Assembly (NCBI GenBank): GCA_013141495.1
Contig: JABFQV010000008.1
Span: 186,001 to 250,000, forward strand
DNA from: Methylotenera sp.
GTDB lineage: Bacteria; Pseudomonadota; Gammaproteobacteria; Burkholderiales; Methylophilaceae
Reading direction: 5' to 3'
DNA: 64,000 bases
The position numbers were made by a program, and so were the translations under genes. Below, in pieces: positions 1 to 64,000 of this stretch. Each line of letters opens with the position of its first letter. Position 1 is the stretch's first letter. The notes beneath the pieces were generated by a model, which saw nothing but the letters and a program-made list of their open reading frames with translations, did not search any database and was not told the DNA's origin.

Positions 1-47
1 ATAACGTTTCTGAACTTATACTGATACATCACGGTATAGCCTTTCAT
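1..47 (-). CDS. possible 5' end of a leftward gene leaving the window
   Basis: Reading leftward, an ATG at 47 opens a frame that runs without a stop to the window edge (about 15 codons, beginning MKGYTVMYQY). A second ATG at 29 has an AAAGG about 10 bases upstream and may be the true start. The piece is too short for recognition. The palindrome at 59-74 between it and thpR would fit a divergent control region. This is a weak call. Confidence 0.2.
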   Translation of the reverse strand, partial: MKGYTVMYQYKFRNV

Positions 48-58
48 CCCTGACAGTT

Positions 59-74
59 GTAAGTGGACACTTAC
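59..74. promoter_or_regulatory. 16-bp palindrome, operator-like
   Basis: GTAAGTG and CACTTAC form a perfect 7-bp inverted repeat around a 2-base spacer. It lies upstream of thpR and of the possible leftward gene at 1-47. The size and symmetry suit a dimeric repressor site, but no known consensus was recognised. The rest of 1-193 shows no gene. Confidence 0.3.
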
Positions 75-193
75 GTCCGTGTGCAATTGAATAGCACGTA
101 CGGTAGTATGCACAGATGCAGATAGTTTATCTAAACGTTTATTTTAGCTTAATATTTTTTAAGTTGAAGTGTTAAAAAACGGGGTCATATAAA

Positions 194-799
194 ATGCAAA
201 GTGCTGATAAAAATTGCTCATCTTCGGATACATATCCACATGGAATGCAAATAAAAAGATCAGATGAAGCGCGCGTATTTTTTGCCCTGTGGCCAGAGGC
301 ATCTGTGCGGCAGGCTCTACATAGGTTAGCCATGGAGTATCAGTCACCTTGTGAAGCGCGTGTCATGAGTGCGGATACCCTGCATATGACCTTGCTATTT
401 CTGGGTGAGGTAGCGCGTAACTGCCTGCCGCAATTGATGCAAACCGCGGACAAGGTATCGATACCTGCTTTTGGATTTATATTAGAGAGCATTTCATTTT
501 GGCAACATAACCGGATTGCTTATGCCGCACCTCTGGAAAAAATACCAGCACTGGATCAACTGGTCGCCATGCTAGAACAGGCGCTGATAGCTACGGGTTT
601 TCAATTTGATCACCATGAGTTTAAGCCACATGTCACATTGTTACGCAACGTCAGGCATGCTTCTGAGTCACAATCCATTACGCCCATCATGTGGTGGGTG
701 GACTCATATGTGTTGGTGGAATCGGTTACGACTGAGCTAGGGGTAAGCTATCAGATACTCCGGACGTGGCCGTTATCTCCTATAACTGCTCAATATTGA
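194..799 (+). CDS. thpR: RNA 2',3'-cyclic phosphodiesterase (2H family, 2'-5' RNA ligase-like)
   Basis: A 2H phosphoesterase of 201 residues, matching the ThpR/LigT family of about 180-200. Both catalytic HxT motifs are visible: HMTLLFLG near residue 64 and HVTLL near residue 146. The family hydrolyses RNA 2',3'-cyclic phosphates to 2'-phosphates and can reversibly ligate 2'-5' ends of tRNA halves in vitro. The family core (RVFFALWPE) starts near residue 26, so an alternative start at 245 (MQIKRSDEA) is possible. The 194 start has a GGGG stretch upstream, while 245 has no clear ribosome site. The next gene, ccoS, converges on it. Confidence 0.85.
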   Translation: MQSADKNCSSSDTYPHGMQIKRSDEARVFFALWPEASVRQALHRLAMEYQSPCEARVMSADTLHMTLLFLGEVARNCLPQLMQTADKVSIPAFGFILESISFWQHNRIAYAAPLEKIPALDQLVAMLEQALIATGFQFDHHEFKPHVTLLRNVRHASESQSITPIMWWVDSYVLVESVTTELGVSYQILRTWPLSPITAQY

Positions 800-822
800 T
801 AAGTGCATGGCTGTTGAAATGT

Positions 823-841
823 ACGCTGGATTAGCCAGCGT
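823..841. terminator. short hairpin between convergent thpR and ccoS
   Basis: ACGCTGG and CCAGCGT form a perfect 7-bp stem with a 5-base loop, located between the 3' ends of thpR (+) and ccoS (-). No run of T follows on either strand. It could act as a weak bidirectional terminator or just limit read-through. Confidence 0.35.
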
Positions 842-939
842 TAAGTCATTTGGTAGTCACGCCGTCAATAACATTAAATTTGACTGCGCGGCTTGTTCCA
901 TCAAATGGATTGGGCGCTTAATGCGTGTGCGGAGCCAAT

Positions 940-1077
940 TTAATCGTCTTCTAAAATGCGCTTACCTTCGTCTTCAATGTCTTCAAATTGGCCACGATAA
1001 ACTGCCCACCAAAGACCAGCGAGTACGATAAGTGCCATCACGACGGAGAGCGGAATGAGTATAAATAGTATGTCCAT
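940..1077 (-). CDS. ccoS: cbb3-type cytochrome oxidase assembly protein CcoS
   Basis: A 45-residue protein starting MDILFILIPLSVVMALIVL and ending with an acidic tail (RGQFEDIEDEGKRILEDD). One N-terminal membrane helix is followed by the W-x-x-x-x-G-Q-F/Y-x-D/E-x-E pattern typical of CcoS. CcoS is needed for heme and copper insertion into the CcoN subunit of cbb3 oxidase. It starts 16 bases after the ccoI stop, with AGAGGA 7 bases before the ATG, so the two are surely co-transcribed. The structural genes ccoNOP are not in this window. Confidence 0.88.
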   Translation of the reverse strand: MDILFILIPLSVVMALIVLAGLWWAVYRGQFEDIEDEGKRILEDD

Positions 1078-1093
1078 GGTTAAGTCCTCTGAT

Positions 1094-3502
1094 TTAGACC
1101 GTTGGGGGTAGATCTTTAGTTATTGCGTTGGGTGCAGTAGTCATACTGGTTGAAAATTTGGTTAAACGCAAGGCGTTTGCGACTACAATCAGTGAACTCA
1201 CCGCCATGCCTAGCCCCGCTAACCAAGCGGATAAAACGCCAGTAAACGCCAGTGGAATACTGATAAGGTTGTAAGCAATCGCCCATGCGATATTTTGTTT
1301 AATAATTTGCATGGTGTGTTGCGCATGGCGAATCAGGTATGGGATTTGGCTAATATCACCATTAAGAAAAACATAATCCGCATGAGCCTGTGTTAATGGT
1401 ACACCTTTCCCCATAGCAATTGAAACATGCGCACTGGCTAAAATTGGACCATCATTAAGGCCATCGCCCACCATCAGCACTTTTTTGTGTTGTGCTTTGA
1501 GTGTTTGCAAACGTAACAGTTTGTCATGTGGGCTACAGGCTGATTGATAGTGTGAAATGCCAATTTCTTTTGCGGTGTTTTCAACAGCATCAGATTTGTC
1601 CCCTGATAACAGTTCAATATCGAGGTTGGCTTGTTTTAGCAGTTGTATGGTGAGTGCGGCTTGCGGTTTAATGGCTTCTTGTAGTGAAAATGTGGCTAAC
1701 CAACCATTGGCATCGGCTAAAAACACTTGCTGATTATGCTGATTTATTTCAATAGCGCCACAAAATTGTGCCGCGCCTAATTTTAATTCTCCAGCGACCA
1801 GTTTTGAGTCGTTGAGTAGGGCATTGGCGGTTAAGTTTTTAATAGAGGCGCTAATACCAGCCCCGACCACTTCTTGAATGTTGTCCAGCTCAATAGCCAG
1901 TTGCGGATTGTTTTTACTGGCGTTGAATAATGCACGGGAAATAGGGTGCAAAGAGTGCTTGGCAATGGCACCGGCCAAAGCTAGCACGAGTGATTCTGAT
2001 AGACCTTCTTTGTGTTGAATTGCTTTAACTTGAATATGATCTTCAGTCAGCGTGCCGGTTTTGTCAAAAATGATGGTGTCAATATTGGCAATATTTTCAA
2101 TGGCTTGTAACCGTTTGATTAAAATGCCGCGCTTAACAAACGCGCTGGCACTTGATAGCATGGCAGCAGGCGTGGCTAAAGACAGCGCACATGGGCAGGT
2201 GACGATGAGCACGGCAGCGGCTGTCATTAGTGCGCGCCCACGATCAACATCCCACAATAGTGCCGCAGCCAGCGCTGCGCTTAATATCACAAATAGTAAA
2301 AAAGGGCGTGCAACACGGTCTGCTAACTGCGAAAGCCTGGGTTTTTCAATGGCCGCTTGGTTGATCAGATTGACAATCTGGCCGTACTTGGTGGACTCAC
2401 CAATGGTTTCCAGTGTCATTGTCACCGATTGGCGCAAATTGTAGCTGCCGGCAATCACATGATCGTGCAGGTATTTTGTAATTGGGGTTGATTCACCGGT
2501 GAGTAGCGACTCATCAACGCTGGTGCTGCCAGAAACCAGTGTGCCATCGGCAGGGAAAGCTTCACCAATGTTGACACGAACCGTGTCGCAAATTTTAAGT
2601 TGCGAATTAAGTACGCGGGTAAAGGTGCCATCTGCATTTTGGCGCTCAGTGTTTTCAGGGATGCGGCTGACCAGATTTTCTAGCGCACCTAAGGTTTTGC
2701 GATGCAGTTTGACTTCAATTAAACGGGCAGACAGTAAAAAGAATACAAACATGGTCAGTGAATCAAAATAAACAGTATGCCCCCACCAGCTATTAGGTTC
2801 AAAAGTTGCAGCTGAACTCACGACAAATGTAATGATAATGCCCAGTGCGACCGGTAAGTCCATGCTGATTTGTTGTTGTTTTAAATCACGAAAGGCGTTG
2901 CTAAAAAACGAACTGCTGGAAAACAGCAACACAGGCAGGCTAAGTAGCCATGATGCCCAATTAAGTAAATAAAGAATGTCGGGTGAAATTTCACCTGGCT
3001 TTGTAAAGTACGTTGGGCTTGCGTACATCATTACTTGCATCATGCAGAAGCCTGCGACCATCCAACGCCAAAATGCGGCGCGTTGTTTTTTGAGCGATTC
3101 TTGGTCGCTTATCAGCGTCGATGCAGGGCTGGCGCTATAACCCAAGGCTTGAATGGTAGCGAGAATTTTTGAAGGCAACGTGATTGCAGGTGACCACACT
3201 ACTACCGCACGCCGCTTAGACATGCTGACACGCGCACTCACTACGCCAGGAGATGCCTGCAAGCCTTGCTCAATAATGCCTGAACAAGCAGCGCAACGCA
3301 GGCCATCTAGTAATAGGTTGGATTGCAGCAGGGATTTTGAGGCGTCATGCTCAAATGGCTGGCTAAACGCCTGCCATTGATCTTCGGTATCTAAAATGGT
3401 CCAGGCTGGGTTTGGTGAAATATCTTCATCAGTGAGCGTGTTGGTTAACAAAAACTTACTCCATACAAAGTGTTGATGATGGGGATAGCCAAATCTAGGC
3501 AA
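1094..3502 (-). CDS. ccoI: copper-translocating P1B-type ATPase for cbb3 oxidase assembly (CcoI/FixI)
   Basis: An 802-residue heavy-metal P-type ATPase. In order: an N-terminal metal-binding HMA domain with C70-A-A-C73, membrane helices, the membrane copper motif C436-P-C438, the phosphorylation loop with D480 in DKTGTLT, an HP motif (HPISRA) and the hinge GDGLND. CcoI exports copper toward the periplasmic face for the CcoN copper site. The long N-terminal region before the CxxC (about 65 residues) is characteristic of FixI/CcoI rather than of CopA. It is followed directly by ccoS, which settles the subfamily. Confidence 0.9.
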   Translation of the reverse strand: MPRFGYPHHQHFVWSKFLLTNTLTDEDISPNPAWTILDTEDQWQAFSQPFEHDASKSLLQSNLLLDGLRCAACSGIIEQGLQASPGVVSARVSMSKRRAVVVWSPAITLPSKILATIQALGYSASPASTLISDQESLKKQRAAFWRWMVAGFCMMQVMMYASPTYFTKPGEISPDILYLLNWASWLLSLPVLLFSSSSFFSNAFRDLKQQQISMDLPVALGIIITFVVSSAATFEPNSWWGHTVYFDSLTMFVFFLLSARLIEVKLHRKTLGALENLVSRIPENTERQNADGTFTRVLNSQLKICDTVRVNIGEAFPADGTLVSGSTSVDESLLTGESTPITKYLHDHVIAGSYNLRQSVTMTLETIGESTKYGQIVNLINQAAIEKPRLSQLADRVARPFLLFVILSAALAAALLWDVDRGRALMTAAAVLIVTCPCALSLATPAAMLSSASAFVKRGILIKRLQAIENIANIDTIIFDKTGTLTEDHIQVKAIQHKEGLSESLVLALAGAIAKHSLHPISRALFNASKNNPQLAIELDNIQEVVGAGISASIKNLTANALLNDSKLVAGELKLGAAQFCGAIEINQHNQQVFLADANGWLATFSLQEAIKPQAALTIQLLKQANLDIELLSGDKSDAVENTAKEIGISHYQSACSPHDKLLRLQTLKAQHKKVLMVGDGLNDGPILASAHVSIAMGKGVPLTQAHADYVFLNGDISQIPYLIRHAQHTMQIIKQNIAWAIAYNLISIPLAFTGVLSAWLAGLGMAVSSLIVVANALRLTKFSTSMTTAPNAITKDLPPTV

Positions 3503-3521
3503 GAGGTTTTTAATGTACTTT

Positions 3522-3552
3522 GTTTAATGCGTTTTAGGTTTAATGCGTTTTA
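3522..3552. repeat. tandem 15-bp direct repeat upstream of ccoI and clpB
   Basis: GTTTAATGCGTTTTA occurs at 3522-3536 and again at 3538-3552, a 16-bp period. It sits in the divergent ccoI/clpB spacer just upstream of the heat-shock promoter. It may be a transcription-factor site or a small duplication. Confidence 0.5.
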
Positions 3553-3568
3553 TAAGCGCAATTATATA

Positions 3569-3595
3569 TTGAAAAACAGGGATTAAACCCCATGT
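3569..3595 (+). promoter_or_regulatory. sigma-32 (RpoH) heat-shock promoter of clpB
   Basis: TTGAAA at 3569-3574 and CCCCATGT at 3588-3595 are separated by 13 bases. This matches the known RpoH pattern (CTTGAAA, 11-16 bases, CCCCATnT) almost perfectly. Transcription would start near 3602-3605, giving clpB a leader of about 30 bases with AGGAG before the ATG at 3633. Confidence 0.85.
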
Positions 3596-3632
3596 TGATC
3601 GCAGGTTAACCTTATTTACACAGGAGTGAAAC

Positions 3633-6227
3633 ATGCGCTTTGATAAATTAACGACTAAATTTCAACAAGCACTGAATGATGCACAAAGTTTGGCGGTGGC
3701 GAGTGATTGCCCCACGATAGAGGCTTTGCATTTATTGTCAGCACTGCTTAATCAGGATGATGGTGGAACCAGCTCGTTATTAGCGCATGCAGGCGTGCAT
3801 TTAGCGCCACTTAAAACTGGGCTTAACGCGTCTATTGAACAATTACCAAAATCTTCGGCTAGTTCGGGCGAGGTTTCGCTGTCGCGAGACCTTAATAACC
3901 TGCTTAACGTGACAGATAAGCTGGCGTTAAAGCGTGGTGATGGGTTTATTGCAAGCGAGATGTTTTTGTTGGCACTGGCGGATGATAAAGGTGCGGCTGG
4001 TAAACTACTCAAGACACATGGTTTATCGAAAACGGCTTTGGAACAGGCGATTGATGCCGTACGCGGTGGCGAGCAGGTGAATGAGTCTGATGCTGAATCT
4101 AATCGTGAGGCACTCAAAAAATACACGGTTGATTTAACCGAACGTGCTAGATTGGGCAAGTTAGACCCAGTCATTGGGCGTGATGATGAGATTCGCCGCG
4201 CGATTCAAATACTCGGACGCCGTACTAAAAATAACCCGGTGTTGATTGGTGAACCTGGCGTGGGTAAAACCGCGATTGTTGAAGGCTTGGTGCAGCGGAT
4301 TGTTAACGGTGAAGTGCCGGATTCACTCAAGGGTAAAAAGGTCTTGTCTTTGGATATGGCGGCTTTGCTGGCAGGCGCTAAATACCGCGGTGATTTTGAA
4401 GAGCGGCTGAAATCTGTGCTGAAAGAATTGGCACAGGATGAAGGCCAAACTATCGTGTTTATTGATGAAATTCATACCATGGTGGGCGCAGGTAAAGCCG
4501 AAGGCGCGATGGATGCCGGCAATATGCTTAAACCTGCGTTGGCGCGTGGTGAGTTGCACTGTGTGGGCGCAACGACTTTAGATGAGTACCGCAAATATAT
4601 TGAAAAAGATGCTGCATTAGAGCGCCGCTTCCAAAAAGTGTTAGTTGATGAGCCAACGGTGGAGGCGACTATTGCTATTTTGCGTGGGCTACAAGAAAAA
4701 TATGAGTTGCATCATGGCGTAGAAATTACCGATCCTGCCATTGTGGCAGCGGCAGAGCTTTCACATCGTTATATTACTGACCGTTTTTTGCCAGATAAGG
4801 CGATTGATTTGATTGACGAAGCGGCAAGCCGCATCAAGATGGAGATTGACTCCAAGCCTGAGGTGATGGATAAATTAGAACGCCGTTTAATTCAGCTAAA
4901 AATTGAGCGTGAAGCGGTGCGCCGTGAAAAAGACGAAGGCAGTAGAAAACGCTTTGAGCTGATTGAAGAAGAAATTACCAAGCTTGAAAAAGAATATGCT
5001 GACCTGGAAGAAATTTGGAAAGCGGAAAAAGCGCAAGTACAAGGCTCTGCGCATATTAAGGAAGCGATAGAGAAAGTTAAATTTGAGATGGAAGAAGCTA
5101 CGCGTAAAGGTGAGTGGCAGAAAGTCTCTGAACTGCAATACGGCAAACTGCCACAACTTGAGACACAGTTGAAGCAGGCAGCCAGCTCTGAAGAAACCGC
5201 CACCTTATCTAAAAATAAGATGTTGCGCACTGAAGTAGGCGCAGATGAAATTGCCGAAGTGGTGAGCCGTGCTACCGGTATTCCTGTGAGCAAAATGATG
5301 ACGGGCGAACGTGAAAAACTGCTGACCATGGAGGCTAAGTTGCATGAGCGCGTGGTGGGGCAGGATGAAGCGGTGCGCTTGGTATCCGATGCGATTAGGC
5401 GTTCGCGTTCAGGGTTAGGTGACCCTGGTCGCCCTTATGGTAGCTTTTTATTCCTAGGGCCAACTGGCGTGGGTAAAACCGAACTGTGTAAATCATTAGC
5501 TAACTTCTTGTTTGATTCTGAAGATCATCTAATCCGTATCGACATGAGTGAATTTATGGAGAAGCATTCAGTGGCACGTATGATTGGCGCGCCTCCAGGC
5601 TATGTCGGCTATGAAGAAGGCGGCACGCTGACGGAAGCGGTGCGCCGTAAACCTTACAGCGTGATCTTGCTGGATGAAGTTGAAAAAGCACACCCTGACG
5701 TGTTTAATGTGTTGCTACAAGTGTTGGATGATGGTCGCCTGACTGATGGTCAGGGGCGTACGGTTGATTTTAAAAATACCGTCATCATCATGACATCTAA
5801 CTTGGGTAGCCAGATGATACAAAGCATGGCCGACCAAGACTACCAAGTGGTGAAGTTAGCGGTAATGGGTGAGGTGAAAACGCATTTCAGGCCAGAGTTT
5901 GTCAACCGTATTGATGAAGTAGTGGTGTTTCATGCGCTTGGTGAAGCTAACATTAAATCGATTGCAGCGATTCAGTTGCAGACTTTAGCCAAACGCTTGA
6001 GCGCAATGGATATGCAATTGGAGCTGACAGAAGCTGCCATTACGGAAATTGCCAATGCCGGCTTTGACCCAGTATATGGTGCGCGCCCACTCAAACGTGC
6101 GATACAGTCTGAGATTGAGAACCCATTAGCGCGTGAAATTTTAGCGGGGAATTTTGTGGCTAAAGATACAATCAAAGTGGATGTGAAGGCGGGTAAGCTT
6201 GTGTTTTCAAAAGCGAATGCCACATGA
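3633..6227 (+). CDS. clpB: ATP-dependent protein disaggregase ClpB
   Basis: An 864-residue Hsp100 chaperone, close to the usual 857. It has an N-terminal Clp_N domain (about 1-145), a first AAA+ module with Walker A GEPGVGKT at about 206-213, and a charged coiled-coil middle domain (about 400-520) that distinguishes ClpB from ClpA. The second AAA+ module has GPTGVGKT at about 609-616. With DnaK it resolubilises aggregated proteins. It is transcribed from the sigma-32 promoter at 3569-3595. In E. coli clpB follows pgeF; here rluD-pgeF lies about 49 kb away. Confidence 0.98.
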
Positions 6228-6254
6228 TTTGGTAGCGTGATTTAACAATGATTG

Positions 6255-6346
6255 GAGATCTTTGCACGGCTGAAACTTTACGAAAGTTAACATTATTCGT
6301 CATTTTCACCACCCTTCGACAAGCTCAGGGAACGGTGAAAATGACG
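6255..6346. repeat. palindromic repeat with REP-like core after clpB
   Basis: A perfect 13-bp inverted repeat (6298-6310 and 6334-6346, arm CGTCATTTTCACC) encloses CCTTCGACAAGCTCAGG, a core I recognise from dispersed repeats of many proteobacteria. Upstream, GAGATCTTTGCACG at 6255-6268 is identical to the left end of the element at 61130-61303, so the two belong to one family. The right end of that element is missing here. It could double as the clpB terminator. Confidence 0.65.
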
Positions 6347-6436
6347 AGGCTGTGATGTTCTACTTAAAACGTTTAGTGAATTAGTCAGGTTGTAGCTTCA
6401 TGCCAATCCACAGTGGTTGATGTTGAAAGGAGTTGA

Positions 6437-6997
6437 ATGATGCGTAAAAGCCTTGGTTTGTTAGGGGTAAGTTTTTTATTGGTGCTTGCTGGGTGCGCAA
6501 CATCAAGCCAGCAACAAAACATGAAATCGCCGCAGATCAATCGTATTTCTGAGGCTGAGTTGGCGCGAATCATGCCCGTACCTGTGACTGCATTAAGTTT
6601 GGACGAGGTGGTTAAATTAAGCCAAGCAGGCAACAGTGCTGAGAAAATTATTGATAAAATTAAAGCCAGCAACTCGTTGTATGATTTAACGCCGAGCCAA
6701 AGCATCGCACTCGGTCAGCAGGGTGTTGATTCCCAAGTGTTAGATTACATGCATACAAGTCGTGAACTTGCCTTAAGAAACAGCATCGCCGATGAAATCA
6801 ATAAACGTGAGAAAGAAAAGCGCGACGCGCTAGAAAAGCTAAAACGCCAGCAGTTATTGCAACAACAACGTTTTTATGATCCCTTTTGTCGGAGCTACTA
6901 TGGCTTTCACCCTTATGGATACGGGGCCTATGGCTCAAGGTTTGGCTCTCGCTTTGGTTTAGGCACCGGCTATGCAAGACCGTGGGGTTGCTGGTAA
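6437..6997 (+). CDS. outer membrane-type lipoprotein of unknown function
   Basis: A 186-residue lipoprotein. The signal peptide ends in lipobox LAGC (Cys about 21). A central region contains an ALSLDEVVKLSQAG motif and helix-forming SQSIALGQQG, a pattern seen in small conserved lipoproteins of betaproteobacteria. It continues with a charged coiled-coil stretch (about 114-138) and a C-terminal tail rich in Tyr, Gly and Phe (YGFHPYGYGAYGSRFG). AAGGAG precedes the ATG at 6437. No specific function can be assigned. Confidence 0.75.
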   Translation: MMRKSLGLLGVSFLLVLAGCATSSQQQNMKSPQINRISEAELARIMPVPVTALSLDEVVKLSQAGNSAEKIIDKIKASNSLYDLTPSQSIALGQQGVDSQVLDYMHTSRELALRNSIADEINKREKEKRDALEKLKRQQLLQQQRFYDPFCRSYYGFHPYGYGAYGSRFGSRFGLGTGYARPWGCW

Positions 6998-7088
6998 TTT
7001 AAGCTAGCAGCTGTTTTAGTGGTTAACGCGATACCATAAAAATTAAGACAATAAAAATCAAGAAAACATCAGAAATTTTGGAAAAAAT

Positions 7089-7508
7089 ATGCAACAAAAA
7101 ACACATCAAATCAGCGTGAGTACGCATGGTCGAAAACTTTACGACATCACACCAGAGCTTATCGCTTGGGCTAAAACTAGCGGGTTGCGTACCGGGCTAA
7201 TCACCTTGTATATTCAGCATACTTCAGCCAGTTTACTGATTAACGAAAATTATGATCATGATGTACTGGTGGATTTAGAGGCATTTTTTAACCGTTTAAT
7301 TCCAGATGGCGATCCGCTATTTATTCATACGGTTGAAGGTCCTGATGATATGCCTGCGCACGTACGTACAGCGCTGACCCAAACGCATTTATCAATACCG
7401 CTTATAGACGGTGAGGCTGCTTTGGGGCAATGGCAGGGCGTGTTTTTGTATGAGCATCGCCATGTGAATAGTAAGCGCAGGGTTATTTTTCACCTGATTG
7501 GTGAGTAA
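7089..7508 (+). CDS. YjbQ family protein (UPF0047), thiamine-phosphate-synthase-like
   Basis: 139 residues, the usual length of the YjbQ/UPF0047 family. Conserved motifs include QHTSASLLINEN (about 43-54), the acidic LEAFFNRLIPDGD, and the C-terminal HRHVNSKRRVIFHL. The family has a weak side activity resembling thiamine phosphate synthase in E. coli; its true role is unsettled. It stands alone between two lipoprotein genes. Confidence 0.85.
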   Translation: MQQKTHQISVSTHGRKLYDITPELIAWAKTSGLRTGLITLYIQHTSASLLINENYDHDVLVDLEAFFNRLIPDGDPLFIHTVEGPDDMPAHVRTALTQTHLSIPLIDGEAALGQWQGVFLYEHRHVNSKRRVIFHLIGE

Positions 7509-7748
7509 AAACGCGTAGCACGTACATTTTTTGCTGGTTTAGGGCTGGCTTTGAGTAATTTTGGTTAAATATCAGCCATTACTGGAGTTGTTTTGTTGAC
7601 AAAATTGGCAGTTAAATTTTGAAAATAGGCGGAATAGGGTTGTGAATAATTAAAGTTAAGTTAGAATAACGTAATAAGTTTTTTGCTCATAACCCATTGA
7701 ATATCAAACAATGGTTATCGTTTTTTAATTAATGAAAAGGAAAATACA

Positions 7749-8024
7749 ATGTCAGCTTTATTACGTTCTTTATTAGTATTAGGGGTTGCAAGTTTGTTGA
7801 TGGTTGGTTGCGGTGAAAAAGAAGTTGCTGCACCTGTAGAAGAGGCACCTGTTGCTGCACCGGTTGTAGCTGCACCTGTGGAAGCCGCACCAGTTGCAGG
7901 TGGCTATGAGCCAACTGCAGAAGAGCGCGTGCCTGGCATCACTATTGATCCAGCAACATTAGCTACACAAGCTGAAGCTGCTACAGCGCCAGTTGAGGTT
8001 GAAGCTGCAACTGCAGCTGAGTAA
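7749..8024 (+). CDS. small Ala/Pro/Val-rich lipoprotein
   Basis: A 91-residue protein with a lipoprotein signal ending in MVGC (Cys 21). An Ala-Pro-Val repeat follows (APVEEAPVAAPVVAAPVEAA) and then a more defined segment (GGYEPTAEERVPGITIDPAT). The low-complexity part looks like a flexible tether between the lipid anchor and the short conserved segment. AAAAGGA precedes the ATG, and a strong terminator follows. Function is unknown. Confidence 0.72.
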   Translation: MSALLRSLLVLGVASLLMVGCGEKEVAAPVEEAPVAAPVVAAPVEAAPVAGGYEPTAEERVPGITIDPATLATQAEAATAPVEVEAATAAE

Positions 8025-8068
8025 TTGATATAGCTAGGCTACTTTATGTGGCTGGTCTGAATAAAAAA

Positions 8069-8092
8069 AACACGCTTAAGGCGTGTTTTTTT
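8069..8092 (+). terminator. rho-independent terminator of the small lipoprotein gene
   Basis: AACACGC and GCGTGTT form a stem with a short TTAAG loop, followed by a run of seven or more T. It sits about 45 bases after the stop at 8024 and is a classic intrinsic terminator. Confidence 0.85.
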
Positions 8093-8128
8093 GTATGGAG
8101 CCCACTTGAACAGAAATTTAAACGGTCT

Positions 8129-8203
8129 CAGCAAGCTGGCAAGTGCTGCTAACCATAAAGCTGATAAGCACTACTAAGCCAGCAAGCTGGCAAGTATTGC
8201 TAA
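8129..8203. repeat. two copies of a 24-bp direct repeat
   Basis: CAGCAAGCTGGCAAGT plus eight more bases occurs at 8129-8152 and at 8180-8203, with two mismatches and a 51-bp period. With only two units and a 27-bp spacer, this is not a CRISPR array. It lies in the gap 8025-8379, which holds only repeats and the terminator. Confidence 0.6.
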
Positions 8204-8261
8204 ATACGTTAATTTTGTACCCCAGGGCACCCTCTCTTTTCACTTTGTGAAAATTCACCTT

Positions 8262-8334
8262 GTCATTCTGAGCGCAGCGAATAATCCATGCAACTAATTG
8301 ATTGTACTGGATTCTTCGCTGCGCTCAGAATGAC
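8262..8334. repeat. long REP-like inverted repeat
   Basis: Arms at 8262-8287 and 8309-8334 are 26 bases long and pair at 25 positions, beginning GTCATTCTGAGCGCAGCGAA. This is a well-known dispersed palindrome type of proteobacterial genomes. It separates the convergent lipoprotein and M48 peptidase genes. Confidence 0.8.
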
Positions 8335-8379
8335 GGGTTTGATATTTTGACGGTACTTTTTGGATTAGCTACAGTGGGG

Positions 8380-9960
8380 TTATTGCGCCAGTTCAGCTGC
8401 ATCAATGACAACTTTGTAAAGATTGACGTCACGCGGCGTTTTAATCTGCACACCAACGGCTACTTGATTGCGTTTGCCTGACGCTATACTGCCTTTTATC
8501 ATCAGCGCCTGACTTTGACCAATGGCACGACCAGTTTTGGCGTCATATTTCACCACATGCACTTGTACGCGATCTACGGCGACGCTAGTATTATTTTGCA
8601 CGACTGCATATAAGTTTCCCGCACTGTCCGCCTGTGGCGCCGCTTGAATATATTTGGCTGGGTTGCGCGGCAAATCAATACGCACAGCACGTGCTATTGC
8701 ATCTTTACCGATATCTGAATTTGAGCTGGCCGCAACTTGATAATGTTGTAGTGCCACATCGGTTTGACCGCGATCTTCAGCCAGTTGACCAAGTAGCGCA
8801 TGTCCAGGTGCAGTGGGTAATAGCTCGTTGGCGCGTTTTAGGTAGGGCTCGGCTTCAGTTTTTTTACCCATGTTGAAAAGTGCAATGCCGCTTTGGATAT
8901 GAGGTTTAAAGTAGTCTGGCTGCAGTTTGATGGCTTTATCGTAAAAAGCTAATGCCTCCTGTGGTTTTTTTTGGGTTAAAGCGATATCGCCTAGCAGCTC
9001 CTGAAAGCGCGCCTCACGCGGTTCACCGGCGATTGCTTGTTTGGCCAAGGCGGTTGCCTTAACGGTGTCTTTTGCTGCCAGTGCTTTTACGCCTTCATCA
9101 TAGGCTTTGTACGCGGCTTGGGTGGATCTAAGTTTGGCAGTTTTCTGTGCATAGACTTCTTTACCCCAGTCGCCACCGGCACCCACTTGGGCAAGTGTGA
9201 CTTTGTTTGCATCTACACGTGCTTGAGATGGCGGGTGGCTAGCAAATAAACCCTCAATGAAGTTACTTTTACGGTCAGCACTTAATTTCACAAAGGTTTC
9301 TTGTAACGTTACCGCTGCCGCCGGGTCGTAACCCGCTTTTTTCATGTATTGCATGCCGTATAAATCAGATTCACTTTCAGCATCGCGGCCGTATTTACTA
9401 TTGACCAGTTGCGTGCCCACTTGCGCACCGCCAACAATCAAATTAGCGTAGTCGGTATTTTGTGCGCCAATGCCAACGGCAATCATCGCCCCTTGTAAAA
9501 ATATACCGCGCTCCATGCCCTGCGCACCGTGGCGAGCGGCGGCGTGCACCATTTCATGCCCCATGACAGCCGCTAATTCTGCCTCACTATTTAATTCATA
9601 AAGCAGGCCGCGATTAAAGGCGATTTTCCCGCCCGGCATTGCCCAGGCGTTGGGTACGGAGTCATTGATTACCGTATATTCATACGGCAGTTTGCGGTCT
9701 GAGACTGCTGCCAGCTTGTCGCCCACACTTTTTACATATGCCGTAAGCTCAGGATCAAGTACGTAATCACCACCTTGAGATTGGCGCGTCGGCGAGTAGT
9801 TCTTCTGGCCAATCGAGATTTCCTGTGCTTCGGACACCAGCTGAAATTCACGTTTTTTAGTCACTGGATTGGTGCCGCAGGCACTGGGTAACAGCGTCAG
9901 GGCGACTAAAAAAGTGACTGATAATTTTTTACCTATGTTTAGGTATTGCTTATGTTGCAT
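8380..9960 (-). CDS. M48 family zinc metalloprotease with TPR repeats (BepA-like), lipoprotein
   Basis: 526 residues. The N-terminal signal has a weak lipobox (LPSAC, Cys about 28). The peptidase domain carries H135-E-M-V-H139 and the downstream glutamate in ESESDLYGMQYM. Tetratricopeptide repeats lie at about 280-430, and a C-terminal beta-rich domain follows. This matches the BepA/YfgC type, which degrades misassembled outer membrane proteins in the periplasm, with the TPR part contacting the BAM complex. The extra C-terminal domain makes it longer than E. coli BepA (about 490). Confidence 0.85.
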   Translation of the reverse strand: MQHKQYLNIGKKLSVTFLVALTLLPSACGTNPVTKKREFQLVSEAQEISIGQKNYSPTRQSQGGDYVLDPELTAYVKSVGDKLAAVSDRKLPYEYTVINDSVPNAWAMPGGKIAFNRGLLYELNSEAELAAVMGHEMVHAAARHGAQGMERGIFLQGAMIAVGIGAQNTDYANLIVGGAQVGTQLVNSKYGRDAESESDLYGMQYMKKAGYDPAAAVTLQETFVKLSADRKSNFIEGLFASHPPSQARVDANKVTLAQVGAGGDWGKEVYAQKTAKLRSTQAAYKAYDEGVKALAAKDTVKATALAKQAIAGEPREARFQELLGDIALTQKKPQEALAFYDKAIKLQPDYFKPHIQSGIALFNMGKKTEAEPYLKRANELLPTAPGHALLGQLAEDRGQTDVALQHYQVAASSNSDIGKDAIARAVRIDLPRNPAKYIQAAPQADSAGNLYAVVQNNTSVAVDRVQVHVVKYDAKTGRAIGQSQALMIKGSIASGKRNQVAVGVQIKTPRDVNLYKVVIDAAELAQ

Positions 9961-10107
9961 GATGATGCGCTCGACTGTTCGATGTTAAAAAATGAATTAA
10001 AAAACGAAGTAAAAGCATAGCGCAAAAGTGTGGGTGCGCTAATAGTTTTTGGTGTAAAACGCGTAAAGTTTCGTAAAACGCTGACTAAATATTTGCTGCT
10101 TATTTAG

Positions 10108-10776
10108 CTACTTGTAGAGTTTATGTGTGTGAATATATTCAATCACGCTATCAGGCATTAGGTAGCGCGCAGAATAGCCGTGCTTAAATGCTTCACGAAT
10201 CGCCGTTGATGAAATATCCAGTGCCGTGACTTGGCGCATGGTGACAAACCCTGCGGGAGCTGTATGCAAATCATCACTATGTTCGGTGTAGTGGTTATGC
10301 AAAAAAGATTCTAAAATTTTTGGCAGCTTATTCGCTTCAGCTTGAGGTCTTTGCACCAGTGCAATATGGCAAAGTTGAATGATTTCCTGCCAGCGATGCC
10401 AAGTGTCAAATTTGGTGAAAGCGTCACTACCCATTAGTAGCGTAATGCTGGTTTGCATGCCGAGTTCTTCACGCAGGCTTAGTAATGTGTCTATGGTATA
10501 AGAAGCGCCAGCTCGGTGTAGCTCACGGTCATCAAAGCTAAAGCCAGTGTTATCTGCAATACTTAGCTGTACCATCGCTGCACGATGTTCTGCGCTGATT
10601 GCTAGGGCGTTTTTGTGCGGTGGATTGGCAGCGGGAATAAAACGGACTTCATCAAAATTTAACGCATCCGTAAGCTCTTGCGCCATGCGTAAATGCCCAA
10701 AATGAATTGGGTTGAACGTGCCGCCAAAGATACCGATTGCAGGTATTTGAATGCTAGGATCTCCGATGGCTTTCAA
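10108..10776 (-). CDS. nadD: nicotinate-nucleotide adenylyltransferase
   Basis: 222 residues, the normal length. The nucleotidyltransferase signature GIFGGTFNPIHFGHLR (with the HFGH version of the HxGH motif) is near the N-terminus, and a C-terminal DISSTAIR supplies the second nucleotide-binding motif. It transfers AMP from ATP to nicotinate mononucleotide in NAD synthesis. It starts 16 bases after proA. In many betaproteobacteria rsfS and rlmH follow nadD, but they do not here. Confidence 0.95.
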   Translation of the reverse strand: MKAIGDPSIQIPAIGIFGGTFNPIHFGHLRMAQELTDALNFDEVRFIPAANPPHKNALAISAEHRAAMVQLSIADNTGFSFDDRELHRAGASYTIDTLLSLREELGMQTSITLLMGSDAFTKFDTWHRWQEIIQLCHIALVQRPQAEANKLPKILESFLHNHYTEHSDDLHTAPAGFVTMRQVTALDISSTAIREAFKHGYSARYLMPDSVIEYIHTHKLYK

Positions 10777-10792
10777 ACTTGCATCCGCTTAG

Positions 10793-12049
10793 TTAAGCAC
10801 GCACGTGTCCATCGCCCAATACCACATATTTAAGCGAGGTTAAACCTTCTAAACCGACTGGGCCGCGAGCATGCAGTTTGTCAGTCGAAATGCCAATTTC
10901 AGCACCTAAGCCATATTCAAAACCATCGGCAAAACGTGTGGATGCATTCACTATCACGCTGCTGGAATCTACTTCACGCAAGAATCTGCGCGCTTTAGTG
11001 TAATTTTCCGTCACAATTGCCTCAGTATGTTGCGATGAGTGTTGGTTGATATGCGCAATTGCCTCATCTAAACCACTCACCACTTTGCACGAAATTATCG
11101 CCGCTAAATATTCAGTGTAATAATCTTCTTCAGTCGCTGGTTTGGCCTGTTTCACCAAGCGACAAGTTTCCGCACAGCCACGAATTTCAATGCCGTGTGC
11201 GGTAAGCATGTCGGCAAGTTTAGGCAACATGGTAGTAGCAACGGAGCGCGCAATCAGTAGCGATTCCGCTGTGTTACATGTGCCGAGCCGCTGTGTTTTG
11301 CTGTTTTCTATAATACGTAACGCTTTATCGAAATCCGCATCATCATCTACATAGACATGGCAATTGCCATCCAGATGCTTAATGACAGGAATGCGTGCAT
11401 CGGCGGCTATGCGCTCGATCAGCCCCTTGCCGCCGCGTGGCACAATTACATCCACGTATTGCTTCATGGTAATTAACTCACCTACCGCAGCGCGGTCTGT
11501 GGTTTCCACCACTTGTACTGCCGTGGTTGGTAAGCCAGCTTTTTGTAAGCCTTCATGTACCAGTTTTGCCAGTGCCTGATTGCAATGTATCGCTTCACTT
11601 CCGCCGCGCAAAATGGCAGCGTTGCCAGACTTGATGCACAAGCCGGCAGCGTCGATAGTAACATTTGGGCGCGCTTCATAAATGATGCCAATGACGCCCA
11701 GTGGTACGCGCATTTGCCCAATTTGAATGCCGCTTGGGCGATATTTGAAATTGCTCATTTCACCGATTGGGTCAGCAAGGCTGGCAATTTGTGTCAGACC
11801 TTCTGCCATGTTGGCAATGGTTTTTTCGCTAATCGCTAAGCGGTCAAGCATCGCAGGCTCTAAGCCATTGGCGCGCGCCGCGTCTAAATCAAGCTTGTTA
11901 GCCGCCAGCAGCGTGTCTTTTTCACGCAAAATAGCTTTTGCAATTGCGGTCAACGCATTGTTTTTTTGAATAGTATCGGCACTCGCCATCGCACGCGAAG
12001 CCTTGCGCGCTTCAATGCCAATGTCTTGCATATAGGTTTGAATGTTCAT
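10793..12049 (-). CDS. proA: glutamate-5-semialdehyde (gamma-glutamyl phosphate) reductase
   Basis: 418 residues, full length. It is an aldehyde-dehydrogenase-fold enzyme of proline synthesis, reducing gamma-glutamyl phosphate with NADPH. Visible hallmarks are the [21 protein letters not shown] region, the catalytic cysteine in [12 protein letters not shown] and the C-terminal [15 protein letters not shown]. It sits upstream of nadD and downstream of the ccdAB insertion. Confidence 0.97.
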
Positions 12050-12108
12050 GAGGTGATTATACGTTTTTGTGTGCAGAATTAAAATAAATCAGCATCGTAT
12101 TGTGATCA

Positions 12109-12426
12109 TCACACACCGCTCAGTAAAAAATCAATTGCAGCAATAATGTCATTTTGGTAAGCAGTTAAAATCTCAACTTCTGCACCCAACTCACGTTTGT
12201 GAATACCCGCTAATTGTGGCGTCATCATGCAGTAATCTTGCCCTTGCACATGCAAAACGGGGGTGAGTTTGCTTATGGGCTGGTGCGTCATGGTTTTTAT
12301 TGGTGTAAGCGGCACTACAACACAGGTTTGCATTGATGCCAGCAAATCATTTTGAATGTTGAGCAAAAATGGATAAGCCGTTTGCGTAGCCTTGTTTTTG
12401 TTTTGATAAACGGTAAATTGTGACAT
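12109..12426 (-). CDS. ccdB: CcdB-family toxin (DNA gyrase poison)
   Basis: 105 residues. The start MSQFTVYQNKN, the central VVVPLTPI and the C-terminal AIDFLLSGV fit chromosomal CcdB proteins. CcdB binds GyrA and traps the cleaved complex; the last residues are critical in the F-plasmid protein. It begins immediately after the ccdA stop (TAAATG), implying translational coupling. The gene appears intact. Confidence 0.88.
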   Translation of the reverse strand: MSQFTVYQNKNKATQTAYPFLLNIQNDLLASMQTCVVVPLTPIKTMTHQPISKLTPVLHVQGQDYCMMTPQLAGIHKRELGAEVEILTAYQNDIIAAIDFLLSGV

Positions 12427-12672
12427 TTAAAACACGCGCAAGGTATCAGCAAACGCACCATACTTATCGGCTTGCTGGTTATAACCATCAATCGCCTGCT
12501 GATTTTGCGCAAGCCACGCTTGCTGCTGCTTCGCCTTAATAATTGCGATCAGGCTTTCTTCTAAAGTAGCGGATAAATTGATATTGAGCGCACGCGCTTT
12601 ATTGAGTAAATCACTATTCACGCTTAAATTGGCGGCACGTTTAGGCGCTTGGGCATCATAATTAACTTGCAT
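12427..12672 (-). CDS. ccdA: CcdA-family antitoxin
   Basis: An 81-residue antitoxin: N-terminal ribbon-helix-helix DNA-binding part (KRAANLSVNSDLLNKARAL, NLSATLEESL) and a C-terminal toxin-binding tail (AIDGYNQQADKYGAFAD). A GTG 15 bases upstream could extend it by 5 residues. The AAAGGA ribosome site lies inside that extension and 6 bases before the ATG at 12672, so this start is preferred. CcdA normally represses its own operon. Confidence 0.88.
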   Translation of the reverse strand: MQVNYDAQAPKRAANLSVNSDLLNKARALNINLSATLEESLIAIIKAKQQQAWLAQNQQAIDGYNQQADKYGAFADTLRVF

Positions 12673-12764
12673 TATTGATCCTTTCACAACTTTTGTGAGA
12701 TGCGAAAATTATATGCGCATAAGTAATGCGTGTCAAAAGTGGATAGTCTGGGTTAAATTCACAC

Positions 12765-13778
12765 TCACCGACCCCGCACCTTAGCTAAGCCGAAACAAAG
12801 CCGTGAAATTTCGAGCCAAGCATCACCCAACATGACGCCTTTGGCAGTTTTATCAATATCTGCCAATTTTTGCAGCGTGGCTTCTAATTGGCGCAGACTT
12901 AGGCGCGCTAAGGCACGTTTAACTAAAGCCTGTTTATCACCATAAATACGTGCGTTGGTCATGGCGCTCGTCAGATTTTCACCGCGCATCTCAGCTTGTT
13001 TGATGCGTACCAAAGGTCGCAACACCCACATCAGCGGGTTCATGACGGCTACCGCATTTTCACCTTCATCTTGCAAGCCTTGCAAAATACGCACGGTGCG
13101 CTCGGCGTCGCCCGCGAGCACGGCTTCACCTAACTGAAACGCATCGTAGCGCGATACATTAAGCACAGCCTCGCGCACGGTGGCGTCGCTTAATTCACCT
13201 TGCGGATAGAGTAAGCCTAATTTCTGAACTTCTTGATTGGCTGCCAGTAGGTTGCCTTCTACCTGATGCGCTAAAAATTCTAGTGTTTGCACACTAGTCT
13301 GCTGGCCTTGCAGGGCGAGGCGGTTGGCAATCCATTTGGGTAAATTGGCTGCATCAATTTCGTTAAGGGTGATTGTCTGCGATTGCGCTTCTAACGCTGC
13401 AAACCATGCGCTGTTTTTAGCATCCCGCTCTAACGTTGGCAATATAATCACAACCGTGGTATCGGGCAGTGCTTTTGCCGCCAGCGCTTGCAGTGCTTTG
13501 CTGCCTTCAACACCTGGCTTGCCGCCAGGGATGTTAAGTTCTAATAAACGACGGCTCGAAAAAAGCGAAATAGATTGGCCGAAGCTCTGAATTTGCTGCC
13601 AGTTAAAATTGCGCTCTACGGTTAAACTGTTACGCTCATCAAAACCTTGAGTGCGCGCGATCGCACGAATCGCATCTAAACATTCGCGTTGCGCGAGCGG
13701 TTCATCACCTACTAATAGGTAAAGCGGTTGCAAACCTTGCTTGAGGTGCGTTTCGAGTTGAGCTTGAGCTAAGCGCAT
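12765..13778 (-). CDS. holA: DNA polymerase III delta subunit
   Basis: 337 residues, typical of HolA (about 340). It contains PLYLLVGDEPLAQRECLDAIR near the N-terminus and the conserved FLAHQVEGNLLAANQEVQKL. Delta opens the beta sliding clamp within the clamp loader. It starts 6 bases after lptE, continuing the leuS-lptE-holA operon. Confidence 0.95.
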   Translation of the reverse strand: MRLAQAQLETHLKQGLQPLYLLVGDEPLAQRECLDAIRAIARTQGFDERNSLTVERNFNWQQIQSFGQSISLFSSRRLLELNIPGGKPGVEGSKALQALAAKALPDTTVVIILPTLERDAKNSAWFAALEAQSQTITLNEIDAANLPKWIANRLALQGQQTSVQTLEFLAHQVEGNLLAANQEVQKLGLLYPQGELSDATVREAVLNVSRYDAFQLGEAVLAGDAERTVRILQGLQDEGENAVAVMNPLMWVLRPLVRIKQAEMRGENLTSAMTNARIYGDKQALVKRALARLSLRQLEATLQKLADIDKTAKGVMLGDAWLEISRLCFGLAKVRGR

Positions 13779-13784
13779 GGTGAA

Positions 13785-14300
13785 TTATTTGATTAATGGC
13801 TTAATCGCGGTTAAGCGGCGTAAAACTTCGCGCACAGCGTCCTGGCGCATATCGGCGTTCAGCCTTGATTCCTCATCAGCTTTGCCGAGTAAGGCATTGT
13901 CGTTATATGAAAAATCGCGACGCGCCTGCACGGTTTGTACTTTGCTCCATATCGGGTTGGCTGGCTCACGTGTTCTAAAGTTTACCCGATAATTCAGCTC
14001 AAACTCGCGCACCAAACCACCGCCACTTAATGACAAAATGCGTTTTTCATAGGCCTCGTTCACCAACTCCAATAACAGCTCGGCACTCTCGACATTTTCT
14101 GCCACTTGCACGCCATTGGTTTTGAGTGACTGTTTAAGATCGCGCGAGATGCTGAGTGTAGCACCTTGAATATACAAGGTTTTGAATGAAAGCTCAGTCA
14201 TGCCACGTAGATGAAACCCGCAGGCAGAAAGAACCAGTGTGAACAATACAAACAAACTGATACGGCGCATGATGGCTTTTTGCATGAAGGTTTCTTTCAT
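13785..14300 (-). CDS. lptE: LPS-assembly lipoprotein LptE
   Basis: About 171 residues with a lipoprotein signal ending LSACGFHLRG, the standard LptE N-terminus after cleavage. LptE plugs the LptD barrel that inserts lipopolysaccharide in the outer leaflet. The frame is open to 14318 (MLWDKSM), overlapping leuS. The ATG at 14300 just after the leuS stop has GGGAT upstream and is preferred; 14285 is another possibility. The leuS-lptE-holA order is conserved in proteobacteria. Confidence 0.88.
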   Translation of the reverse strand: MKETFMQKAIMRRISLFVLFTLVLSACGFHLRGMTELSFKTLYIQGATLSISRDLKQSLKTNGVQVAENVESAELLLELVNEAYEKRILSLSGGGLVREFELNYRVNFRTREPANPIWSKVQTVQARRDFSYNDNALLGKADEESRLNADMRQDAVREVLRRLTAIKPLIK

Positions 14301-14304
14301 CGAC

Positions 14305-16809
<2,505 letters not shown>

Positions 16810-16944
16810 TTAACTATTTCTTAGAAGTTAACTGAATAGCCAAATTATACCGTGAAGCGGAGCGGTTTGCTGAGTGTTACGTGATACGCAATAAACCTTG
16901 GTTTTTGATGAGGTGGAAATTGAGAAAAAACCGTTAGTGGCGGG

Positions 16945-19074
16945 CTAGGGTTGCGTCATGTTCTGGTTGGCAGACTGTTGCCAAATAGCTTGATAAATAG
17001 CCTCTAATGACTGCGCAAAGTGATGGGTGTCAAATAATGCAGAGGTCATTTTCTCAGCCAGTAACTTTTGTTTCATGGCGGTAATCATGGCTGGGTTGTT
17101 CGCAAGCTGAAGCGCTTTTTGTTCATAATCTTGCAAGGTGCAAGTCATTAACTCGGTCAAGCCTGCCGCGCTTATTAAACTACCTGCCACACGCGCTGCA
17201 AAAGTTTCACCTGCACAGGTTAGCACTGGAACGCCCATCCATAGCGCATCGCTACAAGTGGTGTGTGCATTATAGGGCAGGGTGTCTAAAAATAAATCAG
17301 CATGCGCATGGCGTGCGAGATGCTCGGCAATGGCAACCCGCGGCGCAAAAATGAGGCGCTCAGCAGCAATGCCAAGGGCAACGGCTTCGCGCATTAAATT
17401 TTGCTTTGCTAACATATTGCAATCAAGCAACCAAAGCACGCTGTTTGGTACGGCGTTTAGTACGCGCATCCAAATTGAAAATACATCGGGTGTAATTTTG
17501 AAGCTTTGATTAAAACAGCAGAATACAAACGCGCCTTCTGGTAAGTTGCAATCTTTGCGCGTAGGTGTTTTGCCTACTGGGCGCTTGCGGTCGTTAGGTT
17601 GATAGCTATGCGGTAAAACGGCTAATTGCTCTGCATAGTGTGATGCTGATGCTGGTGGGCTAATGAAATTGTCAGTTAACAGGTAATCAAACAGTGGTTC
17701 ATCATCAAAAGCGCCCATGGTGCCAGGAAAGCCCAGCCAGCTCACATTAATAGGCGCCGGGCGTAGGGCAGCAATGCCACTGCGACTGGTTTGTGTAAAG
17801 CCGGTTAAATCTATCAATATATCAATATCGCTGGCATATATTTTTTTTGCGGCTTCAATTTCAGACAGTTGTCGAATGTCATGAAATTGATCAAAGGCTT
17901 GTTCTAGCCTTGCTCTGGCACTGGATTTATCATTAACTCCGTAAGAAAATCCAACAATTTCAAATTGGGATCTATCGTGTAATTCAATGAGTTCGCTGAT
18001 TAAAAAGGCAAGAGGGTGTAGCCTGAAATCTGCAGATAAATAGCCCAGTTTTAATTTTTTCTGTGAGGTTTGTTTGTGGTGCGTAACCTCATGTGGCGTA
18101 AACCTAAGTTGTTGACGATGTTGTATTAACCCCCCATAGCGATTTTTTACCCAGTTATTTGCACATATTTTTTGTTGTTCTGCCGTGGTGTTTGGCATGG
18201 CTAAAAATGCAAACGGTGAAATCTGTGCGCTGGGTTGGGTCGTTACCCAATGGCAAATTTCGGCAATATCGTGATCTAAACCTTGCCAATCGCAAATGTG
18301 CTGTTTTTGATGCACAAGATGCACCTTGGCATGATGCAATTGCGGGTTCAGTTGCAACGCTTTTTGGTAGCTTTCAATCGCTAAATCCAACTGTCCTAAT
18401 TCGCGCTGAACATTACCTAAATTATTGTAGGTATCTGCATCATTGGGGTTAATCTGAATCGCTTTTTGGTATTGTTTAGCCGCTTCAGTTGGCCTACCTA
18501 GCTCACGTTGGGCGTTACCCAAGTTATAAAGTAATGCAGCATCTTGCGGGTTAAACTGTAACGCTTCCTCAAAGCTGGTAGCCGCCTGCGTAAAGTTACC
18601 CATGGCATGCGCTTGGTTGCCCAGCGAGGTTAAACAATGGCAAAGTGCCTCACGGACATCCTCTTTTTTAGGCATGGCGCGCAATACACGGCGATAGTAG
18701 CCTGCGGCCTCTTCAAAACGGTCAACTGCAAGTAGCGTGTTGCCTAAATTAAGTTGCACATCTAAATCTTTAGGTTGCAGCAACACCGCTTGCTGAAAGC
18801 TTTTGATGGCAGCTTCTAGCTCATTATTAGCGCGTAACGCCAGCCCGCAATTGTTTAAATAATCCACATTACGCGGGCTAATGGCCAACGCTTGTTGAAT
18901 GTAGCGCACCGCATCTGCCGCACGATTGGTTTGATAGCAAATAATGCCTAGCATGTGATATGCATCAGCATGGTTGGCTTGTATGCTAATCGTTTGTTGA
19001 AAGCCTAGCTCAGCTTGTGTTAACTGACCATTTCGGTAGAAATTTAAAGCGGTTAAATAGTGAGTGTGCGGCAT
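16945..19074 (-). CDS. TPR protein with O-GlcNAc transferase-like (GT41/SPINDLY) catalytic domain
   Basis: 709 residues. About seven tetratricopeptide repeats (about 1-250, e.g. ADTYNNLGNVQRELGQLDLA) precede a GT41-type domain with LKLGYLSADFRLHPLAFL, DILIDLTGFTQTSRSGI, WLGFPGTMG, and the C-terminal DLFLDTLPYNAHTTCSDALW. Eukaryotic OGT modifies Ser/Thr of cytosolic proteins, and plant SPY is an O-fucosyltransferase. Bacterial members glycosylate varied substrates, including adhesins and flagellar proteins. Donor and target cannot be told from sequence. It is a solitary gene on the edge of the accessory island. Confidence 0.85.
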   Translation of the reverse strand: MPHTHYLTALNFYRNGQLTQAELGFQQTISIQANHADAYHMLGIICYQTNRAADAVRYIQQALAISPRNVDYLNNCGLALRANNELEAAIKSFQQAVLLQPKDLDVQLNLGNTLLAVDRFEEAAGYYRRVLRAMPKKEDVREALCHCLTSLGNQAHAMGNFTQAATSFEEALQFNPQDAALLYNLGNAQRELGRPTEAAKQYQKAIQINPNDADTYNNLGNVQRELGQLDLAIESYQKALQLNPQLHHAKVHLVHQKQHICDWQGLDHDIAEICHWVTTQPSAQISPFAFLAMPNTTAEQQKICANNWVKNRYGGLIQHRQQLRFTPHEVTHHKQTSQKKLKLGYLSADFRLHPLAFLISELIELHDRSQFEIVGFSYGVNDKSSARARLEQAFDQFHDIRQLSEIEAAKKIYASDIDILIDLTGFTQTSRSGIAALRPAPINVSWLGFPGTMGAFDDEPLFDYLLTDNFISPPASASHYAEQLAVLPHSYQPNDRKRPVGKTPTRKDCNLPEGAFVFCCFNQSFKITPDVFSIWMRVLNAVPNSVLWLLDCNMLAKQNLMREAVALGIAAERLIFAPRVAIAEHLARHAHADLFLDTLPYNAHTTCSDALWMGVPVLTCAGETFAARVAGSLISAAGLTELMTCTLQDYEQKALQLANNPAMITAMKQKLLAEKMTSALFDTHHFAQSLEAIYQAIWQQSANQNMTQP

Positions 19075-19365
19075 GGTTAATTTTAACCTGAAATCATGTG
19101 TAAGCTAAAAATACCATATTTTATGTGCATATTCTCCTACCAACTAACCACTGTTTCGCAATCATGATTGAACAGCACAATTATTCTAACTGACCAGTTT
19201 CTCATGAGTGCTGACACTAATTAAGAACTATGCATATTTTTTTGAATAGCAGCTTGTGGCAAGTTGATTTATAGGTCAAGGGGCAAATGCCGATCCACCT
19301 CTGTCACCGGTATATTTCCCTGAATGTCTGCAACGGGGGACTTAGCCGACATTCGGGCTTTATAA
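19075..19365. other. gene-free spacer at the left edge of the accessory island
   Basis: No plausible gene was seen. The right part contains GAATGTC and GACATTC as an inverted pair, and CTTAGCCGAC at 19341-19350. The latter is the reverse complement of GTCGGCTAAG at 22487-22496 on the far side of the island. Both copies lie outside the three island genes. Confidence 0.4.
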
Positions 19366-19399
19366 AAACATTAAATTGTCTTCAAGCAATTTAATGTTT
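19366..19399 (-). terminator. hairpin after the 19435-20004 gene
   Basis: AAACATTAAATTG and CAATTTAATGTTT form a perfect 13-bp stem with an 8-base loop, 36 bases beyond the stop of the minus-strand gene. The stem is AT-rich and followed by TTTATA on the minus strand. It is a plausible terminator. Confidence 0.6.
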
Positions 19400-19434
19400 A
19401 AATTTTATACGGTCATAATATTTAGCGATATTCC

Positions 19435-20004
19435 CTAAAAAATATTATTAGACGCACAAGTATTACCATTTAAGGTGTTATTTGCCGGACAGGTTAAAGT
19501 TTGATGAGGTTTGTCATATTTTTTAAGGGTATCAAGCATGAAGTAAGGTAGCCAATGATTTTCGTTTGAGTACTGGTAATCAACACCAATGTTTGAATAG
19601 GGAGCTTTCACACCTACCCCTGCAAAAATACCTTTAACAAAGTCATACCCCCCGCCAATCTCACCTTGAATGGTTTCATTACCATTAAAATATTTGGCGC
19701 GTAACTTTCCTAATTCAAATCCACCAATAAACTTAGTGGATATTGATATATCACTTCCATCAGTATCTCCATTGGAATCTACTTTAGCATGACGCAAGCC
19801 GACAACAGCCTCAGGCTTAAAGCTCTCTCCAAATGTCCATTTTAATGCGGCGTAGATTGAGTTATGAATCGAAGATTCTGAAGTTTGTGTGGGGGTACTT
19901 GTACTTGGTGGAGTTTGCTGCATGGCTTGAACTGAGTTAACAGTACCAATCGTAGTCGCAATTACTAAATACACTTTAATTCGTTTAACTTTTGGTGGCT
20001 GCAT
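19435..20004 (-). CDS. small exported outer-membrane-type protein, function unknown
   Basis: 189 residues with an N-terminal signal peptide (cleavage likely after VQA, about 28). A Thr/Ser/Pro-rich stretch follows, then alternating hydrophobic segments typical of beta-strands (AVVGLRHAKVD, GGFELGKLRAKYF, GEIGGGYDFVKGIFAGVGV, NIGVDYQYS). It ends in Phe, as outer membrane barrels often do. The C-terminus carries two Cys (LTCPANNTLNGNTC) that could form a disulfide. No family was recognised. It diverges from the TraX and ubiquitin genes. Confidence 0.55.
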   Translation of the reverse strand: MQPPKVKRIKVYLVIATTIGTVNSVQAMQQTPPSTSTPTQTSESSIHNSIYAALKWTFGESFKPEAVVGLRHAKVDSNGDTDGSDISISTKFIGGFELGKLRAKYFNGNETIQGEIGGGYDFVKGIFAGVGVKAPYSNIGVDYQYSNENHWLPYFMLDTLKKYDKPHQTLTCPANNTLNGNTCASNNIF

Positions 20005-20170
20005 AATTCAATCTCAATTTTAGTAGTTTCTTGTCATAATAACATTGATAATGGTGAAATAAAACGTGTAGAGTTCTGCTATATAAATGGAGTGATATAT
20101 TTTTATTCATAGCATCAAGAGTAAGTTACGCCAGAATGTCATTTCTGACTACTCAATCAAGTCAGGAACA

Positions 20171-20830
20171 TTGGAAGCCTTAAAGTGGCTTGCTTTTGTT
20201 TTCATGGCTATTGACCATTTATATAAGTTCATACCTGCCATGCAACTGCAATTTATTTACCCTGTTGGAAGAATAGCAATGCCATTGTTTGCATTTATCT
20301 TTGGCTACACTTTAACTTATTTCAAATTTGATGATTTTCATTCAGTATATAAGTTACTTTTTAGGTTGTTGGTTACTGCATTAACTTCATCGTTGCCCTA
20401 CATTTATCTTCAAAAAGGCTTTATCGGTTTTGGTTTGTGGCCCTTAAATATTATTTTCATGTTTTTTCTTGCCGTACTTATTTTGTATATAAATACATGG
20501 AAAACAGAATATAGAGTATTGATTGCAGTCCTGCTCTTTATTGTGGGGGGGATGTTCGTTGAATATTTTTGGGCAGGATTGTTGCTAGTTATCTTTTCAT
20601 ACTACTTTATTAAAAGACCGAATTGGCAAAACTTATTAGTGATACTTTTAAGTTTTTTATTGCTTATAGATTTAAATGGAAATTTTTATGCTTTTTTATT
20701 TTTTCCAATAGTCTATTACGCTCAATTTTTAGATTTAAAATTCAAAAGAATAAAACATATATTTTATATTCTTTACCCACTACATCTTTTGGTTATAAGT
20801 GGAATAAAGCTATTGAATAATCTTCAATAA
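20171..20830 (+). CDS. TraX-family polytopic membrane protein (putative acyltransferase)
   Basis: 219 residues, strongly hydrophobic with about seven membrane helices. The motifs ALKWLAFVFMAIDHLYKF and PVGRIAMPLFAFIFGY are characteristic of the TraX family, whose F-plasmid founder acetylates the N-terminus of pilin. The only canonical start in frame is TTG 20171 (AGGA a few bases upstream). However, the family motif SGTLEALKWLA begins upstream, within an open frame back to about 20096 that lacks ATG, GTG or TTG. The start may be noncanonical, or the 5' end damaged. The gene is very AT-rich, unlike its neighbours, suggesting transfer. Confidence 0.75.
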   Translation: MEALKWLAFVFMAIDHLYKFIPAMQLQFIYPVGRIAMPLFAFIFGYTLTYFKFDDFHSVYKLLFRLLVTALTSSLPYIYLQKGFIGFGLWPLNIIFMFFLAVLILYINTWKTEYRVLIAVLLFIVGGMFVEYFWAGLLLVIFSYYFIKRPNWQNLLVILLSFLLLIDLNGNFYAFLFFPIVYYAQFLDLKFKRIKHIFYILYPLHLLVISGIKLLNNLQ

Positions 20831-20920
20831 TATCTTGTAGACAAATACAATCAAACAAGAAAAATCATCTTACAAAGCAGTCGCGCAGATTTTCAAACAG
20901 GCTGTACGATAACTGCAGTG

Positions 20921-20926
20921 TATAAT
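20921..20926 (+). promoter_or_regulatory. likely -10 box of the ubiquitin-autotransporter gene
   Basis: A perfect TATAAT lies 31 bases before the ATG at 20958. I see no good -35 hexamer at the right distance, and no clear ribosome site before the ATG. The gene may therefore depend on an activator and be weakly translated. Confidence 0.4.
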
Positions 20927-20957
20927 CCACCACATTAAAAATTCAGCTCTTACACAT

Positions 20958-22460
20958 ATGACTATCCGCCTAATTTTCATCATCACGCTTATGTTTTTTT
21001 CCTCATCTGCATTTGCAATGCAGATTTTTGTTAGAACACTCACTGGAAAAAATATCGCACTTGAGGTGGAGCCTAACGATACTATTGAAAATGTAAAGGC
21101 AAAAATTCAAGAGAAAGAAGGCATTCCGCCAGACCAACAACGATTAATTTTTGCAGGTAAGGAACTTGAGGAAGGCAGAACACTTGCAGATTACAATATC
21201 CAAAAAGAGAGTACGCTTAATTTGGTTTTGCGTTTAGCTGTGACTACACCACCCACATCAGACACTACCGTGAAAGACCAGTTGGCAATGCAAGCCTATG
21301 CAGCTCAGCGATTCACCGCTAGCCAAATCAATAATATTACAAACCACTTTCTATCCTTGCATCAAAACTTTAGCGTTAGAAATAATAGCTTTGCAATTAA
21401 TAGTAGCAACTCAGCTCTTAACTCTTTTGCATCATTATTAGATGGCTACGCTTCCGAGCATCATTCTCAAGTTCGATTCATTCCTAGAGCATCAATAAGC
21501 AATCCAATAGTCCTTGCTGAGAATAATATTGAATCATCAGCACAATCCCAAGCTATGATCGATACCAATGGGACAAAGTACGCTCAATCTGATTATTCAC
21601 AATCATTTTCCCAAAGAGTGTTCGGTAATTTACCGATAGGCTTATGGGCTACTGGAACTTTCGACTATGGCGCTATTGACAAGCAAGGGGGCAATAATAA
21701 GTTCTCTACTCAAGGCATCACACTGGGCATTGATTATCAGTTAGCTGAGAACGTCATCATTGGTGGTGCATTAGGCTATGGTTTTGATAAAACCGATGTC
21801 GATGAGTTTGGTAGTAAAACCAAATCACATCAAACTACTGGTAGCCTCTATGGTAGCTATCAGATGCTACCTAATTGGTTTCTTGATGGTCTAGTTGGTT
21901 ATGCTGATACTACTTTTGATAACAAGCGATGGTCTACTACGGACAGTCTCTTTTTGACAGGCAATCGTGATGGCAATGTAACCTTTGGTAGCCTTGGATT
22001 AAGTGCTTTCATTCAAACGCAACAACTCAGTTTGCAGCCTTACCTTAGAGCTGACATTGCGTCTATTAAACTTGATAACTACTCGGAAACAGGTTCAAGC
22101 AACGCATTGACTTATAACAGTAGCAAAGTTACTTCTAAAACTGCATCAGCAGGTTTAAATACCTTTTATGACGTCAAGCTTGAGTCTTCTGCTACGCTAA
22201 CACCATCAGTCAGTTTGCAGTACACCCATAACTTTGATGGTGATATGATTCAGAATATGTTTGCGTCTAATTTAGGTGCGAGTAGTCAAATTTACAAGGT
22301 AAGCACTGGCAGTACTCCGCAGGATTTTGGCACACTAGGACTTGGTCTTAGATACAAATCTCAAAAGAACATCATTGTTGATTTAGCCTATACGGCTTCA
22401 TCTGGCTCAAGTTCGTATCATGCTAATGCTTTTAGATTTGATGTGAGTTTGGGTTTTTAA
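20958..22460 (+). CDS. secreted ubiquitin fused to an autotransporter beta-barrel
   Basis: 500 residues. Residues 1-20 are a Sec signal ending SAFA, so signal peptidase would leave Met21, which is ubiquitin Met1. Residues 21-93 are ubiquitin: by my count 64 of 73 positions match human ubiquitin. Changes are K6R, T12N, T14A, S20N, D32E, Q49E, D52E, S57A and H68N. Lysines 11, 27, 29, 33, 48 and 63, Ile44 and Val70 remain. The RGG tail is replaced by AVT, leading into a Thr/Pro linker. A helical region (about 105-200) precedes a 12-strand-type autotransporter barrel (about 225-500) ending in FDVSLGF with terminal Phe. No E1, E2, E3 or deubiquitinase lies nearby. I infer that it displays or releases ubiquitin at the cell surface. 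Confidence 0.93.
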
Positions 22461-22486
22461 AGCAATGTAGTTTGAGTGTAGCGACA

Positions 22487-22496
22487 GTCGGCTAAG
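22487..22496. repeat. right copy of inverted 10-bp sequence flanking the island
   Basis: GTCGGCTAAG here is the inverse of CTTAGCCGAC at 19341-19350. Both sit just outside the three island genes, and both occur within longer, partly similar sequence (a CATTC follows within about 17 bases in each). They could be remnants of a mobile element or of a dispersed repeat. Confidence 0.4.
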
Positions 22497-22614
22497 GGGA
22501 TTTACCTGCCACTCATTCTTGATTGGCGAACCCTCGCACTTGGGCCAGGAAGTGCCAATTCTGACAGTCTGCACTACATCTCATAAAATATGGTTTTTTG
22601 AGGATCCGTACGAT

Positions 22615-23853
22615 TTAACTTAAAGCAGCGGTCATTTTTGCCAATCGTTTCAGGCCCATCTCTCGTAATAAAAATCGATTCGGGTTGAGTAAGCCTGCAA
22701 GTTCATTTGAAATCGGCAATGCGTCATTACAAATTAAGCCAGCCAGTAGTTCAGCACTCAAGGGCGCACTAGTAAACCCCTTGCTGCCGTGTGCGACGTT
22801 GATGTAAAGCCCTGCAACCCATGGCAATGAATTTACATCTGCACCAGGGCGTGGCGGTTTGGCTTTCAATGTGACTGCATCTAATAATTGACCCACCAAA
22901 GGCCAGTAATCTGTTGTGGTGCAACGTAGCGATACCCGTCCATCCACGATGTTGCCTTGTAACTGATCGTGAAAAAATGGTGAGATGTTGTTTAATTTGT
23001 TTAAATTGGCGAGATGGTCTTTGTCGTCAATTTGCAAGTCATTTTGTTTATTTGTTGTGGCAAAAGTGCTCGAGAACGTGGCGCCTAAGCAGTGATAATG
23101 TTTCGTGTTCTGTTGAAGTGCCGCTGGGCTTAAATAGCCGTCGCTACAGACAATTGTTTTTAATTGACGGCTTGTTTCTATGGCTTTGAGTATGCTGACC
23201 TGCCCGCGCACTGCTTGCGTATTTAGCACTAAGTTAGGTTGAAGTTGTTGTGCGTCGTTGGCATTGGCAATTACCACAATGTCTGCCTTGGCTATGATGT
23301 TTTTATGGTTATACACTTCAAATATTTGACCGTTTTTTAATAATCTCTCCACGTTGCTTGCAGTAAACACTGCAATGTTTTTGTGCTCAGTTAAACGCTG
23401 GCAAAGCTGTTGCGGTTTAGCCCATCCTGCGTCAGGAAAGTAAAGGGCATCATATTCAATATCAATGCCGGCAAGTATGCTAGCTTCAGCTTTCGTGACT
23501 AACTTCAGAACACTACGCGGGTGATGTTGTGCCGCCACTTTTTGAATGCGCACTAATTCTCTTTGGTTAAAACCGAGTTGCAGCATGCCGCAAATATCAA
23601 AGTCTGATGATGGTAAATCCAGTGATTTAAATAAAGCCAAGCTGTGCAAGTAGCTGGCGAGTGCAAATTTACTGGCAACATCATCACCACTTAAACGCGG
23701 GTATAACATGGCGAGCGGATTGCCTGATGCTTCGCTGGCAATCTTGGTATTGCGTTCTAATAGTGTTACCTGTATGCCGCGCTGTGCTAATGCAAAGGCT
23801 GTACTACAACCTGCAATGCCACCACCGATGACAATTGCGGTTTTAGGCGCCAC
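22615..23853 (-). CDS. mnmC: FAD-dependent cmnm5(s2)U34 oxidoreductase domain of MnmC, as a separate gene
   Basis: 412 residues. It has an N-terminal FAD-binding GGGIAGCSTAFALAQRG, a second conserved segment (RGQVSILK) and a C-terminal VNVAHGSKGFTSAPLSAELLAG typical of the oxidase half of MnmC. This half converts carboxymethylaminomethyl-uridine at tRNA position 34 to aminomethyl-uridine. In E. coli it is fused C-terminal to the methyltransferase. Here it starts with GTG at 23853, overlapping the methyltransferase gene by 11 bases in another frame, with AGGT upstream. The two halves add up to about the size of the fused protein (661 against 668). Confidence 0.88.
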   Translation of the reverse strand: MAPKTAIVIGGGIAGCSTAFALAQRGIQVTLLERNTKIASEASGNPLAMLYPRLSGDDVASKFALASYLHSLALFKSLDLPSSDFDICGMLQLGFNQRELVRIQKVAAQHHPRSVLKLVTKAEASILAGIDIEYDALYFPDAGWAKPQQLCQRLTEHKNIAVFTASNVERLLKNGQIFEVYNHKNIIAKADIVVIANANDAQQLQPNLVLNTQAVRGQVSILKAIETSRQLKTIVCSDGYLSPAALQQNTKHYHCLGATFSSTFATTNKQNDLQIDDKDHLANLNKLNNISPFFHDQLQGNIVDGRVSLRCTTTDYWPLVGQLLDAVTLKAKPPRPGADVNSLPWVAGLYINVAHGSKGFTSAPLSAELLAGLICNDALPISNELAGLLNPNRFLLREMGLKRLAKMTAALS

Positions 23854-24592
23854 CGGTATTACCTAGACTATTGTTACTTGAATCATTTTGATTGCCGACA
23901 AAATAACCGTCAATCATTTCACGTTTTTTGCCAAAGCCTGCGCGCTTGTTCACTTTAAAACCTGCAAACATTAAGCCTCGTCTCACTATGCCGGCGCTGC
24001 TAAAGGTGGCAAATGTCGTATTTAAGTGTGAGAGCTTTGCCATTCGTTTAAACAGTGCTGGCTGCCACATGTCAGGGTTTTTAGCGGGAGAAAAACCATC
24101 TAAAAACCAGGCGTCGGTTTGATGCTGGAGGTGTGTTAATTGCTCGGTTGCATCGCCAATCAATAAGTTTAGCTCAATTCTATTGTCATAGAGACTGATT
24201 GATCTTGTATCGATCAGTGTTGCATATTGCGCCAGTAACGGGGCGCTTAACGTCGTTAATTCAGGCCATAACTGTAAAGCCGTTGTGATGTCTGATAACG
24301 TCAGCGGATATTTTTCAACACTAATGAATTTCAAAATCGCATTTTTTGGCGCAGTTTCAAGCCATAATTTAGCTACGCATAAAAAGTTTAAGCCAGTACC
24401 AAAGCCAGTTTCGGTAATCGTGAACGTTTGAAAGTTATGCTGTTGCCAACGCGTAGCTAAATTATTGCCTTGTAAAAACACATAACTTGTTTCAAGCAAG
24501 CCGTTATCACTCGAAAAATAAACATCTTGAAACGCGCTGGCAAACGGCTGCCCTTGCTTCCATTCGATGATTGCGTTATCTATCGGTCGCAT
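23843..24592 (-). CDS. mnmD: tRNA (5-methylaminomethyl-2-thiouridine) methyltransferase, MnmD-type
   Basis: 249 residues. It contains the FTITETGFGTGLNFL SAM-binding motif and the DAWFLDGFSPAKNPDMW signature, matching the methyltransferase half of MnmC or free-standing MnmD. It methylates nm5s2U34 to mnm5s2U34 in tRNAs for Lys, Glu and Gln. The C-terminal tail (NQNDSSNNSLGNTGGA) looks like the linker of a fused protein. It overlaps yhcH by 17 bases upstream and the oxidoreductase by 11 bases downstream. Confidence 0.9.
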   Translation of the reverse strand: MRPIDNAIIEWKQGQPFASAFQDVYFSSDNGLLETSYVFLQGNNLATRWQQHNFQTFTITETGFGTGLNFLCVAKLWLETAPKNAILKFISVEKYPLTLSDITTALQLWPELTTLSAPLLAQYATLIDTRSISLYDNRIELNLLIGDATEQLTHLQHQTDAWFLDGFSPAKNPDMWQPALFKRMAKLSHLNTTFATFSSAGIVRRGLMFAGFKVNKRAGFGKKREMIDGYFVGNQNDSSNNSLGNTGGA

Positions 24593-25037
24593 TCACGGCG
24601 ATCTTAAATACGATTTTGTGGATAGGCTGGTTGGCAATCAGTGGCGCATGCGTATCTTCTGGAAAAAAGATGCAAAATATATTGGTGGGCGTGGAAACCC
24701 AGCTAGCAGGGACGTCATGAAAGAACTGTATATCGGATGCCGTATTGAAAGCACTGACTGGGTTGCGGCAGTCTGCAAGGGGCTTCCAGCCCATTTCATC
24801 GGTGCCATTTAATACTAATTGAATGTCGATATATTTGCGATGGCATTCCAGCTGTGCTGATTCACGTGTGCGCCCTGATACGCGCTCTACAATGGCAAAT
24901 ACATCATCACCTATAATCGTATGCCGACCACAGGCGAGTGCCTGCAAGTCGGTATTGCGTATGTAGGAAAATACTTGTGCAAACAGTGGGTGTAACGCTA
25001 AATAGCGCTCAGCGTTGGCGATCGTATCAAGAATCAT
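24576..25037 (-). CDS. YhcH/YjgK/YiaL family protein (cupin-type sugar anomerase-like)
   Basis: 153 residues, the usual length. Conserved features include LECHRKYIDIQLVLNG, GWKPL, FFHDVPASW and FFPEDTHAPLIA, with metal-binding His and Glu residues. E. coli YhcH (NanQ) accelerates sialic acid anomerisation, and other members act on sugar acids. No sugar-catabolic gene is adjacent, so the substrate here is open. It overlaps mnmD by 17 bases and follows ycaO by 17 bases, forming one minus-strand operon. Confidence 0.88.
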   Translation of the reverse strand: MILDTIANAERYLALHPLFAQVFSYIRNTDLQALACGRHTIIGDDVFAIVERVSGRTRESAQLECHRKYIDIQLVLNGTDEMGWKPLADCRNPVSAFNTASDIQFFHDVPASWVSTPTNIFCIFFPEDTHAPLIANQPIHKIVFKIAVNATDR

Positions 25038-25054
25038 GCAATAAAATCCTTAAT

Positions 25055-26785
25055 TTATTTCCAAACCTTGCCATAAGCCGCTAACAACTTTTGATGCATA
25101 AGACTGCCCTCCATATTTACGCCTAAATTGCCTAGGCCGAAATACTGCTCTTTTTGATTGATTAGGCGCTGTGCTTGTTGCAGCGTTTCAGCGCCGTACA
25201 TGAGTTGCAGGTTGGCTTCAAATAAAGCGGGATCGCCGTTCTCAAGCTCTTCTTTAATTTGCACTAAGTTGGCAATGCAGCGATAAATCTTTGCGCGCGC
25301 TGGTGAGAGTTCGTTAAATTGCGCAATCCAGGCGCAGCCGTCCAAGATGTCGTCGGTGCTGTTGCAGGCAAGCGCGGCCAACGTTTTAAGTTCACCTACG
25401 CGTAGATCAACCCAAGTGGTGTTAGGGTCGGCGCATAGACCGATTAGCGTTGTTACGGGCAGCTCGTCGGCTAATTCTAGCTCTAGCAAGGTTTCAAGCA
25501 ATCCTACAGATTCAGCTGGGCTTAATTCTTGTAAGCGCAATGCAAAAGGGCGTACCAAGTTGCCGACTGTGTTGTTTTCCCATTGCAGTTCTTCAACCGG
25601 GTAAATTTCAGACATGCCGGGTACAAAAATGCGGCAGGCATATACGCCTAAATGGGTAAAGTCGGCGATATACATGTCATGGCCGCTGGCATGGATGGTG
25701 TTGACGCACCAGTCATAGTCTTCTTGCGTTGTCGTACCAAAGTTCCAATCCACAAACGCGTAATCAGGCGTGCTACGTAAAAAGTCCCAGCTAATCACAC
25801 CGCTGGAATCAACAAAATGGATTTCCAGATTTTGTGAGTCAGTAATCTCTTCCATATCAAAACCAGGGGCAACAAAGCCTGTTAAACCATTGATGGCGCG
25901 GCCTTGTAGCAATTCTGTCAATGCGCGTTCTAGCGCTACTTCAAAGCGCGGGTGTGCACCAAAACTGGCAAAGCAACCTTGATCTTCCGGGTGCAGTAAG
26001 GTGACGTTCATCACTGGGTATTGACCGCCTAATGATGCATCTTTCACCAAAATACCATAACCCGCAGCGCGTAAGCCTTTAATACCTGCCGCAATGCGCG
26101 GATAACGGTTGATGACTTCTTCCGGTACATCAGGCAGGCAAATGCCTTCGCGAATAATTTTATATTTAATATCACGCTCAAAAATCTCAGCCAAGGCTTG
26201 CGTACGCGCCTCCATCATGGTGTTGCCCGCGCTCATGCCGTTGCTTACATACAAATTACCGATAAGATTAACTGGGAACAATACGGTTTTATCATCACGT
26301 AACCGTGTGTAGGGAATCGCACAAATGCCACGCTCTGCATTGCCCGAGTTTAAATCTATTAGTTGACCAGCAACAGCCGTGCCTTCTGGATTGTAGAATT
26401 TTTGCAGTTCAGGCGTGAGTAACGCTTTAGGCCATTTATCACCTTCAACTTTAAACCATTGCTCATTCGGGTAATGCACAAAATCTTGATTGGCAATAGT
26501 TTCGCCTAAGTAAAAGTGCGTCCAAAAGTAGTTGGTGCTTAAACGCTCAAAGTATTCACCAAGCGCACTGGCGCGGGCGGCAAGCTGTGACGCACCTTTG
26601 CCGTTAGTAAACAGGCGCGGACAGTCTTTATCAATCACATGCACCGACCAAATATTTTCAATTTCATTCAGCCATGACTTTTCTTCAACATGGATACCTA
26701 ATGCTAATAATTTGCCTTGTAATGTACTGATGGATGATTCGAGTGAAGCATCTTTGCTCGGAATAAAAGTTTCTGTCATGGTCAT
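25055..26785 (-). CDS. ycaO: YcaO, accessory factor for ribosomal protein S12 methylthiolation
   Basis: About 576 residues. The N-terminus after the chosen start (MTMTETFIPSKDASLESS) aligns with E. coli YcaO. It also has FTNGKGASQLAARASALGEYFERLSTNYF and a C-terminal extension typical of the stand-alone type (about 586). YcaO proteins bind ATP to activate backbone amides. This subgroup helps RimO modify Asp88 of S12. The frame stays open to 26818, adding 11 residues without a ribosome site. rimO is present in the same window at 55472-56821. Confidence 0.92.
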   Translation of the reverse strand: MTMTETFIPSKDASLESSISTLQGKLLALGIHVEEKSWLNEIENIWSVHVIDKDCPRLFTNGKGASQLAARASALGEYFERLSTNYFWTHFYLGETIANQDFVHYPNEQWFKVEGDKWPKALLTPELQKFYNPEGTAVAGQLIDLNSGNAERGICAIPYTRLRDDKTVLFPVNLIGNLYVSNGMSAGNTMMEARTQALAEIFERDIKYKIIREGICLPDVPEEVINRYPRIAAGIKGLRAAGYGILVKDASLGGQYPVMNVTLLHPEDQGCFASFGAHPRFEVALERALTELLQGRAINGLTGFVAPGFDMEEITDSQNLEIHFVDSSGVISWDFLRSTPDYAFVDWNFGTTTQEDYDWCVNTIHASGHDMYIADFTHLGVYACRIFVPGMSEIYPVEELQWENNTVGNLVRPFALRLQELSPAESVGLLETLLELELADELPVTTLIGLCADPNTTWVDLRVGELKTLAALACNSTDDILDGCAWIAQFNELSPARAKIYRCIANLVQIKEELENGDPALFEANLQLMYGAETLQQAQRLINQKEQYFGLGNLGVNMEGSLMHQKLLAAYGKVWK

Positions 26786-26867
26786 GTTGGAGCGTGTTGA
26801 TAAATGGGCTACAAGCATAGCATGCGGTTGTGTTAAAACGACTAAAAATGTACGGGTAATTGCGCTG

Positions 26868-28025
26868 TTATTGCTCTTTAGAAGAGCCGATCACACCTAA
26901 AAAAAACCTGACTAAGCCATAGGCTATCCATGATATACCGCGTTGCATGATGTTGCCATTTACCCATGCTTCCGCTGTTATTTGATGACCATTTTTCATG
27001 GAGGATTCAATGTCCAGACGTAGCTCGCTGGCAAATGGTTGGTCTTGTATAAATACGTTAGCCTCATGCGCTAACAACAGGCTAAAGGGGTCGATATTTG
27101 ATGAACCGACGGTAGCCCAATAGCTGTCGATGACCGCGACTTTGCTATGCATAAGACTTTTACGGTATTCATAAATTTCAATGCCATTATTTAAAAATAC
27201 GCTATAAAAAGCATGCGTTGCCGACATTAAAAAATACTCCATTTTGCCTTGTAGCAGTAATTTAACTTTCACCCCGCGCTTGGCGGCATCGACCAAGGCT
27301 TTACGGAATTTTCTACCGGGCACAAAGTAGGCGTTAGCAATAATGATTTCAGATTGCGCGTGATTGATTGCGTCTAAGTAAGCGTCTTCAATATCGCGAC
27401 GGTGCAATACGTTATCGCGCACCACAAAAGCCACTTTTATACCGGTGCTGGTATCAAAAGCGTGCTGTTTATTTTTGGGCATAACAGGTAAATGGCTCGC
27501 ACGTCGTAAGTGCATCCATGAAATACGCCGCCAAAGCTGGTGCACATTTTTGGTAATGTGAGGCAGTAGGGCGCCTTCAATCTGTATTGCATAATCAATA
27601 CGCGGTGGGACTTTGTGCTGTGCGTTATGGTCGTCAATAATATTGATGCCACCGACAAACCCCACCAAACCATCGATGACGGCAACTTTGCGGTGCAAGC
27701 GCCGCAAGCGGTTTTTTTTAAGCGTCCAAGGCGAGATTTTTTGGCGATAAAACATGACCCGCACACCCGCTAGCACTAACTCTTTAACATAAGCTTTAGG
27801 TAAATCTTTGCAACCAAATCCGTCAAGCAATACGTTGACTGTGACCCCGCGCTGCGCCGCTTGTTTTAATGCATTGCCAATGCTAATGCCAATGCTGTCA
27901 AGTTCATAAATATAGGTTTGTAAATAAATGGCGTGTTGTGCATTTTGAATCGCAAGTGCTAACGCAGGAAAGTACTCAGCGCCGCTGCGTAACAACTTGA
28001 TCTGGTTGCCGCCAATAAAATGCAT
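26868..28025 (-). CDS. clsB: cardiolipin synthase B-type phospholipase D family protein
   Basis: 385 residues with two HKD motifs: HRKVAVIDGLVGFVGGINI (about 131) and HSKVAVIDSYWATVGSSNID (about 300). The length and lack of N-terminal membrane helices match ClsB (YbhO). It condenses phospholipids into cardiolipin at the inner membrane. It lies one base after a YbhP-type gene, the same pairing as ybhP-clsB in E. coli, which supports the assignment. Confidence 0.92.
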   Translation of the reverse strand: MHFIGGNQIKLLRSGAEYFPALALAIQNAQHAIYLQTYIYELDSIGISIGNALKQAAQRGVTVNVLLDGFGCKDLPKAYVKELVLAGVRVMFYRQKISPWTLKKNRLRRLHRKVAVIDGLVGFVGGINIIDDHNAQHKVPPRIDYAIQIEGALLPHITKNVHQLWRRISWMHLRRASHLPVMPKNKQHAFDTSTGIKVAFVVRDNVLHRRDIEDAYLDAINHAQSEIIIANAYFVPGRKFRKALVDAAKRGVKVKLLLQGKMEYFLMSATHAFYSVFLNNGIEIYEYRKSLMHSKVAVIDSYWATVGSSNIDPFSLLLAHEANVFIQDQPFASELRLDIESSMKNGHQITAEAWVNGNIMQRGISWIAYGLVRFFLGVIGSSKEQ

Positions 28026-28026
28026 A

Positions 28027-28794
28027 TTATTTTATTGAATCTCTGGTGATGGTGGCAGAGAGAATGGCATGATCAGACACTTTTAGTAAATGCGCGCCTG
28101 AGTTTACCGCAACGTGTTTGACATGAAAGCCGCGAATGTAAATGCGGTCTAACCTCAGCATGGGCAGCCAGGACGGAAAGCTGCGCGCAGATTTGCCAGT
28201 GTGGTGTTCGAACACTTCATGCAGATGCAAGTGGTTAGCAAAGGCTTTACCCGAGCGTTGCCCCCAATCATTAAAATCGCCCGCAATAATAAGCGGCGCC
28301 TCAGCGGGGATATGTTGTTCAATATAGGCGCTGACTTCTGCCAACTGCCGCCGCCGCCAGTGCGCAAACAAACCCAGATGCAGACAAATTGCGTGTAAAG
28401 GCGTGTTCCAATTTGGCACGTTAATTTCAGCATGCAGCATGCCACGCTCTTCAGAGGCGTGCGCTGAAATATCAATATTGGTGGTTTTGATAATAGGGAA
28501 TTTTGAAAGTAGGGCGTTGCCATGATGCCCCGCCGGATAGACAGAATTCTTGCCATACGAAAAATCTGACCATACCGCATCCGCCAAGTATTCGATCTGC
28601 CCTGCACTGGGCCATGCGGCAAAGCGTTTGCTGTGTTCGGTATGCGCGTCGCGCACTTCTTGCAAAAATACAACGTCTGCATGCAACTTGCGCAATAAGT
28701 CACGCTGATGATGTAAGGCAAAGCGCGCGTTAAAGTGGGTCATCCCTTTATGGATATTGAAAGTAGCAATATGTAGCGTGTTGTGCAAAATCAA
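28027..28794 (-). CDS. endonuclease/exonuclease/phosphatase family protein (YbhP-like)
   Basis: 255 residues. The EEP fold is marked by ATFNIHKGMTHFNARF (metal-binding Asn), VVFLQEVRD (catalytic Glu), LIIAGDFNDWGQRSG (Asp/Asn) and the terminal KVSDHAILSATI (Asp-His). In E. coli the ybhP gene precedes clsB, as here. The substrate is unproven; a phosphodiester or phospholipid-related role is inferred from the neighbour. Confidence 0.88.
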   Translation of the reverse strand: MILHNTLHIATFNIHKGMTHFNARFALHHQRDLLRKLHADVVFLQEVRDAHTEHSKRFAAWPSAGQIEYLADAVWSDFSYGKNSVYPAGHHGNALLSKFPIIKTTNIDISAHASEERGMLHAEINVPNWNTPLHAICLHLGLFAHWRRRQLAEVSAYIEQHIPAEAPLIIAGDFNDWGQRSGKAFANHLHLHEVFEHHTGKSARSFPSWLPMLRLDRIYIRGFHVKHVAVNSGAHLLKVSDHAILSATITRDSIK

Positions 28795-28812
28795 TTCACT
28801 TTGTGGTTGGTG

Positions 28813-28974
28813 AGCAGCCTGTCGGACTTAAAGAATCGAAGCGAGAATTTGTCTGAACGGTTCATATTTCACCGTTTTTTTAGTCAATAGAATAACTATT
28901 AACTAAAAAATCTGCAAAATCTGCCCTCGTACAGTCAAATTCTCGCTTCGATTCTTTAAGTCCGACAGGCTGCT
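28813..28974. mobile_element. miniature inverted-repeat element (162 bp, 39-bp perfect ends)
   Basis: Arms at 28813-28851 and 28936-28974 are exact reverse complements over 39 bases, beginning AGCAGCCTGTCGGACTT. The centre contains a second palindrome (TTTTTTAGT, AATAG, loop, CTATT, ACTAAAAAA). No coding capacity and no obvious target duplication are seen. It resembles a MITE mobilised by a transposase elsewhere; the family is not identified. Confidence 0.82.
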
Positions 28975-29049
28975 AGGGTCGTTTTCAGCAAGCGATCAAT
29001 ATACGCTAGCGTTGCAATTTGCACGTTAAAAATTAAGCGCTAATAGAAA

Positions 29050-29718
29050 TCATTCATCTGTTAACGCGTCTTGCACTATATTAGATGCCGGATTTTCATT
29101 GTCAATCCAGTAATAATAAAACTCGCGTATTACATATAAAAATAGTTGCTTGTTTTCATCCATGGCAAACAAAGGCGCAGTTAAATCTACCGCAGTACGA
29201 TAGACCCGAGCGTCTGTAGTTGGCGCACCTTTTAACTGTAGCAGTAATATTTTTGCTAAATTAACGCGTGTTTCCAGCAGTAGTTTGGCTGCACCTTTAT
29301 TTTTAAGCGCCTGTGAATACGCCATTAGATGCCTGGTTTCTGTAACGTCGAATTTTTCTGTTTTTAATCGGCTGGTCAGTGCTTTTAATGTGGTTTGTAA
29401 CGGTTTCCACTCAAGCGGCTGTACATCAAAGCCACCTTGCAGGCTAAAGGCGGCGATGGCTTTAATGTCGTGCATCCAGAATGGATAAAATTCACGCGCG
29501 GTGTTGAGGCTTTCATGCCAAAGGTCGGGCGCTGTTTTTTTAATTAAAGTATCTATCGCCTGGCTGTAAGATGACCGATCGGTAAGTTTTCCTGCAAGTA
29601 ATGGGGCCAGTTGGTCTAGAAATAATGAGCGTTTATACAACATGCCAGCTTTAGCCCCTTTGTTTTGCAGGAGTTTAAAGTAGGCGCTGATAGCTTCTTT
29701 TTCGCGTGAGGTATTCAT
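29050..29718 (-). CDS. hypothetical protein coupled to trhO
   Basis: 222 residues, apparently cytosolic and largely helical, with no signal peptide or membrane helix. Notable segments are FYPFWMHDIKAIAAF (about 78-92) and FYYYWIDNENPA near the C-terminus. I recognise no family. Its ATG follows the trhO stop directly (TAAATG), so the two are translationally coupled, and a role linked to TrhO or simple co-expression is possible. The MITE-like element lies just beyond its 3' end. Confidence 0.7.
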   Translation of the reverse strand: MNTSREKEAISAYFKLLQNKGAKAGMLYKRSLFLDQLAPLLAGKLTDRSSYSQAIDTLIKKTAPDLWHESLNTAREFYPFWMHDIKAIAAFSLQGGFDVQPLEWKPLQTTLKALTSRLKTEKFDVTETRHLMAYSQALKNKGAAKLLLETRVNLAKILLLQLKGAPTTDARVYRTAVDLTAPLFAMDENKQLFLYVIREFYYYWIDNENPASNIVQDALTDE

Positions 29719-30648
29719 TTACTTTTGTTTTTCACCGATGTGCGTTGCACCACGTTGTTTAGCTAGGGTGACTTGTTTTTGGCGCTCAATCAAACTGGCA
29801 CGTTTTTCTGCTGACAACTTATCATAGCAGTAGGGGCAAGATACGCCGGCAGTATATTGCTCACTTTGCATTTCAGCAGGTGAGAGTGGATGACGACAGG
29901 CGTAGCATTGATCAAACTCGCCTACTTCTAAATTGTGCTTAACTGCGACACGCTGATCAAATACAAAGCATTCTCCCTGCCACAGGCTTTGCGCTTCGGG
30001 CACGGTTTCAAGATATTTCAAAATACCGCCTTGCAAGTGAAAAACCTCTTCAAAACCTTGATCCATCATGTAAGAAGAGGCTTTTTCGCAACGTATGCCG
30101 CCAGTACAAAACATGGCGACTTTTTTATGTTTAGATGGATCAAAGTGCTTCGCCACGTATTGGGGAAACTCACGAAATGTCGTTGTTTTGGGGTCAACTG
30201 CACCTTTGAACGTGCCGATATCCACTTCGTAATCATTGCGAGTATCAATCAAAATGACGTCTGGGTCTGAGATGAGCGCATTCCAGTCTTCAGGCTTTAC
30301 ATAAGTGCCTACTTTTTTGGTTGGGCTTACGCCTGGAACGCCTAGCGTGACAATTTCTTTTTTAAGTTTTACCTTCATGCGGTAAAACGGATGCTCGTTG
30401 GCAAATGATTCTTTATGTTCCAAGTCGGCAAATTTATTGGCAAACAGTGAGTCGGTGCGTAAAAAATTTAAAACGCGATGTATATCGTCGGTCAAGCCGG
30501 CGATGGTGCCGTTAATACCCTCTTCAGCCAGTAACAGCGTGCCTTTGATGTGATTGCGTTGGCATGCATCAAGAATGGGTGCCTGTAGCGCTTGATAATT
30601 AGGCAGGCTGACAAACTTATATAAGGCGGCGGTTAGGTACTTAGACAT
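29719..30648 (-). CDS. trhO: tRNA uridine(34) hydroxylase TrhO (rhodanese-domain, YceA)
   Basis: 309 residues. The N-terminal acylphosphatase-like part contains [16 protein letters not shown]. The central rhodanese domain has [17 protein letters not shown] and the active-site loop [15 protein letters not shown]. The C-terminal cysteine-rich region (CYACRHPL and CPYCYDK) probably binds metal. TrhO adds the 5-hydroxy group to U34 of tRNAs on the way to 5-carboxymethoxyuridine. Confidence 0.93.
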
Positions 30649-30836
30649 AGCAGTTACATTTAAATTGTAATGCGCTATTCTAGCAGATGGCCTTTGATTC
30701 CGCGTGTATTGTGGGGAATACCTGCGGGCAGTTTTATCCTCACAATGTGATTAAGAAATGTGTTTAGCAATGGGGCTATAATGAGACGAGTATTTTTAGA
30801 ACGTAGTCTTGATTGAGATGGTCAATTCAGTTGAAA

Positions 30837-32066
30837 ATGGATGACGGGAAAATAAAAAAGATGGATCAAATACAAGAAACAGATCAACTGCAAAAACTAA
30901 AAAGTGTGACACCGCTATTTATTTTGATGTTGCTGGCTGCATTGATGAGCCTAGTTTCACTGCCCGCGACAGCGGCTTCGCCATGGTTGATAGCGACCCC
31001 GGATGAGACGGCATACGCAGGCGCGCCCATTATGCTGGAAGTCGTTAGGCCTGTAGCGCAAGAAGGTTGGCCAAGAACGCTCAAACTGAGAATGGTTCGT
31101 AATGGTCGGGCGCACGAAGTCGAGATTACCGCCATCGAAACAATATCGCCAGAAGATACACGTCGAACTTATCGCGGGTTATTACCTGCCAACCTATCAG
31201 GTTTGGTCAGGGTTGATTTAGCCGAGGCAGAATCGAACCGTCTGGTATTGGTAGTCAGCACGCCTGATCCGATTGAGCGGATGCAAGCGCCAGGGGTAGC
31301 GGACACTGCCTCTACCAAAGCGTCAAGCGGCATTGACAACACATTTTTTAGTGCAGATGAGCCCGCATTGGCTGCTAATGAGCCCATGTATTTCGTGCTT
31401 GGTGATCGTGGCGGCCTTAATGCTCGCTTCCAGTTCAGTTTTAAGTATCGGATTTTTGATCCGGATAGTTACCCTGTCGCTTGGTTTTCACCGCTTTCTG
31501 GTTTAAATTTCGCCTATACGCAGACTTCAATCTGGGACCTGGGTGCGGATTCTGCGCCATTTCGCGATACGAGTTATCGCCCCAGCTTTTTTTGGCAAGG
31601 GGCAACTTTTGGTAAGGGCTTAATGCCAGATTTGCTACGTGCTGGTTATGAGCATGAGTCGAACGGTAAAGATAACGAAAGTTCGCGTAGCCTCAATATG
31701 CTGTTCGTACAGCCGATATGGCGCACTGAGTTTTCAGATGGTCGTGCGTTAGTCTTTTCGCCCAAGCTAGTTAACTACATAGATAAGGTGGGTAACTCAG
31801 ATATACAGCGCTACCGAGGTTACGTTGATTGGAATTTACGTTATGGCCGTGACGACAGCTGGCTATTGGCAACGCAGTTGCGCCATGGTACCGGTGGCTA
31901 TGCAAGCGCTCAGCTTGATCTTTCCTACCCGCTCCGCAAACCGCTTTTCGCAAGCACCGGTGGCTTTGTGCATCTTCAGTTATTCAGGGGCTACGGTGAA
32001 AGTTTGCTCGACTACAATACTGGGCAAGACACACAAATTAGATTAGGTTTCTCAATTGTTCGCTGA
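30837..32066 (+). CDS. pldA: outer membrane phospholipase A
   Basis: About 409 residues. The signal peptide ends near LPATAA. A beta-rich N-terminal extension (about 45-175) precedes the OMPLA barrel. The active site His-Ser pair is in GYEHESNGKDNESSRSLN, and SFKYRIFDPDSY and WRTEFSDGRALVFSPKLVNY are barrel segments. OMPLA hydrolyses misplaced phospholipids of the outer leaflet and works as a calcium-dependent dimer. The start is uncertain: TTG 30813, ATG 30837 and ATG 30861 are all in frame, and none has a strong ribosome site. Confidence 0.88.
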   Translation: MDDGKIKKMDQIQETDQLQKLKSVTPLFILMLLAALMSLVSLPATAASPWLIATPDETAYAGAPIMLEVVRPVAQEGWPRTLKLRMVRNGRAHEVEITAIETISPEDTRRTYRGLLPANLSGLVRVDLAEAESNRLVLVVSTPDPIERMQAPGVADTASTKASSGIDNTFFSADEPALAANEPMYFVLGDRGGLNARFQFSFKYRIFDPDSYPVAWFSPLSGLNFAYTQTSIWDLGADSAPFRDTSYRPSFFWQGATFGKGLMPDLLRAGYEHESNGKDNESSRSLNMLFVQPIWRTEFSDGRALVFSPKLVNYIDKVGNSDIQRYRGYVDWNLRYGRDDSWLLATQLRHGTGGYASAQLDLSYPLRKPLFASTGGFVHLQLFRGYGESLLDYNTGQDTQIRLGFSIVR

Positions 32067-32176
32067 GTAAGGTGACTGGAACGCGCATCAGGCGGTAACC
32101 TTAACCCTCGTTTAAATTAGTATGCACAGTCTTAGCGTTCTTTATTCTATCAAGATAAATTTTTAAGCCAATGACG

Positions 32177-32992
32177 CTAGCCCTTTGTTGCCAAAATCAA
32201 CACTTCACCATTGCCTTTATAGGCAGCATCACCCACAAAGCGTTGCACGCGTTGGGTATTGAGTGCGCTAAATCGGGTGTTGTATTGGGTAAGTGATTTA
32301 AACAATAAACTTAAAAACGGTAAGGTATGTGAGCCGCAGTCTTGGATAGTTGCGTGCAGTTTTGGCAGTTGTGTAAGTAAAAGCGTGCCGCGGTGCATAT
32401 TGAATGCAGTATAAGCGCCTAAGTTGCCCAAAACGCCGATGGTGCCGGCAATCATACGGCTACCACAATAATCACCGACATTGCCTTCAATTAAAATCAA
32501 GCCACGGCGCATTTGGTCACCTACACGGTCGCCAGCATTGCCTTTTACAATCACTGTGCCGCCGCGCATGCCTTTACGCAAACCTTCTGAACCTGCGCCT
32601 AAAAAGTCGCTAGTGTTGCCGTCTATACGAAGCAAACCACTGACCATATTGCATGCGGCAAATGCCTCAGTATTACCTTGGCAGTGAATTTCACCATTTT
32701 TCAAATTAAAACCAAGATAGGCGCCTGCATTGCCTGCAACGGTGATTTTGCCTGATGTCATATTTGCCCCGATATAATCAAGCTTATCGGAAGCATTTTT
32801 GAAAACAATGTGTTGAGCGTCGCTGCCAGTGATTTCAAATAACTCGCCTACGCTTACTAAGCTGTTGCCATAACTAAGTTGTATATCAGCAATTTCTGCA
32901 ACAGATTTGCTAGCTAAAAGATTAGGCGTTAGCCCACTACAGTTGATGGCGTATGCAGGCGTTTGTTTTAAGGTGAGGGTGAGCGCGTTCAT
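32177..32992 (-). CDS. fhcC: formyltransferase/hydrolase complex subunit C (FhcC)
   Basis: 271 residues made of repeated beta-helix turns (GNAGAYLGFNLKNGEIHCQGN, GNTSDFLGAGSEGLRKGMRGG, GNVGDYCGSRMIAGTIGVLGN), like FwdC/FmdC and the C-terminal domain of glutamate synthase. In methylotrophic bacteria the Fhc complex turns formyl-tetrahydromethanopterin into formate via methylofuran; FhcC is a structural subunit. Its ATG overlaps the fhcD stop by 4 bases. Confidence 0.95.
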   Translation of the reverse strand: MNALTLTLKQTPAYAINCSGLTPNLLASKSVAEIADIQLSYGNSLVSVGELFEITGSDAQHIVFKNASDKLDYIGANMTSGKITVAGNAGAYLGFNLKNGEIHCQGNTEAFAACNMVSGLLRIDGNTSDFLGAGSEGLRKGMRGGTVIVKGNAGDRVGDQMRRGLILIEGNVGDYCGSRMIAGTIGVLGNLGAYTAFNMHRGTLLLTQLPKLHATIQDCGSHTLPFLSLLFKSLTQYNTRFSALNTQRVQRFVGDAAYKGNGEVLILATKG

Positions 32993-33897
32993 GATTTGTT
33001 GCCATTCAAAATATCGTGCAATTTGAAAAGATGTGGGCCAAGCTTGCCACCATAGTTACCTGCTGAGATGCGTTTGACGCCACTGTTGGCACCTAGGTTG
33101 CAAATGGCCTCAATGCCTACTTTCATTGAAAGGGCAACATCATCAAACGTTAAGCCATCAATCACAATCTCCATCACGCTTTCAATTTCAGGTGAGAGCT
33201 CAGTATTGGTCGCCCCTTTTAACGTCGGGCAAAATGCGTCGTTGGTTGAAGCAAACATGGTTTTATATTTGCTACCAACTTTAGAGCCTGAGCGTACTAC
33301 GCCGCCAGGGAAAGGCATAATAACGTTAGGCACTTGTTTCATGGCCTCAATTGCCGTTTCAGCCGCAGCCAATGCGGCAGGTTGCGAGGTTGCTAAAATT
33401 AAAAAGTTACCACCGCCAATGGCGCGCACCATGCCTGTGGTTTCTTCTGTTAAAAACTCACCATCCATGACAGGAATGCGCCAATAGCGTCTGCCATCTA
33501 TGAGTTTAGAGGTTTGAAAGCCATCGCCAAAATAGCGCAAGTTTTTACCAAGGTTGATTTTATCTTCGCCATCTATGCCTGAAAATGCAGCGGCAGTGGG
33601 GCAGGTGAGTATGCATTGACCCATACGCGTTTCGAGTTGTTGCATGAGCACTTTGCTACCCATGGCAAACATTAAAATGCTGACACCTGGCCTACCATCG
33701 GGCGTTTCCTCTGTAGATAATTCTCGCTCTATGCCAGCTTCAACCCCGCAACCGATCACTGAGGTAGCAAAACCAGTCATGGCGTTAGCCGCGTGATAAG
33801 CCCATTTTAAATTCTGCGCGGTAATAATCACCCGTGTGCCGCGCATGTTGAATGCCTCAGCAAAGGTGTCGTCTATTTGAATGCCGTTAATTAACAT
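32989..33897 (-). CDS. fhcD: formylmethanofuran:tetrahydromethanopterin formyltransferase (FhcD/Ftr)
   Basis: 302 residues, full length for Ftr. Hallmarks are INGIQIDDTFAEAFNMRG, EETPDGRPGVSIL, GQCILTCPTAAAF, PFPGGVVRSGSKVGSKY, STNDAFCPTL and SAGNYGGKLG. It moves the formyl group from formyl-H4MPT to methylofuran, in the oxidative direction in methylotrophs. It follows the PPOX gene by 31 bases and overlaps fhcC by 4. Confidence 0.97.
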   Translation of the reverse strand: MLINGIQIDDTFAEAFNMRGTRVIITAQNLKWAYHAANAMTGFATSVIGCGVEAGIERELSTEETPDGRPGVSILMFAMGSKVLMQQLETRMGQCILTCPTAAAFSGIDGEDKINLGKNLRYFGDGFQTSKLIDGRRYWRIPVMDGEFLTEETTGMVRAIGGGNFLILATSQPAALAAAETAIEAMKQVPNVIMPFPGGVVRSGSKVGSKYKTMFASTNDAFCPTLKGATNTELSPEIESVMEIVIDGLTFDDVALSMKVGIEAICNLGANSGVKRISAGNYGGKLGPHLFKLHDILNGNKS

Positions 33898-33928
33898 GTG
33901 TATTTTTCAATAGTTAGGGGTCAAAAAG

Positions 33929-34588
33929 TTAAGCAGTTTCATCGCCAGATTGAATCTTACCAACCCATTCTTCAATAGGGATAATCCCTACTTCTTGCGC
34001 TTTTTTTGCATCAGCTTCTAATAATATATCTTGCACTAAATCAACCTGCTTCCACCCGGCTAATGGTGTTTCACAATGTTCGCGTGGTACATAGCGAGAA
34101 TCACGTACTTTTTCATATTTTGGAATATAACGTGGGCAGTTTTGCCAAAATTCAGATAGCTTTACCGTTACAACAAAGTCAGCTTCTTTGTAGTGTGCCA
34201 TTAAAGCAGGGTCTTTTGAAATGGTTGCCGTGCCTTGCACGCGTAGCCGATTAGGCGTTAAAAATGAAATGAATAACAAGCCAACATTGGGATTAGTGCT
34301 GATATTACCCATAGAGAAAAACATGCCGTTACCATCGTAACTGGGAAATATCAAGGTTGACGCATCTAGCACTTTTACAAAGCCAGCATCGCCACCCTTA
34401 TATGACACAGTCGGGCGACCTTGATGGTCAATGGATGACAAAAAGAACATCTCGGTACTTTGAATAAAACCTTTAGCCCCGTCATCAAACTCGGTGCGAC
34501 AGACTAAATCTTCTACGCGGTCGGCCATGCCTCTGGTGCCAAAATCATCCTGAAGCTTGCGATGCTGCTCGCCATATAATCTACTCAT
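33929..34588 (-). CDS. pyridoxamine 5'-phosphate oxidase-fold flavoprotein in the fhc operon
   Basis: 219 residues. The PPOX split-barrel fold is suggested by QSTEMFFLSSIDHQGRPTVSYKGG, GNISTNPNVGLLFISF and RLRVQGTATI, a flavin-binding pattern. It is not PdxH (the C-terminal RLHDR motif is absent). It lies between fhcA and fhcD with gaps of 14 and 31 bases, so it is co-transcribed. A redox or cofactor-related role in the methanopterin pathway is inferred from position only. Confidence 0.85.
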   Translation of the reverse strand: MSRLYGEQHRKLQDDFGTRGMADRVEDLVCRTEFDDGAKGFIQSTEMFFLSSIDHQGRPTVSYKGGDAGFVKVLDASTLIFPSYDGNGMFFSMGNISTNPNVGLLFISFLTPNRLRVQGTATISKDPALMAHYKEADFVVTVKLSEFWQNCPRYIPKYEKVRDSRYVPREHCETPLAGWKQVDLVQDILLEADAKKAQEVGIIPIEEWVGKIQSGDETA

Positions 34589-34602
34589 CAGTAACTCCTT
34601 AT

Positions 34603-36294
34603 TTAGAGCGACGCTTGCTTGTTGTCATGCACAACGATGCTGCCGCGACCATCATGGCTAATTTCATCATTGCTCATTTTAAAGTTATCTAATTGCATCG
34701 TTTGATATTTATCGAAGTAATCTTTGAGATCTTTTTCTACACCAATATCAAAAGCAGGTTTAGCGGTATGCGTTGCACCCCATACTACTTTAGTAACGAC
34801 GCCATCTCTGACTACTAGCTCGCCATTTTTGAATACATAATCAGGCTTGGCAAACATGGCTTCACGGTCGGGTTGATCTGTATAAACGGTAATGTCCGCT
34901 GAGGCGCCGACACCAAGGTGTCCGCGGTCGTTCAAGCCAATCAGTTTACTTGCGCCAGCGCGAGTCATAATCGCGATTTCATACAAGCTGTATTCACGGC
35001 TTAAGCTAGCAAGATTGCTCATGGCTTGTGCGTCTAGGTTGAGCTTAGCAAAGGTTTCGTTTCTGAAGGCTTTATCCATCAGTAAGCGGATTAAATGCGG
35101 GTAGCTGGTAAACGGCGCACCGTTGGGGTGATCAGTAGTTAAAAATATACGCCATGGGTCTTCAGCTGAGAGAAATATTTCCAAGCCGATTGCCCACTGT
35201 AAGGCATTAACATAGTTTTGGTCGCGATACTTAAATGGCATTACACCACAGCCTGCATCGCATTCGATATCCATGATCACCGACTTTTTCGGGTTGGCGT
35301 GCTTGGCGTTTAAATGCTGCATCATTGAGTCACCCGAGGCGGTGACGGTTTGACCAAATAAAATCTGCCCGACATCGGCGGTGATGTGTTTATTTTTATT
35401 CAGCGCCTCAGAAATTTGCGCGGCTGCTGATGAGAATTTCTTATCGCCTTCCGTGCCGTAACTGTGAAATTGAATGTGCGTCAGGTGCATCGGCAAACCA
35501 TCGCTCGCGCCCATAGTGTTGAGGGTGGTTTCAAAATTGCCTGCTGCACCTAGGTTATTGCAATGTACATGCAGTGGTTTTGCAATGCCCAGTTCATGCA
35601 CAGCACGGCTTAAGCTTTGTAAAATCTCACGTGGACTCACTTGGTAGTGGCTATTGTTTTCGTCTAGATTCAGTCTGCGTTGATTGAATTTAAACGCGTT
35701 GATGCCGCCAGGATTAACGACTTTAATACCGATGGCTTGCGTGGCATGTAATATCCATGCCACGTAATCATTGATGGCTTTTTGGTCTTTTTTGGCGGCT
35801 AGCATACGCAAAAAGTAATCATCATTGCCGAGCATGGCGTAGCCGCCTTTATCTATCATCGGCGTGTCACCCATCTCCAAGTGCGCTTGGCGCGCATTCA
35901 CCGGTGAAATGGCTGGCTCAAATGCTGCGGTGTAGCCCATTTCGATGTACCTAAAACCAGTATCAGTAGCACTAGGTACCGCATGATGGCTACAATGCGG
36001 TGTGCAAATATGCGCTTCCGGCTCAGTTAGGAGCTTAGTTTCTTGCGCCTGTTTTTGTTGCAGCTCAGGCAGCATCATGCGGGCAATGTTCATCTTGCCG
36101 CCACCAATATGGCTATGCATATCGATGGCACCTGCCATGACCACTTTGCCGCTTAAATCAAACGTCTGGCTGATTTTTGAAGGGTCTAAAGGTTTAGGGA
36201 TAATGCGCCCCTGATAAATGTATATATCTTCAATCACACCATCTTTTTTGTGCGCAGGGTCGTAAATTTTGCCATTTTTCAGCAAAGTAATCAT
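34603..36294 (-). CDS. fhcA: formyltransferase/hydrolase complex subunit A (FhcA)
   Basis: 563 residues of the amidohydrolase superfamily, related to FwdA/FmdA. The metal-binding GAIDMHSHIGGGKMNIARM is near residue 55, and further ligands appear in LHVHCNNLG and in LTTDHPNGAPF. It hydrolyses formyl-methylofuran to formate, releasing the C1 unit for oxidation or biosynthesis. It overlaps fhcB by 4 bases. Confidence 0.96.
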   Translation of the reverse strand: MITLLKNGKIYDPAHKKDGVIEDIYIYQGRIIPKPLDPSKISQTFDLSGKVVMAGAIDMHSHIGGGKMNIARMMLPELQQKQAQETKLLTEPEAHICTPHCSHHAVPSATDTGFRYIEMGYTAAFEPAISPVNARQAHLEMGDTPMIDKGGYAMLGNDDYFLRMLAAKKDQKAINDYVAWILHATQAIGIKVVNPGGINAFKFNQRRLNLDENNSHYQVSPREILQSLSRAVHELGIAKPLHVHCNNLGAAGNFETTLNTMGASDGLPMHLTHIQFHSYGTEGDKKFSSAAAQISEALNKNKHITADVGQILFGQTVTASGDSMMQHLNAKHANPKKSVIMDIECDAGCGVMPFKYRDQNYVNALQWAIGLEIFLSAEDPWRIFLTTDHPNGAPFTSYPHLIRLLMDKAFRNETFAKLNLDAQAMSNLASLSREYSLYEIAIMTRAGASKLIGLNDRGHLGVGASADITVYTDQPDREAMFAKPDYVFKNGELVVRDGVVTKVVWGATHTAKPAFDIGVEKDLKDYFDKYQTMQLDNFKMSNDEISHDGRGSIVVHDNKQASL

Positions 36295-37556
36295 AAAGAG
36301 GCCTCAATTTTGCTGATGACATCACTCAGGCTGGGCAGGTGATTATCGCGTAATTTTTTCAATGGTAAAGTAATGGAGCTATCTACTCGAAACATCAAGC
36401 CAGCATGATCAACGCCTGGAATACCAACGGGAATGAATACGTCAGGTTGATGTTCCAGTTGAGTATTGGGGTGTCCAATGACAATAGTGGGCGTTTTAAT
36501 ATCCGGTGGCGAATGGGGGTTAAAAGTACTCACCCATAGCAGTGCGTCACAAAGATCTAATTGTTTTTTGGTTGAAAAATGGTAAGTGTCGTATTCAGGT
36601 TTTCCATTAACCAAGCGGCTTCTGGTTGGGTAGCCACTGAGCCAAGTACTGGTGTTGTTAATTGAAGTGTCACCGTCGCCTGAGTTAAGCGGAAAGCCTG
36701 CGGCACGTGAGTTTTCGTTTAACGTGTTAATCAATTGCACAATGCTTTGGACTGTTAGCTCAGCATGGGTGAACTTTAAACTAGCCGCTGACCAAACCAC
36801 CACTGCATATTGAGCAGATTTTAACTTGTCGGCTACTGCTTGCAAGGTTGAAATAGCAACACCTGCAACAGTGTCTGCTTTGATTTTTTTGTGATGCAAT
36901 AGTGCGTTTAACGCGTTTACGATTTCTGGGATACTGGCAGTATCCGCTGGAATGACCGTTGGTGACGTGCCGTTGGGTGCAATGCCTGCCTGGGTATTTT
37001 CGGCAGGTACGCTTAAGTAAATAATTTCTGGCGTGGGTTTATTAAACAGACTGTCGGTATTCCACACCAGCTTTTCAAAAAATCGCGGGTGGCTAGTCAC
37101 AATGTCAGTGCCAATAGCCAAAATAACATCAGCACGATTTTTTATTTCAGCTAACGTGGTGGTGAGCCAACCACTATTTTGCATGGTTAATGTGTTGCGA
37201 ACAGTTGATTCACTATGCATGTGGTCAAGTGTGGCATTGGATTTTTCAGCTAGACGCATTAAGCTGCGCATGCCTTGCACTTCGGTACCTAATCCTGCGA
37301 ATAGCGGTTGCTTACTTTTACGTAAAATATCGGCAGCGGCGCTAATCGCTGTATTTAAATCGCAAGGCTTACCAAATAGGCTAGCCGATGCTGAAATATC
37401 TGTTTGAAAAGATTGCTCAAAAAAAGTAATACTTTTAGCACAGCCATTTTTTACAGATTCAGCGCCTGTAGCGTTTAAGATTAAATCATCGCAAAGCAGG
37501 CCACAAGCAGGGCAGGTTGCGGAGGTCGGTTCATTAGAGCTGGTGTAATTTTTCAT
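36291..37556 (-). CDS. fhcB: formyltransferase/hydrolase complex subunit B (FhcB)
   Basis: 421 residues, homologous to the molybdopterin-type FwdB/FmdB. The N-terminus keeps four cysteines in an iron-sulfur-like pattern (C15, C18, C22 and C39, in CPACGLLCDD and NGCAKS). Bacterial FhcB has lost the redox role of the archaeal dehydrogenase and is considered structural. It is the first gene of the fhc operon, divergent from ndk across 138 bases that must hold both promoters. Confidence 0.94.
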   Translation of the reverse strand: MKNYTSSNEPTSATCPACGLLCDDLILNATGAESVKNGCAKSITFFEQSFQTDISASASLFGKPCDLNTAISAAADILRKSKQPLFAGLGTEVQGMRSLMRLAEKSNATLDHMHSESTVRNTLTMQNSGWLTTTLAEIKNRADVILAIGTDIVTSHPRFFEKLVWNTDSLFNKPTPEIIYLSVPAENTQAGIAPNGTSPTVIPADTASIPEIVNALNALLHHKKIKADTVAGVAISTLQAVADKLKSAQYAVVVWSAASLKFTHAELTVQSIVQLINTLNENSRAAGFPLNSGDGDTSINNTSTWLSGYPTRSRLVNGKPEYDTYHFSTKKQLDLCDALLWVSTFNPHSPPDIKTPTIVIGHPNTQLEHQPDVFIPVGIPGVDHAGLMFRVDSSITLPLKKLRDNHLPSLSDVISKIEASL

Positions 37557-37694
37557 ATCGATGCCAATTTTGTCACAGTTTTAATGATTCTAAACTGGTT
37601 TGATGCTTAACATATCATAAAAAGTTGATTTATTTTAAGTGCTAAAAATGGTATTTTATCGTTCTTTTCAATATGTTAATTTAATGGAGTTGTT

Positions 37695-38102
37695 ATGGCT
37701 GTTCAACGCACGCTTTCTATCATCAAACCTGATGCAGTGGCAAAAAATGTAATTGGTAAAATCTACACCCGTTTTGAAAACGCTGGTTTAAAAATTGTTG
37801 AAGCTAAAATGGCACAATTAACACAAGCTGAGGCTGAAGGCTTTTATGCTGTTCACGCTGCGCGTCCGTTCTTTGCTGACTTAGTAAAGTTCATGATCTC
37901 AGGCCCGGTGATGATTCAAGCGCTTGAAGGCGAAAATGCAGTACAGGTAAACCGTGATTTGATGGGCGCTACTAACCCTAAAGAAGCGGCTGCTGGCACT
38001 ATCCGCGCTGACTTTGCTGAAAGCATTGATGCAAACGCAGTGCATGGTTCTGATTCTGCTGAGAATGCGGCAATTGAAATCGCTTACTTCTTCGGCAAAT
38101 AA
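37695..38102 (+). CDS. ndk: nucleoside diphosphate kinase
   Basis: 135 residues (typically about 140). The start [18 protein letters not shown] and the phosphorylated histidine in NAVHGSDS (His about 117) are diagnostic. It balances nucleoside triphosphates using ATP. GGAG precedes the ATG. It heads the group that continues with rlmN, although 208 bases with two hairpins separate them. Confidence 0.97.
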
Positions 38103-38141
38103 TTTAATAATTAAACTTTTGTTGTCATGCGGTGTTGCTCA

Positions 38142-38191
38142 CAAAAAATTATTCCTAGCATATACAACATATGCGGCGTCTTAATTTTTTG
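38142..38191. terminator. inverted repeat after ndk
   Basis: CAAAAAATTA (38142-38151) and TAATTTTTTG (38182-38191) pair perfectly around a 30-base loop. Positioned 40 bases after the ndk stop and containing a T-run in the right arm, it may terminate ndk transcription. The large loop makes it imperfect. Confidence 0.4.
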
Positions 38192-38217
38192 TTCGCGCCT
38201 TGCCTGACTTATCGCAT

Positions 38218-38245
38218 AAATCTTGCAGCTTTAGCTGCTTAGATT
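38218..38245. other. hairpin upstream of rlmN
   Basis: AAATCT-GCAGCT, a TT loop, then AGCTGC-AGATTT form a nearly perfect 12-bp stem with small bulges. There is no T-run after it, so it is less likely a terminator and may be an RNA structure in the rlmN leader. Confidence 0.4.
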
Positions 38246-38310
38246 TGTGGTGATGCCCTTAACGGGTAAAAAGTTGACATTATTACTTAAATAAATAGGT
38301 AACAACAATT

Positions 38311-39414
38311 TTGGTCAATCTGCTCAATTTTAATCAACAACAACTAGCTCAATGGTTCGCTGAAAGAGGCGAGAAGCCTTTTCGCGCCAAACAGTTAATG
38401 CGTTGGATGCATCATTTTGGTGTCCATGATTTTGAGCAGATGACTGATATTGCCAAAAGTTTACGCGAGAAATTGGCCGTTGAGGCTGAAATCACCTTGC
38501 CTACCGTGCAGTTAGAGCGCGTTTCTAATGACGGTACGCGCAAGTGGTTAATTGGTGCCGATACTGCCAATAGTATCGAAACCGTGTTTATTCCGGAAGA
38601 TGATCGTGGCACTTTGTGTATTTCCAGCCAAGTAGGCTGTGCGCTGGAGTGTACGTTTTGTTCTACAGGCCGGCAGGGGTTTAACCGCAACCTGAGTGTT
38701 GCAGAAATTATAGGCCAGCTTGCGATAGCAGATCAGTCATTACGCCTTGAGGCGGGTTATGATTTATTGCCAGCAGGCGAGCGAATTATCAGTAATGTGG
38801 TGATGATGGGCATGGGTGAGCCGTTGGCTAACTATGATAACGTAGTCACTGCCATGCAGATTATGCTGGACGATAGTGCGTATGGGCTAAGCCGCCGCCG
38901 TGTAACACTGTCAACCAGTGGGTTGGTGCCAGCGATGGATAAGTTAAAAGAAGATTGTCCCGTAGCGCTGGCTGTATCACTGCATGCGCCGAATGATGCG
39001 TTGCGCGATGTCATTGTGCCGATTAACAAGAAGTACCCGCTTAAAGAACTGATGGCGGCATGTAACCGTTATTTAGAAAAAGCACCGCGTGATTTCGTCA
39101 CATTTGAATATGTGATGTTAGATGGTGTCAATGACACGGTTGAACATGCGCATCAATTATTAGAATTAGTTAAAAATGTTTCATGTAAATTTAATTTAAT
39201 TCCGTTTAACCCTTTTCCTGATAGCGGTTATGGCACTTCCAAGCAGAGCCATATTCGAGTATTCCGCGACATTTTAATGCAGGCAGGCTATGTAGTTACC
39301 GTGCGCAAAACGCGTGGCGAAGATATTGACGCAGCTTGTGGTCAGCTAGCTGGTGTTGTGCTTGATAAAACCAAGCGCACGACTAAACGAATTCCAATTG
39401 AGGCAATTACATGA
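38311..39414 (+). CDS. rlmN: dual-specificity 23S rRNA/tRNA adenine-2 methyltransferase RlmN
   Basis: 367 residues starting at TTG (TTGGTCAATCTG), supported by homology of [14 protein letters not shown] and a GGT upstream. The radical-SAM cluster motif is [11 protein letters not shown] (CxxxCxxC), followed by [13 protein letters not shown], and the resolving cysteine is near the C-terminus (AACGQL). It methylates A2503 of 23S rRNA and A37 of some tRNAs. It overlaps pilF by 4 bases (ATGA). Confidence 0.96.
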
Positions 39415-40211
39415 GCAATCTGTTAAAGATGAGTTTTACCACATGGACACTAGAAAAGTTTAGCGCCAGAAAATTCACCTTAATATGCTTAATGGCATTG
39501 ACGGCTGCTGGATGCGCCAGTCAGCAACAGCAGGAAAAAGACGACGTAAACTTAAAAGCGCGCGCTAGGGCGCATACAGATTTAGGCGCAGTTTACTTTC
39601 AGCAAAGACAGATGGAAGTGGCTTTAGACGAATTTACAGTGGCGACCAAGATTGATCCAAATTTTAGTTTGGCTTATAACGGTTTGGGTTTGGTCCATGC
39701 GGCACTTGGTCAGGATGATATTGCGGAAATGAATTTTAAGCGCGCGATACAAATCGAGCCAAATAACTCAGAATCGCGTAATAATTACGGTAGTTTTTTG
39801 TGCGCCAGAAACCGCATTGATGAATCCATTAAAGAGTTTTTAGCTGCGGTTAAAAATCCATTGTATGGCACGCCGGCAATGGCTTACACTAATGCCGGTA
39901 TTTGTTCATTGCGTAAGCAAGATAGCATTAACGCAGAAATTTATTTTCAAAGAGCGTTGCAAATTGAGCCGTTATTAAACATTGCGGCTTATCAGTTGGC
40001 TTCAATACAATTTAAACGTAATGACGTAGTGGGCGCTAAAAGTACGTTGCAAAATGTGATGCTAGGCCAACCCACGCCTGAAATGTTATGGTTGGCAATA
40101 CAAATAGAGCGGGTGCTGGGTGCTAAAGATGAGGAGGCGAGCTACGCGTTGGAGTTAAGACGCCAGTACCCTGATTCAGAGCAGGCCAAGTTGTTGCGGA
40201 GTGGAAAATAA
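39411..40211 (+). CDS. pilF: type IV pilus biogenesis/stability lipoprotein PilF (PilW)
   Basis: 266 residues. The signal peptide ends in TAAGC (Cys about 35), followed by tetratricopeptide repeats ([59 protein letters not shown]). PilF pilots the PilQ secretin to the outer membrane. The rlmN-pilF-rodZ-ispG-hisS order is conserved in gamma- and betaproteobacteria. Confidence 0.92.
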
Positions 40212-40213
40212 TC

Positions 40214-41182
40214 ATGGCACTAGCAGAAGAAATTGATACAGCAGCAAGTGAGATTAACTTGCAAGAATCGACCTTACTAGGCGAGGTGTTGTTGGCGGCA
40301 AGAATCGCTAAACAACTAACGCAGCAAGACGTTTCTAACAGTTTACGTTTTAGTTTGAAACAAATTGATGCGCTTGAAACCAATACCTTTAGTGCTTTGC
40401 CAGATGCGATGATTACACGCGGATTTATTCGCAACTACGCACGATTGTTAGGGCTTGATGCTGAGCCTTTGTTGGCGGTTTATCGTGCACACGCTCCCGC
40501 TGAGCAGGCTAACTCGCTGGTTGTGCAATCATCTATGCAACAAGTTAAATTAACTAAAGATAGCAAGCCTTGGCTTAGTTATATTTTAGGCAGTATTTTA
40601 GTGTTGCTGTTTTTATTGGCTTGGTTTTTTTATATGGATTACATGCCTAAACTCACCAATGCACCCATTGAAAAAGCAGTTCCAGCCTCTGGGGTGACTA
40701 CACCTACTATTGAGTCAACGCCTTTGTCACTTCCAGAAATCGCCTTGCCAGCGGCTGAGCGTCAGACAGGCGTTGATGGTGCTGTTAACGAGCTCGATGC
40801 AAGTAATGCCAGCGTGACTGTGGCTGATGTTGCAACAAATACGGCACAAGCGAATGTTAATTTTCCACCCGAAACTAAAACAGAGCCCGAGTTAGCGGGC
40901 GTGCAGCGTAATCAATTGCCGCCCAATACCATGGCAGATTTAACTGTTAAAACGGTGAATATGTCGTTTTCTGAAGCAACGTGGGTGAGTGTGACAGATA
41001 AGTCTGGTCAGGTTGTTTTTGAAAAAACGTTGCCAGCGGGTAGTGCTGAAAGTGTTGAAGGTATGCCGCCATTTAATTTAGTGATTGGTAATGCCGAAGC
41101 CACAAAACTTGTATTTTTGGGGCAGCCGGTAGATTTAGCTGCGCATGCTAAAAACAATGTTGCACGCGTTAGGTTGGAATAG
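40214..41182 (+). CDS. rodZ: RodZ-like cytoskeleton/helix-turn-helix membrane protein
   Basis: 322 residues. It has a cytoplasmic helix-turn-helix domain (about 17-80, LGEVLLAARIAKQLTQQDV, ALPDAMITRGFIRNYARLLG) and one membrane helix (about 117-138, YILGSILVLLFLLAWFF). A Pro/Thr-rich periplasmic linker leads to a C-terminal DUF4115 domain (SFSEATWVSVTDKSGQVVFE). RodZ anchors MreB and maintains rod shape. It follows pilF by 2 bases. Confidence 0.88.
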   Translation: MALAEEIDTAASEINLQESTLLGEVLLAARIAKQLTQQDVSNSLRFSLKQIDALETNTFSALPDAMITRGFIRNYARLLGLDAEPLLAVYRAHAPAEQANSLVVQSSMQQVKLTKDSKPWLSYILGSILVLLFLLAWFFYMDYMPKLTNAPIEKAVPASGVTTPTIESTPLSLPEIALPAAERQTGVDGAVNELDASNASVTVADVATNTAQANVNFPPETKTEPELAGVQRNQLPPNTMADLTVKTVNMSFSEATWVSVTDKSGQVVFEKTLPAGSAESVEGMPPFNLVIGNAEATKLVFLGQPVDLAAHAKNNVARVRLE

Positions 41183-41185
41183 ACT

Positions 41186-42487
41186 TTGAGTTTATCTATC
41201 AAACAAGAACCGCGTAATACGTTGCAGGTGATGATCGCGCACGTGCCTGTTGGCGGTGGCTTGCTTAGTACATTGCCAGCACCAGTCGTGGTGCAAAGCA
41301 TGACCAATACCGACACCGTTGACGCAGACGCTACCATTAAACAGGTGTTTGAGCTGTGGCAAGCCGGCTCCGAAGTGGTAAGAATTACCGTGAACTCACC
41401 TGAAGCTGCGGCACAAGTTGGTAATATTCGCCGTGGTTTAGATGCGCTAGGTTGCAATGTGCCATTGGTGGGCGATTTTCATTACAACGGCCATAAGTTA
41501 TTAGCGCAATACCCTGATTGTGCTCAGTCCCTTGCTAAATACCGCATCAACCCCGGCAATGTGGGCAAAGGCTCTAAGCGTGACGAGCAATTTGGCGCCA
41601 TGATAGAGGCGGCTATTCAATATAAAAAAGCTGTGCGCATCGGGGTGAATTGGGGTAGTTTAGATCAAGCCAAAATGGCGAAAATGATGGACGATAATGC
41701 CAAACTTGCAGAGCCGTTGCCGGCAGATGCATTGATGCGCGAGGCTTTGATTCAATCTGCACTGGAAAGTGCAGCAGAGGCGGTTGAGCTGGGTTTGTCA
41801 CCTAATCAAATTATCATTTCATGCAAAGTAAGTGATGTGCAGGATTTAGTTAAAGTTTATACCGAGTTAGCCAGTCGCAGCGATTACCCGTTGCATTTGG
41901 GTTTAACTGAAGCCGGCATGGGCTCAAAAGGTATCGTAGCTTCAACCGCGGCTTTAGCGTTGCTATTGCAACAAGGGATTGGTAATACTATTCGCGTATC
42001 TTTGACGCCTGAACCGAATGAATCACGCACTAAAGAAGTGATCGTGGCGCAAGAGATTCTGCAAACCATGGGCATTCGCTCATTTACACCTTTGGTGACG
42101 GCTTGCCCAGGCTGTGGCCGCACCACTTCGACATACTTTCAAGAGCTCGCCATGCAGATTCAAAGCTACTTGCGTAACCAAATGCCAGTATGGCGTGGCC
42201 AATATGCGGGGGTGGAGAATATGAGCGTAGCGGTGATGGGTTGCGTGGTAAACGGACCAGGAGAATCTAAATTAGCTAATATCGGCATCAGTTTACCTGG
42301 GACTGGTGAAACGCCAGTAGCGCCAGTGTTTGTTGATGGTGAAAAAACAGTGACGCTCAAAGGTGATAATATTGCACAGGAGTTTCAAGCGATTGTGGAA
42401 GCTTATGTGCAAAAAAACTATGCTGAGGGCGGTAAGCTACGCGTCAACGTTATTCAAAAGACTATTCCAATACAAGCTGTCAATTAA
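41186..42487 (+). CDS. ispG: 4-hydroxy-3-methylbut-2-enyl diphosphate synthase (flavodoxin)
   Basis: 433 residues with a TTG start 3 bases after rodZ. It contains VQSMTNTDT, the iron-sulfur cysteines in TACPGCGRT and [10 protein letters not shown], and a C-terminal half with the central insert typical of the longer betaproteobacterial type. It catalyses the penultimate step of the MEP isoprenoid pathway. Confidence 0.96.
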
Positions 42488-42511
42488 TTCAAAACTAAAC
42501 ATTAAAAATTC

Positions 42512-43795
42512 ATGAGTAATAAATTTCAAAGTAGCCATAAGTTTCAAAGCATTAAGGGTTTTTACGACATCCTACCAGAGGCTACGCCGCTATGGTTTAA
42601 GCTGGAAGATACCGCACGCCGCGTGCTAGCGCAATACGGTTATAAAAATATCCGTATGCCGCTGGTGGAACCCACCGAGCTTTATGTGCGCAGTGTAGGC
42701 GAGCATACTGACATTGTTGAAAAAGAAATGTACGCGTGGGAAGATGCGCTGAACGGAGATAAGCTTGCATTACGCCCAGAAGGTACCGCAGGCTGCGTAC
42801 GCGCGGTGGTTGAGCATAACCTCACCTACAATGGCCCGCAGCGTTTATGGTACAGCGGCGCGATGTTCCGCCATGAGAATGTACAAAAAGGCCGTCAGCG
42901 CCAGTTTCACCAAATCGGGGTGGAAGCTTTTGGTTTTGATACGCCTGAAGTTGATGCCGAGCAGATTGTATTGCTCGCTAGGCTGTGGTGTGAATTAGGC
43001 ATTCAGGACGTTGAGTTGCAAATTAACAGTATTGGCGACGCGCATGAGCGTGCAGAGTATCGTAATGTGCTGATTGCTTATTTTGAACAACATACTGATT
43101 TGCTGGATGAAGACGCTAAGCGTCGTTTGCATACTAATCCATTGCGTATTCTGGATACTAAAAATCCTCGGATGCAAGCGATATGTGAAGCGGCACCCAA
43201 GTTAATCGATTGTTTAGGCGTTGAAACTCGCGCGCATTTTGAGGGTCTGTGCAAAAGACTTGTTGATGCAGGGGTGACTTACAGAATTAACCCGCGTTTG
43301 GTGCGCGGTTTGGATTACTACAATCGCACTGTATTTGAATGGGTGACGACTAAATTAGGCGCGCAAGGTACTATTGCAGGCGGAGGGCGCTACGACAGTC
43401 TGGTTGAGCGCTTGGGCGGCAATGCAACCCCGGCTTGCGGTTTTGGTATTGGCTTGGAGCGCGTATTTTTATTGATGCAAGAGTATGAAATTACTGCGAA
43501 CGATGCACCTGATGTTTATTTGGTCAATGTAGGTGAGTTGGCTGAAAATGCGGCATTTACGCTCGCAGAGCAATTACGTAATGCCAATATACAAGTGGTA
43601 TTACATGCGGGTGGTGGCAGTTTTAAATCGCAAATGAAAAAAGCGGATAGAAGTCAGGCCAGATACGCTTTGATATTGGGTGATGATGAAGTGAATAATC
43701 ATCAAGTGACATTAAAGCCGATGCTAGCCGAAATAAAGTCTGAGCAAGTGCAATGTAGTGTTGAAGAGGCGATAAAGTATTTAACTGCAAACTAA
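42512..43795 (+). CDS. hisS: histidyl-tRNA synthetase
   Basis: 427 residues. Class II motifs are present: motif 2 as [18 protein letters not shown], the histidine-binding [15 protein letters not shown] and [14 protein letters not shown], and motif 3 as [14 protein letters not shown]. An anticodon-binding domain occupies the C-terminal 100 residues. It lies in the conserved cluster ispG-hisS, normally followed by yfgM. Confidence 0.97.
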
Positions 43796-43839
43796 ACATT
43801 GTTAAGCGAGTAGGTTTTACACATCACATAGAGCAAAAA

Positions 43840-44727
43840 TTGACCACCAACTCACAAGCTAATAAGCTAGACTCAGCGCCGCCACTATTGCAGTTGTCGC
43901 AAGTCAGCATATCGCCACAAAAAACGCCTACGCGCTTATTGGTGAATAACGTCAGTTTTAGCATTGATGCTGGCAAAACTACTTGCGTGGTAGGTGAGTC
44001 TGGTAGCGGCAAAAGTTTAACTGCACTCTCTATTATGGGTTTGCTGTCTAAACAGTTGCAGTTAAATACAGGCAAGGTTTTATTTAATGATGCAAACGAT
44101 GGTGTTCAAGATCTAACGATGCTTAATGAAGCAAGTATGCAAAAAATACGTGGTGCAAAAATAGCCATGATTTTTCAGGAGCCCATGACCTCGCTTAACC
44201 CTGTGCTAACGGTAGGCTACCAAATCGGTGAGAGTTTGACTACGCATCTAGGTTTTAAGGGTGAACGTTTAAAAGCTAAGATTGCCAGCTTATTAGAGAT
44301 GGTCGGCATTCCGCCAAGTCGCGCCAATAGTTATCCGGATGAACTGTCTGGCGGGCAGCGTCAACGTGTGATGATTGCGATGAGTATTGCCTGTGAGCCG
44401 CGCTTATTGATTGCAGATGAACCCACTACGGCGCTCGATGTGACGGTTCAGGCGCAAATACTTAAATTATTGGATGACCTGAAAACTCGCATGAATATGG
44501 GTATGCTGTTTATTACCCATGATTTTGGCGTGGTGGCAGATATTGCGGATCATGTGGTGGTCATGTTTAGAGGTGAAATCGTTGAATCAGGCACTAAAGC
44601 ACAGGTGCTTGGTAACCCGCAGCATCCATACACCAAAGCATTGCTCGCGTGTGTACCGGATGCTGAAGGTAAAAAAGCATTAAAACCGATTGACTATGCA
44701 TGGTTGAAGCAGGAGCAAGTGGCGTGA
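43840..44727 (+). CDS. oligopeptide/dipeptide-type ABC transporter ATPase (first of pair)
   Basis: 295 residues with a TTG start. Walker A GESGSGKS (about 52), signature LSGGQRQR and Walker B LLIADEPTTALD are intact. The C-terminal HPYTKALLACVPD is the iron-sulfur/oligopeptide extension typical of DppD/OppD. No permease or binding protein is next to it, so the partners must be elsewhere or the pair functions like YejF. It is inserted between hisS and yfgM. Confidence 0.85.
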   Translation: MTTNSQANKLDSAPPLLQLSQVSISPQKTPTRLLVNNVSFSIDAGKTTCVVGESGSGKSLTALSIMGLLSKQLQLNTGKVLFNDANDGVQDLTMLNEASMQKIRGAKIAMIFQEPMTSLNPVLTVGYQIGESLTTHLGFKGERLKAKIASLLEMVGIPPSRANSYPDELSGGQRQRVMIAMSIACEPRLLIADEPTTALDVTVQAQILKLLDDLKTRMNMGMLFITHDFGVVADIADHVVVMFRGEIVESGTKAQVLGNPQHPYTKALLACVPDAEGKKALKPIDYAWLKQEQVA

Positions 44728-45539
44728 GCGACATCATTCTGCAAGCGAATGGCTTAGTTAAAACTTATACCCAGCGTAGTGGTAAGTTTGGGTTTGGTAC
44801 AACGCTGGTAAAAGCTTTAGATAACGTGAGTATCACTTTACGTGCTGGCACTACACTTGCCGTTGTGGGTGAATCAGGCAGTGGCAAATCCACATTAGCG
44901 CGTTGTCTGTTACAATTGCAACCCTTAGATAGTGGCGAAGTGATTTTTGCTGGCCAGGATTTATCTAAACTGCATGCATCGGCGTTGCGAGCTGTACGCA
45001 GAAACTTACAAATGGTGTTTCAAGACCCGTTCGCATCGCTTAATCCGCGCATGCGCGTGGGTGAAATAGTCGGCGAAGGGTTGCTGATACATGGTTTAGG
45101 CAGTACATTTGAGCGGCAGAAAAAAGTCATTGCCATGCTAAAACGTGTGGGTTTGACAGAGGCCGATATGCGAAAATATCCACATGAGTTTTCAGGTGGA
45201 CAAAGGCAGCGTATAGGTATTGCTCGCGCCTTGGTTTTAGAGCCTAAAGTAGTGGTATGTGACGAACCGGTGTCAGCATTAGATGTATCCATACAGGCGC
45301 AAATTCTTTTGCTACTCAAAGCGTTACAGCAAGAAATGGCATTAAGCTACATTTTTATTAGCCACGATTTACGCGTGGTGCGCCATATTGCAGATGATAT
45401 TGTGGTGATGTATCAAGGTCAGGTAGTTGAGCAGGGCAAGGTGGCTGATATTTATGCGCAACCACAACATGAATATACACAAAACTTGTTGGCGGCTATC
45501 CCTGGTAAAAGGATGGCACAGGCAAGCGGATTAGCGTAG
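44724..45539 (+). CDS. oligopeptide/dipeptide-type ABC transporter ATPase (second of pair)
   Basis: 271 residues of the DppF/OppF type. It has Walker A GESGSGKS, the Q-loop MVFQDPFASLNPRM, signature FSGGQRQRIGIARAL, Walker B VVVCDEPVSALDVSIQ and the C-terminal HEYTQNLLAAIPG. The GTG at 44724 overlaps the previous stop (GTGA) and has AGGAG 8 bases upstream. An ATG at 44700 would add 8 residues and is less likely. Coupling to the previous gene implies a heterodimeric ATPase. Confidence 0.87.
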   Translation: MSDIILQANGLVKTYTQRSGKFGFGTTLVKALDNVSITLRAGTTLAVVGESGSGKSTLARCLLQLQPLDSGEVIFAGQDLSKLHASALRAVRRNLQMVFQDPFASLNPRMRVGEIVGEGLLIHGLGSTFERQKKVIAMLKRVGLTEADMRKYPHEFSGGQRQRIGIARALVLEPKVVVCDEPVSALDVSIQAQILLLLKALQQEMALSYIFISHDLRVVRHIADDIVVMYQGQVVEQGKVADIYAQPQHEYTQNLLAAIPGKRMAQASGLA

Positions 45540-45613
45540 GTAGAAAAAGTAGTAAACGCTTAAGTTTTGTAATTAAAGTTGACGATTAAGTTTAGGATCA
45601 AATAGGACACAAC

Positions 45614-46237
45614 ATGGCATACGATTTAGAAGAACAAGAGCAGTTAGACGAATTAAAAGCGTGGTGGAAAACTTACGGTAAAACGATAGGCAACGCATTA
45701 TTAGCGTTGTTGGTCGTATATGCGGGGTATCAGGGTTGGCATTATTATCAGGCTAAGCAATCAGTCGAAGCCTCTACTGAATATCAGGCATTGCAAGTGA
45801 TTGATAACAAGGATGTTAAAGAGATTCAAGCCAAGTCGGCAATCTTGATGGATAAATATAGCGCAACGCCCTACGCTGGACGTGCCGCGTTATTGGCTGC
45901 TAAAGCCAATTATCAGGCAAACGATATTAAAAGCGCAAAAGCTCAATTAGACTGGGCAATTAAAAACGCGAAAGAAACGTCAGTGGCTGCGATTGCAGGC
46001 TTGCAGTTAGCAAACATTTTGGCTGAAGAAAAAGACTTTACCGGCGCCTTGAAGTTGCTTGAATCTCCTCATGATGCAGGATTTGATGGCCTATACTCTG
46101 ACTTAAAAGGTGATGTATTAACAGCACTTGGTAAAAAGGCTGAAGCTAAAGCCGCATACGAACATGCGTTGACTAAACTTGATGCTCAAGGCAAATACCG
46201 GACATTAACGCAACAAAAATTAGAAGCATTAGGTTAA
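45614..46237 (+). CDS. yfgM: YfgM-family SecYEG-associated periplasmic TPR protein
   Basis: 207 residues. A cytoplasmic N-terminal EEQEQLDELKAWWKTYGK motif precedes one membrane helix (about 24-42), then a periplasmic TPR-like helical domain. YfgM associates with the Sec translocon and PpiD in E. coli. It sits just upstream of bamB and der, the conserved order. Confidence 0.9.
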   Translation: MAYDLEEQEQLDELKAWWKTYGKTIGNALLALLVVYAGYQGWHYYQAKQSVEASTEYQALQVIDNKDVKEIQAKSAILMDKYSATPYAGRAALLAAKANYQANDIKSAKAQLDWAIKNAKETSVAAIAGLQLANILAEEKDFTGALKLLESPHDAGFDGLYSDLKGDVLTALGKKAEAKAAYEHALTKLDAQGKYRTLTQQKLEALG

Positions 46238-46241
46238 ACAA

Positions 46242-47426
46242 TTGATGCGCGCTACCCAAAAATCGACATTAGTCCTACTGCTAGCCAGCTTGTTGCTGGT
46301 ATCTGCGTGCACGACAATTACCGACTTGCAAAAGGATGTTTCTGAACGTGTTTTTGGTAAAGAGGTGACGGATCCACCTGAGCCATTAGTTGAAATTAAA
46401 GCCACTGCCAGTACTCAAATACTATGGCAAGCCAAGGTAGGGGATTCTGGAAACTTTGAATTTACACCAGCCGTTGAGGCGGGCTATGCCTACGTTGCAA
46501 GTGCTGAAGGTACGCTAGCCAAGTTGGATGTTATTGATGGAAAGCAAAGCTGGCGCGTTAATGTAGGCGAGAAGTTAACCGGCGGTGTTGGCGTTGGCGG
46601 TAGCCTGGTCGTTGTAGGTAGCCAAAATGGTGCGATCTATGCTTATGATACTGCAGGTAAACTGCAATGGAAGTCTAAACTCAGCAGTGAAGTGTTAAGT
46701 GTGCCTAAGTATTTTGATGGCATGGTGATCGTACGTACAGGTGATAGCCGTATTTATGGCATTAACGCTAATGACGGTAGTCGCAAGTGGGTTTATGATC
46801 GCACCAGTCCAGCATTGACTTTGCGTAGTAGCGCTGGCGTGGTGGTAGATAGTGGTGCAGTATATGCGGGCTTTGCTGGCGGAAAACTAGTGGCAATTCG
46901 TGCAGATAACGGCAAGATATTATGGGAGGCGTCAGTTGCGCAACCCAAAGGTGTAACTGAGATTGAGCGTATTGCCGACATCACTAGTTTACCAGTAGTA
47001 GATGGGCCGCTAGTGTATGCTGTTGCCTATCAAGGTCGCATAGCCGCAGTTGATAGATCAACCGGTCGCGTGGTTTGGAATCGAGATATTTCCAGCCTTT
47101 CAGGCCTAAGTGCAGAAGACGCAAGGATTTTTGTATCACATGCAGCTGGGTCTGTTTACGCACTTGATTACACGACAGGTAAAACTTTCTGGCGCCAGGG
47201 TGCGCTTAAAAATCGTCAGTTAACAGCGCCAGTCCCTATGGGCGGTTTAATTGCGGTGGGCGACCTTGAGGGCAATGTACATTTTTTAAGTCGCGAAGAC
47301 GGGGCTTTTGCTGCTAGGGTTAAAACCAACAATAGTGCAATATTACCGCAAATGACTTTAGTTAATAGCACTACCGTATTAGCACAATCACGCGATGGCG
47401 GCGTGTATGCGATACAAGTCAAATAA
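46242..47426 (+). CDS. bamB: outer membrane protein assembly factor BamB
   Basis: 394 residues. The lipoprotein signal ends LLLVSAC (Cys about 23). The rest is an eight-bladed PQQ-like beta-propeller (repeats such as AYVASAEGTLAKLDVIDGKQ, RIYGINANDGSRKWVYD, VYALDYTTGKTFWRQG). BamB is the scaffold lipoprotein of the BAM complex and binds BamA. It begins 4 bases after yfgM. Confidence 0.94.
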   Translation: MMRATQKSTLVLLLASLLLVSACTTITDLQKDVSERVFGKEVTDPPEPLVEIKATASTQILWQAKVGDSGNFEFTPAVEAGYAYVASAEGTLAKLDVIDGKQSWRVNVGEKLTGGVGVGGSLVVVGSQNGAIYAYDTAGKLQWKSKLSSEVLSVPKYFDGMVIVRTGDSRIYGINANDGSRKWVYDRTSPALTLRSSAGVVVDSGAVYAGFAGGKLVAIRADNGKILWEASVAQPKGVTEIERIADITSLPVVDGPLVYAVAYQGRIAAVDRSTGRVVWNRDISSLSGLSAEDARIFVSHAAGSVYALDYTTGKTFWRQGALKNRQLTAPVPMGGLIAVGDLEGNVHFLSREDGAFAARVKTNNSAILPQMTLVNSTTVLAQSRDGGVYAIQVK

Positions 47427-47499
47427 TCCTAAAGCTATAATTTAGCTTGATTAGACTTTTCAAGAATCATTAAGCTTAAGCGCTTGATAGAAGGCTCAC

Positions 47500-48954
47500 A
47501 TGATACCTACCGTTGTTTTGGTTGGCCGACCTAACGTCGGCAAATCCACCTTATTTAATCGTCTAACCAAAAGCCGTGATGCGCTGGTGGCAGATTTGCC
47601 CGGGCTCACGCGTGACCGCCACTATGGTCGTGGTGTGGGCGCTAGTCAGCCTTATTTGGTGGTGGACACGGGAGGGTTCGAGCCAAATACCGATAGCGGT
47701 ATTCTTAAAGCCATGGCGGTGCAAACTTTACTGGCGCTTGATGAAGCTGATGTGATTATCTTTTTGGTCGATGGGCGCCAAGGCGCAACCCCGCAAGATA
47801 TGGAAATCGCCAACCGTTTACGCAGAACTAAATGCCCGGTATTGCTGGCAGTGAATAAAACAGAGGGCATGAATAAAGCAGTTGTCAGCGCAGAATTTCA
47901 TGAATTGGGCTTGGGCGATCCGCTATCAATTTCATCTGCACACGGCGAAGGCGTTAAAGATATTATTGATTTAGCGCTTGAGAGCTTTCAAGTGGTTGAA
48001 GCAGAACCTGAACTGGATCAAACCGGTGATAGAGTGCCAAAAGTCGCCATTGTTGGTCGCCCGAACGTTGGTAAATCTACACTAGTGAATGCGCTACTCG
48101 GCGAAGAGCGCGTGATTGCGTTTGATGAGCCAGGTACCACGCGCGATTCTATTAGTATTGATTTGGAGAAAAACGGCAAACATTACACATTGATAGACAC
48201 TGCGGGTGTGCGTAAGCGTGGTCGAGTGTTAGAAGCGGTTGAGAAATTTTCCGTCATTAAAACCATACAGTCTATTGAAGAAGCCAATGTCGTAATTTTG
48301 GTCGTTGATGCGCAAGAAGGCATTACCGAGCAAGATGCGCACGTAGCGGCTTACATATTAGATGCAGGTCGTGCATTAGTCGTCGCTATCAACAAATGGG
48401 ATGGGCTAAAAGAAGAAGAGCGCGATTGGGTAAAGCGTGAAATTGACCGTAAATTGATGTTTTTAGACTTTGCCGAGTTCCACTATATTTCAGCACTGCG
48501 TAAAAAAGGTCTGCCAGAACTATTTAAATCCGTTGATATTGCCTTTAAAGCGGCATTTGCTAAACTTTCTACCCCGCAACTGACACGCGTACTCATTGAT
48601 GCAGTACAGCAGCACCAGCCGCCAATCAGCAAAGGCATACGTCCTAAATTGCGTTATGCCCACCAAGGCGGCAGCAACCCGCCTATTGTGGTTATCCACG
48701 GCAACCATGTGGATGGAGTAAAAGATGCTTACACCAGATTTTTAGAAAAAACCTTCCGCAGAACGTTTCAGTTATCTGGCACACCGCTGCGTGTACAATA
48801 TAAGCAAGGCAGCAACCCATTTGCAGAAGCCGAAGATAAACGTAAACCAGGTGAAGGCATTGTGAGTATGCGCCGCCGTAAAACCGCGCATCGTGCTGAA
48901 TTAAAAGCAAAAAAAGAGGTTGATGATAAAGATAGAAGTGCTAAAAAGCGTTAA
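47500..48954 (+). CDS. der: ribosome-associated GTPase Der (EngA)
   Basis: 484 residues with two tandem G domains ([14 protein letters not shown] at about 8, and [16 protein letters not shown] near 187), DTGG and DTAG switch II motifs and a C-terminal KH-like domain. A basic tail follows ([16 protein letters not shown]). Der is needed for 50S subunit maturation. Its stop is 4 bases from the end of the convergent gene at 48959. Confidence 0.97.
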
Positions 48955-48958
48955 AAAA

Positions 48959-50476
48959 TTAAGGGCCTCTACTTATATCGTTAACCAAGAAATGGCGCTC
49001 ACTTTCATCAAGCGGCTCAATAAAGGTTAATTGTTGTTCTAATACGTCGATGGTAGCTTCTGAAGCGTCATGCCCTTTTTTAAGTCGGTCTGAGATGCGT
49101 AAGCGTAATTGCTCTAGTGAGGCTTGTGGTGCCAAGATGTGGAATTTAGTCCCCGTTTTAGTCGCCAGCGCATGGAAGTCGGCGCGTTCTGCGTGCTTAA
49201 GAAATGCTGCATCAACAATTACTGACCAACCGGCGTTAAGGAGTCCTTCCGTTAAGTCATACAATCGGCGATAGGTGAGCTGGTGCGCTTCTTGCACATA
49301 GATTCCACCACCCAGCGGTGAATTGCTCTTTGCTGTAGCGGTGAGTCCAAATAGGCGTTTGCGTTCAACATCTGAGCGCAGGTGTATTGTGCAAGCGCCG
49401 TTGTCGTTCAGTAGCAGATTTGCAGCAGCGGTGGTCTTTCCGCAACCCGCAAGCCCATGCGTAATGATGAGTTTCGGTTTAGGGAGCAATATAATCTGCT
49501 CGGCAAGGGTAATATATCCCTGCACATCACTGGTGTCATCATGCTTTTGTCCAGCGCGTATTGCCGCCACCTTAGCGCGCACTAACGCACGATACACCGC
49601 GTAAAATCTAAGTACTGGCATTGCATCAAAGTCACCGCTACGACCTAGCCATTCGTTTAAAAACCAGCCAGCTAGCGCGGGCTGGCGGTGATCTAACAGG
49701 TCGATATAGGTGAAAGCGATATCGCTGACCACGTCTATCCAGCGGAAATCTTCGTTGAACTCGATGCAGTCAAATAACCTCACCTGCCCATCAATCAGTA
49801 CGATATTGCCTAGGTGTAAGTCGCCATGGCACTCACGTACTTGTCCTTTAGCTTTGCGGACTGAGAAGTTTGGAGTGAGACGCTCAAACTCAGCGCGCGT
49901 CCAAGAATGAAGAGCGTTCAGCTTCGTGAGGCATTCATTATCTGATACTAAAGCGTACAGTTCATTGAAGTTTTCTAGCGCTGGCTCAATGACTTTATCC
50001 GGTGATCCGTAGCGTGTAATAACAGTGGCTTTGGCCGCATCGCAGTGAAAATTAACAATGGCTTCTGCCAAATCGGAAACATGCCTGGGTTGTAGTTCAC
50101 CACGGGCGCAAACATGGTCAAGTCGGCCAGCTTCGTCAAAGCGTCGCATTTTGACTGCGAACTCGAGTGGAGTACCTTCACCTTTAACTTTCGGATTTTC
50201 TGGCGTACCCGTGATGGCGACGACTTCAAGGTAAATATCTGGGGCGTAGCGCTGGTTTAAGCGTAGCTCAGCCTCGCAACAGGCGAGGCGCTTTTCTAAA
50301 GTGCCATAGTCAAGAAAAGGCAGTGTGACTGGCTTCTTGATCTTATAGACAAATTCACCCGCGATGAGTAGCCAAGAGATGTGGGTAGTTACCAGTTGGA
50401 TGTGCTGTGCCGGATGTGGATAGCGCTTTGGCTCAAGCAAGGCTTTAATTAACGGTGGTAACAACTCGTTGTACAT
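48959..50476 (-). CDS. bifunctional phosphotransferase-like/P-loop ATP-binding protein
   Basis: About 505 residues. The N-terminal half is kinase-like (aminoglycoside phosphotransferase fold) with the catalytic loop ECHGDLHLGNIVLIDG and the metal motif RLFDCIEFNEDFRWIDVVSD. The C-terminal half is a P-loop domain with THGLAGCGKTTAAANLL. The fusion is widespread and of unknown physiological substrate; resistance is not implied. The frame opens at 50506, but ATG 50476 (MYNELLPPL) has AGGT upstream and is preferred. Confidence 0.82.
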   Translation of the reverse strand: MYNELLPPLIKALLEPKRYPHPAQHIQLVTTHISWLLIAGEFVYKIKKPVTLPFLDYGTLEKRLACCEAELRLNQRYAPDIYLEVVAITGTPENPKVKGEGTPLEFAVKMRRFDEAGRLDHVCARGELQPRHVSDLAEAIVNFHCDAAKATVITRYGSPDKVIEPALENFNELYALVSDNECLTKLNALHSWTRAEFERLTPNFSVRKAKGQVRECHGDLHLGNIVLIDGQVRLFDCIEFNEDFRWIDVVSDIAFTYIDLLDHRQPALAGWFLNEWLGRSGDFDAMPVLRFYAVYRALVRAKVAAIRAGQKHDDTSDVQGYITLAEQIILLPKPKLIITHGLAGCGKTTAAANLLLNDNGACTIHLRSDVERKRLFGLTATAKSNSPLGGGIYVQEAHQLTYRRLYDLTEGLLNAGWSVIVDAAFLKHAERADFHALATKTGTKFHILAPQASLEQLRLRISDRLKKGHDASEATIDVLEQQLTFIEPLDESERHFLVNDISRGP

Positions 50477-50627
50477 AAGTTTACCTAGTGGCCAGCCAAA
50501 TGGCACGTTGAATTAAGTGGCGGCAATCTGGATAGGTGGCGGATTGAAAAGCTTGTTGCGTTTGCGCCACTTCGCAAAAATCAATATCAAATAGGTGACA
50601 GGTTATATTTTCTCATCATCACTTAAG

Positions 50628-50960
50628 CTAAAGATTCGGGTACTGCTCCAAGTTTTTATTTTCTTTAGGTAGTTCATAAGGGTCTGCAACATAAGCAGGC
50701 CCTTTCATGATGATAACCACAATACAGCCAATAGCGATGGCACCTACAAAAAACCAGATACTAAATAGTAATCCCAAGCATTGATAAATGATCTTCAACT
50801 GTTCAGGGTTTAGTGTGACGCTGCTTAAATAGAGTTTGAGCATAACAGTGCATGGAATTGCACTACCAATGCTGAATATCCATGGTGTCTTTTTTAGTAA
50901 AACCCACTCAAGCCCTGAGGGTGTTTTAGTAAAGCCTGGTAGTTTGTTAAAGTAATTCAT
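50628..50960 (-). CDS. small two-helix membrane protein, conserved hypothetical
   Basis: About 110 residues with two membrane helices (about 28-48 and 62-88) and a polar C-terminus (KGPAYVADPYELPKENK). The ATG at 50960 is preferred; a TTG two codons upstream is also in frame. It lies downstream of bamD by 34 bases and may be co-transcribed with it. No function was recognised. Confidence 0.62.
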   Translation of the reverse strand: MNYFNKLPGFTKTPSGLEWVLLKKTPWIFSIGSAIPCTVMLKLYLSSVTLNPEQLKIIYQCLGLLFSIWFFVGAIAIGCIVVIIMKGPAYVADPYELPKENKNLEQYPNL

Positions 50961-50994
50961 TGTCAAACTTTGAATTAGATTTTATATCATTAGT

Positions 50995-51798
50995 TCAATA
51001 TAAGCTTTCCCAGAACTTCCACCATACGCGTTCGTCGGTGGGTACGCCTTTGCCTAACATGGCGCTGTCGGGATAGTTAGTTTTAAGAATACGCATGGTG
51101 TCGTTTTTGAGGTCGTCCATGCCGATTAAATCATAAGCGCTAATCATAATGACTAAGGCTTCTTCAACACTTGGTGATTGTGGGTAGTATTCCAGCACAT
51201 ATTTAGTGCGGTTAATGGCGGCCACGTAAGCTTGACGCTTCATGTAATAACGGGCTACATGTAGTTCATGCTCTGCAAGGCTGTTGGCTAAATACACCAT
51301 GCGTTGCGTGGCATCTTTGACGTAGCGACTTTTTGGATATTTAGTAACCAACTCTTTGAAGGCGGCAAAAGAATCACGCAATGAACGTGGATCACGGTCA
51401 CTGATTTGTTGGGCGGAGAGTTTTTCAATGACACCACGTTCATTGAATACAGACAGGCCTTTTAAGTAATAAGCATAATCTACGTTGGCGTGATTAGGGT
51501 GTAATTTAATAAAACGATCTGCAGCGGCTACTGCTAACACCGGGTCTTGCTTCTTGTAGTGTGCATAGGCAGTTTCAAGCTGTGCTTGAGTTGCAAAGCG
51601 CCCATGTGGATAGCGTGATTCTAACTTTTGAAAATAGACGATGGCCTTATCGTAGTCTTTATCAACCATTTTTGCAGCGCCTTCTTGGTAGATACGTTCT
51701 GCCGTCCAGCCTTTGGTGTCGTCAATTTCGGTAGGATTACCAAAAATAGCGCAACCATTGAGTAACAAGGCAAATGCCAAAATTAAGATATACTTCAT
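50995..51798 (-). CDS. bamD: outer membrane protein assembly factor BamD
   Basis: 267 residues. The lipoprotein signal ends LLLNGC (Cys about 16). Five TPR-like helical pairs follow (ERIYQEGAAKMVDKDYDKAIVYF, GRFATQAQLETAYAHYKKQDPVLA), and the RMVYLANSLAEHELHVARYYMKR region is typical. BamD is the essential lipoprotein of the BAM complex. It diverges from rluD with only 39 bases between starts, the conserved arrangement. Confidence 0.94.
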   Translation of the reverse strand: MKYILILAFALLLNGCAIFGNPTEIDDTKGWTAERIYQEGAAKMVDKDYDKAIVYFQKLESRYPHGRFATQAQLETAYAHYKKQDPVLAVAAADRFIKLHPNHANVDYAYYLKGLSVFNERGVIEKLSAQQISDRDPRSLRDSFAAFKELVTKYPKSRYVKDATQRMVYLANSLAEHELHVARYYMKRQAYVAAINRTKYVLEYYPQSPSVEEALVIMISAYDLIGMDDLKNDTMRILKTNYPDSAMLGKGVPTDERVWWKFWESLY

Positions 51799-51837
51799 GC
51801 CAAAACCACCTTTAAGAATTATCTACGATTATAACCG

Positions 51838-52935
51838 ATGACAGACACTACTCAACACTCTCTTACTATCCCTCACGATTTAGGTGGTTTACGCCTTGAT
51901 GTGGCTTTGCAGCGCCTACTGCCAGAGCACTCACGCTCACGTTTGCAAGCTTGGATCAAAGCGGGTCTAGTCACAGTCGATAGCCAAGCCAGCACTGCTA
52001 AAACCAAGGTTTGGGGCGGAGAAAATGTGATTGTTCATGAGCAGGCAAAGCCAGAGCTTAATGCGTTTGTAGCAGAAGATATACCGCTAGACGTGGTTTA
52101 TGAAGATGAGCATATTCTGGTGATTAACAAACCGGCTGGCATGGTAGTGCATCCCGCTGCTGGTAACTGGAAAGGTACTTTGCTTAATGCTTTGTTATTT
52201 CATGCGCCACAGCTGCATGATGTACCGCGTGCGGGCATTGTGCATCGGCTGGATAAAGAAACCAGTGGTTTGTTAGTGGTGGCTAAAACCTTGAGTGCAC
52301 AAACTAATTTAGTGCGGCAATTACAAGCGCGTACCGTAAAGCGTGAGTACCGCGCCATTGTGTGGGGGCAATTATGGCGTAACGGGTCGATCGATCAACC
52401 CATTGGGCGCGACCCAAGATCGCGCACTAAAATGGCGATTAACCGCATGGGTAAGCCCGCAGTGACGCGCTACGAGATATTAGAGCGTTTTTCTGTGCAA
52501 ACTTATTTGCGTTGCAATTTAGAAACTGGGCGTACGCATCAAATTCGCGTGCATATGCAGTATTTAAAAGCGCCATTGGTGGGTGATCCGGTATATGGCT
52601 TTCGTGGCATTGTGCCTATTCGCGCCATGACGCAAACTTTACGTGATGCTGTAAGCAATTTTAAACGACAAGCGTTGCATGCAATTAAATTAGGTTTGGT
52701 GCATCCTGAAACTAATGAATTTATGGAATGGCAAATTGAGCTAGCTGACGACATGAAAGCCTTGCTGGAAGCCATGCGCCATGAAGACCCGCGTGATGAA
52801 GAGGATGATTTTGAGTTGAGCTTTGGCGGGTTGCAAACTGAACCGTATCTTGCGGATGAAGATTACGAAGATGACGATGAAGATGGAGAGTTTTACGACG
52901 ACGAAGATGATTTGGATTTAGAAGAGGACGCTTAA
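51838..52935 (+). CDS. rluD: 23S rRNA pseudouridine(1911/1915/1917) synthase RluD
   Basis: 365 residues, about 40 longer than E. coli RluD. An N-terminal S4 domain (GGLRLDVALQRLLPEHSRSRLQAWI) precedes the RluA-type catalytic domain with the active-site Asp in GIVHRLDKETSGLLVVAKT. The last 50 residues are an extreme acidic tail (clusters of D and E from about residue 318). RluD modifies helix 69 of 23S rRNA. pgeF follows after 3 bases. Confidence 0.95.
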   Translation: MTDTTQHSLTIPHDLGGLRLDVALQRLLPEHSRSRLQAWIKAGLVTVDSQASTAKTKVWGGENVIVHEQAKPELNAFVAEDIPLDVVYEDEHILVINKPAGMVVHPAAGNWKGTLLNALLFHAPQLHDVPRAGIVHRLDKETSGLLVVAKTLSAQTNLVRQLQARTVKREYRAIVWGQLWRNGSIDQPIGRDPRSRTKMAINRMGKPAVTRYEILERFSVQTYLRCNLETGRTHQIRVHMQYLKAPLVGDPVYGFRGIVPIRAMTQTLRDAVSNFKRQALHAIKLGLVHPETNEFMEWQIELADDMKALLEAMRHEDPRDEEDDFELSFGGLQTEPYLADEDYEDDDEDGEFYDDEDDLDLEEDA

Positions 52936-52938
52936 ATT

Positions 52939-53748
52939 ATGATAAATGCGACTAATGTGACTAATGTACAACCGCTTGATTTTATAAGCCCGAACTGGCC
53001 TGCACCTGCGAATGTAAAAGCATTACAAACTACTCGAACAGGCGGCGTTAGCCATGCATCTTTCGCTAGTTTGAACTTAGGCGCACATGTGGGTGATGAT
53101 GCGATTGCGGTCGCAAAAAATCGTCAGTTGCTTAGCCATTATTTGCCAAGTGAGCCGGTGTGGGTTAATCAAGTGCATGGTGTAGAAGTGATTGATGCCG
53201 CTACCAGTAGCTGCCTGCAAAATGCAGATGCGTCTTTCGCTACTAAAGCCAATGTCGTTTGTGTGACCATGACAGCAGATTGTTTACCGCTATTACTCTG
53301 TGATAAAAGTGGCACGGTAGTGGCCGCAGTTCATGCTGGCTGGCGCGGTCTGTGCGATGGCGTAATCGAAGCCGCCATACACAAAATGCAGGTGCCGCCG
53401 GCTGAGATTCTAGTTTGGCTAGGCCCTGCAATCGGACCGAATGCATTTGAAGTGGGTGATGATGTGCGCGAGCAATTTATAGAAAAAGACAGCCAAGCCA
53501 CATTAGCATTTAAAGCGTTTGATAATAAAGCAGATGGCAAGTGGCTGTGCAATATGTATTTACTTGCCAAGCAGCGTTTAAATAAGCTCGGAGTGACGCA
53601 AATTTACGGAGCGAGTGACCACATATCTGATGATAAAAATCGCAGTGAAAATTTCTGCACTTATACTGATGAGGTTCGCTTCTTCTCGTTCAGGCGCGAC
53701 GATATCACAGGGCGTATGGCGAGTTTGATTTGGCTGGAATCAAATTGA
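52939..53748 (+). CDS. pgeF: peptidoglycan editing factor PgeF (YfiH, multicopper-fold)
   Basis: 269 residues. Conserved sequences are TTRTGGVS, NQVHGVEV, TADCLPLLLCD and AVHAGWRGL, which carry the metal-binding His and Cys of the YfiH fold. PgeF keeps L-Ala in position 1 of the stem peptide by removing misplaced amino acids, and related proteins have purine nucleoside activity. The rluD-pgeF pairing is conserved. Confidence 0.93.
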   Translation: MINATNVTNVQPLDFISPNWPAPANVKALQTTRTGGVSHASFASLNLGAHVGDDAIAVAKNRQLLSHYLPSEPVWVNQVHGVEVIDAATSSCLQNADASFATKANVVCVTMTADCLPLLLCDKSGTVVAAVHAGWRGLCDGVIEAAIHKMQVPPAEILVWLGPAIGPNAFEVGDDVREQFIEKDSQATLAFKAFDNKADGKWLCNMYLLAKQRLNKLGVTQIYGASDHISDDKNRSENFCTYTDEVRFFSFRRDDITGRMASLIWLESN

Positions 53749-53827
53749 TGAGATAATGAAGGCGCTGTTGAGTCGTTAACGATTGGGGCTTCGCGCCTAT
53801 AGTTAGGTTTGATATAAAGTAAAAATA

Positions 53828-54220
53828 TCAGCGCCTTTTAACCAGTATTTTATCTACCCATCCCTCTCCATCTGGTGCCGTAACAAGATACAGACCGTTT
53901 TGTTCTTCCCCCATATAAATGAGTTCGTCACTTTTTGAAATTTGCGCTAATTTAGCTGATTTCTTATTAGCCTCTTTGAGTACCTTAACGTTTGCTACCT
54001 TGGCAACCAATATATCGCCAGATTTAATTTCACTAGATAGGCTAGCTTGATCTACAGCAGGCTTGGTTGGAGCAGCTTCTTTGCTTAACACATTGACTTC
54101 TCTGGTGGTTCTTGTGACCTCGCCTAAGGTGCCACGCAATTCTCGCAAGTCTTCAAACAGCGCTGCATTAGCCAAACCTGTGTAGATTGTAAAAATAGAG
54201 AGTAGAAATATTCTTTTCAT
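53828..54220 (-). CDS. exported SH3b-domain protein
   Basis: 130 residues. A signal peptide ends LANAA (about 20), followed by a helical linker (LRELRGTLGEVTRTTREV) and a bacterial SH3 domain (about 70-130; NVKVLKEANKKSAKLAQISK, GEGWVDKILVKRR). Such proteins usually bind cell wall or other periplasmic partners. No enzymatic domain is present, and the function is unknown. It converges with pgeF. Confidence 0.72.
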   Translation of the reverse strand: MKRIFLLSIFTIYTGLANAALFEDLRELRGTLGEVTRTTREVNVLSKEAAPTKPAVDQASLSSEIKSGDILVAKVANVKVLKEANKKSAKLAQISKSDELIYMGEEQNGLYLVTAPDGEGWVDKILVKRR

Positions 54221-54486
54221 TTTTAATTCACTTAAATTGTATGTCCGTTAGTAAAATTCCCTTGAAATCAGAGAGATGGATAACACTAGGTTACGAAAAA
54301 ACTAGCATAACATTTTTTTACAGCGCACCCAATCGGGTGGCGTAGCTTTAACTTGATTCTAATGTAAAGAATTGTAAATTGTGTTTGGGTTACATGTTTT
54401 AGATAACAAGCACCCTATGCGCTATACCTCGCGTCCTTATGGATTATCTGGGATAATGGCGGCATTCCTCAATTGTTGAAACCCCA

Positions 54487-55368
54487 ATGTTAATGCCTGA
54501 TTTTTCCGTTTTAGTTTGGATTATTTTATCCAGCCTCTTTGGTGGAGCACTTAGTGTTTCATTAGCGGGATTGTTTGCATTAAACCTGCGTACAGCGTGG
54601 GTTCCCATGTTGGTCAGTTATGCCATTGGCGCAATGTTGGGGGCGGTGTTTCTGGAAATTTTGCCGCATGCATTTAAAGAAGCGAGTAGCGTAGAAAGTA
54701 TCTCTGCGACTTTGCTATTGGGTTTGTTACTGTTCTTTGTGTTGGAAAAACTGGTGATTTGGCGACATTGTCATGGTGACCATTGTGAAGTCCACGCGAT
54801 TCATAATGAACAAAACTGCCCTGAAACGCATGGTCAACAAGGGGCCGCCACAAAGTACAAAGTAGTGACTACGCACGCACCTTCTATTGTGCACAGTCAT
54901 GCACATAGCCATCATGATAGCGGTCGTAGCGGCATGATGATTATGATAGGCGATACCTTTCATAACTTTGTGGATGGTATTTTAATTGCCGCTGCATTTT
55001 TGGTCGATGTGAAGCTTGGCATGGTGACCGCCTTAGCGATCATTTCACACGAAATTCCACAAGAAGTCGGCGACTTTTTAATTCTACTGCATTCAGGATA
55101 TACCAAGAAACAAGCGTTTATTTTTAACCTGGTTTCAAGCTTGGCAACCTTGGTCGGTGGGCTAATCGCTTACTTTGCATTGCAATATGTGATGAGTTGG
55201 ATCCCGTATATTTTAGGCTTGGCTGCGGCAAGTATGCTCTATGTGGCAGTGGCAGACTTAATCCCCGGCTTACATAAGCGTACTGAATTAAAGGCAACAC
55301 TGAGTCAGGTATTACTCATTAGCTTGGGTGTGAGCAGTATCTGGGTAATACATCATCTAATCGAGTAA
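54487..55368 (+). CDS. ZIP family divalent metal transporter
   Basis: 293 residues with about eight membrane helices. The conserved helix IV and V metal-site motifs are HNFVDGILIAAAF and HEIPQEVGDFLILLHSGY. A histidine-rich cytoplasmic loop lies between helices III and IV (HSHAHSHHDSG). ZIP proteins import zinc or iron into the cytoplasm. The extended spacer upstream (54221-54486) contains no visible gene; I recognised no Zur or Fur box. Confidence 0.9.
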   Translation: MLMPDFSVLVWIILSSLFGGALSVSLAGLFALNLRTAWVPMLVSYAIGAMLGAVFLEILPHAFKEASSVESISATLLLGLLLFFVLEKLVIWRHCHGDHCEVHAIHNEQNCPETHGQQGAATKYKVVTTHAPSIVHSHAHSHHDSGRSGMMIMIGDTFHNFVDGILIAAAFLVDVKLGMVTALAIISHEIPQEVGDFLILLHSGYTKKQAFIFNLVSSLATLVGGLIAYFALQYVMSWIPYILGLAAASMLYVAVADLIPGLHKRTELKATLSQVLLISLGVSSIWVIHHLIE

Positions 55369-55471
55369 GTGAACTCGTTTATCTGCGTTCATCGGTTGTT
55401 ATGATTAAGGCTTATTGGCAACTACCCGTATTTAATGACGGAAAATTATTTTTTAAGGTTTTATAGCATTT

Positions 55472-56821
55472 ATGACTACTACAGCTAAAAGTACTGCACC
55501 AAAAGTTGGTTTCGTTTCTCTGGGTTGCCCTAAAGCAGGTTCAGATGCTGAGCGCATCCTCACTCAGTTACGCGCCGAAGGCTATGAGATTTCAGCTAGT
55601 TATGAAGATGCCGATTTAGTGGTGGTAAACACCTGCGGCTTTATTGATAGTGCAGTAGAAGAGTCGCTTGATGCGATTGGTGAAGCCATCAATAAAAACG
55701 GCAAAGTGATTGTGACTGGCTGTTTGGGGGCAAAAAAAGGTGTGGTAGAAGCTGCACACCCAAGTGTATTAGCCGTGACAGGCCCGCATGCCTTAGAAGA
55801 GGTAATGACCGCTGTGCACGCCAATTTACCTAAACTGCATGAACCCTTTATTGATTTGGTGCCACCACAGGGCATTAGGCTAACGCCCAGCCATTACGCG
55901 TACTTAAAAATTTCAGAAGGCTGTAACCACCGTTGTAGTTTTTGCATTATTCCAAGTATGCGCGGAGATTTAGTCAGCCGCCCGATTGGCGAAGTGTTAA
56001 ATGAAGCTGAAAATCTGGTTAATGCAGGTGTGTCTGAAATTTTAGTCATCTCTCAAGATACCTCTGCTTATGGGGTTGACGTAAAATACCGCAGCGGATT
56101 TTGGAATGGTCGCCCGGTTAAAACGCGCATGACCGAACTAAGTCAAAGTTTGAGTGAGTTAGGTGTGTGGGTGCGTCTGCATTATGTGTATCCATATCCG
56201 CATGTGGATGAAGTGATTCCATTGATGGCTGAGGGTTTGATTCTGCCGTATCTGGATGTGCCGTTTCAGCATGCCAGCCCACGTATTTTAAAAGCCATGA
56301 AGCGCCCGGCACATGCCGAAAACAATTTAGCACGCATTAAATCCTGGCGCGAAATTTGCCCGGATATTACCGTGCGTAGTACATTCATCGCAGGTTTTCC
56401 AGGTGAAACAGAAGATGACTTTAAAATGCTACTCGACTTTTTAGAAGAAGCACAGCTCGATAGAGTTGGCTGTTTTGCTTATTCAGCCGTAGATGGCGCA
56501 AAAGCCAATGAGTTGCCCAATCATGTACCAGAAGAAGTTAAACAAGAGCGTTTAAGCCGCTTTATGGAAGTGCAGGAGCGCATTAGTGCGGCAAAATTAC
56601 ACGGTAAAATTGGAAGCATACAGACGGTGTTGGTCGATGAGATTGTCACCGATGTTGAAGGTAATATCGAAGCGATAGGCCGCACTAAAGCCGATGCCCC
56701 TGAGATTGACGGTGTGGTCTATATGGAGGATGCGGAAGGTTTAAGCCCAGGTGACTTTGTAGAAGTTGAGATATATAGCGCTGACGGGCATGATCTACGC
56801 GGTGGGCCACCAAGAGGGTAA
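55472..56821 (+). CDS. rimO: ribosomal protein S12 methylthiotransferase RimO
   Basis: 449 residues. The N-terminal UPF0004 domain has cluster cysteines in [21 protein letters not shown] and TGCLGAKKG. The radical-SAM motif is [15 protein letters not shown], and the C-terminal part is a TRAM domain. RimO adds a methylthio group to Asp88 of S12. Its helper ycaO is at 25055-26785 in the same window. Confidence 0.96.
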
Positions 56822-56891
56822 GTGCTGGAGATGCCACGTTCGTGTTTAGGCGATCCAGTATAGTTAGATTGATTTTAGGAATTGATACACC

Positions 56892-57710
56892 TTGAAAAAT
56901 AAAACGATAGCTATTCTGGAAAATCGGGCAGGGGAGCAGCTTGCTGATTTAGTGAGAAAGTATGGCGGTACGCCTTTTTCTGCACCGGCACTGGCGGAAA
57001 TCCCCGATATTGATCCCGTACTGATTGCGCAGTTGGTTAAAGACTGGCAGTCAAACATACCCGATGTTTTTATTTTTCAGACCGGTGTAGGCGTCAAAGC
57101 CTTGTTTGCAACGACTGATACCTTGGGTATGACTGAACAACTGTTGCAAACGCTGGCATCGTCTGTGGTTGCGGTGCGTGGCACCAAGCCCACGGCGGCA
57201 TTACGCTCACGCAAAGTGCGTATTGATTTAGTTGCCAGCGAACCTTACACAACAACTGAAGTGTTAATTACCCTCGATACACTTGTGCTCACCGGTAAAC
57301 ATGTGGTGGTGCAGCGTTATGGTGATACTAATTGGGAGCTACAACGTGCGCTTGAAGCAAGAGGCGCACATGTGACAGAAATTACAACCTATCGCTGGAG
57401 CCTGCCAGAAAATACTAAGCCGATGGTTGACCTGATGGACGCACTGGATGCAGATGCGATTGATGTGGTGTGTTTTACCAGCGCATCTCAAGTGAATAAC
57501 CTAGTTACTGTCGCTCAGCAACTAGGCCGTAAGGAGGCGCTACAAGCAGGCTTGAATAGAAGTCTTGTTGCCTCTATTGGCCCTGTATGCACAATGGCAC
57601 TCACCAAGGTTGGTGTTGGGGTAGATATTGAACCAAGCCCGCCTAAACTAGGCCCGTTTATTGATGCCATTAACAATAAGTTGTCGTCATCAGTTTCGGC
57701 CATTGAGTAG
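56892..57710 (+). CDS. hemD: uroporphyrinogen-III synthase (HemD-type)
   Basis: 272 residues from a TTG start. The two-domain alpha/beta HemD fold is suggested by TIAILENRAGEQLADLVRKYGGTPFSAPAL, FIFQTGVGVKALF, YRWSLPENTKP, DVVCFTSASQVNNL and ASIGPVCTMAL. It closes the tetrapyrrole ring with ring D inversion. It stands apart from other heme genes, so it may be a second, specialised copy. Sequence identity across HemD proteins is low. Confidence 0.82.
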   Translation: MKNKTIAILENRAGEQLADLVRKYGGTPFSAPALAEIPDIDPVLIAQLVKDWQSNIPDVFIFQTGVGVKALFATTDTLGMTEQLLQTLASSVVAVRGTKPTAALRSRKVRIDLVASEPYTTTEVLITLDTLVLTGKHVVVQRYGDTNWELQRALEARGAHVTEITTYRWSLPENTKPMVDLMDALDADAIDVVCFTSASQVNNLVTVAQQLGRKEALQAGLNRSLVASIGPVCTMALTKVGVGVDIEPSPPKLGPFIDAINNKLSSSVSAIE

Positions 57711-58143
57711 CGCAGCATTTAAAAAACCAATAGTACCGTATTTTGTGATGCCTTTCATTTAGCTTCCTTTTAGTAAGTTCGGACATTATTAACTGTCTAC
57801 TTAATCGGGGGAAGTTCAACCGGAGGCTGGAGACGGATGTTTAGGGCCCATAAAACACGCTGAAATTTGCAAGAAATCAAAGCATTATTATTGCATTCCT
57901 GGTAAATTCACACTGCCAATATTTAACTATTTCTTAATTTAATCAGGTAGCTGAGGGTTGTTCAGGGTGACTATTTAACCTTGAAGCTGTTGTTAAAAAT
58001 GAAAAGTAAATTCTTTATATTACCAATAATTATAACTAAATTCTATTTAATTATTTTTAGCTATTAATATAGTTTGGTAAAGTACATCCTTTAGTAAGAG
58101 GTAATCAGCGCTATTACGTGTTGGTTAAATAAAGGGATGTTTT
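57711..58143. other. AT-rich intergenic region upstream of the cysK pseudogene
   Basis: 433 bases without a credible gene. The right half is very AT-rich (runs of AATTATA and TTTTTAGC near 58020-58075) and resembles an upstream control region. I recognise no specific binding site. Confidence 0.4.
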
Positions 58144-59053
58144 ATGGCAAACTGGTTTGAAGGCAATGCTCAATCTATCGGTAATACCCTGCTAGTGAAA
58201 TTAAATCGTATCACCGATGGTGCAGCGGCTACGGTATTAGCCAAGATTGAGGGCGTAGCCCCGCTAATTCAGTTAAATGCCGCATTGGTGCTGCCATGAT
58301 ATGGGATGTAGAGCAGCGCGGTCTATTAGGCTCCGGTAAAGAAATCGTAGAGCCGACCAGCGGCAACACAGGCATTGCATTGGCTTTTGTGGCGGCCGCG
58401 CGCGGCATTCCTCTCACGCTCACCATGCCCGAAACCATGAGTATTGAGCACCGTAAACTATTGGTGGCATATGGTGCAAAGCTAGTGTTGACAGAAGGCG
58501 CTAAAGGCATGAGTGGCGCAATTGCCAAAGCTGAAGAAATCGCTGCATCAGATCCTGCCAAATATGTGCTATTGCAGCAATTTAAAAACCCTGCCAATCC
58601 CGCAATACATGAGAAAACCACAGGCCCTGAAATCTGGACCGCGACAGAAGGCAAGATTGATATTTTGGTAGCAGGTGTAGGCACTGGCGGCACCATCACT
58701 GGGGTGTCACGCTATATTAAAAACGCGCAGGCGACCCATTAAAACCTGGCCCGCATAAAATTCAAGGCATAGGTGCAGGTTTTGTACCCGATATTCTTGA
58801 TTTGTCTTTAGTCGATGATGTGGCTCAAGTGAGCAACGAAGAGGCCGAGCTCTATGCGAAACGATTAGCCAGAGAAGAAGGCATTCTTTCAGGCATTTCA
58901 TGTGGTGCAGCAGTGGTGGTGGCTGTACGCTACGCAAAGCGCCCAGAAAATGCAGGAAAAACCATCGTGGTGATTTTGCCAGATTCTGGTGAGCGTTATT
59001 TAAGCTCGATTCTGTTTGAAGGTTTGTTTGATGCACAGGGCATCGCTGTTTAG
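58144..59053 (+). pseudogene. cysK: degraded cysteine synthase gene (cysK)
   Basis: Three fragments of one O-acetylserine sulfhydrylase lie in different frames. Fragment 1 (from 58144, MANWFEGNAQSIGNT) runs to a TGA at 58297. A missing base near 58253 shifts the frame so the PLP-lysine region ([13 protein letters not shown]) is read only in frame +2. Fragment 2 ends at 58742 after [10 protein letters not shown]. About 22-25 residues are then missing and an extra A (near 58743) shifts the frame again before [13 protein letters not shown] to the end at 59053. Position 5 of the conserved IGNTP is also changed (IGNTL). Cysteine synthesis must rely on another enzyme. Confidence 0.9.
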
Positions 59054-59162
59054 TATGTATCACCCTTAACCACGTTTTGGGTTTAAGGTGCGTATAGACG
59101 CAATGTCGAGTTGGAGCGATGTTAGCTTTGCAAAAAAATAATTTAATCGAGATCAAATATCA

Positions 59163-60287
59163 ATGTATGACTTAAAAGCTGAACTGGATGATGTGTCGGA
59201 AAATAATGCACTTCCTAAACCTGTTTTGCTGTTTCCCAATCCACAGCAAATCAGCATGTCTATTCGTGCGAGTGCGCTTATTTTTGCGGATGAAAAATCA
59301 AAAAGACTACTCTCGTTGATTGAACGTGTTGCCCCAAGCAATGCGACGGCCTTGATTAAGGGTGAAACAGGAACTGGTAAAGAGTTGGTTGCAAGGCACA
59401 TACATAATCTTAGTGCTAGACGAGAAGGCCCTTTCGCAGCCATTAATTGCGGGGCATTTTCAGAGACATTAGTTGAAAGCGAGTTATTCGGTTATGAGCG
59501 CGGTGCATTTACTGGGGCAACCAATGCTAAAAAAGGCTGGTTTGAAACAGCCAATGGCGGGACACTTTTTCTTGATGAAATAGGTGATTTACCTCAGTCA
59601 ACACAGGTAAAGTTACTGCGAGTTCTTCAGGAGCGTGAGGTGACTCCCATAGGCTCTAGGAAACCTGTGCCAATTGATGTGCGGCTGATTGCTGCAACCA
59701 ACGTGAATCTAACCGAGGCGGTGAAGGCCGGTCGTTTTCGCGAAGATTTGTATTATCGGATAAAAGTTGTTCCTGTAGAAATTCCGCCATTGCGCGAGCG
59801 CACTAATGATATTTTGCCATTGGTCGCACATTTTATCGATGTATATCGCCAACGCTTGCAGACACCAAAACCTTTGGTATTGCCTGAAACTGAACATGCT
59901 TTATTGAGTTATCCATGGCCTGGCAATATTCGTGAGCTGGAAAATGTGATACACCGTGCGCTGCTTGTGAGTAATGGCAAGTTTCTAAGCCCATTTGATT
60001 TGAACTTGCCCACCATACAGGTTGCCAGTCAGAATGAGGCGAGGTTGAATATTCACAGCGCGGATGTTGATCTTGAGCCACAATCATCTGGTGTCCCAGA
60101 TAAACTGGATGGTGCGCTACAAAAGCTTTTTAACGACAGTCCATCAGACTTGTATGAATACATTAATCGCAAGGTGATTTTGCAAGCATTCGAGTTTTGT
60201 AATCAAAATCAGGTGCAAACAGCAAAATTGCTAGGTATCAGCAGAAATGTACTGCGTGCGCAATTAAAACATTTTGAGGTGATTTGA
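59163..60287 (+). CDS. sigma-54-dependent transcriptional activator (SfnR-like)
   Basis: 374 residues. A short N-terminal region without receiver domain precedes the AAA+ domain with Walker A GETGTGKE (67-74), the sigma-54-contacting GAFTGA (114-119), Walker B GGTLFLDEIGDLP and arginine finger FREDLYYRI. A C-terminal Fis-type helix-turn-helix follows (VQTAKLLGISRNVLRAQLK). Architecture and length match SfnR, which drives organosulfur use in Pseudomonas under sulfate limitation. The neighbouring TauD, sulfatase and sigma-54 promoters fit this role. The signal input is unclear because no sensor domain is present. Confidence 0.9.
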   Translation: MYDLKAELDDVSENNALPKPVLLFPNPQQISMSIRASALIFADEKSKRLLSLIERVAPSNATALIKGETGTGKELVARHIHNLSARREGPFAAINCGAFSETLVESELFGYERGAFTGATNAKKGWFETANGGTLFLDEIGDLPQSTQVKLLRVLQEREVTPIGSRKPVPIDVRLIAATNVNLTEAVKAGRFREDLYYRIKVVPVEIPPLRERTNDILPLVAHFIDVYRQRLQTPKPLVLPETEHALLSYPWPGNIRELENVIHRALLVSNGKFLSPFDLNLPTIQVASQNEARLNIHSADVDLEPQSSGVPDKLDGALQKLFNDSPSDLYEYINRKVILQAFEFCNQNQVQTAKLLGISRNVLRAQLKHFEVI

Positions 60288-60301
60288 TTCTTTAATGATT
60301 G

Positions 60302-60319
60302 ATAGCCTGAATGGGCTAT
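60302..60319. terminator. small hairpin between convergent activator and folE2
   Basis: ATAGCC, a six-base loop and GGCTAT form a stem just after the activator stop (60287) that also overlaps the folE2 stop codon. There is no T-run, so termination would be weak. Confidence 0.3.
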
Positions 60320-61113
60320 AAGTCACCACGCGTAATCAGGGCGTATGCAGAATGATTGTGTATCGACTCAAAATTCTCACACTCCACAATGTAAGCATCT
60401 ATGCGCTGGTCTTTGTTTAAACATGCCGCCACGTCACGCACGATATCTTCAACAAATTTAGGGTTGTCGTAGGCATGTTCAGTGATGAATTTTTCATCCG
60501 GCCTTTTTAGCAAACCATATAACTCGCTGGAGGCTTGCCGTTCAATTAGCTGTATCAGTTCCTCAAGGTAAAAAGTGTCGTTTATGCGAGCGGTGACGGT
60601 GATGTGTGAACGCTGATTATGCGCACCATAAGCTGAAATTTTTTTAGAGCAAGGGCACAGGCTAGTGGCTGGCACGAGTAGTTTGATTATTTGCTGATAT
60701 TTGCCACCTTTGATCTTTCCAATTAAAGAGGCTTCATAATCAAGCAGACTTTTGACGCTAGAAACAGGGGCAGATTTTTTGATAAAGTAAGGGAAAGAAA
60801 CCTCAATTTGACCTGTACTTGCCTCAAGTCGTGACACGATGGCATGTAAAATCTTAGGCAGGGATTTGATAGAGAGATCATGTTCATGCTCATTGAGTAT
60901 CTCAACAAATCGGGACATGTGTGTCCCTTTTAGGTGTTGCGGCAGTGCAACATACATGTTGAAAGTTGCTATTGTGTGTTGTGACTGATTATTGATGTCG
61001 CTGATGATGACAGGGTGTCTGATGCCCTTGATGCCAACCTTGTTAATGGCTATCTGTCGTCCATCAAGTTTGTTCTGTACATCTTCAAGAAATAGAGTTT
61101 CAGGCTTGTTCAT
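60316..61113 (-). CDS. folE2: GTP cyclohydrolase FolE2
   Basis: 265 residues from ATG 61113 ([13 protein letters not shown]). An upstream GTG at 61149 would add 12 residues, but those are encoded by the terminal repeat of the element at 61130-61303, so the inner start is preferred. The catalytic region is [19 protein letters not shown]. FolE2 (type IB) makes 7,8-dihydroneopterin triphosphate, the precursor of folate and of tetrahydromethanopterin. It needs a divalent metal but not strictly zinc. Confidence 0.95.
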
Positions 61114-61129
61114 TTTTTTATTTCTGTTA

Positions 61130-61303
61130 GAGATCTTTGCACGAACCAATAAAACGTCCAGTTATTATCAAAAATACCCAACAACCGTCATTCCCGCGAA
61201 GGTGGGAGTCCAGTTAACTGTTTGATTTTACTAGATTCCTGCCTTCGCTGAAATGACGAAATTGATAGTATTTTTGGTTAAAAGGTATTCGTGCAAAACT
61301 CTC
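61130..61303. repeat. 174-bp MITE-like element with REP core
   Basis: Outer ends GAGATCTTTGCACGAA (61130-61145) and TTCGTGCAAAACTCTC (61288-61303) are inverted repeats matching at 14 of 16 bases. Inside is a large palindrome of the common CGTCATTCCCGCGAAGG type with its partner CCTTCGC...AATGACG. The left end is shared with the repeat after clpB (6255-6268). It carries no gene and overlaps the possible upstream extension of folE2. Confidence 0.75.
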
Positions 61304-61389
61304 AGTTAATTAATTCTGGGGTAATTTTCCACACAAATCAGCTCGGATAATTAGCTGTTTGTGTGGAGGTTCTGCTGATTAAATGTAAT

Positions 61390-62016
61390 TTAAGTTTTTT
61401 CAGCTTCAGTAGCGGCTATGACAGCTGGCAATGCCGAATAACGTGCCGCGTAGGAATTGATTGCTGGAAATTGATCAGTAGGGATATTGACGCGCGCCAG
61501 GTTACGTAAAAAATAGCCCAGATAAGCATCGGCAATCGTAAATCTTTCCCCTACTGCCCAAGTTAAGTTGGTGAGTTTTTTTTCAATATGGTTAAGTAGT
61601 TTAGTGAGATGCGCCCGACCCTGATTACGAATCACATCATGTGTTTCGGTATTCACATTGTAGAACTCAGGTCTGCCAATCGGCCTGAACGCATAGTGAA
61701 TGTCAGAGTTAATAAAACCAATCCATTCCTGAATTCTAGCTCTTTCAACCGTGCCAGCAGGTGCAAATAAACCTGCCTCAGGAACCAAATCACCCAAGTA
61801 AGGCAATATGGCACCATTTTCTGTGAGTAGCTCACCGGTATCCAGCTTTAAAGTAGGTACTCGGCCAAGCGGATTTACCTGATGAATCGTTGGATCTTCC
61901 TGACGTAGTTTGACGCTGATAAGCTCTGGTTTAAGTCCATGATTAGCTTCTAGCGTTCTTAGAATAACGTGAGATGCAAATGAGCATGCGCCTGGCGCGT
62001 AATACAGTGTAGGCAT
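61390..62016 (-). CDS. glutathione S-transferase family protein
   Basis: 208 residues. The N-terminal thioredoxin-like domain begins MPTLYYAPGACSFASHVIL, with the catalytic Cys/Ser region of beta-class bacterial GSTs, and contains NPLGRVPTLKLDTGELLTENGAIL for glutathione binding. An all-helical C-terminal domain has TIADAYLGYFL. AAGGAA precedes the ATG. Its own sigma-54 promoter faces it at 62058-62074, so it is probably induced with the dioxygenase on the other side. The substrate may be an organosulfur compound (inference). Confidence 0.88.
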   Translation of the reverse strand: MPTLYYAPGACSFASHVILRTLEANHGLKPELISVKLRQEDPTIHQVNPLGRVPTLKLDTGELLTENGAILPYLGDLVPEAGLFAPAGTVERARIQEWIGFINSDIHYAFRPIGRPEFYNVNTETHDVIRNQGRAHLTKLLNHIEKKLTNLTWAVGERFTIADAYLGYFLRNLARVNIPTDQFPAINSYAARYSALPAVIAATEAEKT

Positions 62017-62057
62017 AAATTTTCCTTGTAACTAAATGAATGTAGAAGCTAGGGAAT

Positions 62058-62074
62058 AGCACATTTTGTACCAA
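62058..62074 (-). promoter_or_regulatory. sigma-54 (-24/-12) promoter of the glutathione transferase gene
   Basis: On the minus strand TTGGTACAAAATGTGCT matches the known YTGGCACGnnnnTTGCW with the essential GG and GC separated by exactly 12 bases. The predicted start of transcription is near 62047, leaving about a 30-base leader to the ATG at 62016. Confidence 0.75.
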
Positions 62075-62159
62075 TTAAATTAAATCAAATTAATCATGTG
62101 GTTACGAAATTCCGGTGTTGAGTGTTTGTTTGTAGTGGAGCAAGTAGTGCTGTATAGCT

Positions 62160-62212
62160 GTTGCTAATGCAACATAAACGGGTTGGTTAAGTTTAACTGT
62201 TGCAATTACAAC
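62160..62212. promoter_or_regulatory. two 14-bp palindromes, likely activator (UAS) sites
   Basis: GTTGCTAATGCAAC (62160-62173) and GTTGCAATTACAAC (62199-62212) share the pattern GTTGC-WAWT-RCAAC, 39 bases apart. Each lies about 90-150 bases from both sigma-54 promoters. This is the usual distance for enhancer-binding proteins, probably the activator encoded at 59163-60287. Confidence 0.65.
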
Positions 62213-62306
62213 TCAATGCAAGCAAAAACTGTTTGATTCAATGCAGATGGAAACATAACATAGGCGGATGTTAATTTAACCATTTGATTATTATATATAT
62301 TTATTT

Positions 62307-62323
62307 CTGGCATAGAACGTGCT
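62307..62323 (+). promoter_or_regulatory. sigma-54 (-24/-12) promoter of the TauD-family dioxygenase gene
   Basis: CTGGCATAGAACGTGCT matches the sigma-54 consensus with GG at 62309-62310 and GC at 62321-62322, exactly 12 bases apart. Transcription should start near 62334, about 100 bases before the ATG at 62437. Confidence 0.8.
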
Positions 62324-62436
62324 CATGCTTTTATATGTAGTAGTTTGGTAAGTCGTGTGAACAGGTTTTATTCGTAAACACTCGGATTTCATCAACCACT
62401 TGATATAACGAAGGCAAAATTGCGTAAGGAAAATAT

Positions 62437-63378
62437 ATGACTGTCTCAGCTAGCCGTATTGCACAACGTGTTAAAGATACTGTTCAAAATGGATTTAATT
62501 ATTATGGAAAAATTAATGGTAAGAAATATGATTCGCTCACCATTATCCCTACTGATGGTCCTGTGGGCGCCGTTGTAACCGGTATAGATGTCAGTAAGCC
62601 ATTAAAGCCGTGGGAGATACTTGAGATCAAACAGGCTTTTAAAGATTATTTGATTCTAATTTTTAAAAACCAATCATTCACGGATGAGCAGTATCTGGAT
62701 TTTGCTTCATATTTTGGCAGTGTTTTTTATCCAAGTCCTGATGTTCCAGTGCTGGCATCAGACCCTTATGGCAATACGCCGGCTATCGTTTTGGTGGCGA
62801 ATGTCGAAGGTGGCTATACCGGTACTGGTGAGTTGAGCGCTCATAGCGACCATCATTGGACGCCCTATCCTTCAAAAGCTTCTTTTTTGCATGCACTAGA
62901 AGTCCCCTTGTCTGGCGGTGATACCTATTGGTCAAACCAATATCAAGTCTATGATGATCTTGATGATGATACAAAAGCGCATATTGAGCATTTGAAACTC
63001 ATTACCTATAACCCCTTTGTAAGAAGAATTAAAGGCGGTGAGCATGTGCTGTATCGCAACCCGGAATTGCCGCCGATCAGTGACGCATTTCCGCATCCGC
63101 TGGTGGCAACGCATCCAGAAACCGGTAAAAAATTCCTTTATCTGGATGCTGAGACTGAAGTCGAGCTAGTCGGCGTCAGGTATGAGGAAGGTTCAGCCCT
63201 CATTGCAAAATTGCGAGCACATGCAAGCAATCCTAAATATTTTTATCAACATAAATGGTCCGTGGGAGACGTCGTCCTTTGGGATAACTATGCAACTTTG
63301 CATTACCGACCAGCTTTTGACCCTGATACCAGACGTGTACTTAAGCGTATCAGTTTAGCGGGCGGACGCCCATTCTAG
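62437..63378 (+). CDS. TauD/TfdA family alpha-ketoglutarate-dependent dioxygenase
   Basis: 313 residues. The iron-binding facial triad is visible: H136-x-D138 in SAHSDHHWTP and H289 in ATLHYRPA, with the 2-oxoglutarate arginine in TRRVLKRI. Members release sulfite from taurine, alkyl sulfates or sulfonates, or open aryloxy acids. The sulfatase next door and the sigma-54 control favour a sulfur-scavenging substrate. AGGA lies ahead of the ATG. It is longer than TauD (283) by an N-terminal extension. Confidence 0.9.
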   Translation: MTVSASRIAQRVKDTVQNGFNYYGKINGKKYDSLTIIPTDGPVGAVVTGIDVSKPLKPWEILEIKQAFKDYLILIFKNQSFTDEQYLDFASYFGSVFYPSPDVPVLASDPYGNTPAIVLVANVEGGYTGTGELSAHSDHHWTPYPSKASFLHALEVPLSGGDTYWSNQYQVYDDLDDDTKAHIEHLKLITYNPFVRRIKGGEHVLYRNPELPPISDAFPHPLVATHPETGKKFLYLDAETEVELVGVRYEEGSALIAKLRAHASNPKYFYQHKWSVGDVVLWDNYATLHYRPAFDPDTRRVLKRISLAGGRPF

Positions 63379-63438
63379 TACTTTTGCAAAAGTCTCTGCT
63401 AGTTCAAGTCCAACTCTTTATTGAAAGAATAGTATTCC

Positions 63439-64000
63439 ATGAAAAAAATAATACCAAGTTTATTTATAGCAGGCGGTGCGCTGGCTGCTACTCAGGCTGT
63501 GCAGGCAGCAGAAGCGCCTAAAGATGCAATAAAAGCCACGGCGAAGCAAACAGATAAATCAGCGCCCAATGTGATTTGGATATTATTAGATGATGTTGGC
63601 TACGGCGCCAGCTCGGCATTTGGTGGATTAGTGGATACACCTAACCTTGATGCGCTGGCGGCACAGGGTTTGCGCTATACCAACTTCCATACCACTGCGA
63701 TTAGTGCACCTACGCGTGCAGCATTGCTAACAGGGCGCAATCATCACAGTGCCGGGTTTGGTTTGTTTGCAGAAACCGCAGTTGATTTGCCAGGCTATCA
63801 CGCAAAAATCCCGGCAAGCAAAGGTACTGTGGCTGAAGTGCTTAAAGAGAATGGTTACAGTACCTATGCTGTGGGTAAATGGCACCTGACGCCAGTTGAG
63901 GAAGCGACCCCTGCAGGCCCGTTTAATCGTTGGCCAACTGGTAAAGGTTTTGAGCATTATTATGGTTTTCTGTTTGGTGAAACAGATCAGTGGCATCCTC
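63439..64000 (+). CDS. arylsulfatase, Ser-type, exported (5' part)
   Basis: 187 complete codons are visible and the gene continues beyond the window. A signal peptide ends VQAAEA (about 24). The sulfatase core begins [15 protein letters not shown] (metal-binding Asp51-Asp52). The modification motif is Ser89[11 protein letters not shown], so formylglycine would be made from Ser, which needs an anaerobic-type radical-SAM maturase. GKWHL is further on. It frees sulfate from sulfate esters in the periplasm and lies 60 bases behind the dioxygenase gene, probably on the same transcript. Confidence 0.92.

Follow-up and report, generated by a model that had tools for sequence, protein, structure and literature searches.

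A ubiquitin domain joined to a predicted autotransporter in a Methylotenera genome and its relatives

The window analyzed here is a 64,000-nucleotide stretch of a Methylotenera sp. genome (C9:186001-250000 of 2.49 Mb; completeness 99.99, contamination 0.2). It contains a gene at 20958..22460 on the forward strand that encodes a protein of 500 amino acids, in which ubiquitin is joined to an autotransporter barrel. The coordinates were confirmed to be exact, with an ATG at 20958 and a stop codon ending at 22460. In the whole genome this gene is the single match to the ubiquitin family PF00240 and one of two matches to the autotransporter barrel family PF03797. It lies in a 3.5 kb genomic islet (19095..22613) whose GC content is 0.368, versus 0.448 for the window. 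The islet also holds a TraX-family membrane acyltransferase directly upstream of the fusion (20171..20830, +; PF05857, E 6.4e-34, 118 bits against a cut-off of 25) and an orphan of 189 residues (19435..20004, −) with a signal-peptide-like N-terminus, as judged by eye, which had no match in Pfam or among plasmids. Predicted promoters and terminators were no more frequent than in shuffles. A protein with TPR and Glyco_transf_41 domains (O-GlcNAc-transferase-like; window 16945-19074) adjoins the islet on its left, and its gene is considered to be outside the islet because it is also present in the sister genome.

The initial annotation of this DNA, which was made from the sequence alone, had described a signal peptide, a ubiquitin domain, a linker and an autotransporter barrel, and all of these were found with Pfam and an AlphaFold2 model (nine sequences, mean pLDDT 71.9), the signal peptide being read by eye. 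The predicted Sec-type signal peptide spans residues 1-20 (20958..21017, +); it is hydrophobic, ends in SSAFA, and was modeled as a helix at residues 2-17. Its predicted cleavage site, between SSAFA and M, falls directly before Met1 of ubiquitin. The ubiquitin domain, without the C-terminal GG, spans residues 21-93 (21018..21236, +), with a PF00240 match at 23-93 (E 1.4e-28) and beta-grasp elements at 21-91 in the model. A short stalk (residues 94-102; 21237..21263, +), modeled with low confidence at 93-101, separates the PF00240 match from a helix at residues 103-137 (21264..21368, +; pLDDT about 69-91). This helix is the probable pore helix of the translocator, as alignments to NalP, EstA and EspP begin at residues 92-104 and that to the autotransporter module TIGR01414 (101-496, E 7e-14) begins at 101. 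The following segment, residues 138-226 (21369..21635, +), was modeled with low confidence (pLDDT <50 at 139-223), is very variable across relatives and nearly missing in genome G076, and is probably disordered. The remainder of the protein, residues 227-500 (21636..22457, +), matched PF03797 at 229-478 (E 2.5e-42) and ends in Phe, and 12 long strands were counted by eye within residues 227-499 of the model. Having a 12-stranded C-terminal barrel preceded by a helix, this part is a clear type Va translocator, in keeping with the autotransporter assignment of the initial annotation. There is no Cys anywhere in the protein. Sequence and model together show the anatomy, and by the type Va mechanism the protein would be exported, its signal peptide would be cleaved and the ubiquitin would come to lie at the cell surface.

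Alignment gave 64 of 73 residues identical to human ubiquitin, the identity that had been estimated previously, with nine differences (K6R, T12N, T14A, S20N, D32E, Q49E, D52E, S57A and H68N) and six of the seven lysines kept. The modeled domain superimposes on solved ubiquitins with an rmsd of mostly 0.7-1.0, so that by both beta-grasp fold and sequence it is a ubiquitin. In place of the C-terminal GG, however, the chain continues through ten residues into the translocator part. Ordinary conjugation is excluded because the GG is missing, which leaves non-covalent binding as the remaining mode of action. The scanned flanking genes (10 proteins plus TraX, two of the ten without a family match) included no conjugation or deconjugation enzyme, and the earlier statement that none is adjacent was borne out. 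The hydrophobic L8/I44/V70 patch was kept in 7/9 of the ubiquitin-autotransporters found in the window's family. The ubiquitins of G004 and G017 have drifted strongly (45/73 and 43/73 identical to human) and have lost L8 and I44, while keeping the fold signature and the architecture.

PF00240 was matched over the cut-off in 10/187 genomes of the window's family, both in the window's genus (G000, G004, G014, G017, G025, G031 and G172) and in three other genera (G076, G102 and G183). Nine of these ten carriers have ubiquitin-autotransporters, so that a search for the same architecture in other genomes, as had been proposed, found it in 9/187 family genomes. In the tenth, G183, ubiquitin comes after a signal-peptide-like start and is followed by a weak Ig-like match, which is under the cut-off, and by a C-terminal stretch that is hydrophobic by eye. 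At the level of the order 4/399 genomes, and at that of the class 2/369, were over the cut-off, with the window's own genome counted in both. The low GC of the islet could point to contamination or a chimeric assembly, and the initial annotation had raised absence of the locus from the genuine genome as a concern. We rejected this explanation and give it a vanishingly small chance, since the fusion occurs in nine genomes of the family, the single-contig genomes G102 and G172 included, a longer contig surrounds the window, the contamination score of the genome is low, and the sister species has a clean empty site.

In the sister species, G029, the flanks of the islet (16978-19094 and 22614-24923; 88.9% and 83.3% identical) are joined with five bases between them. 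Among the stretches of eight genomes compared, the insert is likewise missing from those of G170, G014, G025, G012 and G021, two of which, G014 and G025, have the fusion at another place despite their empty site. The left flank did not align in G016 and G179, where other genes (L121, L122) are present to the left of a gene that we take to be mnmC-like, so that the site resembles a hot spot for insertions. The ends of the islet have inverted repeats (19105..19125 and 22582..22602) that agree at 19/21 positions, and none as good was seen in up to 600 random pairs, which were not matched for GC, or in 600 shuffles. A hairpin resembling the repeat is found elsewhere in the genome (L129), between genes that are presumably lipA- and lipB-like. 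As the islet ends could represent a short repeat of the genome, we do not claim a transposon. Overall, the comparison of these sites indicates that the ubiquitin-autotransporter gene moves.

The gene next to the ubiquitin gene encodes TraX in 3/10 carriers, the window included, and a SET-like protein in 6/10. TraX is present in 11/187 genomes of the family, and its occurrence in 3/10 ubiquitin carriers has a P of about 0.015 when phylogeny is ignored. The window TraX, used as a query, matched seven TraX proteins of ubiquitin-free relatives and not those of G004 and G017; with three carriers in ten and these two missed, the case for TraX as a fixed partner of ubiquitin is weak. The SET-like family (about 330 residues; L058:8349-9335, L043:3609-4595, L044:8265-9254, L045:10054-11043, L060:8313-9302 and L059:1089-2093) adjoins the ubiquitin gene in 6/6 genomes that hold it intact. 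It is divergent and, in a low-confidence model, weakly similar to SETD3/Rubisco-LSMT. A distant, broken copy, with one TAG and in two frames, was seen in G205 (L089:744-1756), a genome without a ubiquitin match. The SET-like profile matched 0/398 genomes of the order, a weak negative in that no known holder was matched there.

The initial annotation had proposed a recent acquisition of ubiquitin from a eukaryote. Recency holds for the islet (19095-22613), which is absent from the sister species, and is not supported for the gene family. The ubiquitins of G031 and G102 are 90% identical in protein and 74% in DNA, with barrels that are 38% identical and dS saturated and not estimable, and between the window and G025 ubiquitin is 82% and the barrel 75% identical at a dS of about 1.2-1.4. 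Many pairs in the codon test returned a dS of −1, that is, saturated and not estimable. Because 9/187 genomes carry the fusion and synonymous divergence is saturated or very high between the more distant pairs, ubiquitin was probably present in these bacteria long before the islet arrived, although repeated re-acquisition may be an alternative to long residence. In a tree of 50 ubiquitin domains (73 columns), 29/47 inner branches were left open, 4 changes were required for the nine rows from the window's family, and the row nearest to the window was human ubiquitin. All of the ubiquitins are alike and a 73-column tree leaves them unresolved, so one transfer and several are not distinguished.

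In the close pair G025-G014, ubiquitin (dN 0.064, dS 0.428) and barrel (dN 0.079, dS 0.435) evolve alike, and the constraint is thus that of an ordinary conserved protein rather than that of eukaryotic ubiquitin. This ordinary constraint, along with the drifted surfaces in G004 and G017 and our reading that it is mostly core residues that stay invariant across the nine fusions, would suit a ubiquitin that is a mere stable fold, cap or spacer without ubiquitin-specific binding. A mere spacer should, however, drift faster than the G031-G102 ubiquitin has done relative to its barrel, and the domain recurs on unrelated anchors, as described below. We consider the spacer explanation quite improbable.

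The translocator (residues 94-500) was matched in 27/155 family genomes. Identity of at least 36% over most of its length was found in G000, G025, G014, G172, G102 and G076, and 6/6 of these are ubiquitin fusions. The other matches covered only parts of it, at 21-34% identity, and mostly lay in frames that are 500-1800 residues long; G031, G004 and G017 were outside the 27, presumably as they were not drawn in the search. Among the 155 family genomes, then, every close relative of the translocator that was found is joined to ubiquitin. In plasmids, the full window protein matched 71 records, and the 20 listed match translocator regions, some from the last third of ubiquitin on, in proteins annotated as autotransporter, “putative Ig domain” or Ig-like, or hypothetical.

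Scanning genome contigs with the window protein as the query yielded 36 loci. These were pooled with the loci from the family, the order and the class, and 49 ubiquitins were compared. Two of the 36 (L032 and L042) were dropped as their frames were cut, L008 counts twice, and L045 and L060 are near-copies; the set was gathered by similarity to the window and is not a census. All 49 matched PF00240. Ubiquitin starts with Met in 47/49 and is directly preceded by Ala in 44/49, and GG follows in 0/49. The anchors found (E ≤0.01) were an autotransporter barrel in 11, InlB-type repeats in 4, Fn3 in 3 and CHU_C in 1, the last being the type IX signal of a Pontibacter protein (L036), and the protein of L062 ends in IPTL-CTERM. 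Signal peptides were judged by eye, and L041, with only 12 residues in frame before the domain, does not show one. A similar, extended pre-sequence (LVS..GI.FTS) was shared before the signal peptide by L043, L044, L045, L060, L058, L059 and L061, on differing anchors, and was not seen in the window protein. One Clostridia MAG has two such ubiquitin genes in tandem (L008:5962-7079), with C-terminal parts that look alike by eye.

Three further occurrences are outside the 49. With the window's signal peptide plus ubiquitin as the query, two plasmid records were matched, pRUMAL01 of Ruminococcus albus 7 and p1 of Pseudoalteromonas shioyasakiensis; a search of phages with this query had no match. 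The R. albus 7 protein (L160:3935-4675) has a signal-peptide-like start, a GG-less ubiquitin and a domain like those of its neighbors by eye, and proteins with a PI-PLC domain and with a dockerin are encoded nearby. In this case the strain is a named one and the plasmid record is complete. In P. shioyasakiensis p1, a ubiquitin-like head (40% identical to the window) begins a very long protein whose annotation is Ig-like (L161:4986-10255). A viral contig that in our reading is giant-virus-like (L068) has a three-repeat ubiquitin that starts at Met1 without a signal peptide and keeps GG in its first two repeats.

One interpretation of these distributions is that displayed ubiquitin is a general bacterial device, with several phyla having repeatedly put a GG-less ubiquitin with a free Met1 on surface anchors that are unrelated (barrels of type Va and of a second type, IPTL-CTERM, the type IX signal, and stalks of Ig or Fn3 domains). 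The form seen in the window's family would be a mobile module in which SET-like or TraX enzymes modify ubiquitin, by methylation or by acetylation of the freed Met1, to give an extracellular signal that is tuned post-translationally. TraX acetylates pilin. We regard this interpretation as doubtful.

A more specific function is suggested by BfUbb of Bacteroides fragilis, which is secreted, cleaved at Met1, lacks the terminal Gly and inhibits other B. fragilis strains, apparently with no immunity protein (PMC5705921). A PPIase tyrosine is critical for sensitivity to BfUbb (Jiang 2024, as cited in PMC12396204). In the literature searched, no other bacterial ubiquitin of this kind was found to have a tested activity. 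For this reason, together with the missing GG and the type Va anatomy, we tentatively favor, with somewhat less than even confidence, the ubiquitin-autotransporter being a non-conjugable, surface-tethered ligand, probably directed against other bacteria as BfUbb is. Sec would export the fusion, signal peptidase would free Met1 of ubiquitin as the new N-terminus, and the C-terminal barrel would insert in the outer membrane, with ubiquitin left outside the cell and a stalk of about ten residues between it and the mouth of the barrel. The ubiquitin surface could then bind a partner on other cells non-covalently, the likeliest partner being a protein of competing bacteria, which would make the protein a tethered, contact-range version of BfUbb. 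The role of the enzymes encoded nearby, TraX in the window and the SET-like protein in most relatives, may be to modify ubiquitin or to shield the producing cell. Against an antibacterial role, a tethered ubiquitin has no obvious reach to a periplasmic or inner target, BfUbb is soluble and has a C-terminal Cys where the window protein has none, the G025-G014 ubiquitin evolves no more slowly than its barrel, and most patches are kept, as would be the case for a ligand of eukaryotic receptors.

The retained patch, the closeness to human ubiquitin and the kept lysines would also suit a displayed ubiquitin aimed at eukaryotes, as a decoy, adhesin or inhibitor acting on the ubiquitin-binding proteins of protists or hosts, and BfUbb binds human E1 in vitro and, in an extract of human cells, inhibits ubiquitination (PMC3352274). 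However, ubiquitin-binding proteins are mostly in the eukaryotic cytosol, GG is absent, the patch residues L8 and I44 are lost in two carriers, and carriage by 10/187 genomes in changing loci fits strain competition as well. Many autotransporters release their passenger, and a protease might instead clip ubiquitin off the barrel to give a soluble bacteriocin; the low-confidence stalk before the helix and the activity of BfUbb as a free protein are consistent with this, whereas the Ig-like match and hydrophobic stretch of G183 and the IPTL-CTERM of L062 suggest that attachment matters. Both a eukaryotic target and release of the passenger seem unlikely to us, and rank behind a tethered antibacterial ligand.

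Compared with known systems, the window protein shares with the type Va autotransporters NalP, EstA and EspP a signal-peptide-like start, a helix before the barrel, a 12-stranded barrel and a C-terminal Phe, and differs in its passenger, a single 73-residue ubiquitin. The passengers of such autotransporters are a beta-helix, protease or esterase. Ubiquitin itself is usually seen as an intracellular eukaryotic modifier, with BfUbb among the few bacterial exceptions (PMC5705921). An autotransporter-borne ubiquitin was not found among the titles and abstracts of the matches listed in our searches, which covered mostly open-access literature, or in passages of PMC4378268 and PMC1949818. New here are the finding of close translocator relatives only in ubiquitin fusions, the SET-like or TraX neighbors, and, among 49 similar bacterial ubiquitins on unrelated anchors, the lack of GG and the prevalence of a Met start with Ala before it. 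The secreted ubiquitin of Globodera rostochiensis likewise has a signal peptide, ubiquitin and a C-terminal extension and acts on other cells, but it is an effector of a eukaryote, has its extension cleaved once in the plant and is not membrane-anchored (PMC5705921). The comparison with BfUbb made in the initial annotation was apt, as in both proteins a signal peptide (by eye in the window protein) directly precedes Met1 and the terminal GG is missing. BfUbb, in contrast, is a free, soluble protein of 76 residues with a C-terminal Cys (PMC5705921, PMC3352274), through which its covalent complex with human E1 in vitro is thought to form (PMC3352274), whereas the window protein is a fusion with a further 407 residues, without Cys, and has TraX, or in relatives a SET-like protein, as a neighbor. 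With Met1-first, GG-less ubiquitin recurring on other anchors and in other phyla, BfUbb may be one case of a wide class, and a predicted surface protein with ubiquitin as its conserved head raises the question of what ubiquitin binds outside cells.
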